The notes beneath the pieces are model-generated. The model was not told where the DNA came from, made no database searches, and saw only the letters and a list, made by a program, of their open reading frames with translations. The translations under genes were made by a program, and so were the position numbers. From assembly GCA_949358305.1 (NCBI GenBank), contig OX442324.1, positions 682,001 to 746,000 of the forward strand: a stretch of 64,000 bases of DNA, written 5' to 3'. The DNA comes from Strigamia acuminata. Taxonomy: Eukaryota > Arthropoda > Chilopoda > Geophilomorpha > Linotaeniidae. Shown in pieces: positions 1-64,000 of the stretch (its first letter is position 1; the number at the start of each line of letters is the position of its first letter).

Positions 1-229
1 GTATCCAGTTCCAAGGGAGGACCTAGTAGAAAGCTATGTCCTAGGTATCCACTTCCTATGACTTAGGATTGGATAGATTTAGGTGCCCAGTGATCCAATG
101 GGATCACTGGGGAGTCCATTCTTCTCACCGAGTATATATTCCCTTACAAACCGGACGCTCTTGCTCTTGTTCTTGTTTTGTTTCTGATACTGATATTTAC
201 TTGAGCGCATATTACTTGTATGCTTCACT
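1..229. other. No recognised feature
   Basis: Non-repetitive leader of the window. It contains a short palindromic stretch around 86-112 (gtgatccaatgggatcac). I see no ORF or splice-bounded exon here. It could be part of a repeat that begins outside the window. Confidence 0.4.
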
Positions 230-1055
230 TTGATCCGACAATCCGTTGTAGAAATACTTGATATTTAGTGTAAGAATCTAGAGTGGGTAGAAGACTCACA
301 GACGGACTGCCCGCCTCTTTCATGCCAACATTCCGTTGTAGAAATCGTAAGTTTACTTGCATTTAAGTGTAGAATCTAGAGTGGGGTACAACCCACAGAC
401 ACACTCCCTCCCGCTTCATGCCAAGATCCCGTTGTACAGTGGTGGAAAAAAGTTTGAGACCACTACAGGTTTTTTAGTTGCAAGTCAAATTTTGATGCCA
501 ATTCTTGCAGTTGTTACACCAAATTCTGCATTTGTTTCACCACATTCTGAAGCAATATACTACTCTTCTTCCATTTAGAGATAATATTAATGTTTCAATG
601 TTTGAATTTAACCAATTAATGCACCTACCCATGCTAAGGACAACACCAAATAATCTAAAATATTTAATTAATTCAATGACAAATAGGTTCATTATAGATA
701 TTAGAACGAATAGAAAGCATACCAAACATTAGAAATAAAAATTGGTTATATTTTTGATGATTTAGAGCACATGGTCTCAAACTTTTTTCCAGCATAAATG
801 ACATTTTTTGAACATTTTTTTTTATTTCTTAAATTTGATTTGAGTTAAATTCTTATAATTTTAAACAATGCTTTATTGTGATTATATAAACCTGTACATA
901 AATTTTCAAGTCAAAATTTGACTTGAAACTAAGAAACCTGTAGTGGTCTCAAACTTTTTTCCACCACTGTAGAATGTAGAATCTAGAGTGGAGCAATTCA
1001 CAGACGCATTATAATGTAGATTCTAGAGTGGAGCAATTCACAGACGCATTATTAG
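230..1055. repeat. Diverged tandem repeat array split by a MITE
   Basis: The motif gaatctagagtgg recurs near 275, 371, 979 and, with one change, 1019. Each copy is accompanied by cacagac and, in the left copies, by ccgttgtagaaat and catgccaa. Left units are about 100-110 bp and the right pair is about 45 bp apart. The MITE at 437-969 interrupts one unit. No coding function is evident. Confidence 0.75.
437..969. mobile_element. Mariner/Tc1-type MITE with TA duplication
   Basis: Ends are CAGTGGTGGAAAAAAGTTTG in inverted orientation, flanked on both sides by TA (435-436 and 970-971). The terminal inverted repeats run about 60 bp with only about two mismatches by eye. A related internal copy of the end, with tggtctcaaacttttttcc, sits at 771-791. 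There is no transposase, so this is a non-autonomous 533-bp element. The TA target and CAGT ends are known properties of the Tc1/mariner superfamily. Confidence 0.88.
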
Positions 1056-1900
1056 GGTAATCGACGTGGAGTAATTTCCCGGTTACTCTCCCGCCAGCCA
1101 GAACCGAGCGGAGTAATTTCCCGGCAATGGATAACCTTTCCTGCGAGAAACTTCTGATTCAATTCGTTGTTGGTTGATGGAACATCTTAATTATTATTTT
1201 GATGTTGATTGCACTTGGGGCAAAAATAGCTCGGCGCTATTTTAATTTATCCTTTATTTTTACAGTTATTTCTCCAGTATTGTGAATTTAATATCATGAT
1301 AAATTCTATCGAATTTATATGAATATTTAATCACCTTATTTTCACATTGTTACATCTCGCGATAATTATTATTTCTAATAATTACTATCGATGTGATGTG
1401 TGTGACGATACAGTAAAAGTCAACCGCACCTCTCGGATATAACCCACCCAAGCCTAACCATTACACACCTTTTTAGAACTCACCCCGGACCATTTAGAAG
1501 TCAAAGCCATTCGTTAGATGACATCTTTTACGTCCCAATAATAAGACCGTTACATATTCTTATTATCCGACTGAAAACCACAAGTGGTATTATTTTAGGG
1601 CTTTTGCCAACCCATTGTATATTTTAACGTGAAGTTAGTTTAGCCATTTGTAGGCATAGTATTTATATAAGTTCCAACTTGTAATAAATTGTCATATGTT
1701 TTGAGAAAACATGCAAGCCTCGTTTTTACACTTATAGTTCACATGCAGTTCACACTTTAATTATTATGTAATTGCTGTCTTGAAAAGGTAATCGTCACAG
1801 AATAACACAAGTCTTCAATAAGCATGGTGAAATTATTCATCGGCGAATTTATTCGAATTTATATTTATAAACCGAAATAAATAAACTTATTTATTTAAAG
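1056..1900. other. No gene seen
   Basis: AT-rich non-coding sequence with no long ORF, tRNA-like structure or clear terminal repeats. Confidence 0.4.
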
Positions 1901-2040
1901 GCGGTGGCTATATCCACCCTCTTGGAGGGTGAAAATAGGTGGGTGGCTATTTTCACCCCCTTGGAGGGTGGAAATATATTGGTGGCTATTTTCACCCACT
2001 TGGAGGGTGGAAATATATTGGTGGCTATTTTCACCCACTA
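1901..2040. repeat. 38-bp tandem repeat, about 3.5 copies
   Basis: Units of the form ggtggctattttcaccc, cttggagggtggaaatatatt repeat head to tail. The last two full units are nearly identical. Each unit contains the inverted pair caccc/gggtg, so a single strand could form serial hairpins. Confidence 0.85.
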
Positions 2041-2056
2041 GAAAAAACAGAGAAGA

Positions 2057-2057
2057 T

Positions 2058-2088
<31 letters not shown>

Positions 2089-2090
2089 TT
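2057..2090. repeat. TTTA microsatellite
   Basis: About eight uninterrupted copies of ttta directly beside the MULE gene remnant. Confidence 0.95.
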
Positions 2091-2139
2091 CACACAAAAC
2101 CTGTGCATTAACTGTTGTTTCACACCTGTCAGTACAATA

Positions 2140-2993
2140 TCATTTATCAACATTAATGTCGAATTGTCCTACACATGAGGTATGGAACCACTCGTGGCAA
2201 CGATCACATTGCACCATCTGCCCACTACAGGGTTTTCTGCATGTACAAAAGACAATCTTTTTTCTCTCTGATGCTAACACAGTATGCTCTAAAACTCCTT
2301 TATCTGGGAACTGGGACATACAAGTAGCTCCACGTTCAATACATTTAATCAGATGAGGCCGTAAATCAGAGTTCCTTAAATCGACAGTACCGGAATTAAT
2401 ATTTTCACATGCAAGGATGGCATTAGCAATTGCATGTAAACCGCAATCACCATTCACCTGCTGTGTGACATTTATAATTTTAAATGAAACTACACCACAT
2501 GCATGTTGCTTAAATTGTGAGCTAACAAGGGACACTAACTTAGATGGGATAGCCCTTCCATTTAAGCTATCATAGACCTCTAAATTTATGGATTTCTTGT
2601 TAAAAATCCTGAAACAGTGATGAAATGAAGCCCAATATCATAAATTTGTACAAACACCCCACTTTCTAGTAACATGTTTAAGATATACGGAACAGCAAAT
2701 TCATTAGTTGCGACACCAAACCTACCCAAACTTGTTAGGCCATAAACCTCTGGACATTTTCGTTTCAAAAGCAACAGACAGTGATTTAAAATAGAATGAT
2801 TCAACCATTCGTAAGCTGTAATTAGAGTGCAAGTGCTCATTGTTAGAGTTAAGGGGTCAGAAATCCAAATGTCGTCGTTTTCGTAGGTGTAGGTCAATGT
2901 TTCCCCTATATCATCCTTGTCTATACTGCCAGAATTTAATGAAACTCGACTATTTTCGGCAGTAAGAGGCGTAATCGGGGCAAATTTTAGCAA
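2140..2993 (-). pseudogene. C48-type cysteine protease plus PHD finger (MULE C-terminal part)
   Basis: Two reading frames joined by a one-base frameshift near 2590 give the pieces of an Ulp1-type active site. A histidine lies in GLHFITVSGF and an aspartate in VYDSL (2556-2574). The glutamine/cysteine segment is TQQVNGDCGLHAIANA near 2440. A PHD finger follows (FCTCRKPC, then CDRCHEWFHTSC) and ends early at 2140. The next codons read YCTDRC, the expected last metal pair, so the TGA looks like a former Trp codon. C48 enzymes normally process SUMO-like modifiers, and PHD fingers usually read histone tails. It probably once formed one protein with the transposase upstream, because the open frame continues to within a few codons of that ORF. 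Now a pseudogene. Confidence 0.72.
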
Positions 2994-3024
2994 CTTTTTC
3001 TTGGCTAAGTAAGGTTTTTGCGCA

Positions 3025-5260
3025 TTACGATTTGCACCAACTGCTGTCTGCTACAAAACTCACGTTATTTGCGTAATGTTGAGTTATTTCAGCAATCACG
3101 ACCTTTGCTTTCGAAAATTCATCTGTTCCTAGCATAGATATTATGTCGGCCAATCGTTTGAAGTCACTCATTATATTCGAATACTTTTCAGTGGCGCTCA
3201 AACACTTTTTGGGTGGAATAGAATTTGTAGCAGTTGCAACTGAGGCAGAATAGGTGCTAGGTAATTCTGCCATCCAATTTTCTTTTTTGTACTGGTCAGG
3301 AATTAACGTTTCGGTAAAAAGTTGACAATTAGCAGATTTTTGCACCGCAAATATATGTTTACACGGAAGTAGGCGGATTGAGTGAAAACTACAATTACAT
3401 TTAGACATCGATGCTATTCGAGAATGGGTTTGGATAACAAAACTAACAGAGTACATGTCTTGTTCAGTACCTGTAATTGAGATTTCGTTCTCCAAAGAAA
3501 ATTTAAGTTCTCTGATAATATGATCGGCGACATTTTTCGCAACAGCTGCGTATATTTGAGAAATTGCATCATCGATTGAGGTATCACCAGATGTAGGAAA
3601 AAATTGAATTTTGTTACGCGCATTGAATTTTGCGTGATCGTGCATATCGTTGGACCTCTGCAGAAACAAACGAAACGATTGATAAAAAAGGTGCAAAGAG
3701 GAATTTAGCTTCACGATAGTTTTAACTTGATGATTAAGGGACTCTAAACGATTATTAGTCGTATCACCGACATTAAAATGAGTAAACCTAAAGCATGCGA
3801 CCCACATCTCTTTAATCGGAGCCCAGTTATTATCAAAATATTCTTTCAATTCAGGGTGCATAGCTAAATTGGGATCTGATTGAAACGAGGCTTGATGCTC
3901 CTGGTAGGCATCTTCTGTCGGACTATACGCTAACTGTGAAAACAATTCTCTAGCAACTTCATCCACTAATTTAGGCAGACGTAAGTCGATAATAAACTTC
4001 TTAACTGCTTTCAACACATGAAACAAACAGATTTCGATGCAGGCATGTGGGAACGTATTTCGAACGACGCTTATTTCGGTGATATCCTTGTCAATCATAA
4101 CGGTCTGGATACGAGTGGTACTCGGATTCTCTCTTTTGAACGCATCCATAAATTTTTGGATCGTGGGTTTCGTTTCGGTCTTAACGAGGCAAACAGCTGC
4201 AACCCGACTGATATAATTACCATCCAAAACTAATATAATATACAGGGGCATCCGTGAATTATTTAAACGATACGTAGCGTCCATAAGGATGTGTTCGGGA
4301 TATTGCGATACGGCACGTTTCATCAATGAGGTCTGCCAATAGCAAAATTCTAGTCTATTCTCTTCATCTAAAGAAATTTCAACAGCCATACCGAGATCAA
4401 TTAATCTGTCTAATTCGAGCTCATCCATTAATAACTGGGCTGAATTCGAATTTTTATCTGGGCATAATTTTTGTTTCAAATTACACAAGGATTTACCGAT
4501 TTCATATTTCGAAGAATCTTTATTAACCCTCGCAGCCCCAACCTAAAAAAAATCCCTTACTCACCCAACTCGAGTCATTTTTGACCCCAAGCCGAAAAAA
4601 TTTTTCCAAAAATGAGTGAAAATGATTTTATTCTCTGAGTATTTCATGTTTCTGAAAAAATTTCAGCAATTCGGTATTTGTCAAAAAAGTGCGACAAAAA
4701 TAATTGACATTGCATTCAAAAGTAGTGAGTAAACAAAGGAATTTTGTGAAAAATTTTTTTTTCAATTTTTAAATCTATTATTTTTTTTTATTGTTTGTTA
4801 TGATGTTAAACGAAAATACATGAAATTTCAGAATGAAAATCCCAACAGTTTTTGAGAAAAAAAATAAAAACACTTTTGGAGGTCAAAATTGATCCTAGGT
4901 TGGGATGGGGAGGGTTAATAAATTCAAGCATTCGTTTCGGATTTCCATCTAAAGACAGAAGTAGTTTAAAATACTCTTTTTTTTTCTAGTGATGCTTGTC
5001 GAATCGCTCGTTTAAAGGGATATTTGTCATAATCTCGAGCCTCACATGGATGATTATGGGTGATACAACATTGGGAAACGACATACTTCATCCATTTAAC
5101 ACTAAAACGGTACTGTACGAATACAGGACAATTCGATTTCATGGTCAATGTTTGTCTTTTGCCAATCGATCGGCTTTTATAATTGCCATAGTGTACACAA
5201 CCATAAGTGATTTTGTAGTACTTGTTATGTACATCAATTTTTCTGTTTTGGGCCGATAAT
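3025..5260 (-). pseudogene. MULE transposase
   Basis: The open part (4488 to 3025, 487 codons) has the MULE DDE layout. The first Asp is in MDATYRL, the second in MIDKD, a CLFHVLKA C/H motif follows, and the Glu lies in NNRLESLNHQVK. A SWIM zinc finger, CNCSFHSIRLLPCKHIFAV, is near 3390-3350. The N-terminus continues on the far side of the MITE (4919-5260) with CCITHNHPCEA, resembling the WRKY/GCM1- or FLYWCH-like DNA-binding region of MULE transposases. The piggyBac-like MITE at 4527-4914 splits the gene, and the frame resumes plausibly after it is removed. The catalytic residues I can see are intact, but the insertion makes the copy non-functional. Confidence 0.85.
4527..4914. mobile_element. 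PiggyBac-like MITE inside the MULE transposase
   Basis: Flanked by TTAA at 4523-4526 and 4915-4918. Left end CCCTCGCAGCCCCAACCTA; right end, reverse complemented, CCCTCCCCATCCCAACCTA. The TTAA target and CCC ends are the signature of piggyBac-type elements. The 388-bp body is AT-rich and non-coding. Confidence 0.9.
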
Positions 5261-5478
5261 TGTAACTTTGGGCCGTTTGACTACGCGTAATTGAAAATAA
5301 CGGTGCCAATGTGCTGTCACAGAATGAAAAATGTTTTTCGAAACATTCCTACCAACTATCGAAAGTATCTCCAACTTCCATTGTTTGCGCTTCTTGGAGT
5401 TATGCGAGAATGAACGAGTGCGTACGACAATGCTTCAGATGAGATGATACTTTATTGAACAATATTTGGGGCCTTATA

Positions 5479-5755
5479 CAGGGTGAATAAAAAGTCTGTT
5501 CCCCTCAAATATTTCCTGAGCAATTGCATCTAGACCAACTTTGATGTAGCGATCATACAGAAAGTTGGGTGAGAGCAATCCAATGATGTCATCAAATTTG
5601 ACTTTCAAGGCCATTTTCAAGGTCATTCACTTGCTAACTTCTGAACCAATCAGGTTAGAGCAAAAAAGTCAATTACAAAGTTGTAGAGCACCATCAAATT
5701 AGTACTATCCAACTTATCTTATTTATTTTAAATTAAATGTTTTCTTTGTATTCGA
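5479..5755. mobile_element. Mariner-type MITE fragment (relative of 41168-42499)
   Basis: Begins TA-cagggtgaataaaaag. It shares the segment ttacaaagttgtagagca followed by ccatcaaattagtactatcc with the MITE at 41168-42499, where that segment is split by a foldback insertion. The right terminus is not clear, so the end given is approximate. Confidence 0.55.
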
Positions 5756-6575
5756 ATTTCCGTCAAATGTTCGAACCTGTCGCGTTAGGCCTGACCATGT
5801 GGTTTCTCGGATCGACGACGGCGAAACGACGTTACACGGACAGACAAAACGACGACGAATTCAGACTAGATTCACAAATTCCCGTGGTAGGTTTTTTGGG
5901 CCTGACCACGTGGTAAAATTATTATTTTACACAACAATCGATTTTCTTCAGAAAAACAAGAAATTATAAATGAATACATTTAACGTTCGTGCAATTTTAT
6001 CACAAGAACACCATAAATACACCATAAATTTCGGTCGAAACTTTCACATAAAAAATTTATCGTAGGACTAAATTATTCGAAATTCACTTTTCACTCGCAC
6101 AATTTCCAAATTCATTCGAATAAAGAAATTGCAGCCTATCTCGGTAGAACCTTCACTTGTGACGATTCTACTTTTGGCTGAATATATTAGCCTTTAAAGA
6201 TAAACCTAAGCTACACGAGATAAGCTAAAACTGTGTGCTAAGTGAATAAATAACGGAATAATACGAACTTACAGGTAACATGATTATGTTTATTACAAGG
6301 TACAACTGGGTTATGGGTTCTGGGCACTTGTAAACGGGTGGCATCGTCTGGTTGAGGATCCGCGCTGGCCAAGCGATAGGGTTGGCTTCGCAGCATCGTC
6401 ACAAATAACATTACGTGGCCGTATTCAGCCACGTGGCTAAAATGCACCAAGATGCGGAGAATCCTCCGCATTTACGGATAATTCCAAACCGGAATTATCT
6501 TACAATGTAATAAATCTTATGAATAGATACAATGCTGGGTTTTCCAGACTTCGAGAATAATTCAAATAAGGCACG
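5756..6575. other. No gene assigned; retroelement-leader-like sequence
   Basis: The motif gcctgaccacgtggt / gcctgaccatgtggt occurs twice (5788 and 5909), and 5760-5900 is locally CpG-rich, unlike the surrounding AT-rich DNA. This resembles the leader of an LTR element, but I found no LTR pair or primer site. Sequence from 6240 to 6575 holds no ORF I can identify. Confidence 0.3.
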
Positions 6576-7058
6576 TTAATTAATATAATCTCGGAATATA
6601 AAATTTACTATTATTAGGAAAAGTGAAATTAGGAAAAATACTGAAGCTACGAAAATGATGGATTCCGTCCTACATCTTCGTATGGCGTCTAGTCGTTCCT
6701 CGTGAGCGAGTGTGTTCGCCCGGACGTCTAACTGGAACTTGACGTTAGCTTTGGTCCTCGTCTGTGTCGTCGTCTCGGTCGGAGCGGCAATCAACTCGAG
6801 ATACGTCGGTTGCTGTTGTATCTCGTCCGTGTCTTCGTCTCGGGCCTCGGGAATCGGTTGCAGCGGGATTCTACAACTCATGCGAGCGGTTACAAACTGT
6901 AAGCGGAATTCCGCTGTCTTCAACGGGAAGTCCCGTGAATTAGAACGTCTTACAGCTGGCAGCGTGTTGAATCTTCCTCCCTCGGTCCAGCGCTTGCTGC
7001 GGCGATGGACGATCGTTCTAGCCGTGGCGAACTGTAGATCCTTGACTCTTTTCAGCAA
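6576..7058 (-). CDS. Hypothetical 160-residue protein with C-terminal membrane anchor
   Basis: Not recognised. The ORF is rich in Arg, Glu and Thr through its first 130 residues (for example the acidic stretch EARDEDTDE). It ends in one strongly hydrophobic segment, SVFFLISLFLIIVNFIF, six residues before the stop. It is GC-richer than its flanks and opens at an ATG. The layout is that of a tail-anchored or single-pass protein, or of a small ORF of a retroelement such as a degraded env-like reading frame. No splice sites or protein homologue were identified, so it may be a chance ORF. Confidence 0.3.
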   Translation of the reverse strand: MLKRVKDLQFATARTIVHRRSKRWTEGGRFNTLPAVRRSNSRDFPLKTAEFRLQFVTARMSCRIPLQPIPEARDEDTDEIQQQPTYLELIAAPTETTTQTRTKANVKFQLDVRANTLAHEERLDAIRRCRTESIIFVASVFFLISLFLIIVNFIFRDYIN

Positions 7059-7375
7059 AGAGTGTGAGCTGACTCTTACTTGAAGAAGAGTGTGATCCCT
7101 CTCTTCTTGTTGGGAAGAGAATTACCAATTGTGTATCTTGAAATAATCTTTGTATTATTTCAAGAAGTGAGTCCAGAGTCCAATGCAGAAAGTTTCTCCC
7201 ATAACAAACAAGAATTTCAGTGTATTTTCAAGTGTGTTTTTCAGGAGGTGGTTCAGGTTCAGTGGTTGTGTTCAAACTGAATCTTTAGCAGCTCCTCTCA
7301 CTGCTAACAGGATGTAGCACTTCCTGTAGTCCCTAGATCCCAGCTGTTTCCCACACAATCATAGGGGCTACATCC
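7059..7375. other. No gene; short inverted pair
   Basis: acaggatgtagc near 7301 is repeated inverted as gctacatcctgt at 7368-7379, just outside and overlapping the Cop-A LTR end. Nothing else was recognised. Confidence 0.35.
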
Positions 7376-7550
7376 TGTTGTGCCTGGATAATTCTGCAAC
7401 TCTTTTGGTACTTGTTGGTGTAATCCACAAATAAATGCCAGAGGCAAATGTCATCTCGACATGTTTATTAATTTTGCTTACAACAATATACACTTCAATA
7501 ATATACCACTAGTGATATCATACATTGATGCCAATATTCACGTTACAACA
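7376..7550 (-). repeat. Cop-A 3' LTR
   Basis: Read on the minus strand it begins TGTTGTAACG directly after the purine tract gagggag and ends CCAGGCACAACA, giving TGTTGT...ACAACA inverted ends. The length is about 175 bp. There is no second LTR to compare, so the inner boundary rests on the purine tract and the TG...CA ends. Confidence 0.65.
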
Positions 7551-7587
7551 CTCCCTCATATTGGCTATCATGTGAATTTTTATTCAG

Positions 7588-9428
7588 CTAAATTTGTTTA
7601 ATTCCGAGTCCTTCTAATGCTACCATTAATTTTGTTTGAGTCAAAGCTTTAGTTGTAATGTCTGCTAACATTTCTGCAGTTTTAACGTATCTGATGTCAT
7701 ACTGTTTATTTTCTACGTCTAGTCTCAAAAACAACAATCTTCTTTGAAAATGCTTTGTCCTGGCGTGGAATTTTGGGTTGAGACATAATGCGATTGCCGC
7801 TTGATTATCAGATAACAGTGTTATAGGTGTCTGAGCAACTTTTCCAAATCCGACTTCATCCAATAATGACTTCAGCCATTTTACTTCTTTAGCTAACTCG
7901 ACTAATGCCAAATACTCTGCTTCACAGGATGAAAGCGCCACGAGTCGCTGCTTTCGAGATTGCCATGAAATGGCTCCACCAGCTAACAAACATACATAGC
8001 CCGCAAATGACTTGGAATCAGTTGACACAGCATTCCATGACGAATCTGCATAGGCTTGTATCTGTTCATCAGTATTTCCCCGCTGATACACCAATGCATG
8101 ATTCATGGTGCCCTTTAAGTAACGAAGCACCCGTTTTGCAGCTCCCCAATGCGCTTGATGAGGTGCTGTTAACCACTGCGACAGGAATGACACGGCGTAA
8201 GAAATATCGGGTCTGGTAGCCTGTGCTATGTATAAAAGGGATCCAATCAATTCTCGATATTGCTTATCCGGAATCCGCGGTCCTATCGGGTAGTTGGGGT
8301 CATCCATACGCTGGGAAGGATCCATGGGTGTAGTTACGTGATTCGCATTCAACAAATTAAACTTTGATAAAAGTTCTTTAATGTAATGTGTTTGGTCCAG
8401 TGTAGTAATGCCAGTATCGGCGTCCATTTGCACACGGATGCCCAATATTTTGTTCACTGGTCCCAAATCAACCAAGTCTATGTCTTTTGCAACTTCATTC
8501 ATCATGTTATCCAACACCTCCTGATTGTTGGTTGCAGCTATTAAGTCATCCACGTACGCTGGTATTAATAACTTATGATCGTGTTATCTTTAGTGTAATA
8601 ATACACAGAATTGTCAATTAATGACACCTTGAATCCTGCTCTTATCAAAATACGATTTAACATTTTATGCCAGGCTCTCCCTGCCTGTGGAAGGCCATAA
8701 ATCGCTTTCTTGAGAAGGCACACTTTATGTGCAGTGTGAGGCAATTGGTATCCATCCGGTTGCTTCATATACACAGTCTCAGACAATTTAGCATGTGTAT
8801 ATGCACCCTTAACATCATAATGTTTAACAAATAAAGCGAACATAGTGGCCAGGGCAAGGAGCAATCGAATGGTAGTCAACCTTGCAACTGGAGCATAAGA
8901 GTCGTCATAATCAACTCCTTTTAATTAATGAAAACCTTGGGCCACTAGTCTGGCCTTATGTTTCAATACGTGTCCATGTTGGTCTGTTTTCATTTTGTAT
9001 AACCATCTGGACCCAACAATTCTTGTGTTGGCTGGTGGGTCCACGAGTTCCCAAACTTCGCGATCAATCATGGATTGCATTTCGACATCCATTGCATCCT
9101 TCCACAATTGTGCTTCAGGAGACTGCATGGCTTGGTCATAGCTAGTTGGATCCAGTGCTGAGGGCAACGCATTATCTTCAATTTGGTCTTGCTGTTGTAC
9201 TAATGCAGTACCTTGTTGTTGTGCATGGTCCCTCAGTATTCTGTGATCTCTCCAATTCGCAGTTGAATATGGTTGAACCTGTCTCCTCTCTCGAGTAGAG
9301 TAGCAACGTGCAACCGGTGTTACAATATTTAATGGTGGTTGCCTGAGATTATTTTCTGGTTGGGTGGGTGGGTCAACAGGCTTGGACTGGGTTAATGGTA
9401 TGTAGACTACTTGATCCAAACTTTCCAC
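7588..9428 (-). pseudogene. Cop-A pol remnant (RT and RNase H)
   Basis: Three open stretches in order. 9428-8925 holds a connector and the RT start (VGSRWLYKMK, KARLVAQGF). 8879-8565 holds RT (DVKGAYTHA, KAIYGLPQAGR). 8553-7588 holds the end of RT and RNase H (YADSSWN, SSCEAEYLALVELAKEVKWL, TKHF, ADITTKAL). The YVDD region falls on the break near 8555, where the sequence reads on into DDL. These are standard copia motifs. Integrase, protease and gag are absent. Confidence 0.88.
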
Positions 9429-9432
9429 ACAC

Positions 9433-10183
9433 GATTTAACAAATTAACAAATTAGACTTTTACAAAATTATTAGATTTAAGGAATCTCCTTTATTAGTAG
9501 TAATTTGGGATTACCACACCCTGTAAGAAGAAAGACGAGGTTGAGTGGTTCAGGAAGAGAGGAGAAGCGGAGTTAAGCAGTGGACACCAGTGGGAGCATA
9601 TATCCTCTGTCCCACATTCTCCCTGCTTACCACTGTGAGACCCACTACAGCCTCTACAACCGGACAGTTGGGCTATTAGGTGCATTTGACAGAACAGAAT
9701 TCAGCATCCAAACCACGCTATCCATGCCTATCAGACAAGCAACCAGAGTCAGTAAAGTCACATTAGAAATGAATATTGAATGCACTCATTCACCTCATAG
9801 ATTCTATTGGTTAATCACAATATGCATACAGTATTGATGTGTTTTTAAGGACATGCCCTAAAATGCAAATTTGGCACCTTTTTGAAAATTTTGTGAAATC
9901 CCACTAAAAATGCAACTTAAGGGATGGCTGGTCAAAGTCACTGTTTAGTAGCATGCCCTTAAATGTGCGTCAAAGCAGTACACTGTAACATTAGCATAAC
10001 ATTCAAAAATCCTCTTACACCAGAAATTAGAAAAAATGAGTAAAATGAAAACTATACTGCAATCTAACTGCTAATTAGGTTGAAATGATGTCCACTGGGC
10101 ATAAAATAGTCAAATTATATTATTCTATGCAAGCAGAATAAAATAAAGTAAGAATCTCTTCATTAAAAAAAGATTATGATTAC
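9433..10183. other. Intronic sequence, no gene
   Basis: Lies downstream of the synapsin exon on its strand, so it is intron. 9490-9780 is less AT-rich but without a convincing coding signature. I searched for the next synapsin exon (the part after VVR) and did not find it. Confidence 0.4.
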
Positions 10184-10275
10184 CTGACAACTTGAGTTCC
10201 GTTTCGGTTAACCACCATACCAACAGTTGTTCCAGTCTCAGAATAAGAAGCCAAACTTATGTCCTTAAAATCAGC
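10184..10275 (-). CDS. Syn: Synapsin internal exon (central domain)
   Basis: Minus-strand 92-nt exon with acceptor TTTTATTTTCAG before it and donor GTAATC after it. It begins in phase 0 and encodes ADFKDISLASYSETG and then TTVGMVVNRNGTQVV, ending with two bases of the next codon. This follows directly on the VEQ that ends the exon at 44093-44150. It matches the synapsin central domain, where the vertebrate order is ...DIKVEQAEFSD...VLRNGVKVVRS. Synapsin is a neuronal phosphoprotein that tethers synaptic vesicles to actin and has an ATP-grasp-like C domain. This exon belongs to the start of that domain. It is clean, with no stop or frameshift, so the gene is likely functional. Confidence 0.9.
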
Positions 10276-10549
10276 CTGAAAATAAAACAGTGGTAAATAA
10301 GTTTAAAAATCTTCAAAATTCAAAAGAAGTTGAGCTAATTTGATTAATGGTTTCATTGCTACGTAAATGGTTAACTTTCATAAGTATTATTTACAAAAAC
10401 ACTAGGATATTTCTGATAATAGTGAGGTGATTAAAACTTTCTAATTAATTTTTCTCATAATTTTTTAAAATACTCAAAAATTAGTCAGTAAATTTGTTAT
10501 AATAGCAACACTGTATTTTGCAATGTATACTAGTAAACATTACAAAATA

Positions 10550-11305
10550 CCGATTGAACCTCGCTACAGGTCAGGGAAGCCAAAATTAGTTCATAATAAC
10601 GAGTGCTCTTGGCAATGATAATTTCATCATAACGAGTGTTCTTGACAATTAGAATTTCATTATAACGAGTGTTCTTAACAATCAGAATTTCATTATAACG
10701 AGTGCTCTTGACAATAGTGAGTTTGCGGTTGCCAATTGTTCCTTATAATTATGAGTTACAAGCTCATAATTATAAAAATGGACTTATAACATAACGTAAC
10801 TCCTCAACTTTTACATTATTTTGTAAAATAAGGGAGCCAATCAGATCGCTTAACACTATTTGAAGCTCCTCCCACTATTGCAAATGGCGCTAATGGTGCT
10901 GATGGAAATTCAAAATGGCTGCCTGACCTGTTTCAACATTCAGCCTTAATCACAATTTCTTTCTGCCATCGAAGGATAGAAACAACTAAAATCATTCCAG
11001 CAAGTAAATAAACTGGAAGACAATTTTATGTCTGAAAAATGTCAAATTAGTAAAACTACAGATTTTCATTTTCTTTTGCATATGGATTTGTTCTACCATT
11101 ACATGCAAGAGATTTGTACTGTTCACATGGTATTTATAAGTACAATTTATAAAATATATTTGTTGTACCGCAAGTGCCTATTTCAGCAAGGAATTATAAT
11201 TATAATTATGAGCTTGTAACTCATAATTATAAGGAATAATTGACAACTGCAAACTTCCTAATGACAATTTCATTATAACAAATTAGTTCGTTATAGTAAC
11301 AATTA
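10550..11305. mobile_element. Foldback/Tigger-like MITE with tandem ends
   Basis: Long inverted arms: 10724-10778 (gtttgcggttgccaattgtt ... ctcataattataa) pairs with 11195-11262. Outside the left arm are four copies of a 33-35-bp unit built on atttcattataacgagtgtt (10590-10715), and the right flank has one related copy. The outermost left sequence gattgaacctcgctaca resembles Tigger/pogo-type ends such as those at 57028. Exact termini are uncertain. The centre (10800-11180) shows no coding. Confidence 0.6.
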
Positions 11306-12461
11306 AAACTTAAGTTGACACAAGTGTATTGGGCCAGGAAGCTAATTGCCTCATGTAATTTGGGCCAGCAGAAATTAATAGTGAGTCATGTCTCTTTTGG
11401 CACGGATTCGATCTGGCACAATGTCTGCCAATCCGTGGCAGTTATCCTCAGTGTTTCCATCCAAAATTTTAATGAGAATTCTGTGTAAACCATCCTTTTT
11501 ATGTGACCAATTTTCATTTGGCCACATAAATTTTTTACTACTACTATATCTTCTAATTGCGCAACTATTTCAAAAATTTATTTTTGCCCAATGCGTAATT
11601 GGAAGCCGGCGCAGTACTAGAAGTCATTTAAACCCTGACATCAGCCAAGTGATTTTCCAGATTTTCGAAACATTTTTCCGATGTTTGAAATGGATAAATG
11701 GAATGTTTTGCACACATTTCAAATTGAAATTATAATTTTCAATCGAAGCGTTTATAAAATATATCATTTATCAGCTTCTTTTGATATATTTTTCAAAAAT
11801 TTAAGTCCTTAATTGCATACCCGTGCGTAATTAGAGGCCTGCGCATTTATAAACTTTTGTCCTGCGGACATTTATAGATCCGCGCAGTAAAAGAGGTGCA
11901 CAGGCAATTAGTAGATATCCTGTTACATGGTTCAGGGAATGAATGAACTTGTAACAATTGTTTTTATTATGAATGACTCAGTCTTACCTTTTTGTATAAA
12001 ATAGACTTTATTTAACCAGTCGGAAATTAGGTGAAAACCAAATATCCGGTGATAACTTAATTGGTTTGAAATAAAAAAAAAAGGATTACGTAGATTTATC
12101 TATACAAACTAAGTTTTAAGTTTAATATTAAATAAATGATAAATTATAAAAAGCACAAATAATTTATAAGTTTACATTAACAAGTAAGTCTAAGTAAGAA
12201 TGATGTTGTCACTATGTGTATCGACTTTAAACAATGTTTTCGAAAATTCAAGTTTTCTGGGATTGTAGTAACCAAAAGATTGTGGGTCCACAGGCGCCGC
12301 AACTCTTAATACGTCACCACGGGGATAGCTTCGTGAAGACAACTGTTCGTGAAATCTAATATTTTTGGATGCAAGATTTCAGCTCGGGTGCCACGCAAAA
12401 TGGCAAACAATTGTATCTGAATTGCGACCGAAATACTGTCTCTCACTGAGGGAGAACGTTG
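11306..12461. other. Intronic sequence, no gene
   Basis: AT-rich. Between 11590 and 11910 the pieces tgcgtaattggaagccggcgcag, tgcgtaattagaggcctgcgca and gatccgcgcagtaa echo each other, hinting at an old repeat with tgcgtaatt/gcgca words. No ORF or splice-bounded exon was recognised. Confidence 0.35.
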
Positions 12462-12767
12462 TCACTCGCTAAGTGCTCTTATGAAGAGAACATTCCTTCT
12501 CCTGAATTCGCGGAAATGATGGGTGTACGCGTAGACAGGTGCCGGACAGCAAACCGCATCTTCAAACCGTTGATAATGAAATAAATGCGCAATTGAGACG
12601 GCAAATAAATTCAAAATGTCTCCAATGAGGAGGAAGCCAGTCGTGGCAAAAAAGTGTTTCTTCAACAAAATGTATGCAAAATAAGGGGAAATGATTAAGG
12701 TGCTGGTTAGATAGCCAACCATGAGAATTCGGCCTGTATAATGGCCTAATGCGTTGCAACGCACCAT
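12462..12767 (-). CDS. Hypothetical 101-residue hydrophobic protein
   Basis: Not recognised. ATG-initiated ORF with two or three hydrophobic stretches (residues about 14-36, YLTSTLIISPYFAYILL; and about 41-61, TTGFLLIGDILNLFAVSIA), followed by a basic tail FREFRRRNVLFIRALSE. Composition is more coding-like than its flanks. The open frame extends only a few codons upstream of the ATG to a stop. It could be a fragment of a multi-pass membrane protein, an exon of a nested gene or a retrocopied piece. No promoter or polyadenylation context was established. Confidence 0.3.
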   Translation of the reverse strand: MVRCNALGHYTGRILMVGYLTSTLIISPYFAYILLKKHFFATTGFLLIGDILNLFAVSIAHLFHYQRFEDAVCCPAPVYAYTHHFREFRRRNVLFIRALSE

Positions 12768-13584
12768 AAACGGAACAGCTTCTCTGCGTGACGGCCCCCT
12801 CTTTTAGAGTTTTCAGACTCTTAAAAACCAATAAAAGCATCTTCATAAAACATTATCCCTTTTACAATTTTTATCTTGAAAATCATACTTTAATGAGTTA
12901 CTCCTCGTTACATCATCATACTTTCTTTTACAAAATCAAATCAAAATTAAATTTTTATTTTAATGCAATATTGTTAAATCATATTTTCACATATATTTTT
13001 GTCTCGTAATCATTGCTCAATTTAGACTAGACAATCCTATATACTTTTATCAAAAATTTAAAATTTCAAAGTAACAGATTAATTCAACTATTCACACTTT
13101 TGGGCTTTTTATTTTATATTAACTTAAATTAATATAAAATAAAAAGCTTTTTATTCCTTTTTCAAAGTTTTATTTGTTTTTATATTTCCTTTTCCTAGTT
13201 TTTCTTAAAAAAATTATCTGTTATAAGAAAAAAGATTAGCAATTTACACTTCTATCAAATTATTTCTTTATGATAATGCTTTTCTTTTCTTCTTGATCTA
13301 GGTCTGTGTAAAATGGTCTTAACGTTAAGTATGTTATTTCCCAGACTATCCTGTGCCTTAGATTGAATGCGTCTCTGTACTGCATTACAACCCAGTTGCA
13401 AAAATATACAATCACTCTGTGTTTTCAAATAAAGTGCCTTTTCACTCAATCACCGTGTAGTTATGCAATAAAAAATTATCTGAAATCAACTAAACTAGGT
13501 TAATTAAACTCTCCTCTTTCAGTGGGAAAAAAGTTTCTAATAATATTCAGAATAGATCAAAAGTTATCTTTATTTTTTTAACTG
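12768..13584. other. Intronic sequence, no gene
   Basis: Very AT-rich. A perfect palindrome-like stretch lies at 13105-13150 (gggctttttattttatatta ... aatataaaataaaaagcttt). No gene seen. Confidence 0.4.
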
Positions 13585-13900
13585 TTACATTTCAAAAAAA
13601 TCTAATCAGCTCATAGGAGTTTCAAAAATATACAATCAGAACTTTGTAATTCCATCTTTAGCTTTACAAACAGCTTTCATACGGTCAGGCATGGATAATA
13701 CAAGTTTAGAACGTTGCTCAGGCGTAATCTTGTTTCATTCGTCTTATAAAACACTACACAACTCAGCTTTGGTTGTTGGTTTACGCAGTCGACCTTTTAC
13801 ACCCTTATGTTCAAGGTATACAGTATGAAATTTTATTACAATAATGCATTTCAGAAAACAATTTTTATACTAATTGAAGGTTTCCAATGCATAACCTAAG
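13585..13900 (-). pseudogene. Tc1-like transposase C-terminal remnant
   Basis: The minus strand reads NKITPEQRSKLVLSMPDRMK, then AVCKAKDGITKF and a stop at 13636. This is the conserved C-terminus of Tc1 transposases (family form ...IPPE...LVDSMPRR...VIKAKGGHTKY). In-frame stops lie upstream. The flank 13823-13895 is homologous to 42957-43028 (both contain ttttatt-caataat then tatactaattg), linking this remnant to the Tc1 remnant there. Confidence 0.8.
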
Positions 13901-14368
13901 TTATAATCATGCTTATTTGTAAAGTGTAAAGTTAAGTAATTCAAAGGAGCGTGGTAACAAGGTGCAGGATGTATAGATTATTAACACATGTAATTAATAG
14001 AGTTAAGATAACATTGTAATAATTACAGACAGCTTTCTATCTGTCTGATTCTGTACTTTCATGTTTGAATTCAATTGCGGGTATTTCTAATCTGAGAAAT
14101 TTCCAACCTTTTATCAAGCATTTGAGTTTCGATTAAACTTTGAGTCATTCCTTAACAAACTCTCCAAAACACAGTTACATGAGTTGAGCCTGAGAGCGCA
14201 TAAACCACGTAACAGGACATTCATGAAACTAGACAGTCTGATGTTGTTGTGACTTTGTTGGGCCCATTACGTGTTTCACGCCAACCTGTGCCTCGTTAAA
14301 CGTCACATCCATTGACTCGAAGATTTTTTCTCCGCTGGTATCCACACACAGTAATCACGTGTTGCTGT

Positions 14369-14740
14369 GAAGTCGGGTCACTTCATCGAATCCCGTTTTT
14401 TTCGATGAAACGTACCGTTTTTTCAAAATTTTCGATGAAACAATACAGTAAAAAAATCCAAAAACCTAACTTAACCTGACTTGACCTAACCTGACCTAAC
14501 CTGACCTAACCTGACCTAACCTGACCTAACCTCACCTAACCTGCCCTAACCTGACCTAACCTGACCTAACCCAACCATGTAGCTACGTGAATAACGTCCC
14601 CAATGATGGCCGAAAATTCGATTAAACGTACCGAGCGGAGTTTAAATTCGATGAAACGACCCCCGTTTACCCACATTTCAAAAAATGAGAAAAATTTAGA
14701 ATTCAATGAAACGGGATTCGATGAAGTGATCCGACCTGGT
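14369..14740. mobile_element. Foldback element with TTGCTGT duplication
   Basis: Flanked by TTGCTGT at 14362-14368 and 14741-14747. Left end gaagtcgggtcacttcatcg pairs with the right end ...cgatgaagtgatccgacctg. The arms carry repeats of the word tttcatcgaa/ttcgatgaaac in opposite orientations, and the core is a decamer array. It interrupts Cop-B, which reads on either side. Ends and TSD length resemble those of the element at 41717-42433. Confidence 0.8.
14461..14575. repeat. Decamer array alternating CCTAA and CCTGA
   Basis: About ten copies of cctaacctga, with occasional variants. On the other strand this alternates TTAGG and TCAGG. It forms the core of the foldback at 14369-14740. A degenerate relative lies at 56738-56830 inside another foldback. 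Confidence 0.9.
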
Positions 14741-14930
14741 TTGCTGTGCGCAACCAACTAAAATCCCAGCTCGAGATTTAGTGTCCAATTTCCTACGCTT
14801 TTCTTTCAGTGTTTGAAAATAGCAAAAACATTCAAAACTTTTAAGATGACCAACTGATGGTTTCATATCATAAAAGTATTCCAACGGTGTTTTAGAGTCA
14901 CCTTTTTTGCAACCTCGATCCGTACATAAT

Positions 14931-16162
14931 CCCAGGTAAAAAAAAATCTGCAGAATTGTGCAGAAAAATTACCAGCCGAAAAAAATTCTGCTGAAAATCT
15001 TTTTTTCTCTGCAGAAGTGTGCAGAAAAATTGTCAGCCAAAAAAATTCTACTGAAAATCTTTTTATCTCTGCAGAATTGTGCAGAGTAATTGTATGCAAA
15101 ATTGTCTGCAGAATTCTGCAGAGATTTGCAGAATACTGTACAGAGTTCTACATTAGTTTGTTAACTGTTTCTACAGACATATTATGCAGAAAACACTGGA
15201 AAAAAAGTAGATTTACATGCTTATAAAACATTATGAATGTAAAGGTAGATGGACTTTACAAGTTTGTAAATTCTCAGCATATTTACAATCTAGTAGAGAG
15301 ATCATTTTCATGACTTTTTTCACAAGAACTTTACAAACATTTTCTATTGTGTAATATTGAAATTTCAAAATGTATTTTCAATATATTTTCAATAAATTTC
15401 CAAATTTTTTACCAATATATTTTGAAAATTTTAAATACTCAAATTTTTCTTTATTTGAAGTATTTGGTTTTCAAATAGACTATCTGAAAATTCAAAACCA
15501 TTTTTTAAAAAGTAACTATGTAAGGGAAGTTATGCATTCAAATAGTTTAAGCTGTACAAGCCTAGTGGTTAGAGCAGTGGTCTTTAGAACAATGGGTCCT
15601 AGGTTCAATTCCGGCAGAGGTCATAGTAAGAAAAAAAAAACTAAAATATTTAAATAAATATAAATAAAAATGTCAATAAAACATAATTTGTGCTAATAAC
15701 AATGAAAACTAATTGTTGAATAAGGGTTGTAAAAGAAATTAAATGGCTTTATACGGGGAAAAAAAATTTGAGTTAGTGTATTCAAGTTTTTTTTTTTTAA
15801 AGTTATTGCAAAATAAGTCATGGAAATGGTCTCTTTCCTAGATTTTAAATATGCTGAGAATTTACAAACTTGTAAAACCCATCTACCTTTACATTTACAA
15901 CATTTTATAAGTATGTAAATCTATTTTTTTTCCAGTGTTTGCTGCATAATATGCCTGTAGAAACAGTTAACAAACTAATGTAGAACTCTGTACAGTATTC
16001 TGCAAATCTCTGCAGTATTCTGCAAATCTCTGCAGAATTCTGCAGATATTCTGAAGAAAAGGTTAACATTTTTCTGCAGAATTCTGCAGAAATTGGTACT
16101 GTTTTCTGCAGAATATTTTTCTGCACAGCATGCAAAATTCTGCAGAACCTTTTTCTCCTGGG
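14931..16162. mobile_element. Long-inverted-repeat element with ctgcag-rich arms
   Basis: Starts cccagg and ends cctggg. Arms of roughly 350-370 bp pair well. Left 15110-15340 holds ctgcagagatttgcagaata, then ...acatgcttataaaacatt; the right arm 15810-16030 holds the complement. The outer parts are strings of ctgcagaa/ttctgcag. The core (15350-15800) is AT-rich, with no transposase recognised. It is inserted in the integrase of Cop-B. I could not define a convincing TSD. Confidence 0.75.
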
Positions 16163-16848
16163 ATTAAATGTGTATGCAGCTTCTGCCCACAAATATTTTT
16201 CCAATTTAGTGTAGTGTAAAAGGCATCTCACACCATTGACAATAACTTGATTAAAGCGGTCCGCGACTCCATTTTGTTTTAGTGTGTAAACATTTGTTCG
16301 TTCATGCTTGATCCCATTTGATCTCCAAAAGTCACTGAATACCCCTTTTGCACAACTATGGCAGCGCCATCTATTGCCAATCTCGCGCTAGGCATTATGG
16401 GATTGAAAATAGTACAAAACATACTATCATTATTGTCTGTAATATGCAAATCCAAGTTCTTGCTCTTCCCGTACTTCTGAAGTTTAGAAAAATTAGAAAC
16501 GATATTATTACATCTACAGAGCAACATATTGGGCGTATTTCCCATCTCTAACAATGCAATGATCGAGCTTACATTAATCGAGTAACACACAAAAAAAGCT
16601 AAAAACTTGAGCATCCGAAATGCGTTTGATTTAACAAGTTCACAAACCAAACCGTCACTAAATGTGGGACATTTGAATAGTTTTTTGAAGATAAAGTGCT
16701 GTAAAGAAGCAGTTTCGGTGTACATTCTGACAGTTTCATTTCTTCCAAGATCGGATGGGAGCAATCAATAAACATAATATTTACTAAACCAAAATTCTAC
16801 AGCCGTAGACTGGTCAGTCTTTGGGTTATATCGTTACGAAATTTCGAG

Positions 16849-17273
16849 AATATATCGGTGTTAAAATTCACATTCCAATTTTTGTTTCAGCATCCTAAAC
16901 AACTCCTTCCAGTGATCATTTTCTAACACTCGTAACAAACACGCTGCCCGTGTGATAGCGGTATCGTAGGTACTCAAATTCCTAAATTCTTTGCAACTAG
17001 ATCGGTGACTTTGATGCATAAATCAAGATTAATGTCACAACGCCATTGTTAAGAGTGTTTGAAAATGATCACTGGAATGAGTTGTTTAGGATGGTGAAAC
17101 AACAATTCGATGTAAAGAAAACTGCGCACTTTCTCTCTCGAACAAACGACAGTGCACATGAATAATAATAGTGAACACATTGCTTTTCTGACCAGCACTT
17201 TTCCTAATTTACGCAGAATAACAATCACAGGTGTCAATTGGGATGTGAGTTTTAACACCGATATATTCTAGAG
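16849..17273. repeat. Foldback inside the large inverted repeat
   Basis: gaatatatcggtgttaaaa (16849) pairs with ttttaacaccgatatattc (17251), and catcctaaacaactccttcc (16891) pairs with its diverged complement ending at 17094. The centre is about 17000. Confidence 0.78.
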
Positions 17274-17289
17274 ACTAGTTGTGAGATAT

Positions 17290-17670
17290 TGGGGATGGAC
17301 TAATCGTCAGCTGTCAGCCGGCAGCTGACGATTCAGATTAACCGAAAATAGCCGAAATTAATCGGCAGCTGGCAGCTGTCAGGCGTCAGTCATCAGTCGG
17401 CAGTCACCTGTCGAATGTCGCGGCCGTCAGCTGTCGGCTTTCGACCATCAGTTGTCGAATGTCGCAGCCATCAGCTGTCGACTGTCGACCGTTGCGGCTG
17501 ACGGTCAACAGTCGACGGCTGCGACATTCTACGGCTGCGACATTCGACGGCTGACTGAGTGACTGTCGACTGTTGCGTACGTCAGACGTCGACCGTCGCG
17601 TCCGTCAGTCGTCGACCTGTTACTGCCGTCAGCTGTCGACTGGCGCGTCCGTCGGACGTTGACTGGTTGG
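17290..17670. repeat. Degenerate gtcagctgtcgactg satellite
   Basis: GC-rich for this window. Made of irregular repeats of words such as cgtcagctgtcg, gtcgactgt and tgcgacattc in both orientations, so it is rich in short palindromes (cagctg, gtcgac). No coding. Confidence 0.75.
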
Positions 17671-18229
17671 TTTAGTCAATATTACGCTTATTGATCGCTT
17701 TCTGTCTTTTGTTGAAAGAATTTCAACTATTTTCGTGTAGCATTTACACCGAAACTGCTACTTCGCAGCGCGTTATCTTAAAAAAAGCTTCGCTTACGGG
17801 ATATTATCCTGGCTCCAGACTGGACCATAACGGAATTACAAATGAAAACGTTATTGGTGTGCCCTAATTTGGAATATTTTAAACTATTCAAATGTCCCAC
17901 ATTTAGTGACGGTTTGGTTTGTGAACTTGTTAAATCGAACGCATTTCGGATGCTCAAGTTTTTAGCTTTTTTTGTGTGTCACTCGATTAATGTAAGCTCG
18001 ATCATTGCATTGTTAGAGATGGGAAATACGCTCAATATGTTGCTCTGTAGATGTAATAATATCGTTTCTAATTTTTCTATACTTTAGAAGTACGGGAAGA
18101 GCAAGAACTTGGATTTGCATATTACAGACAATATTGATAGAATGTTTTGTACTATTTTCAATCCCATAATGCCTATCGCGAGATTGGCAATAGATGGCGC
18201 TGCCATAGTTGTGCAAAAGGGGTATTGTG

Positions 18230-19038
18230 TAAAAAATGCTTATGTCATAATAATAAGTCGCCACATTTATTCTCTGGTATGCGTTTAGTTGCTTCTGGTT
18301 GTGGTTTCATTTTAGGTTGTTGAGTTGTCTTTGCACAAGATTTGACAGATTGAATGATCTTTGATTGTTCATTGGTCTTGGATTGACTCAGTAGTGCCCA
18401 TCCAATATACTGAGAAGTGATTTTTATGTTTGCAAAATTTAACAAACACACCTAAAGTTAAAGAACCAACAAATGACTCAAAATCACAGATAATTAATTT
18501 TTTAAAACTAAAATACCTCAAATAGAGAACACAGAGACAAGCAGACATGTCCAGAGCACTATTTCATATAACTGGAACGAATATAAATAATTTGTCTCCA
18601 GATCTGGCAGACCAGATTCACTAAATTTTTCTCCAATCATGTGTAATACAAGGAATTCAATAATGTCTGACGTGAATATTTATATATACTGTTGTTTTGA
18701 CAATATACATCTAGCCTGTTCTATTTCATGACATGCAACCCCATACCATGAATGATTGTTGAAATTTCACTGTTTTAATTAAACACTCATTTTTCAATTT
18801 CACATCCACTCTGCACCAAAAAAATTTTCCATAATCACTTGCACTACCAACACACCCGCATGATTCATAACTGAATATACTTTCTTTCAAGAACCAACAA
18901 GTTAATTTTTGTGGCCCTTATACCAGTCCAGACAATTTCACCTGTTCAATTTTAACGCTGGAGATTTACATGATACTTTTAATTCGTTGAATCCCATTTC
19001 ATTTAGACAATTATGCAATGTTGGATTACACACACATG
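18230..19038. other. No gene assigned
   Basis: The minus strand is open from 18451 to 18245 for a Lys/Gln-rich peptide (TTQQPKMKPQPEATKRIPE). It could be a scrap of a retroelement gag or linker but has no diagnostic motif. The rest is AT-rich intron. Confidence 0.35.
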
Positions 19039-19216
19039 CAGGCCCACCTTTACCAATGGGCTAACTGGGCTGCAGCCCAGGGGCGCCGGGCATAGGGGGG
19101 GCGCCAGGCACAGGGGCTCGATGGGCACAGAAGGGCGCCGGGCACAGAAAAGTGCTGGGCAAGGGCCGCCTTAGTTTTATTAGCCCAGGGCGCTGAAAAG
19201 TGTAACGACGGCCCTG
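19039..19216. mobile_element. hAT-type MITE with 8-bp duplication
   Basis: Flanked by CACACATG at 19031-19038 and 19217-19224. Ends CAGGCCCACC and, reverse complemented, CAGGGCCGTC. It is a GC-rich 178-bp body with repeated ggcgccgggca in an AT-rich surround. The 8-bp TSD and CAG-G ends fit hAT. Confidence 0.88.
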
Positions 19217-20035
19217 CACACATGAACATGAAGCAGTTTCCACTTTATGTTCATCTGCCAACATGAATATTTTCGTTTTTTTTGCAAATACTCTTCAAAC
19301 TTTTATCTTGACTTTGAGTGATTTTTCACGATCTCCCAGGTCTGAAGACAATAGCAGCAGTTTCTAATCATTTATATTTGTCCCAGTTGTATAAAATGGT
19401 GCTCTGGGCACGTCCACTTGTATTTTTAATCTCTATTTGAGGTATTTTAGTTTTAAAAGTATAACTATCGGTGATTTTGAATCATTTGTTGGGTTTTTAA
19501 CATTAAGCATGTTTGTTAAATTTTACAAACATGAAAATCACTTCTCAATGTATTGGATAAGCACTAGTGGGTTTAGAGAAGAAGGGACAGTGTTTTCATT
19601 AATTATAAATTACAAATTCAAAAATTTTCTGTGCTTTTCTGTACTTTTTTTCTCAGGTTTGATGTGATCAAATACTTTTTTTCTCAAATTTGTCAACAAA
19701 AATATCTGTAACTTTTTAAAATTTTGTTCAATTTTTTTCATATTGCCACTAAATTGTAGCATTTGGCTTGGTCTTTTCAGTGAATAAAATGTTTTGTTTA
19801 TAAATTATTACTTAGACTGCAAAAAAAATGATCTTGAATTTGAATCAGCTCATATGGTGGCTCATTGTGGATCCCAGACCCGGTATTCTCTATTAAATCT
19901 TGAATATCCAACTAGAGCGCCCGCCCAGGAACACTTTTTTCCTTTGCTGACATGAAAAATCCTAACCTTAGATCCCATGCATCTAAGGTGCCGTACCGAT
20001 ACACATCGATCATACAATAGGTTATATGGGGATTT
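19217..20035. other. Intronic sequence, no gene
   Basis: AT-rich with only short ORFs. Nothing recognised. Confidence 0.4.
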
Positions 20036-20350
20036 TCAATTCAAATTGGTCCTGGGGGCTCGATTACTTAAATACATCATTGTGTTGGCAATCTCCCACC
20101 ACAAATTATGAGGGAATTTATTTTCCAAAATTAAAGTTTCCACCCTTTCTATGATATCTACATTTGTCCTTTTAGAGATGGAATTAGCTATTGGGTTATC
20201 AGAATCTACACTATCAATTGTAATCCCGATATTCTTCATTACTCCTACCCATGCTGTTAATTCTTCTGTGGAAAAATCTATTCCATTATCCATTTGCATT
20301 GAGGGAATTTTGACTTTTGTATTTCCTATTGTCTTACAAAAGGTATGAGG
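20036..20350 (-). pseudogene. Cop-C: copia integrase remnant
   Basis: The minus strand reads MQMDNGIDFSTEELTAW (second catalytic Asp region), then IIERVETLILENKFPHNLWW and MMYLSNRAPR. These align in order with copia integrase (family pattern TDNGTEF...ER...NRTLLE.AR.ML....LP..FWAEA...YL.NR.P). The Glu-bearing QNG.AER block is degraded to NPIANSISKRTN. No LTRs or other domains remain. Confidence 0.78.
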
Positions 20351-21638
20351 AGCAGTATCTATGTTTACTAATTAAACCCCATAAACATTTCTAGACCCAT
20401 TGTGCATTTTCGGTTTTTGGCACAGTTTTATATTACCGTGTCTTATTTCGCCTACAACGCCTTCCTCCGCGCCCAATACAGTTCTTACAGCTTAATAAAG
20501 TCCTCCTGAGTTGATTCCACGTCATTCCTCGTTGAAATCAGCACTCGCCCGTTTGTAATGCGAATCGGGGATCACTCGCAACTTCCCTGCGTAACCTCAA
20601 CGGTGATCGCTGTGGTGCGTGCCGTACTAGGTGCGTCGTGTTCGGTAATTCGCATACTCCGCGAAACTTTACTAAAATGGCCCGAAATCACCACAAAACC
20701 AACAAGAATTGTTGTACCATATAGCAATTGAACAAACTATGTTGTTTTCCACACAAAATGGCCGTCAGAATGTTCGTTTTCGTCGAATGGTCGCCATGAT
20801 GTCGTATTTCGTCTCGTACGCTTTTGCCGCGCTGGTTGCACAAAATAGTTGCTCCGTACGGTCGACGTAGCTTCCCTGCGACATTGGGTACGTGTTCCTT
20901 CGTTCCCGATGCCGTAATTCAGCTCCAGTTGTCCGCAAACACAAAAAACGATCTCCGCAAATGGAAAAACACAAACAAAGGTAAGTAATAGCTACTTATT
21001 ACTCACTTACGTTGTCCTAAAGTGTTTCAAATGCTTTCTGGCTGTCCTTCCTTTGTTTTAACCGAATAATGGCCTGTTGTTCGTTCCAAACAAACAATTC
21101 TTTGCAAAATGGCGCCGAAACCGATTGTCGCCAAAATGTAATTGCGCACGTTCGTCTGTACGCCCCAGACGTTCGCCGCACAACAATTGACAACTCTGCT
21201 ACGTCGCTGCTTCGTTCAGTGCAGGCTTTCCTATGCGTTGTCACAAATCAGCCGCTGTTTGCCGTCGTGCTGTTAATGGTCGTATTCACTCGTCCTTAGG
21301 CCTCATCCCTGACGTCCCAGGGGTAAAAATGGCCGCCGAATCTGAATTTCCACTCCAAATTATTGTCAGACTCACCAGAAACCACCCTCTGCTACCATGT
21401 TGGAAATAAACTTGGCACTGGTGAGTCAAAAAGAACAGTTTTTCAGGTTTGGGCTCAAATGCCTAAACTAGACAGCCATCTTTACTGCATCACAAGTAAA
21501 CGAGTGAGAAGAACTTACTCAGTTCTTGGTTACATACATGTGACACCATGTGTCAATAACAAGAACAAATCTCAACACTAAATGAACAAATCATATGTAA
21601 ATACAATTATATTGCAAATGAATAACAAAACATATACT
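20351..21638. other. No gene assigned; GC-richer patch
   Basis: 20440-21330 is clearly richer in CpG than its surroundings and repeats short phrases such as caaaatggc. No ORF over 80 codons has recognisable homology. It resembles retroelement leader sequence but has no LTR pair. 21398-21580 starts tgttggaa and ends caaca, so it might be a solo LTR, but it lacks a matching TSD. Confidence 0.35.
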
Positions 21639-22127
21639 TGTTACGCGGTAGAGCCGTACCGTGTATCGGCTGGCTCTGTTTGCTCTGTTTAGGCATTTAA
21701 TGCAATGAATTCTCACCAGACGGCGCTGTGCACCTAATTAGATGCACAGACCGTTCAACTTAGTTACAGGGGGAATAGGAGCTTACTTAGTAAGCTGATT
21801 AAGCCAGAGAGCTCAGATCTCTTTTGATTCTCAAGCTTTTACCTTCGCCTACTACTGTCAGCCGGTTAACGGATAGACAGGACTAGGTTTCCTGAATTGA
21901 ATTGAAACAACAACAGCATCATCCTTATTTGATTTATTTGAATGAATGATTTGTGTTTTAGGTTTAATAAATGAACAAATGTAATAAGAGCTGATGACCG
22001 AACATTTACATTAGTAAATGTCCGACTTTGAATAATAAAGCCAACAGGCATTTTACTTATAAAACTCTGTCTTTCTTGACTAAATTCATGTCACGTAGGA
22101 CTAAATCAATCCCTATTTAGCCACGTA
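21639..22127 (+). repeat. Gyp-A 5' LTR
   Basis: Begins TGTTACGCGG. Colinear with 36430-36920 to the shared end ccacgta. The last three bases differ from the other LTR (gcc here, aca there), so its terminus looks altered. An expected tRNA primer site just downstream (gcccgtttagattg) was not recognised. Confidence 0.9.
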
Positions 22128-22533
22128 GCCCGTTTAGATTGTTAAAAATAGAAAAATTGGATTTAAAATGCTAAAAAAATCTCTTTAAAATTTTAGAAAA
22201 AAAACATTGAAATTGCTGATTAAATAGCAATTATCTTGAATGACTCAGAGTTGGTAAAAATAGGTGAAGTCACAGCTTGAATATTTAATGTCATTGTGTG
22301 AAATAATTTGCATTTTGGAAATAAATATAGGGTTTAGTTGTCTATTAGGGATTAATAAATTGATTTACAATTGTTATATTTGGAATGGAATAAAATATAT
22401 AGTGTATAAATACTAATTTTGATATTTATTTACAGGTAATTTTTGTGAATTTATAGGAATTGAAAAATTGTTTTGAAATGTTATTGTTGGATTATTTTCT
22501 TTGTGATTTTGAGTGTAATATTTATGTATTATA

Positions 22534-22928
22534 CAGGGTGTATCAGAATTCATGTTACACAGAAATAGGGAGTATAGAGGGAGACCAGGAGATAATGTTT
22601 CCACTAAAAAAAAATTCCAAAAAAAATTTCCCACTAAGTCACAGCCCCCAAAACATTTCTAAAATTTCAAATATCGCGGGTCACGCATATTGCCCGTCCC
22701 GCATATCGCCCATGTTTGCCAGGTTAAAGCTCAATTCTCAAATAAAAACACACAAACTGATCATTTTAATGTTAAAGAATCACAAAAAAAACTCAAAAAT
22801 CTGGGAAAACTAAAACAAATCATTAATGTAAAAGAATTTTTTTGGAATTTTTGATTAGTGAATACGTGATCTCCTGGTCCCCCTCTACACCCCCTATTTC
22901 TGTGTAACATGAATTCTGATACACCCTG
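22534..22928. mobile_element. Mariner-type MITE in the Gyp-A leader
   Basis: TA at 22532-22533 and 22929-22930. The ends are cagggtgtatcagaattcat in inverted orientation, with arms of about 60 bp (…tctcctggtccccctctaca on the right). Non-coding 395-bp element. It inserted after Gyp-A or was carried by its source copy. Confidence 0.9.
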
Positions 22929-23041
22929 TATGCTAATAACACTTTAAGTTTTCAGGTAATGAATTCGTGTTAGTGCATTTCAGTGTTAAAAGTGAATCAG
23001 TGCTAGTGAAAGTGATAAAAAGTGCAATATAAGGCTTTAGA

Positions 23042-24376
23042 GTGGATAAGCCAGTAAAATTGTCACAGTTCAATACGGATAATCTTCAGGATTTGCAAAA
23101 TTGGGAATTGCCCGAACCGGATTTGAAATTTGTCGCTACTAGAAAGAAAAGGAACACTGGATCTGAATCCGACACTGAAACTCGGGAAAATAAGGAAGAG
23201 GAAGTCCGATCTCAACCTCAATCAATCCTACAGAAATTGGATTTTGCTACTCCAGCAATAAAATTAATTCCACAGAAAGGTTTAGAAGAAATAATAAAGA
23301 CATTTACACCAGTAAAAACTAAATCACAATTCCAAGTATCAACCCAATTAAATTTTCCAAAGATGACATCACAGACTCCAACGGACGTATTGACCAACTT
23401 GTTGAAAAGTTTGGTAGTGCAGAAGCGACCTGTCGTCACTTATGATACAGAACAAGGCAACATCGACCAATGGCTTGTGGCATATGAAGCTACAATAGGA
23501 ACAGATGATGAGAGAGTAAAACATTTGGCATTAGCCCTAAAGACTGATGGATTGGCATGGTTTGTGGAACAATTTAAGAAGAATCCGACATGGAAATGGA
23601 CGGATTGGAAACCACAGATCGAGAAAAAATTCCGAAGAAGCCAAGAAAATGTTTACAATACTCTCCACTTCATGAAACACAAAGAGGGTACAGCAGATGC
23701 CTTCATGAAGAAAGTCTTGGCCGAATGTGCGTTTATTCTACCAGAAATGACTGAAACTCAGAAAATAAATTACGTTTATCAAGGTTTGAAGCCTGCAATG
23801 CAGAAGTTGATGATAACAGTATTTCCATCAACGTTAGAAGAAATGGAACAGAGACTTAAATTGTATGAAAGTCACAAAATGGAAGAACCAGCGGATCTAC
23901 TGCTCACAATGTTTAAAAAAGTAGTAGATGAAAAGGTGAACCCTACGACAACAGGTACACTGTCGGGAACAGGGGGATCCCCAGTAAGCTACGCCGAGTT
24001 ATTAGCTGAAAATATTAAATTAAAACAGCAAAAGCTCGAAAGTGAGTCAGTAGAGCCACAACAAGCGGTTCCACTATTCATACAAGGCGAGTGGTATATT
24101 CCAGCATCGCAGCGCGGAAATTCCTTCAGAGGTAGAAGTAATAGGGGGCGACAGCGGTCAAATAGCAGTCCGACAACAACGCGTCCATGTGGATGTTGGC
24201 ATCGTTATGGTTGTGAACATAACACAGCTGCGCCACAGGAACAACAATTTCAAGAAAATAGAGGAAACCCAAGCAATAGAAGGTGGTTTAAAAAGAAAAG
24301 GACACAAGGGGGTGGTAAAACTAACCCTAATCCTAAGCAGAACCCACAACAAGGTCAACATGAGGAGGAAAACTAG
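23042..24376 (+). CDS. Gyp-A gag
   Basis: 444 codons. Residues about 100-290 resemble a retrotransposon gag capsid region (ALALKTDGLAWFVEQFKK, FRRSQENVYNTLHFMKHKEG, YQGLKPAMQKL). The tail is Arg/Gln/Asn-rich and nucleic-acid-binding in character (RGRSNRGRQRSN). Instead of a CCHC knuckle it has CGCWHRYGCEHN. Gag forms the virus-like particle. The frame is open back to a stop at 23030, but the codon at the natural start is GTG, and the first ATG is only about 105 codons in. The start may have mutated from ATG, or translation may begin elsewhere. It ends at TAG 24374-24376, overlapping the pol frame. Confidence 0.8.
   Translation: MDKPVKLSQFNTDNLQDLQNWELPEPDLKFVATRKKRNTGSESDTETRENKEEEVRSQPQSILQKLDFATPAIKLIPQKGLEEIIKTFTPVKTKSQFQVSTQLNFPKMTSQTPTDVLTNLLKSLVVQKRPVVTYDTEQGNIDQWLVAYEATIGTDDERVKHLALALKTDGLAWFVEQFKKNPTWKWTDWKPQIEKKFRRSQENVYNTLHFMKHKEGTADAFMKKVLAECAFILPEMTETQKINYVYQGLKPAMQKLMITVFPSTLEEMEQRLKLYESHKMEEPADLLLTMFKKVVDEKVNPTTTGTLSGTGGSPVSYAELLAENIKLKQQKLESESVEPQQAVPLFIQGEWYIPASQRGNSFRGRSNRGRQRSNSSPTTTRPCGCWHRYGCEHNTAAPQEQQFQENRGNPSNRRWFKKKRTQGGGKTNPNPKQNPQQGQHEEEN
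24365..24376 (+). other. Probable -1 frameshift site between gag and pol
   Basis: The gag codons GAG GAA AAC TAG run into pol in the -1 frame, which reads through the same bases as GGA GGA AAA CTA and stays open. The A-run before the gag stop could allow slippage, although it is not a canonical X XXY YYZ heptamer. Frame relation is seen directly; the mechanism is inferred. Confidence 0.55.
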
Positions 24377-27300
24377 TGGGTCGGCCACAAAGAAGATGTT
24401 ACCATCTAAAGAAGAAAAGAAAGAGTAGAAGAGAGAAGATAATCGTAGTCGACATGAACATTTCAGAATCTCTATTGGAAATTCCAGTAATAGTGAACAA
24501 CATGGAAGTCAAGGCAGTTATGGACACTGGAGGAAAACGCAACATTATCAGCGAAGAGCTTGCTGAAGCTTTACAGTTGAATTACCCGCCAAGCCCGAAT
24601 ATTCGATTACAAGGGGTAAGCGGAGAACTTGTGACTCCAATGGGAAAAACCAAGATGAACATTACAATTGGTGAATTAACATACAGGATCGAAGTCCTGA
24701 TTGTTAAAGGATTTCATTATGAATTACTGCTAGGTGACCCATTCATGCTGTTCGCAAAGTGTGTGTTAGACTACGACAAACAAAAAATCTTTGTGGGCCG
24801 AACTAGTGGAAAGGAAGTGTCATTTCCAATGAATAAAACTTTTGTTGATCAGAATTATGTTGCGAGGGTAATGAAGAACATCACTATCCCACCAATGCAT
24901 GAATGCATTGTTCCCATCTATTTGAATAAAACAATTTCACAGGACATGTTTGTGCAACCATTGCATAATGTTACTGATAGATTTGCTGTGATAGGTTGTA
25001 AAACTTTAACAGATTTCAAGAACGGCAAAGGCATCATTCGAGTGGCAAACCCGACTAAGAAGACAGTCTTTCTGAAGGAGAAGTCAGCCATCGCAAAAGC
25101 TTTTTATGTGGTTGATGTTGGGGTGTTTGACGAAAAACAGGTACGCTGTTTTGACTTTGACTCCTCAATAGCAAAAGATAAAATGAATAAAGACCAACAA
25201 GAGCAGATGCGACAGCTTCTTCAAAAGAATCAAGACAGATTTGCTGTTTCTGACAAGGATTTGGGAAGAGTTCAAGTGTATAAGCATAAAATTGATACTG
25301 GAGATCATGAACCAATACATTTGCAACCGTATCGTCGTTCTATAAGGGAAAAAGAAGTCGAAGCAGAGGAAACAAAGAAATTGCTTGATATGGGAGTGAT
25401 AAGAGAATCAGAAAGTCCCTGGAGGGCGCCTGTATTGCTAATAAAGAAAAGAGATGGTAAGTGGAGGTTTTGCGTCGATTGGAGACGATTGAATGCGATA
25501 ACAAAGAAAATGGTGTACCCATTGCCAAGAATAGATGACACCTTAGATCAGCTGGCAGGTGCACAGTTCTTCTCCATGATGGATCTTATTCAAGGATATT
25601 TCCAGGTTGAGATCAATGAAGAAGACAAAGAAAAGACAGCATTCACAACTTCCAGCGGGCATTATGAATTTAATGTCCTCGGCCAAGGTCTCTGCAATAG
25701 CCCAGCAGCTTTTCAAAAGCTAATGAACAAAGTTTTAGGCAACCTCCTCGGCAAAGTTTGTATCGCATACATTGACGATCTTATCATTTTCTCTAAAACA
25801 TTCGATCAGCATTTGAAAGATCTAGACAACGTTTTCGATAAGCTTAGACAATCTAACTTAAAGGTGAAGTTAAGCAAGTGCACATTTGGGACAAACACCA
25901 TTAAGTATTTGGGACATGTCGTGGACTCCGAGGGTATATCACCAGACCCAAGGAATCTAGAATCCGTAGCTAAGTTTCCAGTTCCTACTAACCTCAAACT
26001 TCTTCGAGGATTCATAGGGCTGTGTTCGTATTACAGGAAGTTCATTCCAGGTTTTGCGGACATATCAAAGCCCTTAGTCAATTTGACGAAGAAGGACGAG
26101 AAATTAGATTGGGGCCCACCTCATGACAAGGCCTTTAAAACATTAAGGACCGCCCTTATCACCGTGCCAGTGCTTGCGCACCCTAATTTTGAAGAACCCT
26201 TCATGGTATCGACAGACGCGAGCGCATATGGTCTTGGAGCAGTGTTGAAGCAAAAGATAAACAAACAAGAACATGTGATAGCTTATGTCAGTAGACTTCT
26301 CAGCCAAGCAGAACAGAATTACAATGCCACAGAAAGGGAGTGTCTGGCCATTCTGTTTGGAATTGAAAAGTACCGACCTTATTTGTATGGTAAGAAGTTC
26401 CAGATTATCACAGACCATTCGGCACTTCAATGGCTAAAATCAGTCAAAAACCCCAATGGCAGACTAGCTAGATGGAGCCTAAAGCTAGTGGACTTTAATT
26501 TCGATGTGATCCACAAGAGCGGAAAAGCGCACAAAGATGCCGACGCCTTGAGTAGAATTCCAGAAGATTTAAGCGAGGAAGAAAACGAAATAGTTCCCTC
26601 ACTTTTACTCGAACAGCTCGACCTTCCTGCTGAGCAGCGTAAGGACAAGAAGCTACTGGAATTGATCACCGCAATGAATCAAGTAGAGCAGCTTCCGAAG
26701 AAGAGAAGACGTCCTCTAAAGCAGTTCGTCCTTCTCGACAATGTGTTGTTTAGTAAGAAAAATTCTTTGAATTCCCTAGACACGGAAGTAAATCTGTTAT
26801 ACTGTATGTTCCGCAGCATCTAAAAACTGACGTACTTCAGGAAATGCATGACGGACTGACGGGTGCTCACTTGGGCCTAAACAAAACATGGAAGAGAATG
26901 AGAACAAGATTCTTCTGGCCCCGGATATATAAAGACGTAAGGAATTACGTACTTTCTTGTCCACATTGCGCGAGTTTGAAATCAATGACAACACCGCCAA
27001 AAGGTTTGATGCAGCCGTGGTCTACAATATCTAAGCCTTTCGAGAGGATTGGAATCGATACATTGGGAAGTTTTCCGACCTCCGACAAGGGCAACAAGTT
27101 TGTTTTCGTTATGACAGATTATTTGTCGCGGTCAGGGATTGCTAGAGCAGCTCCAGTAGCAACAGCATTGGAAGCAGCTAGAACTTTGCTTTACGAGTTA
27201 ATGTTGAAGGAAGGCAATCCGAGAGAAATCCTGAGCGATAGAGGCACAGAATACAGAAACAAAATGGTGGAAGAAGTATCAAATATGTTTAAAGCCCTAC

Positions 27301-27403
27301 ATAAAACCACTTCAGGGTACCATCCAAGGATTAATGGCCTTACTGACCGTTTTAATGCGACGTTTGCAAAAATGTTGCAGATTTACGTTGATAAGGACCA
27401 GAG
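24376..27403 (+). pseudogene. Gyp-A pol, 5' part (PR-RT-RNase H-IN)
   Basis: Protease with AVMDTGGKRNIIS (Asp about residue 50). RT with FCVDWRRLNAI and AYIDDLIIFS (about residue 465). RNase H with VSTDASAYGLGAVL (about 612) and DHSALQWL. A one-base frameshift lies between about 26755 and 26790, and the frame then continues into the integrase H2C2 finger (HDGLTGAHLG ... CPHCASLK) and core. First Asp in IGIDTLG, second in LSDRGTEY. The position 36 residues later, normally Glu, is Asp (NGLTDRFN). The gene stops at the Cop-D insertion; codons resume at 33318. The known role is cDNA synthesis and integration in the particle. Confidence 0.9.
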
Positions 27404-27724
27404 TGTTAAGATATAATGTATATTGATAAGCAATCACTATTTACAACACGTGTGTATATATATATCTTTGCGTATTATCATGTAGCTAAGTGTTAGTGTA
27501 TGTGTTTGGCCAATGCGAGTGATCGCAATGTTTGTTTACATACAGTGTCTGTATGCTGCCTACAGGTGGCGCTGATTGCATTGAGGTCATGTGACCAATC
27601 AATAAAGATCACTTGATGTTTTGGTTCTCACCTGTTAACATGTTGTGTGTTTCTTTCACCTGATGCATTTTTCCAATCCACTACATTTGTCACTATTAGC
27701 AGAAGTTAGCAACACTATTCAACA
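27404..27724 (+). repeat. Cop-D 5' LTR
   Basis: Starts TGTTAAGATATAATG and ends ACTATTCAACA. It includes aataaag at 27601-27607 as a likely polyadenylation signal. Identical by eye to 32997-33317. Confidence 0.95.
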
Positions 27725-27725
27725 A

Positions 27726-27736
27726 GGTTATGGGCC
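27726..27736 (+). other. Cop-D primer binding site
   Basis: ggttatgggcc, one base after the LTR. It is complementary to the anticodon-arm half of initiator Met tRNA (the tRNA contains GGGCCCAUAACC), the known Drosophila copia primer, not the usual 3' CCA end. Confidence 0.9.
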
Positions 27737-28497
27737 ACAAACAACGTGGGAAAAACAGGCAGAGTGAAGAGAAACATTTCAAGTCAACCACAGGTGAAAA
27801 AGTGGGCGTTTCTCCTCAAAATCCAAGATGGCGGCGCCCATGAGGAAAGTCAGCAACCTGTGTTCCAGCCAAGAATCTACGGTTTCACAAGCGATTATTG
27901 GTCATCAAGCGGCACAGGATCATTAATTGGGTTCGAACATTATAGAACATTTATTTAATACGTTTATTTTGGCCATTTTCGGACGATTTCTCCGAATATC
28001 GCGAGGCGCGATACGTAACGTCGACGTGGCGTTAATTTTCGCCGAGAAAACAACTCGACGACGAATACGCGAGGACGACGACGCTCGACAACCACACGGG
28101 AAGTGTGAACGAGCAGGGAATTGCCAAAAACGAGAAGATTCTCGAAGGAACTGGTTTTTTTTCGAGACGAGAGACGGAAAAACGAGGAAAAATCAACAAT
28201 ACGACGATTTTTCTCAACCACACGTGAAGTGTGATTCGAAGCTGTCGACACAATACAAGTGGTGAATCTGCAGCAGGAAGACATCACAGATGAACAATTT
28301 ATTTCGTTTATTTCGTTATTATTTTCGAATACCATTATTAGCTTAGTGTTGTTACTAGGATACACTAACATAGTATTAAGAGCGAACTAACATCGCAACA
28401 CTGCACCCAGTTGCGATTAACAGTATTTCAAAGTGTTTTTGAGCAATCTTGTGTGTGTTTTTGCTGTGTTTCTGGTGTGTTGGACACTAAATTCACA
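27737..28497 (+). other. Cop-D leader
   Basis: 760-bp untranslated leader. 28085-28125 and 28208-28240 repeat the phrase caaccacacg-gaagtgtga. A segment near 28337-28375 (ttagcttagtgttg...actagga) is shared with the start of Cop-I at 48320, which shows where Cop-I is truncated. Confidence 0.7.
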
Positions 28498-31400
28498 ATG
28501 GACACGGAAAAACTCGACCGGAAGATTACACTTTTGAATAGGACGAACTATGATACGTGGAAACAGCAAATCAAAGTGCTGTTGATGCACCACGGATGTT
28601 GGGCCTTCACCGATGGAACACAAGAAGCCCTGGCACCGGGAGCGTCTTGGCGAGATCGCTCGGACTTTCAACTACGGAAGGGGCGAGCTTTCAGCCTAAT
28701 TTACTACGCCATCGAGGAGCAATATCACGAATTGCTCAGCGGGACCGAGGACGCGAAAACAGCGTGGGATACGCTGAAAACTAACTTCGAACCGGTCTCG
28801 AGGGCGAGAATTATACGTCTGTTGGACGAATTCTTCAATTTAAAATACGATCCAGCGACGGAGACGATCGGCGTATTCGCGGCGAAGATACGCAATGCGG
28901 CGAAGCGATTAGCCGACGTCAAACACGATTTGGACAATTTGTATCAGGCATTCCAGCTCATCCGATACCTGCCACAAGAATACCAGTCAATTGTGCAGAG
29001 TATTTATCGATGGGACGATAAGGATTTCACACTGGAAAAGGTTGAAGCGGAATTGGTCGCTGAGGAGGGCAGACTCGCGCAACAACGCAGAGATTCGGGC
29101 CAAGCGCCAATTACGGACGCTTTCAACATGGGAACAAGCACAAAGAACAATGATAATTCGTCTAAATCCCAACAACAGCAAGGAAACAGCAGCCAAAACA
29201 ACCGAGGCGGACAAAGGGGCGGCAAATCGAATTATCGAGGCGGTAAAAATTCGCGGAATTTTCGAGGAAACACGACGGGATCACCAGGACGGGGGCCGTG
29301 TTTTCGGTGCAATCAACCAGGGCACTGGGCGAGGGATTGCACGGCACAATTACCGTCAAACAACAGCCAAAACACGAATACAGCGGAAGAATTGGACACA
29401 AACATGTTCGATGTCGGATTTCTCACCGAGTTGAGCGAGGAAGAGATGTTACAGTGCAGCGCAGCCAACAACTGTTGGATCTACGACACCGGGGCCACTG
29501 GACATTTTTGTAAAGATAGGAACCAGTTCTTCAACTTCAAGGAAACCACAGGGACAATAAGTCAAGCGGATAAGAAAACTTTGATTCAAATCCAAGGCGT
29601 CGGGGACGTTTGCGTGATGTGTTTGGTTGGAAGTGAGACAATTCCAATCACATTGAAGAAGGTCTATTATGCGCCGGACATGCGAAGAAATTTATTGTCG
29701 GGACCGTGCATCGACGAAGCACGATGCAAAGTCGCCGTTGGCTCGGGACTGGTCAAGATATACGATCCTCAGTGGAAGAGACAGTTGATGGAAGGCGTGA
29801 AGAAGGATCGTCTATATTACATCAAACTAAGCGACCAGAAGCCGGACTTTGAGAAGTTACGACAAAAAGCGAATAACAAGGCGAACGCCGGCGAACAAAG
29901 GAAACAAGAGCCAACTATTTCAACACAGAGCACAACAAAGAGCGCGTCTAATCCTGAGGAAGCAAGGCTTTGGCATGAGCGGCTCGGACACATCTATTTT
30001 CCTGGCGTCCAAGCAATGAGCAAAGGAGGCGCAGTGATTGGATTGCCAATTTTGGATGTGCCAATCACGCAATGCGACGTTTGCACATTAGCCAAGAAGA
30101 AGGCGATTTCTCATAAGTCGTTGCCAGGAATTAGATCGACAGAGCCACTCCAGTTGCTACACATGGATGTATGTGGAGCATTTGGCACACCAACACTCTC
30201 GGGAAACGTATACTTCTTAACTATCACGGATGACTTCTCTCGTTACTCCACAGTCTACTTAATGAAGAAGAAGGACGAAGTATTCGACATTTTCCAGAAA
30301 CACGTGAAACGAATAGAACGATTGCTTGGGAAATCGGTTCTCGCAATTCGTACGGATAACGGGATGGAGTTCTGCTCGAACAAGTTTGGAGAGTACCTCC
30401 AAGGACTAGGAATCGCCCACGAGAGGACTAACGCGTACACTCCAGTCCAAAATGGCGTTTCCGAGAGACTTAACCAGACATTAGCAAATAGAATGCGAGC
30501 GCTTGTGTACGATGCCGGCTTGGAACATCGATTCTGGGGAGAAGCCATCCTGACTTTCAACTATCTCAGGAACAGGATCGCAAAGCTGAATTCGGACAAG
30601 ACGCCGATGGAATTGTATTACGGACGGAAACCATCGCTTAGACATTTGAGAAAATTCGGGAGTTTATGCTTTGTGCAGAAAAGGATTCGAGATGGCAAAA
30701 TCGACAACAAGAGTCTACATGGCATTATGCTCGGGTATTCAAGAATCACGAGAGGATATAGAGTATGGCTGCCGGAGTTTTCCAAAGTAATTGAAACCAG
30801 CGACGTGAAGTTCGTGGAGAGCAGGCGCGGTGTTGAAGGCGTACTGGGCCTACCAGAAAAATACACGACATACATCGATAATTTGGACGACAATTTGGAC
30901 ACTGACAATGAGCGCCAATATTATTCGGATGAAGATGTCAGGCCGCCGCTACCCCCGCCAATACCAGTTAAAAAAAAGGAAGATCCACAACTGGAATTGC
31001 CCCCAGTTAAATTGAAATTTAGACTGCCAGACGACAAGTTGCGTCACAATTTACCAGAAGTGAAGTTGCAGGGCACTTTGCCACAACCCGGACAAGGACT
31101 TTTAAATCCAGTTCCAACTATTCCTGCACTAGTTTGGAAGAAAACGGAGAAAGTCAGACCGACTGGACAGAGAGATGTCGAGTACACGATCGAGGGCTAC
31201 GACAAGCCCAAGCTACGCTCGATACCCGACGTGAAGCGGTATTGTGCCGACCACAATCTCCGCGTACCAGAGCATCTGTTTGAGGACAAGAGAAAGAAGA
31301 AGCCCTCTGAATCGAATACGACGGCGGATAATCTTGACCTGGACTTTGATGATATGAATATCAACTTCGAAGCTAATCACCTGGAAGTCCACGTACCCGT

Positions 31401-32970
31401 ACGTTATGAGGAAATTGCGAATTTACCCGAGAAGGATGAATGGCGCCAAGCGATGAACGATGAGATTGACACTATGCATGAGCGCGAGGTTTGGGAACTT
31501 GTTCCACCACCGCCCAACACTAAGATAGTGGGTTGCAGATGGATTTACACGACCAAACAGAACGAAGAGGGAGAAATTGCACGTTATAAGGCGAGACTTG
31601 TCGCGCAAGGATTTTCCCAAGTCTACGGCGAATCCTATGAGGAGACATTCTCACCCGTGGTAGACTTTTCGATCGTGCGTTTCATGTTTACGCTACTCGT
31701 CTGTATGCTCAAATGGTCGTACATTCAAGCTGACGTCAAATGTGCGTATCTTTACGCAAAGTTGCATAAAACCGTCTACATGCGACAACCGAAAGGTTTC
31801 ATCATTGAAGGCAAGGAGAACTATGTCTGCAGACTCCTCCGAGCCATCTATGGCTTACACCAATCTGGAAGAGAATGGGGAATAGAACTGGAGGAGACTT
31901 TATTGAAATTAGGACTAGAACACGTCAATTGGTGCAATTGCGTTTATAAGTACGGGAATGTCGCGTATTTAATCGTCTACGTGGACGATATCGTTGTCTT
32001 CGGAAAGCAGTACGAAGATGCGATGAAAATACTCAACATGATTGGAACACAATTCGATTTAGTGATTCTCGGACAAACGAAGAAGCTGCTGGGAGTCGAA
32101 TTTCACTCGCACAAACAACAATTGGTTCTACATCAAAGATCGTACGTGAACAAAGTGTTGTTGAAATTCAAAAATTACTTGGAACATGTGAAGATTCGAT
32201 CTCAACCGATGACAAAAGCAACTGTTCTCACGAAACGAGATTGTCCGGACACAATTGATGAATTCAAAGTCATGGAAGGAATTCCATATAGAAGCTTACT
32301 TGGATGTTTAGCATTCATCGCGTCGAGAACAAGGCCCGACATGACTTATGCAGTGAACATCCTGAGCCAATTTCAATCGAATCCAGGGTGGGACCACTGG
32401 ATTGCACTTTTGGACTTACTCAGTTATCTGAGAACAACAAGAAACCACGGATTAATGTTGTTTCCAAATGATCGGATCGAGGTAATCGGATACAGCGACT
32501 CCGATTATGCAAACAACAGAGACGACCGGATCTCCGTTGGAGGAACGCTAGTGACTTTGGGCAGCACACCCATCTACTGGCGCACCTTCAAACAACGGAA
32601 CGTAACATTGTCAACAATGGAAGCCGAGTACGTAGCCCTTACAGAAACTGTCAAGGACTACATCTGGATTGTTCGTGTCCTGCACGAAATATCCCCGGAA
32701 TTAGCTGGAAGATTCTCTCATTATGTCATGTGCGACAACATATCAGCAGTGGACTTCACAAAATCTTGTGTTGAGAACAGGAAAACAAAGCACATTGACA
32801 TCCGTTACCATTTTATAAGAGAACTTGTTAAAAGAGATAATCTTCTAATCGTTCACGTAGGCACAAAGTCCAATCATGCCGACATTTTCACAAAGTCAGT
32901 TGACAAAGCTGACCTGGTGAAGTTTTGCGATCGCTTCTTAGTTGATTTAAGCATTTTGCGGGCTCAATAA
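28498..32970 (+). CDS. Cop-D Gag-Pol polyprotein, uninterrupted
   Basis: 1490 codons from ATG 28498; the frame is open further upstream but without ATG. Domains in order: UBN2/gag (KITLLNRTNYDTWKQQIKVL), zinc knuckle CFRCNQPGHWARDC (about residue 268), protease WIYDTGATGHFC (about 329), GAG-pre-integrase HHCC finger (LWHERLGH ... CDVC), integrase core, RT and RNase H. The integrase core has Asp in LLHMDVCGAF, Asp in IRTDNGMEF and Glu in QNGVSERLN, with 35 residues between the last two. RT contains KARLVAQGFSQ and YVDD (about 1161). RNase H contains YSDSDYANN, STMEAEYVAL and KTKHIDIRYHFI. All catalytic residues checked are present. Copia elements make Gag from the same frame, often by splicing or processing; no separate Gag stop is seen. 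Closest relative in the window is Cop-I. Confidence 0.95.
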   Translation: MDTEKLDRKITLLNRTNYDTWKQQIKVLLMHHGCWAFTDGTQEALAPGASWRDRSDFQLRKGRAFSLIYYAIEEQYHELLSGTEDAKTAWDTLKTNFEPVSRARIIRLLDEFFNLKYDPATETIGVFAAKIRNAAKRLADVKHDLDNLYQAFQLIRYLPQEYQSIVQSIYRWDDKDFTLEKVEAELVAEEGRLAQQRRDSGQAPITDAFNMGTSTKNNDNSSKSQQQQGNSSQNNRGGQRGGKSNYRGGKNSRNFRGNTTGSPGRGPCFRCNQPGHWARDCTAQLPSNNSQNTNTAEELDTNMFDVGFLTELSEEEMLQCSAANNCWIYDTGATGHFCKDRNQFFNFKETTGTISQADKKTLIQIQGVGDVCVMCLVGSETIPITLKKVYYAPDMRRNLLSGPCIDEARCKVAVGSGLVKIYDPQWKRQLMEGVKKDRLYYIKLSDQKPDFEKLRQKANNKANAGEQRKQEPTISTQSTTKSASNPEEARLWHERLGHIYFPGVQAMSKGGAVIGLPILDVPITQCDVCTLAKKKAISHKSLPGIRSTEPLQLLHMDVCGAFGTPTLSGNVYFLTITDDFSRYSTVYLMKKKDEVFDIFQKHVKRIERLLGKSVLAIRTDNGMEFCSNKFGEYLQGLGIAHERTNAYTPVQNGVSERLNQTLANRMRALVYDAGLEHRFWGEAILTFNYLRNRIAKLNSDKTPMELYYGRKPSLRHLRKFGSLCFVQKRIRDGKIDNKSLHGIMLGYSRITRGYRVWLPEFSKVIETSDVKFVESRRGVEGVLGLPEKYTTYIDNLDDNLDTDNERQYYSDEDVRPPLPPPIPVKKKEDPQLELPPVKLKFRLPDDKLRHNLPEVKLQGTLPQPGQGLLNPVPTIPALVWKKTEKVRPTGQRDVEYTIEGYDKPKLRSIPDVKRYCADHNLRVPEHLFEDKRKKKPSESNTTADNLDLDFDDMNINFEANHLEVHVPVRYEEIANLPEKDEWRQAMNDEIDTMHEREVWELVPPPPNTKIVGCRWIYTTKQNEEGEIARYKARLVAQGFSQVYGESYEETFSPVVDFSIVRFMFTLLVCMLKWSYIQADVKCAYLYAKLHKTVYMRQPKGFIIEGKENYVCRLLRAIYGLHQSGREWGIELEETLLKLGLEHVNWCNCVYKYGNVAYLIVYVDDIVVFGKQYEDAMKILNMIGTQFDLVILGQTKKLLGVEFHSHKQQLVLHQRSYVNKVLLKFKNYLEHVKIRSQPMTKATVLTKRDCPDTIDEFKVMEGIPYRSLLGCLAFIASRTRPDMTYAVNILSQFQSNPGWDHWIALLDLLSYLRTTRNHGLMLFPNDRIEVIGYSDSDYANNRDDRISVGGTLVTLGSTPIYWRTFKQRNVTLSTMEAEYVALTETVKDYIWIVRVLHEISPELAGRFSHYVMCDNISAVDFTKSCVENRKTKHIDIRYHFIRELVKRDNLLIVHVGTKSNHADIFTKSVDKADLVKFCDRFLVDLSILRAQ

Positions 32971-32982
32971 GGAATGAGATAA

Positions 32983-32996
32983 TACGGGGGGCCGAA
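32983..32996 (+). other. Cop-D polypurine tract
   Basis: tacggggggccgaa directly before the 3' LTR; the expected primer for plus-strand synthesis. Cop-I has the related acgaggggaccgaa. Confidence 0.8.
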
Positions 32997-33317
32997 TGTT
33001 AAGATATAATGTATATTGATAAGCAATCACTATTTACAACACGTGTGTATATATATATCTTTGCGTATTATCATGTAGCTAAGTGTTAGTGTATGTGTTT
33101 GGCCAATGCGAGTGATCGCAATGTTTGTTTACATACAGTGTCTGTATGCTGCCTACAGGTGGCGCTGATTGCATTGAGGTCATGTGACCAATCAATAAAG
33201 ATCACTTGATGTTTTGGTTCTCACCTGTTAACATGTTGTGTGTTTCTTTCACCTGATGCATTTTTCCAATCCACTACATTTGTCACTATTAGCAGAAGTT
33301 AGCAACACTATTCAACA
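32997..33317 (+). repeat. Cop-D 3' LTR
   Basis: TGTTAAG...TTCAACA, followed by the CAGAG duplication and then by resumed Gyp-A integrase codons. Confidence 0.95.
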
Positions 33318-34208
33318 CAGAGGGACTGGGATGATTTTTTGCCATTTTTGCTTTTCTCGTATAATACCGGTGTGCACGAGACGACAGGATATACACCTTA
33401 TTATCTTTTGAAAGGATATGAAGTTGATCTCAACGTGGACGTAAACCTCAACTTACCTCAAAAAGAATTCACCTTGCGAACCTCGAAATTCATCAGAGAA
33501 GCTAGGAAAATAGCAAATGAAAGGATGGAATGGCAAGGAGAAAAAAGCAGAAAAAGATTCGATCAAGGCCGAGTTCATGTGGAATTTGACCCAGGAGAAT
33601 TAGTTTACCTCAAAACACCCAATAGAAAAGTTGGGTTAAGTGAAAAACTCCTACCACAATTCTCAGGCCCATACAAAATAGTAAGAAGAACCGCGCCAAA
33701 TGATTATGAGATTAGAAGTTCAAATGGAAAGAAAACAGACATTGTGAATATTGAACGTTTAAAGCCATATAAACCCAGAGAAGAAATTCCAGCAGAGATA
33801 CTAGAAGAATTAACAGCTAAAAAAGTCACATTTGCTGATGAAAATGCAACACGAAGCGAAATATTAGAAGAAAATGAAGTAAATTCACCAATTTCGCCTA
33901 TTCCAATCGCTAAAGAACGATTCATTAGCGATGACGATCAAATTTTGTTAAAAACACTCTTTGAACCTGAAGAAAATGCAATAAAAGTGTCAAATTTCCC
34001 AATTCCGAGCGAAAAAGAGCGATTAAAAGCGCTCTATGGACCGAAAGAAATTATGGAAAGATGGCAAAACGAAGAAAAACGAAAAAACGAAGAAAATCAG
34101 CTTCGAAAACCGCCGACAGTTGATGACGCGTCGCCACCTGAAATCGAGAGTTTCCGGTCACGTCGCCTTCGCAAACAGGCTCGTCGTGACTATCATGGAT
34201 TGTGTTAA
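33318..34208 (+). pseudogene. Gyp-A pol, 3' part (integrase C-terminus)
   Basis: Continues the integrase frame directly from the Cop-D target site. It has SYNTGVHETTGYTPYYLL and the GPY/F-type module FDPGELVYLKTP ... FSGPYKIVRR. After residue about 150 it becomes acidic and Lys-rich (EEKRKNEENQLRKPP) and ends at TAA 34206-34208. The join is clean: removing Cop-D plus one CAGAG restores continuity. Confidence 0.88.
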
Positions 34209-34589
34209 GGTTTTCTGAGACAAACCAGGTTTACTGTGTGATTCAAGGAAAACCTAAAAGCATTAATAACAGCAGCTGAGTTGATTTGCGTGTGATTCCG
34301 TAAGTGAAGAGAGTGAATTTTGAACGAATTTGACGAGCTAAATAGCTTAAAAACGAAACGAATCTATCGCGAAAATTGTGAGAAATAACACCGTGAAATC
34401 GAAATTTAGGCTTAGATAATTGTGTTAAATCTTCAAAATGAAATTTTAGTGTGTGCATATATTATCAGATGACTAATTAGTTGAAAAATTGTTAAATTTA
34501 GTGTAAATTAGTGCAACATGAAATGTTAAATGAAATAATGAATGGAAATTGGAATAATTTTGTGAAAATTTTGAATTGATGAATTAATC

Positions 34590-34620
34590 TATTTTATTTT
34601 TTTTTCAAATAACATATTAG
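34590..34620 (+). other. Candidate splice acceptor before ORF3
   Basis: A pyrimidine-rich tract (tttatttttttttcaaataa) followed by catattag, with AG at 34619-34620, lies seven bases upstream of the ORF3 ATG. Candidate donors with cag/gtaat are in the leader at 22435 and 22955. This would suit a spliced subgenomic mRNA, as insect errantiviruses use for env. Inferred only. Confidence 0.4.
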
Positions 34621-34627
34621 GATTCGA

Positions 34628-36001
34628 ATGGACAAAATGGCAAGCAAGTTCGACCGAATGGATGTGCGTAGTGACAGTGACAGTGAAACAGATTCGATTT
34701 GCTCAATGCAAGTGGGCGATCTTTTGGAACGTCAACTAAAGAAAGGCGATGACTTGGAAAGTCATTCAGCTAATAAGCCCAGCACAAGTAAAACCTTGGA
34801 TGAATTGGTCAACTGCCCACGTCCGTTTACAGAAGGAAAACGGAAGGTGGAGGAAGATAAAAAGAAATATGAGGGACCATTAACGAAGGGTGAAGAAGGC
34901 TTATTGCGTCGTCGTTGTAAGAATCGACAATTGAAACGAGATAAGAAAGCACAAAAGAAGAAAGTGTTTGACGAGCAATCGAAAAAGATCCGGGAAGAAG
35001 AAATGCGTCACACCGTCGACCGTAACAAGCGCCGATTAGACGATTTGCGAATGGAGCACCGGAATATGGTCAAAGCCATTAGAGCCAGGAAATTAAAAGT
35101 AATCATGGGAATTGCTGACTACCAGTTGTGGAGAGAAGGGGCGAATGCTTTGTTGATCCAGGAGGCAAAAATAAGAAAAAACATTTTGAAAGCCATCGCC
35201 TTAGCGAGAAGAGAATCTTTCCAGGACCCTAGTGTTGTGTTTCCCGCTCCTATTCGGGTATACCGAGTGGAGCTGGACATGGCGCGACAGGTCCAGGCAT
35301 TGGGTCTCGCTCTGGATTATGGTAACGCGCCAAGACACGATTTGGCATTCGAACCCACAGGATGTCCACCTATTTATGTCATGAACTACCAAATGGCGGC
35401 ATTAGGCGACTTGACGCTGGGACGACAGAGCTGGACATACGACAGCGTCGTTGACCACTATCTTCAGCTGTTAGAAGAGCGATATCCCATAATGGCACCA
35501 TTCCAGTCAGATTGGGTCTTCAAAATGGTGGACCCAGCTAAACGAAAAGAAGCGATCTATTGGCTAATGAAGAGACTTCCAAGTGCTCAAAAGAAGATTT
35601 GGGTATTCCCAGTTCCTATCGAAGAGCATTGGCAGCTTTTCATGGTTGATTGGCGGAAAGTGCCAACCCAATACGTGCTATATGATCCAAGCGGACCAAT
35701 AGAACTCACATATCCGAAATGGGAATCACTAAGATATTCATTGGTAGGAGCAGGAGTAAAGTTCCCAAACAAATTCATACGTTGGGACCCGCCACGTATG
35801 CACCAATTGGATAACGACAGCTGCGGCCCAACTGTACTCTACTTCATCAGGAGTTAAGTTTTGGATCGCGACCTGATGCAGTTTGGGGAGCCGTGTGAGT
35901 TACGCTTACGATTTGTATACGAGATTGCGAATCGTGAAATTCTGCCATTCGAGTTGATTAAAGAAGAAGATAAGAAGGATCAAGCGGAAGGAGGAGAGTG
36001 A
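34628..36001 (+). pseudogene. Gyp-A ORF3: Ulp1/C48-like cysteine protease
   Basis: Third ORF between pol and the 3' LTR, where env lies in insect errantiviruses. Residues 1-200 are charged and likely coiled (RNKRRLDDLRMEHRNMVKAI). The C-terminal part has the C48 signature: His334 in EEHWQLFMVDW, Asp353 in YVLYDPSG, Gln393 and Cys399 in HQLDNDSCGPTV. The six-residue Gln-Cys spacing and the 19-residue His-Asp spacing fit yeast Ulp1 (His514, Asp531, Gln574, Cys580). No signal peptide or membrane segment is visible, so it is not an envelope protein. TAA at 35855-35857 interrupts the frame, which stays open for 47 more codons to TGA 35999-36001. Function in the element is unknown; it might cleave Gag, Pol or a host SUMO/ubiquitin-like conjugate. 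Confidence 0.8.
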
Positions 36002-36409
36002 AGTGAACTTTAACTTCTCTAAGTGAATAAGTGTAAAATCAACACGAACTTTGAACATTATTTTTGTGTGTTTTTTATTTTATTATTTCTATAGAAAATT
36101 GAAAACTCAGGAAAAAAAGTAATATAAGTGAAAGAAAAGCCAAAAAGTGTTATTATTGATGAAAAGTGTTAATTTTACTTAATTTTAAGATTCCAAATAT
36201 TGTTTCCAATATAAGAAATGTAATAAAAAGTGATTATGACATTTATAAGCATTGAAAAGTGCATCATATTGTATTTTTTCTTTTGTAAAAATAAGGATGA
36301 TGAAAAGAGTTTCTCAAAAATTGTAAAACTTGTGTTTATGATTTGAAAATTTTTTATGTAAAAGGAGATGCATTAGTTGGAATAATTCATTGTTTTTCGA
36401 GAGACCGAA
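36002..36409 (+). other. Gyp-A 3' untranslated spacer
   Basis: AT-rich stretch with repeated aaaagtg phrases between ORF3 and the polypurine tract. No ORF. Confidence 0.6.
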
Positions 36410-36429
36410 AAAATTAAAGGGGGGGGGGC
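36410..36429 (+). other. Gyp-A polypurine tract
   Basis: aaattaaagggggggggg, then c, immediately before TGTTACG of the 3' LTR. Confidence 0.85.
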
Positions 36430-36923
36430 TGTTACGCGGTAGAGCCGTACCGTGTATCGGCTGGCTCTGTTCGCTCTGTTTAGGCATTTAATGCAATGAA
36501 TTCTCACCAGACGGCGCTGTGCACCTAATTAGATGCACAGACCGTTCAACTTAGTTACAGGGGGAATAGGAGCTTACTTAGTAAGCTGATTAAGCCAGAG
36601 AGCTCAGATCTCTTTTGATTCTCAAGCTTTTACCTTCGCCTACTACTGTCAGCCGGTTAACGGATAGACAGGACTAGGTTTCCTGAATTGAATTGAAACA
36701 AGAACAGCATCATCCTTATTTGATTTATTTGAATGAATGATTTGTGTTTTAGGTTTAATAAATGAACAAATGTAATAAGAGCTGATGACCGAACATTTAC
36801 ATTAGTAAATGTCCGACTTTGAATAATAAAGCCAACAGGCATTTAACATATAAAACTCTGTGTCTTTCTTGACTAAATTCATGTCACGTAGGACTAAATC
36901 AATCCCCATTTAGCCACGTAACA
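36430..36923 (+). repeat. Gyp-A 3' LTR
   Basis: Starts TGTTACG and ends CGTAACA, a perfect 7-bp inverted pair. Differences from the 5' LTR include ttcgctctg versus tttgctctg, and tgtgtctttc versus tgtctttc. Confidence 0.9.
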
Positions 36924-37049
36924 ATATAAAGTATATAAAGCACGGAAACAGAAATACCTGATAATGTCACGTATTTATCATGTATATAATATAAAGGGAT
37001 CACAATCCATTCTAATTAGAAACAACCAAATATTCAAATAAATACTTGA

Positions 37050-39372
37050 AGAACATTGCTGTTTTCCAACGGTAATTATATCGATGGCATCTGCATCCAC
37101 AATCGATGCATCTGGAACAATTAATTCAAGAATGTCCTCAGCAATGTTCACAGCATCGTTCTCAGCATTTGTAGCATCAGGGGTTATAGCATCAGAATTT
37201 GTTGGCGCCCAAATATCGCCATCGCTCCGAATCGTTTCGGTAAGAGTAAAGAAAGGATTAGTAAATTCGTCAGGGATGACATTTGATTTTCCGCTCGTGT
37301 TTTCATCAAACACAACGTCATGTGATATTGTTATCTTTCTAGATGTGGTGTCAATCAGCCGGTAACCTTTTGTTGCTTCACAATACCCCAAAAAAGTCAA
37401 TTTTTCACTTTTAGCACTACATTTCCGGCGCTTTTCCTTTGGTATGTGAGAATGTGCAATGCACCCAAAAATCCGTAATCTGCTAATGTCTGGTATTACA
37501 CCACTCCATGCCTTTTCCGGAGGTTTATCTGGAACTGCTGCAGTTGGCGAACGATTCTTCAAATATGTTGCTGTCATGATGGCTTCACCCCAATTCTGGT
37601 TGCCGAGCGACGCGTCCTGCAACATCGATCTCGCCTTCTCCACCAGATTTTGGTTTGTCCTTTCCGCCACCACGTTTTGTTGGGACGTATATGGCACCGT
37701 CAGTTCGTGGACAATTCCATGTTGGTACATGTAGTCCTTAAATTCCGTGGCGACATACTCTGTGCCATTATCTGATTGAAGTCGTTTAATCGTTTGTCTT
37801 GTCTGCTTTTCAACGAGCGCTCTGAATTCCTTGAATCTGTGAAATACTTCATTTTTATGTTTTAGCAAATACACAAAAGTTTTTCTTGAATGGTCGTCAA
37901 TGAACGTTAGAAAATATCTAGCTCCGACCATTGTTGCATCCGCCATTGGACCACACACTTCACTGTGCACAAGTTCAAGTTTTTCGTTTGAACGTGGTGT
38001 TTTACTACTAGGAAAAGGCACACGGTGTTGTTTCCCTTTTAAACACGGGTCACACACTTTAATTGAGTCCACTTTCTTGCCAGAAATGTCAAGACCGTTT
38101 ACCATACCCCGCAGGATTTTCATTCCGCTGTCGCTCAAATGTCCAAGTCGTTTGTGCCAAATTTCATTGCTCACTCGAAGGGGTTGCACATTTCAATGCT
38201 TGTCCGCCCTTTTTGATGGTCACAACATCCAATCGATACAGTTCATCTTGATGACTCGACACGCCTATTATTGTAACACTATACTTGCGTATTTCGCACC
38301 GTCCATCCCGAAATCGTATTTCCGCTCCATTCTTTTCCATTTGCCGTACAGACAACAAATTCGCATCCAGACCTAGTACAAAATAAACATCCGGAAATGC
38401 CACTTTTTCGGACTTTCCATTAATCCGCACAACCAGTTCTACAGTTCCAGTGTGCTCTGTGTGAAGCACCCCACCGTTTGCAGTGTTCACCACTATTTTT
38501 GATGCATTTCTTAAATTACCAAATTGTTTGCGTTGCGAGGACATATGTCACGATGCCCCGGAATCCACAATCCAATCCGTATCTGAAGACGTCGACATCA
38601 GCGCTGTAACCAAGACCGTGGCAACGTACGTCTTGTTCGTCGAATTACTCTTATCTTCTTCCTTTTTCGAGCTCTTGGGCAACTTTACCCGACAATCCAC
38701 TCGTTTGTGGCCAAATTTGTGGCACCTATGGCATTTTATTCGCGATAAATCGTTATCCTCATTACGTTGAACACGTCCTGAATTTCCCGCGCTCGAGCTG
38801 AATGCGGCGCTAGTGACTTCCTTCTCTCGGCGTTGCGACTCTTGTAGAAGGCACACTTTAACATATTCCGCCGTGGTGTCGGATCCACAATTTTCCAGCG
38901 CCATAATCATTGGCTTGAACTCCTCAGGTAACATCGCGAGTAACATCGCTGCCATCATTTTATTATCTACCTTGTAGTTGATGTCAGTCAACTGCTGGCC
39001 AATGGTCACTTTCCGACCAATATACTCGGCCATATCCTTACAGTCGTTGTACTTGATGTTGATTAAGTCTGTTAAAAGAGAAACTTGGCTTCCCAAACTT
39101 TTATTCTGATAAAGTTTTGTCAAATTCTCCCACGTTTCTTTTGCAGTCTCAAAACCACACACTTCCTGGTACACGTGCTCTTGGACTCCAAGTGCAATGG
39201 TGGCAAGTGCGAGTCAACTCTTTGTGGCGTCAACCTTTTCTCCACCAACATAATCCCACAAACCTTCGCGGACGAGCTGCATTTCCATCGCGAATTTCCA
39301 ATTGTTAAAGTTGGAAAATTCCTGATGAGTCGTGTGGCCACTTCCCATTGCTTTGGGCACTTCTTCAGCCAT
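37050..39372 (-). pseudogene. Cop-E gag-protease-integrase
   Basis: Starts at ATG 39372-39370 (MAEEVPKAMGSGHTTHQEF). Gag follows, with zinc knuckle CHRCHKFGHKRVDC (about 38735), protease WIVDSGAS, GAG-pre-integrase IWHKRLGHL, and integrase with VHSEVCGPM, QSDNGTEYV and VVAERTNQNL. Damage includes an in-frame TGA in gag near 39215, another TGA at 38545-38547 right after DSGAS (probably a former CGA) and a frameshift near 38185. The first integrase Asp reads Glu, as in Cop-H. After the integrase comes an Asp/Ile/Val-rich linker (VPDASIVDADAI), then unrelated sequence. Confidence 0.88.
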
Positions 39373-39512
39373 ATTGATCAGTTTCCGGCCCTAAAAGTTC
39401 CTTACAACGTGGTCGTACGAAAATTTCTCAAAAAACACAATTTTTCCAAAAAAGTTAGCTTCTGGCACGGATGATGCCAGATACAATGTTGCAATGTGCA
39501 GTTATAACGTTA

Positions 39513-39526
39513 CTAGACCCATAACC
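39513..39526 (-). other. Cop-E primer binding site
   Basis: Minus strand reads GGTTATGGGTCTAG, matching the internal initiator-Met tRNA site used by Cop-D and Cop-H with one change. Confidence 0.8.
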
Positions 39527-39684
39527 TATTGGATGTTACTTGATTGAAGTGGATGTGGAATAACGACACAACGTGTTAGCGTTAGCGTGGAAACGGAAGT
39601 GGTTCCCTAAAGTTTTATTACGGTATTTATACACAGTGCGCTAGGTGGCGCTTAATTAAAATGACATCATAGAATCTCATAATA

Positions 39685-39717
39685 AATAGGGTGCACCTAT
39701 CTTTTTGGCGCGGACTG
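39685..39717. mobile_element. Tc1/mariner terminal repeat
   Basis: Reads CAGTCCGCGCCAAAAAGATA outward-in on the minus strand, next to TA 39718-39719. It breaks the Cop-F gag at a TA. Same end as at 42589. The rest of this element appears lost toward Cop-E. Confidence 0.75.
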
Positions 39718-39719
39718 TA

Positions 39720-40265
39720 TAAATGCTCTGGACAATTGGCTGGAAACTGCTCGCAAATAGCAAATAAGTTGAAAGGCTTTGTAAATATAATCAAGTAATA
39801 CTTGGTATCATCAAGTTTATGCTTGGTATCCTCAAGTTCTTGGGCTGCTTTTCTAATTCTCGCCGCATTAACCCCTATTCTTTCATTCTCTTCTAACTTC
39901 AAACTAAAGAAAATGTCCAATAAATTTATTACTCTAGCTCTGAAAACTGGCTCAAAATTCTTCTTTAGTATTTTCCAGGCTTCATGACCACTCTTGGTAC
40001 CGCTAATTAGCTGCCTGTATTTTTTCTCTATGGAATACTGTAGAATTTAGTTGTGTATGCCCTGGTCTTCCTTAAATTGAAATTATTGGTCTCACGGCAG
40101 TGAGCTGTGACATTCAGTACTGGTTGTTTTTCTTGCACAAAGTTTCAGCATCCTCTGTTCAGTAAAAGGATTCCAATCTCATCTTTCCAAGTTGAATAAT
40201 TGTCCTTAGTAAGTAATGTTATGTTGCAAGCACTTTTGTCTTCTTCATTGAACAAAGCCATGTTT
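39720..40265 (-). pseudogene. Cop-F: copia gag remnant related to Cop-D/Cop-I
   Basis: The minus strand reads ITLLTKDNYSTWKDEIGILL near 40200, then DIFFSLKLEENERIGVNAAR and KAAQELEDTKHKLDD near 39900-39820. These align with the Cop-D gag start (KITLLNRTNYDTWK) and its FFNLKYDP...AAKIRNAAKRLADVKHDL segment. Several frames are needed. The 3' side ends at the Tc1 terminal repeat. The probable initiator ATG lies near 40260 (MALFNEEDK). Confidence 0.8.
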
Positions 40266-40380
40266 AAATAGGGGATGTCATTATACAATATAATTATGTT
40301 TGATTTTGCAATTTGTGATTTTGCATTAATCACAAACTCAGTATTTATTGATGCCTCAAAAAAGGGGATTACATTCAATT

Positions 40381-41167
40381 AACTGTGTGATCTGGACAAT
40401 TTTGTAATTTTTGGCTATTGTCACATGATATCTCTTTTATCAATCACATTCACCTTAACTAAACTACAAGAGAGTGAAAACACAAAATCTTAAAAACTTC
40501 TAAAGGGTAGTTTGTGTGATTTTGATCAAAAGTGATTTCGAGGCTTGTGAAACTGAAAACAAAATGAAGGCATCCAAGCTCTACCTAAGTGGCCAACTTG
40601 TATCCTTGTATATCTTCAATATGTTGATGCATCCATGACTGTATAACAGCTACTGTCGGAAACTCAAGTAATGACTCTGGTGCAATCTGTGAAACTTATG
40701 TTTATTAAAATGCATCTTCTTAAAAAAAAATTTGTTCCATCACACAAATAGAACGAGTTATTTTGCATCACATTTTAAAATTGGTTGGGTACTACGAAAT
40801 ACCAATATGGTGGAAAGGAAGTCATATAACCATTTAAATAATTGTAAAATTACAAAATTATGAGATTTTTTTTCCAACTAGTTGTTAACACAATTTGTGA
40901 TGGCTACTTGAATTTAGCTTGGCTGCTGCTATTTTGCCAAAATCGCAAAACTACCTTTAATTTTGTGATTTTATATTTTTTATCTTTTGTGTTTTTGCAA
41001 TTGTGCACATGATTAGTGGAACTGATACCACTTGACAAATCCAAAAGTGCAAAATTGCTAAAATTTCAAAATTACAAAATTGCCTTAATTAATGAAACCC
41101 CCTAATATTCTCTAAATATGTCACACAAATTACTTCGTAGTATGTGTATAATAATCTCCAAATTATA
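40381..41167. other. Intronic sequence, no gene
   Basis: AT-rich. A minus-strand open stretch at 40588-40690 (PESLLEFPTVAVIQSWM) was considered as an exon and not accepted. The words caaaattgc/ttttgtaattttg recur. Confidence 0.4.
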
Positions 41168-41191
41168 CAGGGTGTTTAGTTTAAGACTTTA

Positions 41192-41523
41192 GGGGCCGTC
41201 TATAAGTTATGTAACGCCTTATGAGAAGGGGGGGGGGGTTTCAAACTTTGTTACGAGTTGTTACTACAGGGGAGGGGGTTTTCAATAATGTTATGTTAAT
41301 TGCTACAATTTATTATTTTTTTGTTTTGTGAATTGTAAATTTGAAATTTGAAATTGAAAAATACTGTATTTCTATTAGACATTAAAATTTAGGGGTGGGG
41401 AAGTGGTCAGTTTAGTTACGTAATTTCCTAGGGAGGGCTTTGCGGATTTGTTACGACCCTGTTACAGGAGGAAGGGGGTCTAAAAATCCAAAAATATGCG
41501 TTACGTAATTTATGGACGGCCCC
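41192..41523. mobile_element. PIF/Harbinger-type MITE
   Basis: TTA at 41189-41191 and 41524-41526. Ends ggggccgtctataagttatg and, reverse complemented, ggggccgtccataaattacg. The GGG start and 3-bp TTA target fit PIF/Harbinger. G-runs near 41230 and 41270 are internal. Confidence 0.82.
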
Positions 41524-41716
41524 TTACAGCCAATTTCCAGAATAAGTATCTGCTTTTTAAAAAAAACCAAGTAGACAAGCCTATAGCAAAGTAGGGATGA
41601 CAAATCCAATAGTGTAATCAAATTTTATGCCAGACATGCAACAATGCACTTTTCATTTGCTAATCCGTTAACTAGTCGAGATAGAGCAAAATATCCAATT
41701 ACAAAGTTGTAGAGCA

Positions 41717-42433
41717 TGAAGCCGGATTGTTTAGTCGACTTTCACTTAGTCGACGCCGTTTAGTCGACTTTCACTTCGTTGACGCCGTTTAGTCGACGCC
41801 GTTTAGTCAACAAGGCCACTTAGTCGACGAGTATTGTCGACTAAGTGACCTCGTCGACTAAACAGCGTCGACTAAACGGCGTCGACTAAACGGCGTCGAC
41901 TAAACGGCGTCGACTAAACGGCGTCAATTGGGATTAAACAATTGGGATTAAAGAAGCTTAAAAAAAACTTAAAATCAAATATAACTAGTAACCAAAAAAC
42001 TAACCACCAAAAAAAAACTAAAAAAAGCACCAGGGCCAAATAAAAAACATTGCCACCCCTGACCCCAACTATTAAAACTACTGCCCCAATTCAAAAACTC
42101 AACATTACAAGACCTCAACCCATCAAATCTAACCCAAAACCGAAAGAAAGACCCCAAAACAGACCTCCCCACCCAAAAAGTACAGAAACACAACTTCCCA
42201 ACAAACTAATAAACCTACCTCCTTCCCAAAGCTAAAAGTAGTCAAAACGTGCGTTGACAAACTGAAACGTCGACAAAACGTGCGTCGACAAGATGTACCT
42301 TCGACAAGACGTCACCAAGCAGTTGGTCGACTAGCCGACCAAAAAAATTCCGTCGACAAAACGACTTGTCGACAAAATGATCGATTTAATGCGAATGTCG
42401 ACTAAACGACCGTCGACTAAACGATCTGAACCA
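41717..42433. mobile_element. Foldback element with gtcgactaaacg arms
   Basis: TAGAGCA at 41710-41716 and 42434-42440. Left end tgaagccggattgtttagtc; right end, reverse complemented, tggttcagatcgtttagtcg. The arms are repeats of gtttagtcgac/gtcgactaaac (five consecutive near 41870-41925). The core 41940-42240 is A/C-rich and non-coding. Same TSD length and similar ends as 14369-14740. Confidence 0.82.
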
Positions 42434-42588
42434 TAGAGCACCATCAAATCAGCACTATCCAATTTAACTTAGTCATCTTAAGTTAAACGAAACACTGTGT
42501 ATATTAATTCTAAACGAACAATATATTAATTTTTAACTCTAATAAATAACTTTAAAAACACACAATTCTTACAATTCAAATACTTATA

Positions 42589-43540
42589 CAGTCCGCGCCA
42601 AAAAGATATGTGAACCCTATTTTTTCAAACTTTCTCTGCACTAGGCACATGCAGAAAGCTGGAATTTTAATCAAAAGTGTAAAATTGTGATACAAACAAA
42701 CACTGAAACATTTGGGCCAATTGAAAAAAAATTACAAAATTTATTACATAAAAATTAAAATAGCAGTGCGACAAAATGATAAGTGCACTGACAATCAAAC
42801 TTCAACAATAAGCAAAATAGTTAAGATAATGAACTTGCTGTGTATAGATTGTGATAAATAGATGATGTAGGATGAAAATTGTCAAAGCAGATTTTGAAAT
42901 TGTCCATTTTTAAAGCCCCCACATCCTTCTAAACTCGCTGACCCTTAAATTTAGAATATATGGAATTTTATTGTAATAATGAATTTCGGAAAACACTTTC
43001 TATACTAATTGGGGGTTCCTAATGCATAATTTCATAATATTTTTTAGGTTGGGACTCAATTTCTGTACTAAAACACAACTTAAATAGAAAAGTTGCGAAT
43101 TGACTCGAGACAAATGACAGAATTATGCCTTTGTAACTTAATTTCAAATAGAATACAACTGCTACTTGGCCATGGTAGTAGCTTAATCTTATGGTCTTTC
43201 AATCATGTCTGTGTAGAGTTTGGTGTAAGACTTGCTAGGTCCATCTTGCTGGAATCTTAACCTCCAGTTTTAGTAAAATTGTAAAATTATATAAAATCAT
43301 TAAATTATTATATAAAATCCCTTGGTACTTTTCAGCATCCACTGCATCACCAGTAATACCTATACCTTTTACATTCATCCATCCGCACACCATAAAACTG
43401 TCAGGAAATGTTATAGATTACTTTAGACACTCATTATGCAATGCTTTACCCTGAGCTTATCGCTAACACACAAGTCAAATTTAGACTCATCAACTTTAAA
43501 AATGGCCGTTGGAACTGGTACTCGACTCAGTATTATTTTT
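42589..43540 (-). pseudogene. Tc1-like element remnant
   Basis: Terminal repeat CAGTCCGCGCCAAAAAGATA at 42589 after TA. The minus-strand transposase relics read DESKFDLCVSDKLRVKH (second catalytic Asp region, DES(R/K)F in Tc1) and MVCGWMNVKGIGITG with DAEKYQGIL near 43410-43320. Frameshifts and stops occur between them. No right terminal repeat was found. Confidence 0.78.
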
Positions 43541-44092
43541 TGCCCGCCCAATTTACACTAGCCCAATACTGTACACTTGTCAACTTGCACAAACTTAAAT
43601 TAGATTAACTTTTGATACTTTTAACTCAAATGAATAATTTTTTTAAACAAAGTCCAAAGTTTGTGCTTTAATTTTTATTTGTTTTTATTGGTTTTCATTT
43701 TGTTTTCAATTTTCATTCGTCTTTATTAAAAATATTTTTGAAGGTATGATTTGACCATTTTATTTTTCGTGTTTTGAAAAATTTATGTGTCCCAATACAA
43801 AGGGGTCTGGACTAGTATTGCATTGGTCATTTCTTGGCTTAATTAATTTTTCGTGTAATATGTTACATATTGCCTAGTTGATAGTTGATAGTTTCTGAGT
43901 TGTTATTCATCTCCTGTGCTCACAAGCCATTCCAACTAGTTCATCTCAGCAAAACTAGTGTCAACTGACACAGTATTGCGCAGTACTGTATTACGGTACT
44001 AATTTTTACTTTCATTTAATGTAATTCCATATAGACATCATCACAATGATAAGAAGTTGTACTGTGTTAGAGAATAGAAGTGTTTTACTAAC

Positions 44093-44150
44093 CTGTTCAA
44101 CACGAATATCCCAATCACCATGAATTTTTTTCCCACGAAAATACTTCGAC
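44093..44150 (-). CDS. Syn: Synapsin internal exon (central domain)
   Basis: 58-nt minus-strand exon with acceptor TTTTATATAG and donor GTTAGT. The first base completes a codon begun in the previous exon, plausibly Trp. It then reads SKYFRGKKIHGDWDIRVEQ and ends in phase 0, joining directly to the exon at 10184-10275. The motif is diagnostic for synapsins (vertebrate form KYFKGKKIHGEIDIKVEQ), at the start of the conserved C domain that binds vesicles and ATP. No other synapsin exon was found upstream as far as the window end, so the preceding intron exceeds 19 kb. Confidence 0.93.
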
Positions 44151-45027
44151 CTATATAAAAATTAATACACAATATTTAAATTTTAAATAAACACACAATT
44201 TAAAAAGATATTCATATTTAAAACATATTGAAGCCACAAAAATGACTACAACATTCTACCTAGGCAATGCAAAAATAAAAAGTATACTTTTATTTATATT
44301 GTAGATATAGTCTGACGAAAGTATCGAAAAGTACACTATTTGAAGTGTTGGAGAACATTGCACAACTACATTTAATTTCATTTTAACATAATTTATTCTG
44401 TATTGATAGCCCGCTGTTAAAAACTGGGGATATTAAAATAATGTTTCTCGCATTTCTATCTCAACCTACTGTAGTACAGGATCGAACACAGCTCGAGAGC
44501 GAATAAAACTCTGGGTCCAAAATCCATGTGAAGTCTGGTAATTCAATAAATGACTTCTTGACAGAGCACCGAGGAAGCCAAAATTCAAACAAATCATTAT
44601 CAAAAATCTAGAACATTGATAGTAAATCTAGCAAAGCAACTAAAAATCAACTGAATTTTGTTGCAAATTTTATTGATCAACAGCAAATCACTCACAGCAA
44701 ATCAGCAAAGTCTGAGATTTAATTTGCTTATTAGCAAATCCTTACACAATATGAGCGAATGTCTGCCTTTTTGTCATGCACTAATCCTAGGGCTTACGCC
44801 CATAATTGTCTCCCACTTTATCCGACAAACCATCTATCAAACTGTTTTTAAATGTGTTCTGTAAACACAAGTGTTTAGTGTAGTACTTCGAGTATAATTG
44901 AATCATTACCAGCGGTGAACTGTGCTACTCTGTAGGAACCCATCTGCATCAGTGTACCAGCAGATGATGCAAATGGGTTCCTAAAACAGTTGTTATGAAA
45001 CACGTTATGTGAAACAAATTTCACTTC
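44151..45027. other. Intronic sequence, no gene
   Basis: AT-rich with one imperfect palindrome, ggaacccatctgcatcagtg / gatgatgcaaatgggttcct (44936-44983). No coding. Confidence 0.4.
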
Positions 45028-45244
45028 TGTTGGAATGGAATGTTTGTTTCATGTGACACATGCAAGGTGTTATCGCTAGGTGAGCGTTTTACGTGTGTAT
45101 TGGCGCTTGACCAATCAGATTCAGCGCATTGTATTATCTAAATACGACGTATATGTGTATTGAAATTAAACAAAGTATCATTAAGTTGTAAACCTAACTA
45201 AGTGTTGTATTATTGTATTCCCGACCTATCGAGCTAAAAACTAC
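45028..45244 (+). repeat. Cop-G 5' LTR
   Basis: TGTTGGAATGG ... AAAAACTACA, then ggacccaggactc, a diverged initiator-Met-type primer site comparable to the ggttatgggctc of Cop-H. No second LTR. Confidence 0.65.
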
Positions 45245-45353
45245 AGGACCCAGGACTCTTCTAACTGCATATGATTCAAGACTTTAGAGAACCAAACGAT
45301 CAAAGAAGTTAAAACGTTTTTACACGAATCGATTTCAAAACAAATCTTGAAAT

Positions 45354-45631
45354 ATGTCGACTGGAAGCAAAAGTTCGGCAAAAATCGAAGCATTGGGAAA
45401 AGAGAATTTTGATGCGTGGAAAGTCCAAATGAAGGCAATTTTGGAAAAGAACGACCTTTTAGTAGACATAACGTCAAAACGTCCGGAAGTCCCAGAATAC
45501 AATGGAAAAACCAAAGAAGCCACCAATACTTGAGATGTAAGCAACAGAAATGCCTAATATGAGATTATATTGAATATTAAACAGTCGGAAATTCGATTGG
45601 TAAAAAGCTGGAAAACCTCAAACGAATAGTG
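45354..45631 (+). pseudogene. Cop-G gag fragment
   Basis: ATG 45354 opens SSAKIEALGKENFDAWKVQM then KAILEKNDLL, closely like the Cop-H gag start (IEALGKENFDTWKIQM). Stops occur at 45532 and beyond, and a relic of the NxKxSEIR region follows up to the MITE. Confidence 0.85.
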
Positions 45632-46073
45632 CAGGGGTCGGCAACCTGTGGCTCGCGAGCCACGTGCGGCTCTTTCGATGTCAAGATGCCGCTCTCCAGT
45701 TCCAGGCCCAGCCCTGCAGCCGTGCTGTGAACTAGCCGGCTGAATGGGACCTAATTTAATATTGTATTAATTCAGTGACATACAATGCCTGATCGAGCTA
45801 GTAACTTATATTTTTTTTGGTTGATTGCTTGATTTTTGCAGCGCATATAATAAAAAAAACACTTTCGCAAGAACTCTATGCCTGCCACTGCCAACTGCCG
45901 TTGTCACTAGTCACTACTACAACCCAGTGGACGGTAGTGTTCAGTCTTCCTCTTACCTAATCTTAATCAAATGCCATAATATTGAAACAAAAATGTTAAT
46001 GACTCTTTAAAAACTGGGAAATTTTGTAAATTTTAACTTTTGGCTCTTCTGTCTCAAAAGGTTGCCGACCCTG
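45632..46073. mobile_element. hAT-type MITE with 8-bp duplication
   Basis: GAATAGTG at 45624-45631 and 46074-46081. Ends CAGGGGTCGGCAACC and, reverse complemented, CAGGGTCGGCAACC. 442 bp, no transposase. These ends are typical of hAT. Confidence 0.93.
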
Positions 46074-46122
46074 GAATAGTGGACAAAATTGCATATATGT
46101 TAAAAAATTAACTCATCCACTT

Positions 46123-46342
46123 TGTAGTTTTATATGTTCTGAGCGTTTTAGACAAAGGCAAGACGCGTGGTTAGGGTTTAACAGCAATGATTAATATTTT
46201 TAATTACTAACACAAGTTATATACATCAAGTGAGGGGTGCGCTCAACGCTGATTGGTTGGCACTAAAATGCGTCCACTGGACGTCGTGGGCGCACAGGTG
46301 AAACGTTCACCTGGTGATAAGACCATGCACTCAAAAATAACA
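46123..46342 (-). repeat. Cop-H 3' LTR
   Basis: On the minus strand begins TGTTATTTTTGAGTGCATGG after the purine tract caggggaag and ends AAAACTACA. Confidence 0.9.
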
Positions 46343-46379
46343 CTTCCCCTGAGTGCATGTCGTCACACATTTCAAAAGA

Positions 46380-48310
46380 TTACACAACTTTCTTTAGCCC
46401 AAGTTCTGCAATAAGCTCTTCGTGTTTTGGCTTAAATAAGCCTTTCGTTAGGACATCAGCAACCATTTTCTCTGTCTGTAGAAACTTGATGGTGACGTTG
46501 CCTCGCTCCCAGGTTTCACGGATGAAATGGTGGCAAATGTCGATCCGCCAGCGCCATGTTTACAGCTTCAGTCGACGAGGTTGCGACGGTTCGTTGTTTT
46601 CTCGCTTCCCAACATATGGCTGCGTTTGCGAGCTTGAAACTGTATCCAGTGTACGACCGTCGATCGTCCAAGCGAGCTCCCCAGTCTGCGTCGGTGTACC
46701 CAAACAAATTTTCTCCCGTTTTCTCATACTTCAAACCGAAGTTGGCCGAGTACTTCAAGTATCGCAATACTCTCTTCGCTGCAGTCCAGTGTGTTGCAGT
46801 AAAGCAGGTGTTGTACTGACTTAGCCCGCTTACGGTGTATGCGATGTCGGGTCGAGTGCAGATGGCAAGGTACATTAATGATCCGATCAAGTTTTGGTAA
46901 GGATATTCGTTCGGGTCCAATTTCTTTTCATCTGTTCCGTCCTCGTTTTTCTTGTTCTTTTGCAGTTTTGCGTTGAACTCATGGAGCATTCCGGCATCCC
47001 AAATCGATTTAAGACATCCTTTGTATATTTCTTCTGCGACATTTCAATTGATTTCGATCTTTCGTCTTGTTTAAATTCAATTCCAAGGCAATAATGTATC
47101 GGTCCCAAATCCTTCATCTTGAATTCGTTTTTCAATTTAGACTTCAACTTCTCCATGTTTTTCATGCAGTTTGTTGCGATGATGATGTCGTCCGCGTAAA
47201 TTGCGATGAGTGTGATGATGTCTCCATTTCTTTTGTGGTAAATGCGCGGGTCCGCATTTGTGGGTTTCAGGCCAAATTTGTAGCAGAGGTGGAAAACATG
47301 CACAAATAATTGTGCAAACAGTGGCAAAAGGCGTGCACGAAGCGATAATGGCGGCGCCCGACCCGGGCGCTCGTTATCGTAAGTGAGGCGACGTCTACAC
47401 GACGTGCACGAGAAAACACAAAGGAAAACGCCTAAAATTAAACTTGACACTTATAAAAGACGTGTCAAATCAAACTAAACACTTAAAAGAATAATAATGT
47501 TTAATTTAGATAAATAATACTTGCAAATGAGTCCATTTCTGGATGCGATACACAAAGGACGACTATACGTCGCCATGTTGGGAAACAAGTGATTACATAA
47601 GCGCCAGCTAGTGGCGTAATAATACATCATTAAAGAACAAATGATAACGACCGCATTATACTTAATGCTAAAAGATAAACAAGTGAATGCATCGTACCCA
47701 ATGCATAATAAGTGTGACAAATGAGCACTATAATACTAGAATTAAGTAATATATCGAATAATGATAATCGAGAGAAGCAATATCAACATATAGTATAGAC
47801 AGAATATAATATTGGAACACATTTTAGAGTATATGACGTAAGGTACGTCAACAAAATTTTCGGAGTTTTTCATCCAACTTTTTGTACTATTGTCGGCCTG
47901 ATTGTTTCAATCCGTAAAGTGCTTTCTTGAGTCGGCATACTTTTTTCTTGTCGAATTTTATGCTGGCAATCTTTTCTAGCATCTCGGGGAGGTCCATGTA
48001 AATTTCTTCCTCTATGTCACCGTTCAAGTAGGCTGTTACGACATCCATCTGGTGTACCGTCAATCCCAATTCTGCAGCGATTGCCATTACGACTCTAATC
48101 GATCCTGGTCGTGCGACGGGTGCGTACGTCTCGAAATAGTCGACTCCTGGTTGCTGTGCGTATCCCTTCGCGACTAAACGTGCTTTTCTTCGCTCGACTG
48201 ATCCCTTTGTGTTGAATTTCGTGCGCAAAACCCATCTGCTTCCGATTGTTTTTCGATTTTTCGGTCGGTCGCATAAAATCCATGTTTTATTTTCGATTAT
48301 TGCGTCGAAT
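46380..48310 (-). pseudogene. Cop-H pol, RT and RNase H
   Basis: Minus strand. RT begins near 48300 (ENKTWILC, then KARLVAKGYAQQPGV) with DVVTAYLNGDIEEEIYMDLP and KKALYGLKQSGRQ. A TAG follows (probably a former Trp codon) at about 47886. After the solo LTR, RT resumes with FGLKPTNADPRIY and IAIYADDIIIATN. RNase H has TDADWGARLDDRRSYTGY and QRTVATSSTEA. An internal deletion removes most of the segment after STEA, and the C-terminus (KMVADVLTKGLFKPKH) ends near 46383. Clearly non-functional. Confidence 0.88.
47279..47853. mobile_element. Solo LTR inside Cop-H RT
   Basis: AAATT at 47274-47278 and 47854-47858. Ends TGTAGCAG ... GTCAACA (TG...CA either way, so orientation is undecided). 575 bp, with no partner LTR or internal region. 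RT codons on both sides join in frame when it and one TSD copy are removed. It does not match the other LTRs in the window. Confidence 0.88.
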
Positions 48311-48430
48311 TGAGTGCATTTGTTAGCTTAGTGCTGTACTAGGATTGTCTTTATTTTGGGGGAATCCGTATTAATTGTGTTGAGTGTTTTCACAAGAATA
48401 TGAGTGCGTGGTTAGTGTTACAAAAATACA

Positions 48431-51400
48431 ATGGATTCGGACAAATTGGAAAGGAAGATTACATTACTGAATAGACTGAACTATGATAGTTGGAAACAAC
48501 AAGTCAAGGTACTTTTAATGCACCACGGTTGTTGGGGATTCACAGATGGAACCGAAGAGGCATTGGCACCTAGAGCATCGTGGCGTGATCGCTCCGACTA
48601 CAAACTGCAAAAAGGAAGGGCTTTCAGCTTGATCTACTATTCCATCGAGGAGCAGTATCACGAATTGCTCAGCGGGGTTGAAGATGCCAAAAAGGCGTGG
48701 GACACGCTGAAAACCAACTTCGAACCAGTCTCGAGGGCACGGATCATTCGTTTGTTGGACGAATTCTTCAGCTTGAAGTACGATCCAGCGACGGAAACAA
48801 TTGGTGTTTTCGCTGCAAAAATTAAGAATGCTGCGAAGAAGTTAGCGGACGTTAAACACAAGTTAGAAGACTTGTACCAGGCGTCTCAACTAATTAGATA
48901 TTTGCCACAAGAGTATCAATCAATTGTTCAAACTATTTATAGGTGGGAGGACATCAATTTCACCTTGGAAAAGGTAGAAACCGAATTGGTCGCGGAGGAA
49001 GGAAGGCTTGCGCAACAAAGGAGAGACTCAGGCCAAGGACCAATTGTGGATGCGTTTAGCACAGGACCAGGTTCTACGAACACTAAAAATGGTGATAATT
49101 CGTCAAAGTCCCAGCAACAGAACAATAGTCAAAACAATAGGGCAAATTACGCTGGACAAAAGGGAAGAGGATCGAATTACAGAGGTGGCAGAAACACAAG
49201 AGGAAGTTTCAGAGGAAATGGAACCGGATCAACGGGACGGGGGCCGTGTTTTCGGTGCAACCAACATGGACATTGGGTTAAAGATTGCTCAGTACAATTG
49301 CAATTGGTGTCAAACAGCAACATGAAGACAAATACGGTCGAAGAACTTGATACCGCCATGTTGGACGTTGGATTTCTCACGGAATTAAGCGAGGAAGAAA
49401 TGTTGCAGTGCAGTGGAGCCAACAATTGCTGGATTTACGACACTGGAGCGACTGGACATTTCTGCAAAGAGAGAGACCAATTTCACAATTTTCGAGAAAC
49501 TACTGGAACGATTAGTCAGGCGGACAAGAAGACCCTAATCCAGATACAAGGAGTTGGAGATGTTTGCGTCATGTGTTTAGTAGGGAATGATACGATCCCC
49601 ATAACACTGAAGAAAGTCTATTATGCACCGGATTTACGAAGGAATTTAATGTCGGGGCCGTGCATTGACGAGGCCAGGTGCAAGGTCGCTATAGGTTCGG
49701 GTTTGGTGAAAATTTACGATCCACAATGGAAAAGGCAATTGATGGAAGGAGTTAAGAAGGATAGACTCTACTACATCAGGATTAGCGATCAGAAACCCGA
49801 TCTTGAGAAGTTAAAAGAAAAGGAGAAACGCAAAGCCAGCAGCGAGCAGAAGAACGAAGAGTCATCTGGCTCGGGCAAGAACAGGTCAAATCCAGAAGAA
49901 GCAAGACTGTGGCACGAGCGATTGGGACACATTCATTTTCCGAGTGTACAGGAGATGAGTAAACGCGATGCCGTGGTTGGATTGCCTATTTTAGAAGTCC
50001 CGATAAAACAATGCGATGTTTGTGATTTGGCGAAGAAGAAGTCGATTTCACACAAGTCTTTGCCTGGAATAAGATCAAAGCAACCATTGCAACTCTTGCA
50101 TATGGACGTGTGCGGGGCGTTTGGGACGGACTCACAATAACGAACGATTATTCTCGCTACTCCACCGTCTATTTGATGAAGAAGAAGGACGAAGTATTTG
50201 ATTTGTTTCGGAAACATGCAAAAAGAATTGAGCGACTACTTGGAAAGTCGATTCTCGCCATTCGCACGGACAATGGGATGGAATTCTGTTCTCACAAATT
50301 TGGACAGTACCTTGAGGAACAAGGAATTATTCACGAGAGAACCAATGCGTACACGCACCAGCAGAACAGAGTTTCTGAGAGGCTGAACCAAACCTTGGCG
50401 AATGGAATGCGAGCCCTTATTTACGACGCACGTTTGGAGCACCGTTTTTGGGGTGAAGCGATTTTGACGTTTAACTACCTCAGAAACAGAATCGCAAAGC
50501 TAAATTCGGAGAAGACGCCGATGGAGCTCTACTATAATCGCAAGCCATCTTTACGTCATTTAAGAAAATTTGGGAGTTTATGCATAGTGCAGAAAAAGGT
50601 CCGAGACGGAAAGATAGACAACAAAGGACGACATGGAATTATGCTCGGCTACTCCAGAATTACAAAGGGCTATAGAATTTGGTTACCAGATTTTTCGAAA
50701 GTCATCGAAATGAGTGATGTAAAATTCATTGAAAGCAGGCGCGGAGTTGAAGCGTGCTGGGCCTACCGGAAAAATACACGACGTATATCGATAATTTAGA
50801 CGACAATTTGGACAATAACGATCGGCAGTATTATTCCGATGAAGATATTAGGCCACCGCTACCCCCACCATTGCCGATCAAGAAGAAAGAAGAATTACCT
50901 CAACTTAAACTAAAGACCGAATTGCCGGAAGTTCAACGAAAAGTCAATTTATCAGGAGTTGAACCGGAAGTAAAGTTGCAGGGCATTTTACCACAACCTG
51001 GGATAGATATTTTGAATCCAGTTCCGACAATACCTCCGCTTGTTTGGAGGAAAACTGAAAAAAACGAGGCCAACTGGACATAAGGATTACGAATACACGA
51101 TTGAAGGACATGATAAGCCAAAATTACGTTCCATACCCGACGTAAAACGTTATTGTGCAGACCACAACCTTCGTGTTCCAGAACATCTCTTTGAAGACAA
51201 GAGAAGAAAGAAACCTTCTGAATCGAATGTGACAACAGACGACTTTGATTTTGACTTGGAAGCAAATCATCTCGAAGTCCACATACCTAAGCGCTATGAA
51301 GAAGCAGTAGGTTTACCAGAAAAGACTGAATGGAATCAAGCTATGTGTGAAGAAATCGATACAATGCACGAACGTGAAGTATGGGGATTAGTTCCACCAC

Positions 51401-52838
51401 CGCCCAACACCAAAATAATAGGTTGCAAGTGGATCTACACAGTCAAACAGAATGAAGAAGGAGAAATTGCCCGATACAAAGCAAGGCTGGTAGTGCAAGG
51501 CTTTTCACAAGTCTATGGCGAGTCCTATGAAGAAACCTTCTCACCTGTAGTGGATTTTTCCATTGTGCGCTTTATGTTCACACTGCTCGTTTGCATGCTG
51601 AAATGGTCGTATATTCAGGCCGATGTTAAATGCGCCTATCTATACGCAAAGCTGCACAAGACAGTGTACATGCGTCAACCCAAAGGATTTGTTCATCGCG
51701 GCAAAGAAAATTACGTCTGCAAATTACTTCAAGCGATATACGGTTTGCATCAATCAGGAAGAGAATGGGGCATTGAGCTGGAGGAGACTTTATTAAAACT
51801 TGGTCTTCAACATGTCGATTGGTGCAACTGTGTTTACAAGTTCAAAAATATTGCGTATTTGATCGTGTACGTCGATGATATCGTCGTTTTCGGCAAGCGA
51901 CATGAAGATGCAATGAACGTTCTCAATATGATCAAAACGCAATTCAACCTCGTGATTTTGGGACAAACTAAGAAACTGTTAGGAGTCGAATTCTGCTCTT
52001 ACATCAAAGGTCATGCATCAACAAGGTATTACTGAGATTTCAGAACCATCTGGAGTCAGTAAAAATCAGGTCACAGCCAATGGTCAAGTCAACTATACTT
52101 ACCAAGAAACATTGTCCAAGTACGATTGAAGATTTTAAAATCATGGAGAAAATACCGTACAGAAGTCTACTTGGATCGTTAGCGTTTATAGGATCAAGGA
52201 CCAGACCTGACATGACTTATGCAATCAACATCCTAAGTCAGTTCTAATCCAATCCAGGATGGGATCACTGGCTGGTATTACTGGACTTACTTAGCTATTT
52301 AAGGACGACAAGGAACCTCGGATTGATGTTATTTCCTAACAACCGAATTGAGGTTATTGGCTACAGTGATTCTGATTATGCCAATAACCGAGACGACCAA
52401 ATTTCCGTTGGTGGAACCCTCATAACATTAGGGAATACGCCCATCTACTGGAGGACATTCAAACAGCGGAATGTGACATTGTCAACCATGGAAGCGGAAT
52501 ATGTAGCTCTCACAGAGACAGTGAAAGACTACATATGGATTGTTAGAGTATTGTACGAAATTGTCCTTGATTTGGCGAATCGATTTTACCACCGAGTATT
52601 ATGTGATAATATCTCCACAGTCGATTTTACGAAGTCAAATATCGAAAATAGAAAGACAAAGCATATCGATGTTAGATACCATTCTATACGAGAGCTTGTC
52701 AAAAGGGATAATCTTCAGGTGATACATGTAGGGACAAAGTCAAACTTCGCTGATATATTTACAAATTCGGTCGATAAAACCGATTTAGTGCAATTTTGTA
52801 ATCGTTTTTTGGTTAATCTCGATACTTTGGGTGCTTGA
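48431..52838 (+). pseudogene. Cop-I Gag-Pol, disrupted
   Basis: ATG 48431, then the same domain order as Cop-D: gag (KITLLNRLNYDSWKQQ), CFRCNQHGHWVKDC, protease WIYDTGATGHFC, LWHERLGHIHF. Breaks: a deletion of about 28 bp near 50124 removing part of the integrase after GAFGT; a one-base loss near 50750; a one-base gain near 51062 in an A-run; a deletion near 52010; and TAA near 52246. RT keeps YVDDIVVFGK and RNase H keeps YSDSDYANN and STMEAEYVAL. Protein similarity to Cop-D is high throughout, so both belong to one lineage. Confidence 0.92.
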
Positions 52839-52856
52839 TAATACGAGGGGACCGAA

Positions 52857-53172
52857 TGTTAGGTTATAGTGTGTTGTAATAGTCTGTGATATATCGTATC
52901 ATCAAGCAATAGTGTTCTTTACAGTATATACTTGTTTGTTTATGTTCGGAATTATCTGCACAATTGACTGCAGTATTTACCGTGAATAACTAGTGTATTT
53001 TGCCCAAAGGTGGCACTTTTGTATTTGGAGTCACATGACACGTGAATAAAATGTCACTTGATGTTTAGCTTCAGACATGTGAAGATGGCGCTTGTATTTT
53101 ATTTCACCACTGATGTTTTCCACACCACTGCTAAACTGGACAATTCACATAAGTTTATGCTATAAATCAACA
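52857..53172 (+). repeat. Cop-I 3' LTR
   Basis: Begins TGTTAGGTTATAG after acgaggggaccgaa and ends TATAAATCAACA. 316 bp; clearly diverged from the Cop-D LTR apart from its ends and short blocks such as catgtga and tcacttgatgttt. Confidence 0.85.
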
Positions 53173-54924
53173 CGGGGTTCGTTCGACGCTAGTTTGACGT
53201 TTTATGCCGTTTTCCCGCAAATAGATATCGAAATTCTTGTTTACATACTCTTTTCCGTTGTCTGATCGTAAAATCTTGAGAGTACATCCAGTTTCCTTCT
53301 CGCAAAATGTTCTAAACGACTTAAACGCTTCAAAAACTTCACTTTTGTGTTTCAAAAAGTATACTTTGCACCATCTCGTCGGTAAATGTTACGAAATACC
53401 TCGATCCGTTCATAGACTTTGTCGGCATTGGTCCGCAGACTTCCGAATGCACCAACTCCAACAGTTTTTCGCTTTTTGACACGGAAATGGGAAACTTTTT
53501 ACTTGCGTGCTTCCCCTTATTGCATGTCTCGCAGGTCGGCAGCTTGGCGTCCTTTTCTAACTTGATTCCATTTGCCTTTTCATTCAGCATTTTCAGGCTT
53601 GACTCGTTCAGGTGTCCAAGTCTCTTGTGCCATTCTTGAATTTTTGTACTTGCGGGTTTTTCAGGTTTTGATCCGGTTTTGACTTCGATTTCCTCTGCAG
53701 TCGCAGCATCCTGGCTCTTGTCGGCGATGTAATATAATCCATTTCTTTTTTCGGCGGTGAGTACAATTTCTCCCTTCGGGTTTATTACTTTCGCTGATTT
53801 ATCGTCAAAAATCACCTTGTGTCCCCGCTCTGTGATTTTGCCGACTGACATTAGGTTTGTTCGCAAATCTCGCACCAAAAGAGTCTCTGTCAAATCCAAC
53901 TACATATTTCCGTCCCCAGTTTTGACGACGATTTTCGCGGTCCCTTTTCCGTTGATGTTCGTACTCGCTTTACTGGCCAAATTCATTTTTTTGGTTTTTC
54001 AGGAACTCGATCGTCGAAAATGTTGAGTTGTTCGAACACATGTCCAAACACCAATTTCTCGGTCGTGACTTCTCGCTTTTCAGTGCTGTCTCGTTTTGTT
54101 CGCAGAAAAATAATTCGTACTTGGATCTCTCGGCTCTTGGTGCGCTTTCCTTCTTGCTTTTACTTTGGCAATCGGCGATTTTGTGGCCAATTTTTCCGCA
54201 ATTGTGGCACTTGTATTTAAAAGCTGGCTTCTCGGTCGAATTTGAATTTTCGTCGCCATATTTCTTCGGTTGCTTAAGTTTTTGAAATGTTTTTCTGGCC
54301 ATCATGGCGTCCGACACTTCTTCTTTTCTCTTTCCGCGGGCGATCGACTCGTCTCTTTATTTTTTCCTCCAAAACTTCCAGTGAGGGTAATTCGTCGCGG
54401 GTTTCCATTGCGCATCGGAAGTTGTCGTAGGAGTCTGGCAAACTTAGCAGTAGTAGAATCGTCGTAAAATCTTCGGGTATTTCGAAATCCATGTCTAGTA
54501 GTTTGTCTACCAGTTCGGAGAATTCTTTTAGGTGATTCTCCACATTTTCCCCCTCTGCCATTTTGTGCGTTGCAAGTCTTTTCAATAATTTGATTTTCTT
54601 TGCCGGTCCTTTCGATTGGTACGTACTGTGTAACTTTCTCCATAATTTATTTGCAGTGTCACAATTCTTTGTTTGCCGAAGTTCTGACGGCTTCATGTTC
54701 AACAATATGTCGTATTTTGTGTTTCTGTCACTCACGTCCCAGTTCTCGGCGGCTTTTCTCGTTTTTTCGTTGTGTGGTACAACCACTGGTCGTTCCAGTG
54801 TTTCGTCCGCGTACTTTAGGAGGTCGTTTTTCCCCAGGATTGCTTCCATTTGGATCTTCCACGTGTCAAAGTTCTCCTTTCCTAACGCTTCGATTCGATC
54901 CGAATTTCCGCCGGTGTTTGCCAT
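53173..54924 (-). pseudogene. Cop-H gag, protease and integrase start
   Basis: ATG 54924 (MANTGGNSDRIEALGKENF). Gag runs to a frameshift near 54300, then zinc knuckle CHNCGKIGHKIADC. The protease region reads NWCLDMCSNNSTF, so the D(S/T)G active site is not readable. The GAG-pre-integrase finger (EWHKRLGHL ... CETCNKGKH) and integrase (LELVHSEVCGPMPTKSMNGS) follow, with a frameshift near 53350 before RSDNGKEYVNKNF. The coding is cut at ERTP by Cop-I. The first integrase Asp is Glu, as in Cop-E. Confidence 0.88.
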
Positions 54925-55030
54925 CGTTTCTCAGTTTTATTTTCGAAAAACGTTTGTGTTAAATACGTTTCAACTTCCTCGATCGTTCTGGTACAAAACT
55001 TGATGTTTTTATGCGCGGTGGAAGCTGGCT

Positions 55031-55042
55031 GAGCCCATAACC
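55031..55042 (-). other. Cop-H primer binding site
   Basis: Minus strand GGTTATGGGCTC directly after the LTR end ACTACA; internal initiator-Met tRNA complement. Confidence 0.88.
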
Positions 55043-55267
55043 TGTAGTTTTATATGTTCTGAGCATTTTAGACAAAGGCAAGACGTGTGGTTAGGGTTTA
55101 ACAGCAATGACTAATATTTTTAATTACTAACACAAGTTATATAAGTTACATCAAGTGAGGGGTGCGCTCAACGCTGATTGGTTGGCACTAAAATGCGTCC
55201 ACTGGACGTCGTGGGCGCACAGGTGAAACGTTCACCTGGTGATAAGACCATGCACTTAAAAATAACA
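55043..55267 (-). repeat. Cop-H 5' LTR
   Basis: Same ends as the 3' LTR. Carries an extra agtta near 55145 and substitutions such as agacgtgtgg for agacgcgtgg. Confidence 0.9.
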
Positions 55268-55272
55268 CACTT

Positions 55273-56228
55273 TAAGGTAGAATATCTTTCAGATGACTTG
55301 TTTCAAAGAAATGAAATAATATGGAAAATGAATCCTTGCTCTTTGTTTTGTCATGGGCATGCTATTTACGGATCTTAATTTTTGAATTCTTCCACTTTCT
55401 AATTTTCTTATTTTTCTCTAAATTTATTTCATTTATTTTCACTGACTCATCTAAATAATTCTTTGTGCATCGTTTATTTTCAACAATTACTTCTTTCTAC
55501 TGACTACCATTCCTTGTTTTAGTTGATTGAGCTAATTGACATGTGATGGAAGTGACTTCTGGACAATTTGACCGTTTTGAATCACTTCTCACTCAGCTAT
55601 CACAACAGCTTAACACCTGGATATTGGGTTTGAACGTAAACTATTATTTTTGCATAAAAAGATAGGATTCCTGTTTTTAACTGTTGCAATACGATGCTCC
55701 AACTTTATTATTGTGAAATTAAAAGAATTAAAAGCACAAACAATTAGATAAACCGTAACATATGCTCCGTGCGTGAATGAAACGGAGAATTCAAAATGGT
55801 GGTGAAAGACGTCATTGCTAATGCAGATTTATAGTCAGTGACGCATATAGTGGTAAACTACCGGATTGGCTACGATATTTTCAGTTATAGTGCAAGCTCT
55901 GGTAGAGTTATAAGTTTTCCACTATACTTACAAGCTTAATGGGGGTTCATATAAGGGAACAGTATCTGCCGCAAACTGTGTAGTCTCGTATAAAATGTTA
56001 TCAAATGACGTAAAACATTAAAATTCTCAGATAAATTGCCATAAAATAGCATAATACATTGAAAATCTCATCAAATACCATAAATGATTGAAATACTAAC
56101 GTAAAACACTAAATTAAATAATGCAAATATGGTACAAGATTGTAATAAAAGCCGCACTCGATTAAGAGCCGTGGTTTATGGTGCCCGTTTTGAATTAAAG
56201 CTGCAGCTCTTACTCTAGCAAATACGGT
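55273..56228. other. Intronic sequence, no gene
   Basis: AT-rich, without terminal repeats or coding signal. I could not find continuation of the Cop-G gag here. Confidence 0.4.
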
Positions 56229-56642
56229 ATCTATACTCTTGTTTGACTCAAAAGGGATGCCTTCTCCCATTGACCGAGCCGCATTACTCCTAACTCCAGT
56301 CTGTATTACTACCACTAGGAGATGTAGTTTTTATTTTTATTGTGTTTTGTGATTGCTATTACCATTTAAGTTGATATAATTTTGATTATTTTTATAAAGA
56401 AATGCTACTTCCTTTTATGAAATAAAGTTCTCTGCACATATAAATGAAAAACTCATGTTTGTTCTGTTTATCGGTTGCTTTGTCTGGAAAGCACAATATT
56501 TTGTTACCTAAGCAATCGATTACAATGTCTGTACATTGTAATGCATTTCTGGTGTTGGGGTCTATATTTTTAGATCACTACACCAGTTATGCGGCTCGGC
56601 CAATGGGAGAAGGCATCCCTTTTGACTCGAACAAGAGTATAG
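56229..56642. repeat. Inverted repeat, about 55-bp arms
   Basis: 56229-56286 (gactcaaaagggatgccttc ...) pairs with 56588-56642 with about two or three mismatches; spacer about 300 bp. Probably a small foldback element; no TSD identified. Confidence 0.75.
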
Positions 56643-56659
56643 TTATTTTTTATTCCTTC

Positions 56660-56885
56660 AGGTTTTCACCGGATTCCTTTACTTTAGAGACGCCCATTTT
56701 AGCGACGCCATTTTTAAGGTGCTTAGATTCATCTAGATTAGGTTAGCTAAGGTTAGGTTAGGTCAGGTTAGTTTAGGTCAGGTTAGTTCGGTTCGGTTAG
56801 GACAGGTTAGGTTAGGTTTAATCAGGTTGAAAACTGGCGTCACTAAAACGGGCGTCGCTAAAGTGAAGTATATCCGTTTTAACTG
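56660..56885. mobile_element. Foldback element with gcgacgcc arms and TTAGG-like core
   Basis: Left tactttagagacgcccattt and right gggcgtcgctaaagtgaagt are inverted copies. The core 56738-56830 is built from ggttaggtcaggtta variants, the same type of core as 14461-14575. Exact ends and TSD unresolved. Confidence 0.7.
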
Positions 56886-57027
56886 GAAGTTAAAAGAAAA
56901 TTGGCAAAGTATACGGTCAGGAACTAGTTGGCATCAGTGCCAAAATGACTTTTGGACGTACTGTAATTGAAGCCATTGAAGGACCAACATAGTATTAATT
57001 TCATGTTTTTTATCATTTGATAGAATA

Positions 57028-57216
57028 CAGTCAATACTCCTTATAAAGAATCACAAGGGACCCAAAAAATCTGTACGTTTTCACGAGAGTTCGTTATAAC
57101 AAATTATTTTTAACATCGTGTTCTACGGCAAACCAATCAAATAGGCCATTTTTACCTATTCCTTAACGAATAATTCATTAATGTATATTGTGAATCGTTA
57201 TACGGAGGTTCGACTG
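57028..57216. mobile_element. Tigger/pogo-type MITE
   Basis: TA at 57026-57027 and 57217-57218. Left end cagtcaatactccttataaa; right end, reverse complemented, cagtcgaacctccgtataac. 189 bp. The CAGTCGAACCTC...TATAACGA form is typical of pogo/Tigger. Confidence 0.82.
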
Positions 57217-57218
57217 TA

Positions 57219-57970
57219 CTTATTTCTTTAGAATGTGCTAATAACATACTTTTTTCAAGGTATTGATTTCTTAATTTTAGCTAATATTTTTATTTTTATT
57301 TTTAGATTACACAATGTAAAAGTTCACCACTAAAATGCTATTTGTGTATTCATTTCCATTGTTTGATTATTTTATTGTTTTCTAAAAGTCAACATAAAAA
57401 GCCTGGGATAATAAATAATGATTGTGTTTGATAGATTTAATTACGTTTACAATATGCTAAGTCATTGAATATATCAAACACAAGCAAAAAAAGTGATACA
57501 CATTTGAAATAGAAGTACATACTAAAATAACGATGATTATCTAAACAATTATTTATTGGCAAAATCATACACAAAATATTTATATAATGAAAAAAAATGT
57601 TATGTGAAATTGTTTCTTTAATCCAGATAATCATGTACCTGTAAAGAAATTTAAAAAACATTACATAGAAGTAAAATAAACACTCAATGTTATTATTTCT
57701 CCGTAACTCAAAATACCTGGGACATGTAAAATAAGAATCAACAAACAATGGATATGAATGTAATTAAAATTTTGCTTTATCTCAATTGACTGTAATTGTT
57801 GCCATCATCCTCCTTACTAAAAGGCAAAGACAACCAAAATCTTTTTCTGTAAACCATGGTCTACTGACAAATCATCTACTTGCCATATTGTCAACCTGAT
57901 ATATTTTTAAGTGGGGATGTCAGTTACAGCAAACTGGTTAAGAGGGTTTGTAATCCCTAGTTCATGCCAA
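57219..57970. other. Intronic sequence, no gene
   Basis: Strongly AT-rich. Only short hydrophobic chance ORFs. Confidence 0.4.
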
Positions 57971-57978
57971 CTTTAAAT

Positions 57979-58376
57979 GATTTGTACCTGTTTCGGCGAA
58001 TCCCGTTTCGCTGAAATATTTCCCACGAAAATTGAATTCCCGTTTCGCCGAAAATGAAAAAAGTGAGTAATCGATCAATTTTTCAAATTTTTCGTTTTTC
58101 CACATTTCCACACATTTCCACACAATTTCCACACAATTCCTAAGAAGGGCTAACAAGAGGGGGGCGCAGCCCCCCCTTGACCCCTCGCGAACCTAACCTT
58201 ACTGGTTTTTTTATGCAAAACCTTTTTTTTTGAACGATTACTCACTTTTTTCATTTTCGGCGAAACGGGAATTCAATTTTCGGTGAAACGGGAATTTTCT
58301 TTTCGGTGAAACGGGAATTTTCTTTTCGGTGAAACGGGATTCGGCAAAACAGGATTCGGCGAAACAGGACATTACC
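57979..58376. mobile_element. Foldback element with gtttcgccgaaa arms
   Basis: CTTTAAAT at 57971-57978 and 58377-58384. Left gtacctgtttcggcgaatcc and right ggattcggcgaaacaggaca pair, and the arms repeat cggtgaaacgggaatttt in units of about 23 bp. The core has the hairpin ggggggcgcagccccccc and cctaacctta. Confidence 0.8.
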
Positions 58377-58585
58377 CTTTAAATACAGATGATGCCACTG
58401 TTTTTCATAGACTTGCATGTTAATGCGTTTTTCCAGTCTACCTCGCTTAAAATTGACCCTTTTTTTTAAAAAATATGTTTGGAATGACCTGTTCTCGGCC
58501 GCTATTAAGCCCAAATTTTAATTTTTTGTTTTACAAGCTAGAAAAAAGGAATTATTGTTTCTCTCTCCTCCGAAAATTTGATTTT

Positions 58586-60106
58586 TTGCAATGTCTCCAA
58601 AGTACTCAAATTTTATTCAATTTTCTGGATTAAACATTTATTTCCCACTAAGTTGAGCATGGAGAATTCACATTTCAGGTTAGTTTCATGCTAAAATTGA
58701 AATTAAAAAAATTCAATTGTAGTAATTTTTATCTAATGTTCACTATCCTCGGATTAAATGGGATGTCAGCTCCCCTACTTAATCCCTACTTAGCTAATGG
58801 TTTGCAGGTGTTGACTGTTAATTTTATTAATTTTTGAGTTGAAAATATTACACTGGATTTTGTAATTTGTAATACTTTTGTAATTATTTGGCATTTATTT
58901 GATTTGTTTTTTATTTTTTTTAAAGGTCAAGTGCACTGAGTGGGATTTTTACATTTTCTGAAAGCCCATATTAAAAAACCAATAATCATCAAGAAAAAAA
59001 TTAAATTGTTTCAGTAATTATTTCATAATAACAATCTAAAAACGTAGTTATCAAAAAGCAATGCATGATGGTCACAGACGTCTTGCCCTGCGTCATCAGT
59101 TCGAATCAGACAAGTCATGCACATGCGCAGACTGACTGTCAATTCAAAATTTGATTCGAAATTTTTTAAATGATTCAAGATTGTTCAAAAATGTTTTTTT
59201 ATGTAGCATTGATAGCAACTAAGATGAAATCATATTTAAAGAATTTAAAATCAATCCTGTCATTGGAAAACAATGGATTAATTGAGGTCAGACATCTTGG
59301 ATTACCCAGATCCAAGAACTGGATTCAGGTCAAATGAACTTTAGAACTTCGTCATACTCCCATCACACATTGCTTTTTGTTTGCTATGTTTTTGGATTAT
59401 TATTATAAAATATTTACCGCAACAATTGAATTTTTTTCTGATGATTATTAGTTTTTAATTGCGGGCTTTCAGAAAATGTAAAAATCCCACTCAGTGCACT
59501 TTACCTTTAATTTTTTTATTATTTTTTTTTTAAATTTTTTTTTAATGTTTTGGATTTGACAGTGTTATAGGAACGTTGCCGTAATTGATGCGGATGGGTC
59601 TGCATGGCGGAGTAGATCGCCGTCGATTGATGAAGAACGTTTTATACAGTATATGACGGCGATCCACTCCGCCATGCCGACTCATCCACTTCAACTATGG
59701 CATCAAAGTCCAAACACTGTCAACTCCAAAAACTTAAAAAGAATTAAAAATAATAATAAAAAATAAAATAAATATAAAAAAATAAAATAAATGGCAAACA
59801 ATTACGAAAGTATTACAAATTACAAAATCCAGTGTAATATTTTCAACTTGAAAATAAATAAAATTAACAAAAACTAACAGGCAACACCTGCAAACCATTA
59901 GCTAAGTAAGGATTAAGTAGGGGAGCTGCCATCTCTTTTAATCCGAGAAGGGTGAAAGTTAGATAAAAATTACTAAAGTTGATTTTTTTTTAATTTCAAT
60001 TTTAGCTTGAAACTAACTTGAAATTTGAATTCTCCATGCTCAACTTAGTGAGAAATAAATGCTTAATCCAGAAAATTGAATAAAATTTGAGCACCTTTGG
60101 AGACTG
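58586..60106. mobile_element. Long palindromic foldback, split by a TTAA MITE
   Basis: The outer arms 58586-58923 and about 59770-60106 are inverted copies (left caaattttattcaattttct, right agaaaattgaataaaatttg). The apex is a near-perfect stem: ggcggagtagatcgccgtc at 59606-59624 against gacggcgatccactccgcc at 59656-59674. Removing the MITE at 58924-59506 makes the arms almost equal (about 460 and 475 bp). No coding. Confidence 0.82.
58924..59506. mobile_element. TTAA-flanked MITE
   Basis: TTAA at 58920-58923 and 59507-59510. Ends aggtcaagtgcactgagtgg and, reverse complemented, aggtaaagtgcactgagtgg, with arms of about 45 bp up to the shared gaaagccc. 583 bp, non-coding. Confidence 0.82.
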
Positions 60107-60485
60107 CAGTACGATTCTGTCTTGTAATCATGGTTGCCATCCATGGCTAAAAAACAAAAAATTACGTCATTTTGCGGGCAAATGACGGACAACTGACATC
60201 TCACATTTACATTTCTTTGGAACATTATAAAATACGGAGTAGTACATTTATACATACCGGTAATGTTGAAGAAATAATTAGTATCATAATTTTGTTTATT
60301 ACATTTTATATATATTTTTTAATTCCAACATTACATGTAAATGTGCAAATTTATAATTTTTGCCAAAAATTTAAGTGCGAGATGTCAGTTGCCGCCATTT
60401 GCTCGCAAAACGTCTTTTTGTGTCTTTTATGTCTTTTTGGCCATGGGTGGCACTATGATCACAAGACGGAATCGCACTACAGTCT
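60101..60485. mobile_element. Foldback element, about 100-bp arms
   Basis: Left agactgcagtacgattctgt and right gcgattccgtcttgtgatca (inverted) pair. Both arms include aactgacatctc and a catggctaaaaa / catggccaaaaa segment. The core 60210-60360 is AT-rich. It abuts the outer end of the palindrome at 58586-60106. Confidence 0.75.
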
Positions 60486-61084
60486 AACAATTGAATTATG
60501 CTACATGTGAAGTCCTATGTTAATCGTCCTAGGTAAAACTAACCACACATGTTACTAAAACCATTGTTTGGTCCCAACACGGAAGGTTTACTAAAGTGAT
60601 GGGAGGAGAACTATGTGCTAGGCAAGTTGAATCGAAATGGTGTGCGAACACCTCAATTTCCACCTGAGTTGTGGAGTTGATATTCAGTTTATCAACCTGG
60701 CTAACCACCAATGCCATATTCTTTGCAATTCTGATTCAACACATGAAAAAATATGGACGTCATTGAGTTCAACTGTGGCATTGTCCATATCTTCAAGATG
60801 TAATCGCAATAGTTAATTATTACATTAAATGAAAATATGTTTATTATGCTGGCAAAAAATGACAAAAAATGTATTTGATTTGGTTGATTTTTGAGATATT
60901 AAATGTCATGTTTCCTCTAATCGGTTTTCAAAAACCGGTACATTACCTCGAGAAATAGAAGATTCGAATAAACGAGATTTGAGAAACTGAACTGATGTCA
61001 ACTGCTTAGTCTGTCTGCTGTCATACACCACCAGAAGTACACATTCCAGCAGCGAATGTCCTAATTGTGAAAATATGCTGATTC
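60486..61084. other. Intronic sequence, no gene
   Basis: No coding or terminal repeats recognised. Confidence 0.4.
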
Positions 61085-61200
61085 GCCATTGGAAACGAAT
61101 TTTGATATTTTCATTGGCCAACTTTGACGTTTTCGTCATTGGAAACGAATTTTGATATTTTCATTGGCCAACTTTGACGTTTTCGCCATTGTAAACGAGT
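61085..61200. repeat. 53-bp tandem duplication
   Basis: cattggaaacgaattttgat then attttcattggccaactttg is present twice head to tail. A third partial copy begins at 61190, and a diverged inverted copy lies near 63070-63115. Confidence 0.88.
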
Positions 61201-61559
61201 TTTGATGGCATGGTGGAATTTTTTCGACTGGATTCTTTTCAATCAGTACTATTTTTGACTGGATAAATTTCGACTGGATTATATTCAACCGGATATTTTT
61301 CGACCGCTAATCTTATCAATCAGCAATTCTCTCAATCAGGATTATTTTCGACTTCTATTAAAAGAATCCTAGTCAAAAATAAGAAAATAAACATCAAAAA
61401 TGAAAAAAATGATGAAAAAATATCCAAAAATGATGAAATCGACAACAAAGAAAGAAAAATAAACAAACTTGATGAAAAAACACAAAATAAAACTGCAGGA
61501 TTCCTTTCAACCAAGTCGAAAATGAATCCCGGTCGGAAAAAAACCTGGTCGAAGAAAAT

Positions 61560-61870
61560 CCTGATCAAAAATATTCCTGGTCAAAAATATTCCTGGTCAA
61601 AAATATTCCTGGTCAAAAATATTCCTGGTCAAGAATATTCCTGGTCAAAAATATTCCTGATCAAAAATATTCCTGGTCAAAAATATTCCTGATCAAAAAT
61701 ATTCCTGGTCAAAAATATTCCTGGTCAAAAATATTCCTGGTCAAAAATATTCTTGGTCAAAAATATTCCTGGTCAAAAATATTCCTGGTCAAAAATATTC
61801 CTCTTCAAAAATAATCCTGGTCAAAAATATTCTTGGTCAAAAATATTCCTGGTCAAAGATATTCCTGGTT
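61560..61870. repeat. 16-bp satellite tcaaaaatattcctgg
   Basis: About 19 copies head to tail with few variants (gatcaaaaatattcc, cttcaaaaataatcc). Part of the foldback arm. Confidence 0.95.
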
Positions 61871-61924
61871 GAAAGAAAATCCAGTCGAATAAAATCCTTG
61901 GTCGACTATAATCCTGATCAAAAA

Positions 61925-62951
61925 GGGCGGGGACCAAATGGGCGCGTCCTAATTACGCGCGCAAGTTAAATACGCGCATCAAATACGCGCGTCTTGAATG
62001 CGCGCTCTCAAATGCGCGCAATTCAAATGCGCGCGTCTTAAATGCGCGCGTCTTAAATGCGCGCGTATTAAATGTATTATTTATAAGAATTAAATAAAAA
62101 ATAATAAATATAATGAATTAATTTAAATGAATTTTTTAAAATACCAGTCTCAAATTCGCGCATATACTTAACTTTTGTTGTAACAATAGTAAAAAGACCG
62201 CTTTCTTTTTCACTTTTGAACTTGTTGCTTTAGACTTGGGTTTTCCAGTGACTGTATGTCAGTGGGCTTCAAGAAGAGTCTGGTGAGGTAGCTGCGCTTC
62301 TTGATCACCATGCGACAGACATGGCATTTCAGAAGCACATCAACCTCAACAGCCCTTTGTACACAGGCAGAGCATGCAGTGTTCCCACACCTGTACACAA
62401 CATTGCACTTGTGTGCACTGCACAGGAGACAGGTGGAATCTGTTGGATCCAACTGCACCACCAGGTAATTGCGATTTGAATAAACGAACTACCTCGGGGA
62501 GTTGGGCAATGGCATGGAGTCGCTGCCGTTCCCTGATGTTGGCCCACTCATCTGGCATCTCCGCCATACTTTTCCTCATCAGTTGCAGCTGTGGGTGGTT
62601 GACTACAGGTTCCACAACAACTGCAATGTTACGCCTTGTTCGCCGGCGTTGCGCAGGCGATTCCATAACATCTGCAACCGGACTTGGTGAGCGGCGTCAC
62701 GTATACATGACGTTACAACGCGTCACGTGTAGATGACGCAATTGCGCGCAATTGACTTGCGCGCATTTGATACGCGCGCATCTGATACGCGCGCATTTAA
62801 CGCGCGAATTTAACACCGACAATTTGTTTTTATTTATTTATTAATTAACTTCCAACAATCAATTTAATTGTGGGCGCGAATTTAAGACGCGCGCATTTGC
62901 TACCGTTTTTAATTCTGCGCGCATTTGAAATGCGCGCATCTGGTCCCACCC
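61925..62951. mobile_element. MULE-type element carrying a RING-like gene
   Basis: GATCAAAAA at 61916-61924 and 62952-62960, a 9-bp duplication. Ends gggcggggaccaaatggg and, reverse complemented, gggtgggaccagatgcgc. Both subterminal regions are rows of aaatgcgcgcgtctt-type words in opposite orientation. 9-bp TSDs and G-rich starts are known MULE traits. The interior has an ORF but no transposase, a Pack-MULE-like layout. The surrounding array contains similar words, so the exact TSD length could be 9 or 10. Confidence 0.72.
62210..62666 (-). pseudogene. RING-like zinc-finger gene inside the MULE-type element
   Basis: ATG 62666 opens MESPAQRRRTRRNIAVVVEP, then an alpha-helical stretch (MPDEWANIRERQRLHAIAQL). 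A frameshift near 62490 moves into the frame reading DSTCLLCSAHKCNVVYRCGN, TACSACVQRA and LLKCHVCRMVIKKRSYL, stop at 62210. The spacing CxxC...CGNxxCxxC...CxxC matches a RING finger (family form CGHxxxCxxC) with Asn in place of the usual His, suggesting an E3-ligase-like or altered metal site. It could be a captured host fragment or a gene native to the element. No intron is visible. Confidence 0.6.
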
Positions 62952-63030
62952 GATCAAAAAGAGTCCTGTTTCGCCAAACGTCGAAAATATTCCTGGTCAA
63001 AAGGAATCCAGGTTGAAAATAATCCTCCCT

Positions 63031-63559
63031 CCCGTTTTTACAATGGCAATGGCAAATTTGTGTATCCTTGCCATTGGAAACAAATCTTAATCTTACCAAT
63101 AGCGTCCAATGGCAAAAATTAAAAATTAAAAACACTTTATTAAATCCCAAAAATACTTTATTGAAAAAACTGAAAACTTATTAGAAAATATGCTTGTCCA
63201 AATGTACACCTATGGACAAAAAAATCTTCACATGATGCCATGCTGCTTCAGCTCCAAATGAGCAGTTCGTTTTTTGCCACCGGCGGCTGGAGTAATCTAC
63301 TTTTCCTGGGGGCAGCAGAAAGTTTAAATGTGACTAACAGTGAGATTTTTAGTGAAATTAAAGCAAATTTATTTTTATAATCCAATAAACAGTTTTTTCT
63401 TTTATCCATATTTGATTGGTTTATTTCTCAAAAAAAAAATTTGGAGAATAAAACTGGAAATATAGACAAATTTGAGAAAAAAATAATTTAAAATTTACAC
63501 TAATTTTTAGTGCAATAATACATTTTTTGGGCAAAAAACACCATTTTTAGGCCATTAAA
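63031..63559. other. No gene seen
   Basis: AT-rich sequence between the foldback and the terminal satellite. Confidence 0.4.
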
Positions 63560-64000
63560 ACAATTTATAATTCAAGAAACACTACTTTTGGTAAGACACC
63601 ATTTTTGTGCGAAAAATTCAAATTGTTGCAGAAAAATAGCATTTTTCACGCAAAAAATGGAATTTTTCGCACAAAACTAGTGTATGTCTTACACACGAAA
63701 TAATGTTTTTTAATAAAAAAGAGATGTTTTTTAACAGCCAAAATGGTGTTTTTTGGCCAAAGTAGTGTTTCTTGAATTTTAAATTGTTTTTATGGCCTAA
63801 AAATGGTGTTTTTGCCCAAAAATGGTGTTTTTTCACCCCGAAAATGGTGTTTTTGCCCAAAAAGGGTGTTTTTTGCCCAAAAATTGGATTTTTTGCCAAA
63901 AAATAGTGTTTTGTGCCCAAAAATGGTGGTTTTTCACCTCGAAAAGGGTGTTTTTGCCCAAAAATGGTGATTTTGCCCAAAAAAATGTATTTTTGTAAAT
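63560..64000. repeat. Satellite of aaaaatggtgtttttgccc units
   Basis: From about 63730 to the window end, units of 18-20 bp (aaaatggtgttttttgccc with variants) follow one another. 63500-63700 holds the same words inverted (ggcaaaaaacaccattttta), so the array folds back on itself. It continues past the window. Confidence 0.85.

Follow-up and report, generated by a model that had tools for sequence, protein, structure and literature searches.

A Ty3/gypsy lineage of Strigamia acuminata carries a C48 (Ulp1/SENP-like) protease gene in the position of the envelope gene

SUMO is processed or removed by C48 enzymes. Ulp1 domains have been published for several kinds of mobile elements, namely Ginger1, MULE, Crypton and NeSL/Utopia (accessible parts of PMC2836005, PMC4640811, PMC3212892 and PMC13317346). 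Insect endogenous retroviruses and errantiviruses such as gypsy, ZAM and idefix (Metaviridae) are arranged as LTR, gag, pol and a third ORF (ORF3), and this order is common to the element described here, Gyp-A. According to the accessible text of PMC12992720, splicing yields the subgenomic RNA from which env of the insect retroviruses is expressed, and lineages devoid of env-F arose repeatedly. No LTR element with a gene for a Ulp1, C48 or SUMO protease was found in full-text searches of the open-access literature.

The window, which is the whole stretch of DNA analysed, covers 64 kb of contig C12, and the genome searched comprised 237.5 Mb. A TTAGG array with which contig C1 starts and 54 chitin_bind_4 matches mark the genome as that of an arthropod, so that an initial idea of a plant or oomycete was rejected; 7tm_6 gave a single weak match. 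The features of the gypsy element are listed in Table 1. The order of protease, reverse transcriptase (RT), RNase H and integrase, together with the LTRs and the polypurine tract, is that of Ty3/gypsy elements (Metaviridae), and the primer-binding site (PBS) and target duplication were recognised through relatives. The gag ORF matched Ty3_capsid weakly (E 9e-4, 19.1 bits, under the cut-off of 29.1), and the best relative of pol in the protein comparison showed 45% identity over 89%. In the window copy, the putative PBS expected 3' of the 5' LTR was absent upon comparison with the relatives, and no obvious target duplication was detected at the LTR ends. Unlike the two-frame pol of this copy, the RT of many relatives lies within a 1327-aa frame. 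The window copy is dead, with its PBS lost, pol in two frames, a Copia element in the integrase and a stop codon in ORF3.

Table 1. Coordinates of the gypsy element and its parts within the window.
Feature	Position	Strand	Remarks
5' LTR of gypsy element	21639..22127	+	starts TGTTACGCGG; compared with 3' LTR and relatives
gag ORF	23042..24376	+	444 aa, mechanical GTG start
pol part 1: aspartic protease, reverse transcriptase, RNase H	24364..26823	+	PF13975, PF00078, PF17917, PF17919
Integrase, first part	26757..27416	+	PF17921; PF00665 slightly below cut-off; separate frame in window copy
Nested Copia	27401..33317	+	splits gypsy integrase; foreign to gypsy element
Integrase, C-terminal part	33303..34208	+	PF22938, PF24626
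Intron ahead of ORF3	34300..34620	+	donor GTAAGT, acceptor TTAG 7 nt 5' of ATG; absent from L015
ORF3	34628..35857	+	acidic N-terminus, basic region, C48 (Ulp1/SENP-like) domain; stop at 35855
Leftover ORF3-homologous region 3' of premature stop	35858..36001	+	homology to other copies
Polypurine tract	36416..36428	+	AAA and ten G, immediately 5' of 3' LTR
3' LTR of gypsy element	36430..36923	+	terminal CGTAACA

The nested Copia element spans 5.9 kb, and its LTRs (27401-27724 and 32994-33317) are 99.7% identical over 324 bp; it is young and has a gag-pol frame of 1533 aa from stop to stop. The surroundings of the gypsy copy are rich in mobile elements, including a MULE frame of the ZSWIM/SWIM type (3025-4488, minus strand) and a Copia integrase remnant (36978-38189, minus strand).

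An earlier note on this DNA had placed a third ORF inside the LTRs and after pol, and this was confirmed, the ORF starting with its own ATG 419 nt 3' of pol between LTRs that are 98.6% identical across 491 aligned bp. The note had the ORF run from 34628 to 36001; its start was right, but in this copy the frame closes before 36001. The ORF3 of the window is 409 aa long because of an in-frame TAA at 35855-35857, which lies 3' of the codon for the catalytic Cys, and a 457-aa version is present in other genomic copies. The motifs EEHW, YDPSG and QLDNDSCG, from which the note had read a C48-like protein, were seen in the window ORF in C48 order with the six-residue spacing between Gln and Cys.

The C48 reading was borne out by profile comparison. 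An alignment of 17 ORF3 proteins (profile A2), taken from two of the 20 fetched Gyp-A copies, one of ten loci of a second set and all 14 loci of a third set, was compared with the PDB by hmmsearch. As a result, 18 sequences were retrieved at E <= 1, of which 17 were C48 proteins (SENP1/2/3/5, Ulp1 and XopD; SENP8 was not among these 17). The best match was SENP1 (E=7.8e-12), and the 18th was an unrelated substrate-binding protein (E 0.71). When one intact copy served as the query in phmmer, the first 14 of 21 hits were SENP1/2/3/5 and Ulp1 chains, with E from 8.7e-4 to 0.024. The Pfam scan called no C48 domain in the window ORF3, nor in either of two further Gyp-A copies. Among ten relatives, PF02902 exceeded the cut-off in one (L041; 22.5 vs 20.7 bits), stayed below it with E up to 1 in five and was unlisted in four, and the cut-off was also reached by two ORF3 places among 46 matches of a six-frame search.

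The active-site Asp, Gln and Cys, and the Gly next to the Cys, were conserved in 17/17 rows of A2, and the catalytic His in 14/17. It was replaced by Ser in L061 and L062 and by Arg in L063, in frames that are still open. Two Trp residues, aligned with the Trp pair of SENP1, which we take to clamp the Gly-Gly tail of SUMO, were kept in all 17 rows. The most basic 20-residue stretch of the N-terminal half contained 9 to 13 Lys or Arg residues in every row, and the basic region formed a long helix in a predicted model of low confidence. The single-sequence AlphaFold2 model of the window ORF3 alone reached a mean pLDDT of only 45, so that the fold assignment rests on the sequence profiles. By homology and by its conserved active site, ORF3 is a C48 (Ulp1/SENP) protease.

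The absence of an envelope gene, also proposed in the earlier note, agreed with a hydropathy scan of the same 17 proteins. The peak 19-residue value was at most 1.43, and no N-terminus was strongly hydrophobic; ORF3 is therefore unlike an envelope protein, since the scan revealed no signal-peptide-like or membrane segment. Between pol and the 3' LTR of the window copy no env-F was found, and the sole ORF of at least 120 aa in this interval was the C48 ORF.

The region in front of ORF3 was analysed for splicing. By eye, a T-rich stretch followed by AG was recognised upstream of ORF3 in most families. An acceptor score compared with shuffled sequences in 10 families gave values of 0.067 or less in four, 0.16 and 0.20 in two and 0.49 or more in four, with a combined p of 0.005; the splice-site frequencies of this score were set from general knowledge, and it carries less weight than the intron loss described below. 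To find retrocopies of spliced RNA, the genome was scanned for perfect matches to the Gyp-A ORF3 start in which the base 14 nt upstream of the start motif departed from the usual one. A single place was detected, copy L015 on contig C135. In an alignment with the window and the other 19 copies fetched, L015 lacked exactly the stretch from GTAAGT to TTAG that is listed as the intron in Table 1. The donor was present in 20/20 of these other rows, and the acceptor AG in 18/20. The precise loss of a GT-AG stretch from L015 indicates that RNA is spliced at the ORF3 acceptor in Gyp-A. Production of the third ORF from spliced RNA, as in errantiviruses, was thus found for the intron separating pol from ORF3. 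In most other families the Gyp-A position yielded no GTAAGT donor, and the intron is therefore demonstrated for Gyp-A only.

Copies of ORF3 are numerous in the genome. In a DNA search with ORF3, the best 40 of 58 candidate matches showed 88-100% identity. Among the 20 close copies fetched, the search for which had been suggested in the earlier note, the ORF3 frame was open to its end in 16 and not open in four. When the C-terminal 257 aa of ORF3 were used as a protein query, at least 149 matches were obtained with identities of 31 to 100%, many of them in intact frames of 440-496 aa, and a query from a second family gave at least 150 matches, mostly in the same places. One copy from each of five families was examined for LTRs in the stretches where these were expected. 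The copies L010, L052 and L055 had LTR pairs of 503, 494 and 583 bp, respectively, each pair being 100% identical, with target duplications ATAT, ATAT and GTAT and with a common TGGTGGAGAT behind the LTR, a putative PBS; no LTR pair was found within the stretches fetched for L051 and L060. The identical LTR pairs in three families suggest that parts of the lineage moved recently.

The phylogeny called for in the earlier note was constructed with 12 ORF3 domains and seven other C48 domains of this genome, using a midpoint root and with long branches. The 12 ORF3 domains formed their own group (100/99) apart from the seven others, MULE-borne domains included, which we read as one gain in the ancestor of the ORF3 families. 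The capture by a single element that the earlier note had envisaged was not upheld; ORF3 C48 is instead a long-standing feature shared by a lineage of families, with the match region down to 31% identical, and it was lost by others.

Several further C48 places were observed. At L058 (C4:2135277-2138614), just before position 1294, an LTR end and PBS are joined straight to the interior of ORF3, so that by eye this locus is a deletion derivative retaining the protease part. Other C48 domains (L026-L031, L035, L045, L047) are located within MULE-like frames or next to PHD fingers, and six places of the same score lie in 1075-aa frames. At L046 (1526-3340, plus strand; C1:50726000-50732000), a 605-aa frame combines an mRNA-capping-enzyme domain (PF01331, E 1e-47) with a C48 domain that groups with one from a MULE, and an ORF3 relic is located nearby. 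L033 and L034 (C1:22252003 and C1:33635212) have the same score and each lie in an 1828-aa open frame; in the 858 aa of L033 scanned, C48 was the sole Pfam domain at E <= 0.01.

To relate ORF3 to its carriers, the best 108 of 3952 candidate RT copies were scored for an ORF3 downstream, based on the union of two protein searches (159 rows, the extra rows chosen by eye). An ORF3 match lay downstream of 52/108 RT copies and none was listed for 56/108; this latter count may be too high, because absence was read in the sequence at two loci (L076 and L077) and elsewhere follows from lists of matches that are lower bounds. The distance from RT to ORF3 was about 2.1-3.0 kb in 50 of the 52 copies, and 8.7 and 9.6 kb in the other two, namely the window copy with its Copia insertion and one more. 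In terms of RT identity, ORF3 was found downstream in 40/53 copies at 95% or more, in 11/53 at 87-89% and in 1/2 in between. ORF3 is hence not an insertion private to the window copy, as the 40 close copies demonstrate, although 13/53 lacked it. In L077, which is of the Gyp-A type, the spacer preceding ORF3 (98% over 65 bp) joins the Gyp-A 3' UTR and LTR within a few bases, so ORF3 was deleted there. L076 belongs to another family (RT 88%) and starts inside sequence aligning to the 3' UTR and LTR of L052 (72% over 816 columns); no ORF3 match was found in it, and the distance from RT is too short to leave room for ORF3. Directly after the 3' LTR of L076 (C9:1622600-1624500), PBS-like and leader-like sequence was seen, probably from tandem elements sharing an LTR. 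The 56 RT copies with no listed ORF3 imply that ORF3 is dispensable in cis, and such copies could be supplied in trans or have no need of it. In this respect the lineage resembles the insect endogenous retroviruses, among which env-F was repeatedly lost, as reported in the accessible part of PMC12992720.

Selection on ORF3 was estimated from 15 pairs, of which eight were saturated in dS and seven measurable. The dN/dS values of the latter were 0.070, 0.066, 0.087, 0.100, 0.100, 0.056 and 0.884, which indicates purifying selection in six of the seven. The value of 0.884 belongs to the pair L061/L062, both of which are without the catalytic His; this is what would be expected if catalysis were the constrained property, and as a single pair it counts for little. 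Between Gyp-A and the L052-type families, RT is 87% identical and the last 257 aa of ORF3 44%, so ORF3 evolves much faster than RT, a pattern to be expected of a host-facing gene.

Taken together, the explanation that we prefer, with a probability of roughly 0.5, is that this Ty3/gypsy lineage holds in the env slot a gene expressed from spliced RNA whose product would be a nuclear Ulp1/SENP-type protease removing SUMO from host proteins that silence LTR elements. The basic N-terminal half would carry the protein to the nucleus, a location suggested by its composition. There, as an active enzyme with SUMO (or a comparable Gly-Gly-terminated tag) as its substrate, the C48 domain would strip this tag from the proteins that silence LTR elements at chromatin, and the loss of silencing would raise transcription of the element, giving ORF3 an anti-silencing role. 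In yeast, mutation of ubc9 or of siz1 siz2 raises Ty1 RNA, and ulp1 mutants also contain more Ty1 RNA, which the authors traced to less SUMOylation (accessible part of PMC8585004). By these data the host Ulp1 restrains Ty1, and therefore the effect of such a protease is not simply an increase in LTR transcription. In Arabidopsis, Vandal MULEs carrying Ulp1 induce hypomethylation of their own kind, and the role of Ulp1 is called unknown in the accessible part of PMC13317346. In view of these Ty1 and Vandal findings, and of the aspartic protease that the element already has, we rank a nuclear deSUMOylase that weakens silencing above an integration or repair function, a deubiquitinase and self-processing. 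In its favour are also the profile match to SENP1, the conserved active site and Trp pair, the dN/dS contrast, the spliced copy L015, the basic stretch in every row and the fast change of ORF3. Counting against it are the 56/108 RT copies with no ORF3 listed and the loss of His in 3/17 open frames. A more specific version, that the spliced nuclear deSUMOylase strips SUMO-dependent silencing of the piRNA/SetDB1 type from the element's own chromatin and that sisters without ORF3 are served in trans, is offered as a tentative idea that may well fail. If true, an LTR retroelement would for the first time have been found to carry a SUMO protease directed against silencing.

Alternatively, the protease might act in nuclear entry, integration or post-integration repair by altering the SUMO or ubiquitin modification of repair or pore proteins, which we regard as unlikely. 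The basic N-terminus would suit such a function, and in the accessible part of PMC2836005 the Ginger1 authors propose post-transposition repair for the Ulp1 and OTU domains beside a gypsy-like integrase. However, ORF3 is a separate gene behind pol with its own splice acceptor and is not fused to the integrase, and relatives without ORF3 nevertheless multiplied.

It is less probable still that ORF3 is a deubiquitinase or deneddylase that shields element proteins from the proteasome. C48-like enzymes include NEDD8 and ubiquitin specificities, and the similarity of ORF3 to SENPs is remote, so that the substrate is not readable from the sequence; against this, the 17 C48 matches comprised SENP1/2/3/5, Ulp1 and XopD, and SENP8 was absent. 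Slightly lower again we place a role in maturation, with ORF3 as a second protease that cleaves Gag, Pol or an accessory protein of the element itself in the manner of the adenain-type C5 proteases. C48 enzymes share a common fold with adenain and cleave behind Gly-Gly, which would be compatible with this role, but pol already encodes an aspartic protease, the Trp pair for clamping the SUMO tail is kept in all 17 rows, and the RT copies without a listed ORF3 include several with intact 1310-aa pol frames. That ORF3 is a functionless passenger of captured host DNA is hardly credible, for although many relatives lack it and 3/17 rows lost the His, six of the seven measurable pairs have dN/dS values of 0.056-0.10 and frames are intact in families as little as 31-45% identical.

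For the preferred reading, a nuclear deSUMOylase, the sister families with and without ORF3 form a natural plus/minus contrast, and the idea that element-borne Ulp1 works against SUMO-dependent silencing is therefore directly testable.

Neither one copy nor A2 retrieved a match at E <= 0.01 from 5.8 billion proteins among the about 8000 best candidates of each, and the A2 scan of viral contigs gave no match; these negative results carry little weight, because close arthropods are possibly unrepresented in such collections. In ORF3, as in host SENP/Ulp1 proteases, His, Asp, Gln and Cys occupy the active site, the Trp pair is present and Gln precedes Cys by six residues; the similarity in sequence is remote, and ORF3 is LTR-borne and multicopy. 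With errantiviruses, Gyp-A shares a third gene linked to splicing and missing in some lineages: env is expressed from a spliced RNA, and ORF3 has a splice acceptor at its ATG. However, the errantiviral third ORF is Env-F, whereas that of Gyp-A is a C48 protease with no signal-peptide-like or membrane segment, and the splice demonstrated for Gyp-A takes out a short intron located after pol and ahead of ORF3, and not gag-pol.

Like Gyp-A, several Ginger1 families combine a gypsy-type integrase with a Ulp1 domain, according to the accessible part of PMC2836005. Ginger1 elements are described there as cut-and-paste elements that have terminal inverted repeats and in which Ulp1 follows the transposase as a fusion, whereas Gyp-A has LTRs, RT and a separate ORF; neither terminal inverted repeats, nor a lack of RT, nor a fusion of Ulp1 to integrase was found in the window element. 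The Kaonashi/Vandal-KIU MULEs are also mobile, carry Ulp1 and are linked to hypomethylation of their own kind; in contrast to the LTR element Gyp-A, they are plant DNA transposons with Ulp1 inside a VANC-type gene (accessible part of PMC13317346). The MULE-borne C48 domains of this genome fell outside the ORF3 group, so that ORF3 does not nest among them. The NeSL/Utopia non-LTR retrotransposons and the oomycete CryptonF/S elements are likewise mobile with Ulp1/C48. As far as the accessible parts of PMC4640811 and PMC3212892 describe them, Ulp1 is the N-terminal domain of a non-LTR polyprotein in NeSL and in Utopia-1_TSP, of nematodes, unlike ORF3, and Cryptons are tyrosine-recombinase elements, unlike Gyp-A. 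At least four other kinds of mobile elements thus carry Ulp1 with an unsettled role, and ORF3 adds a clean case from an LTR element, as a separate, spliced and strongly constrained gene that occupies the env slot of the insect elements and is present in some families and absent from close sisters.
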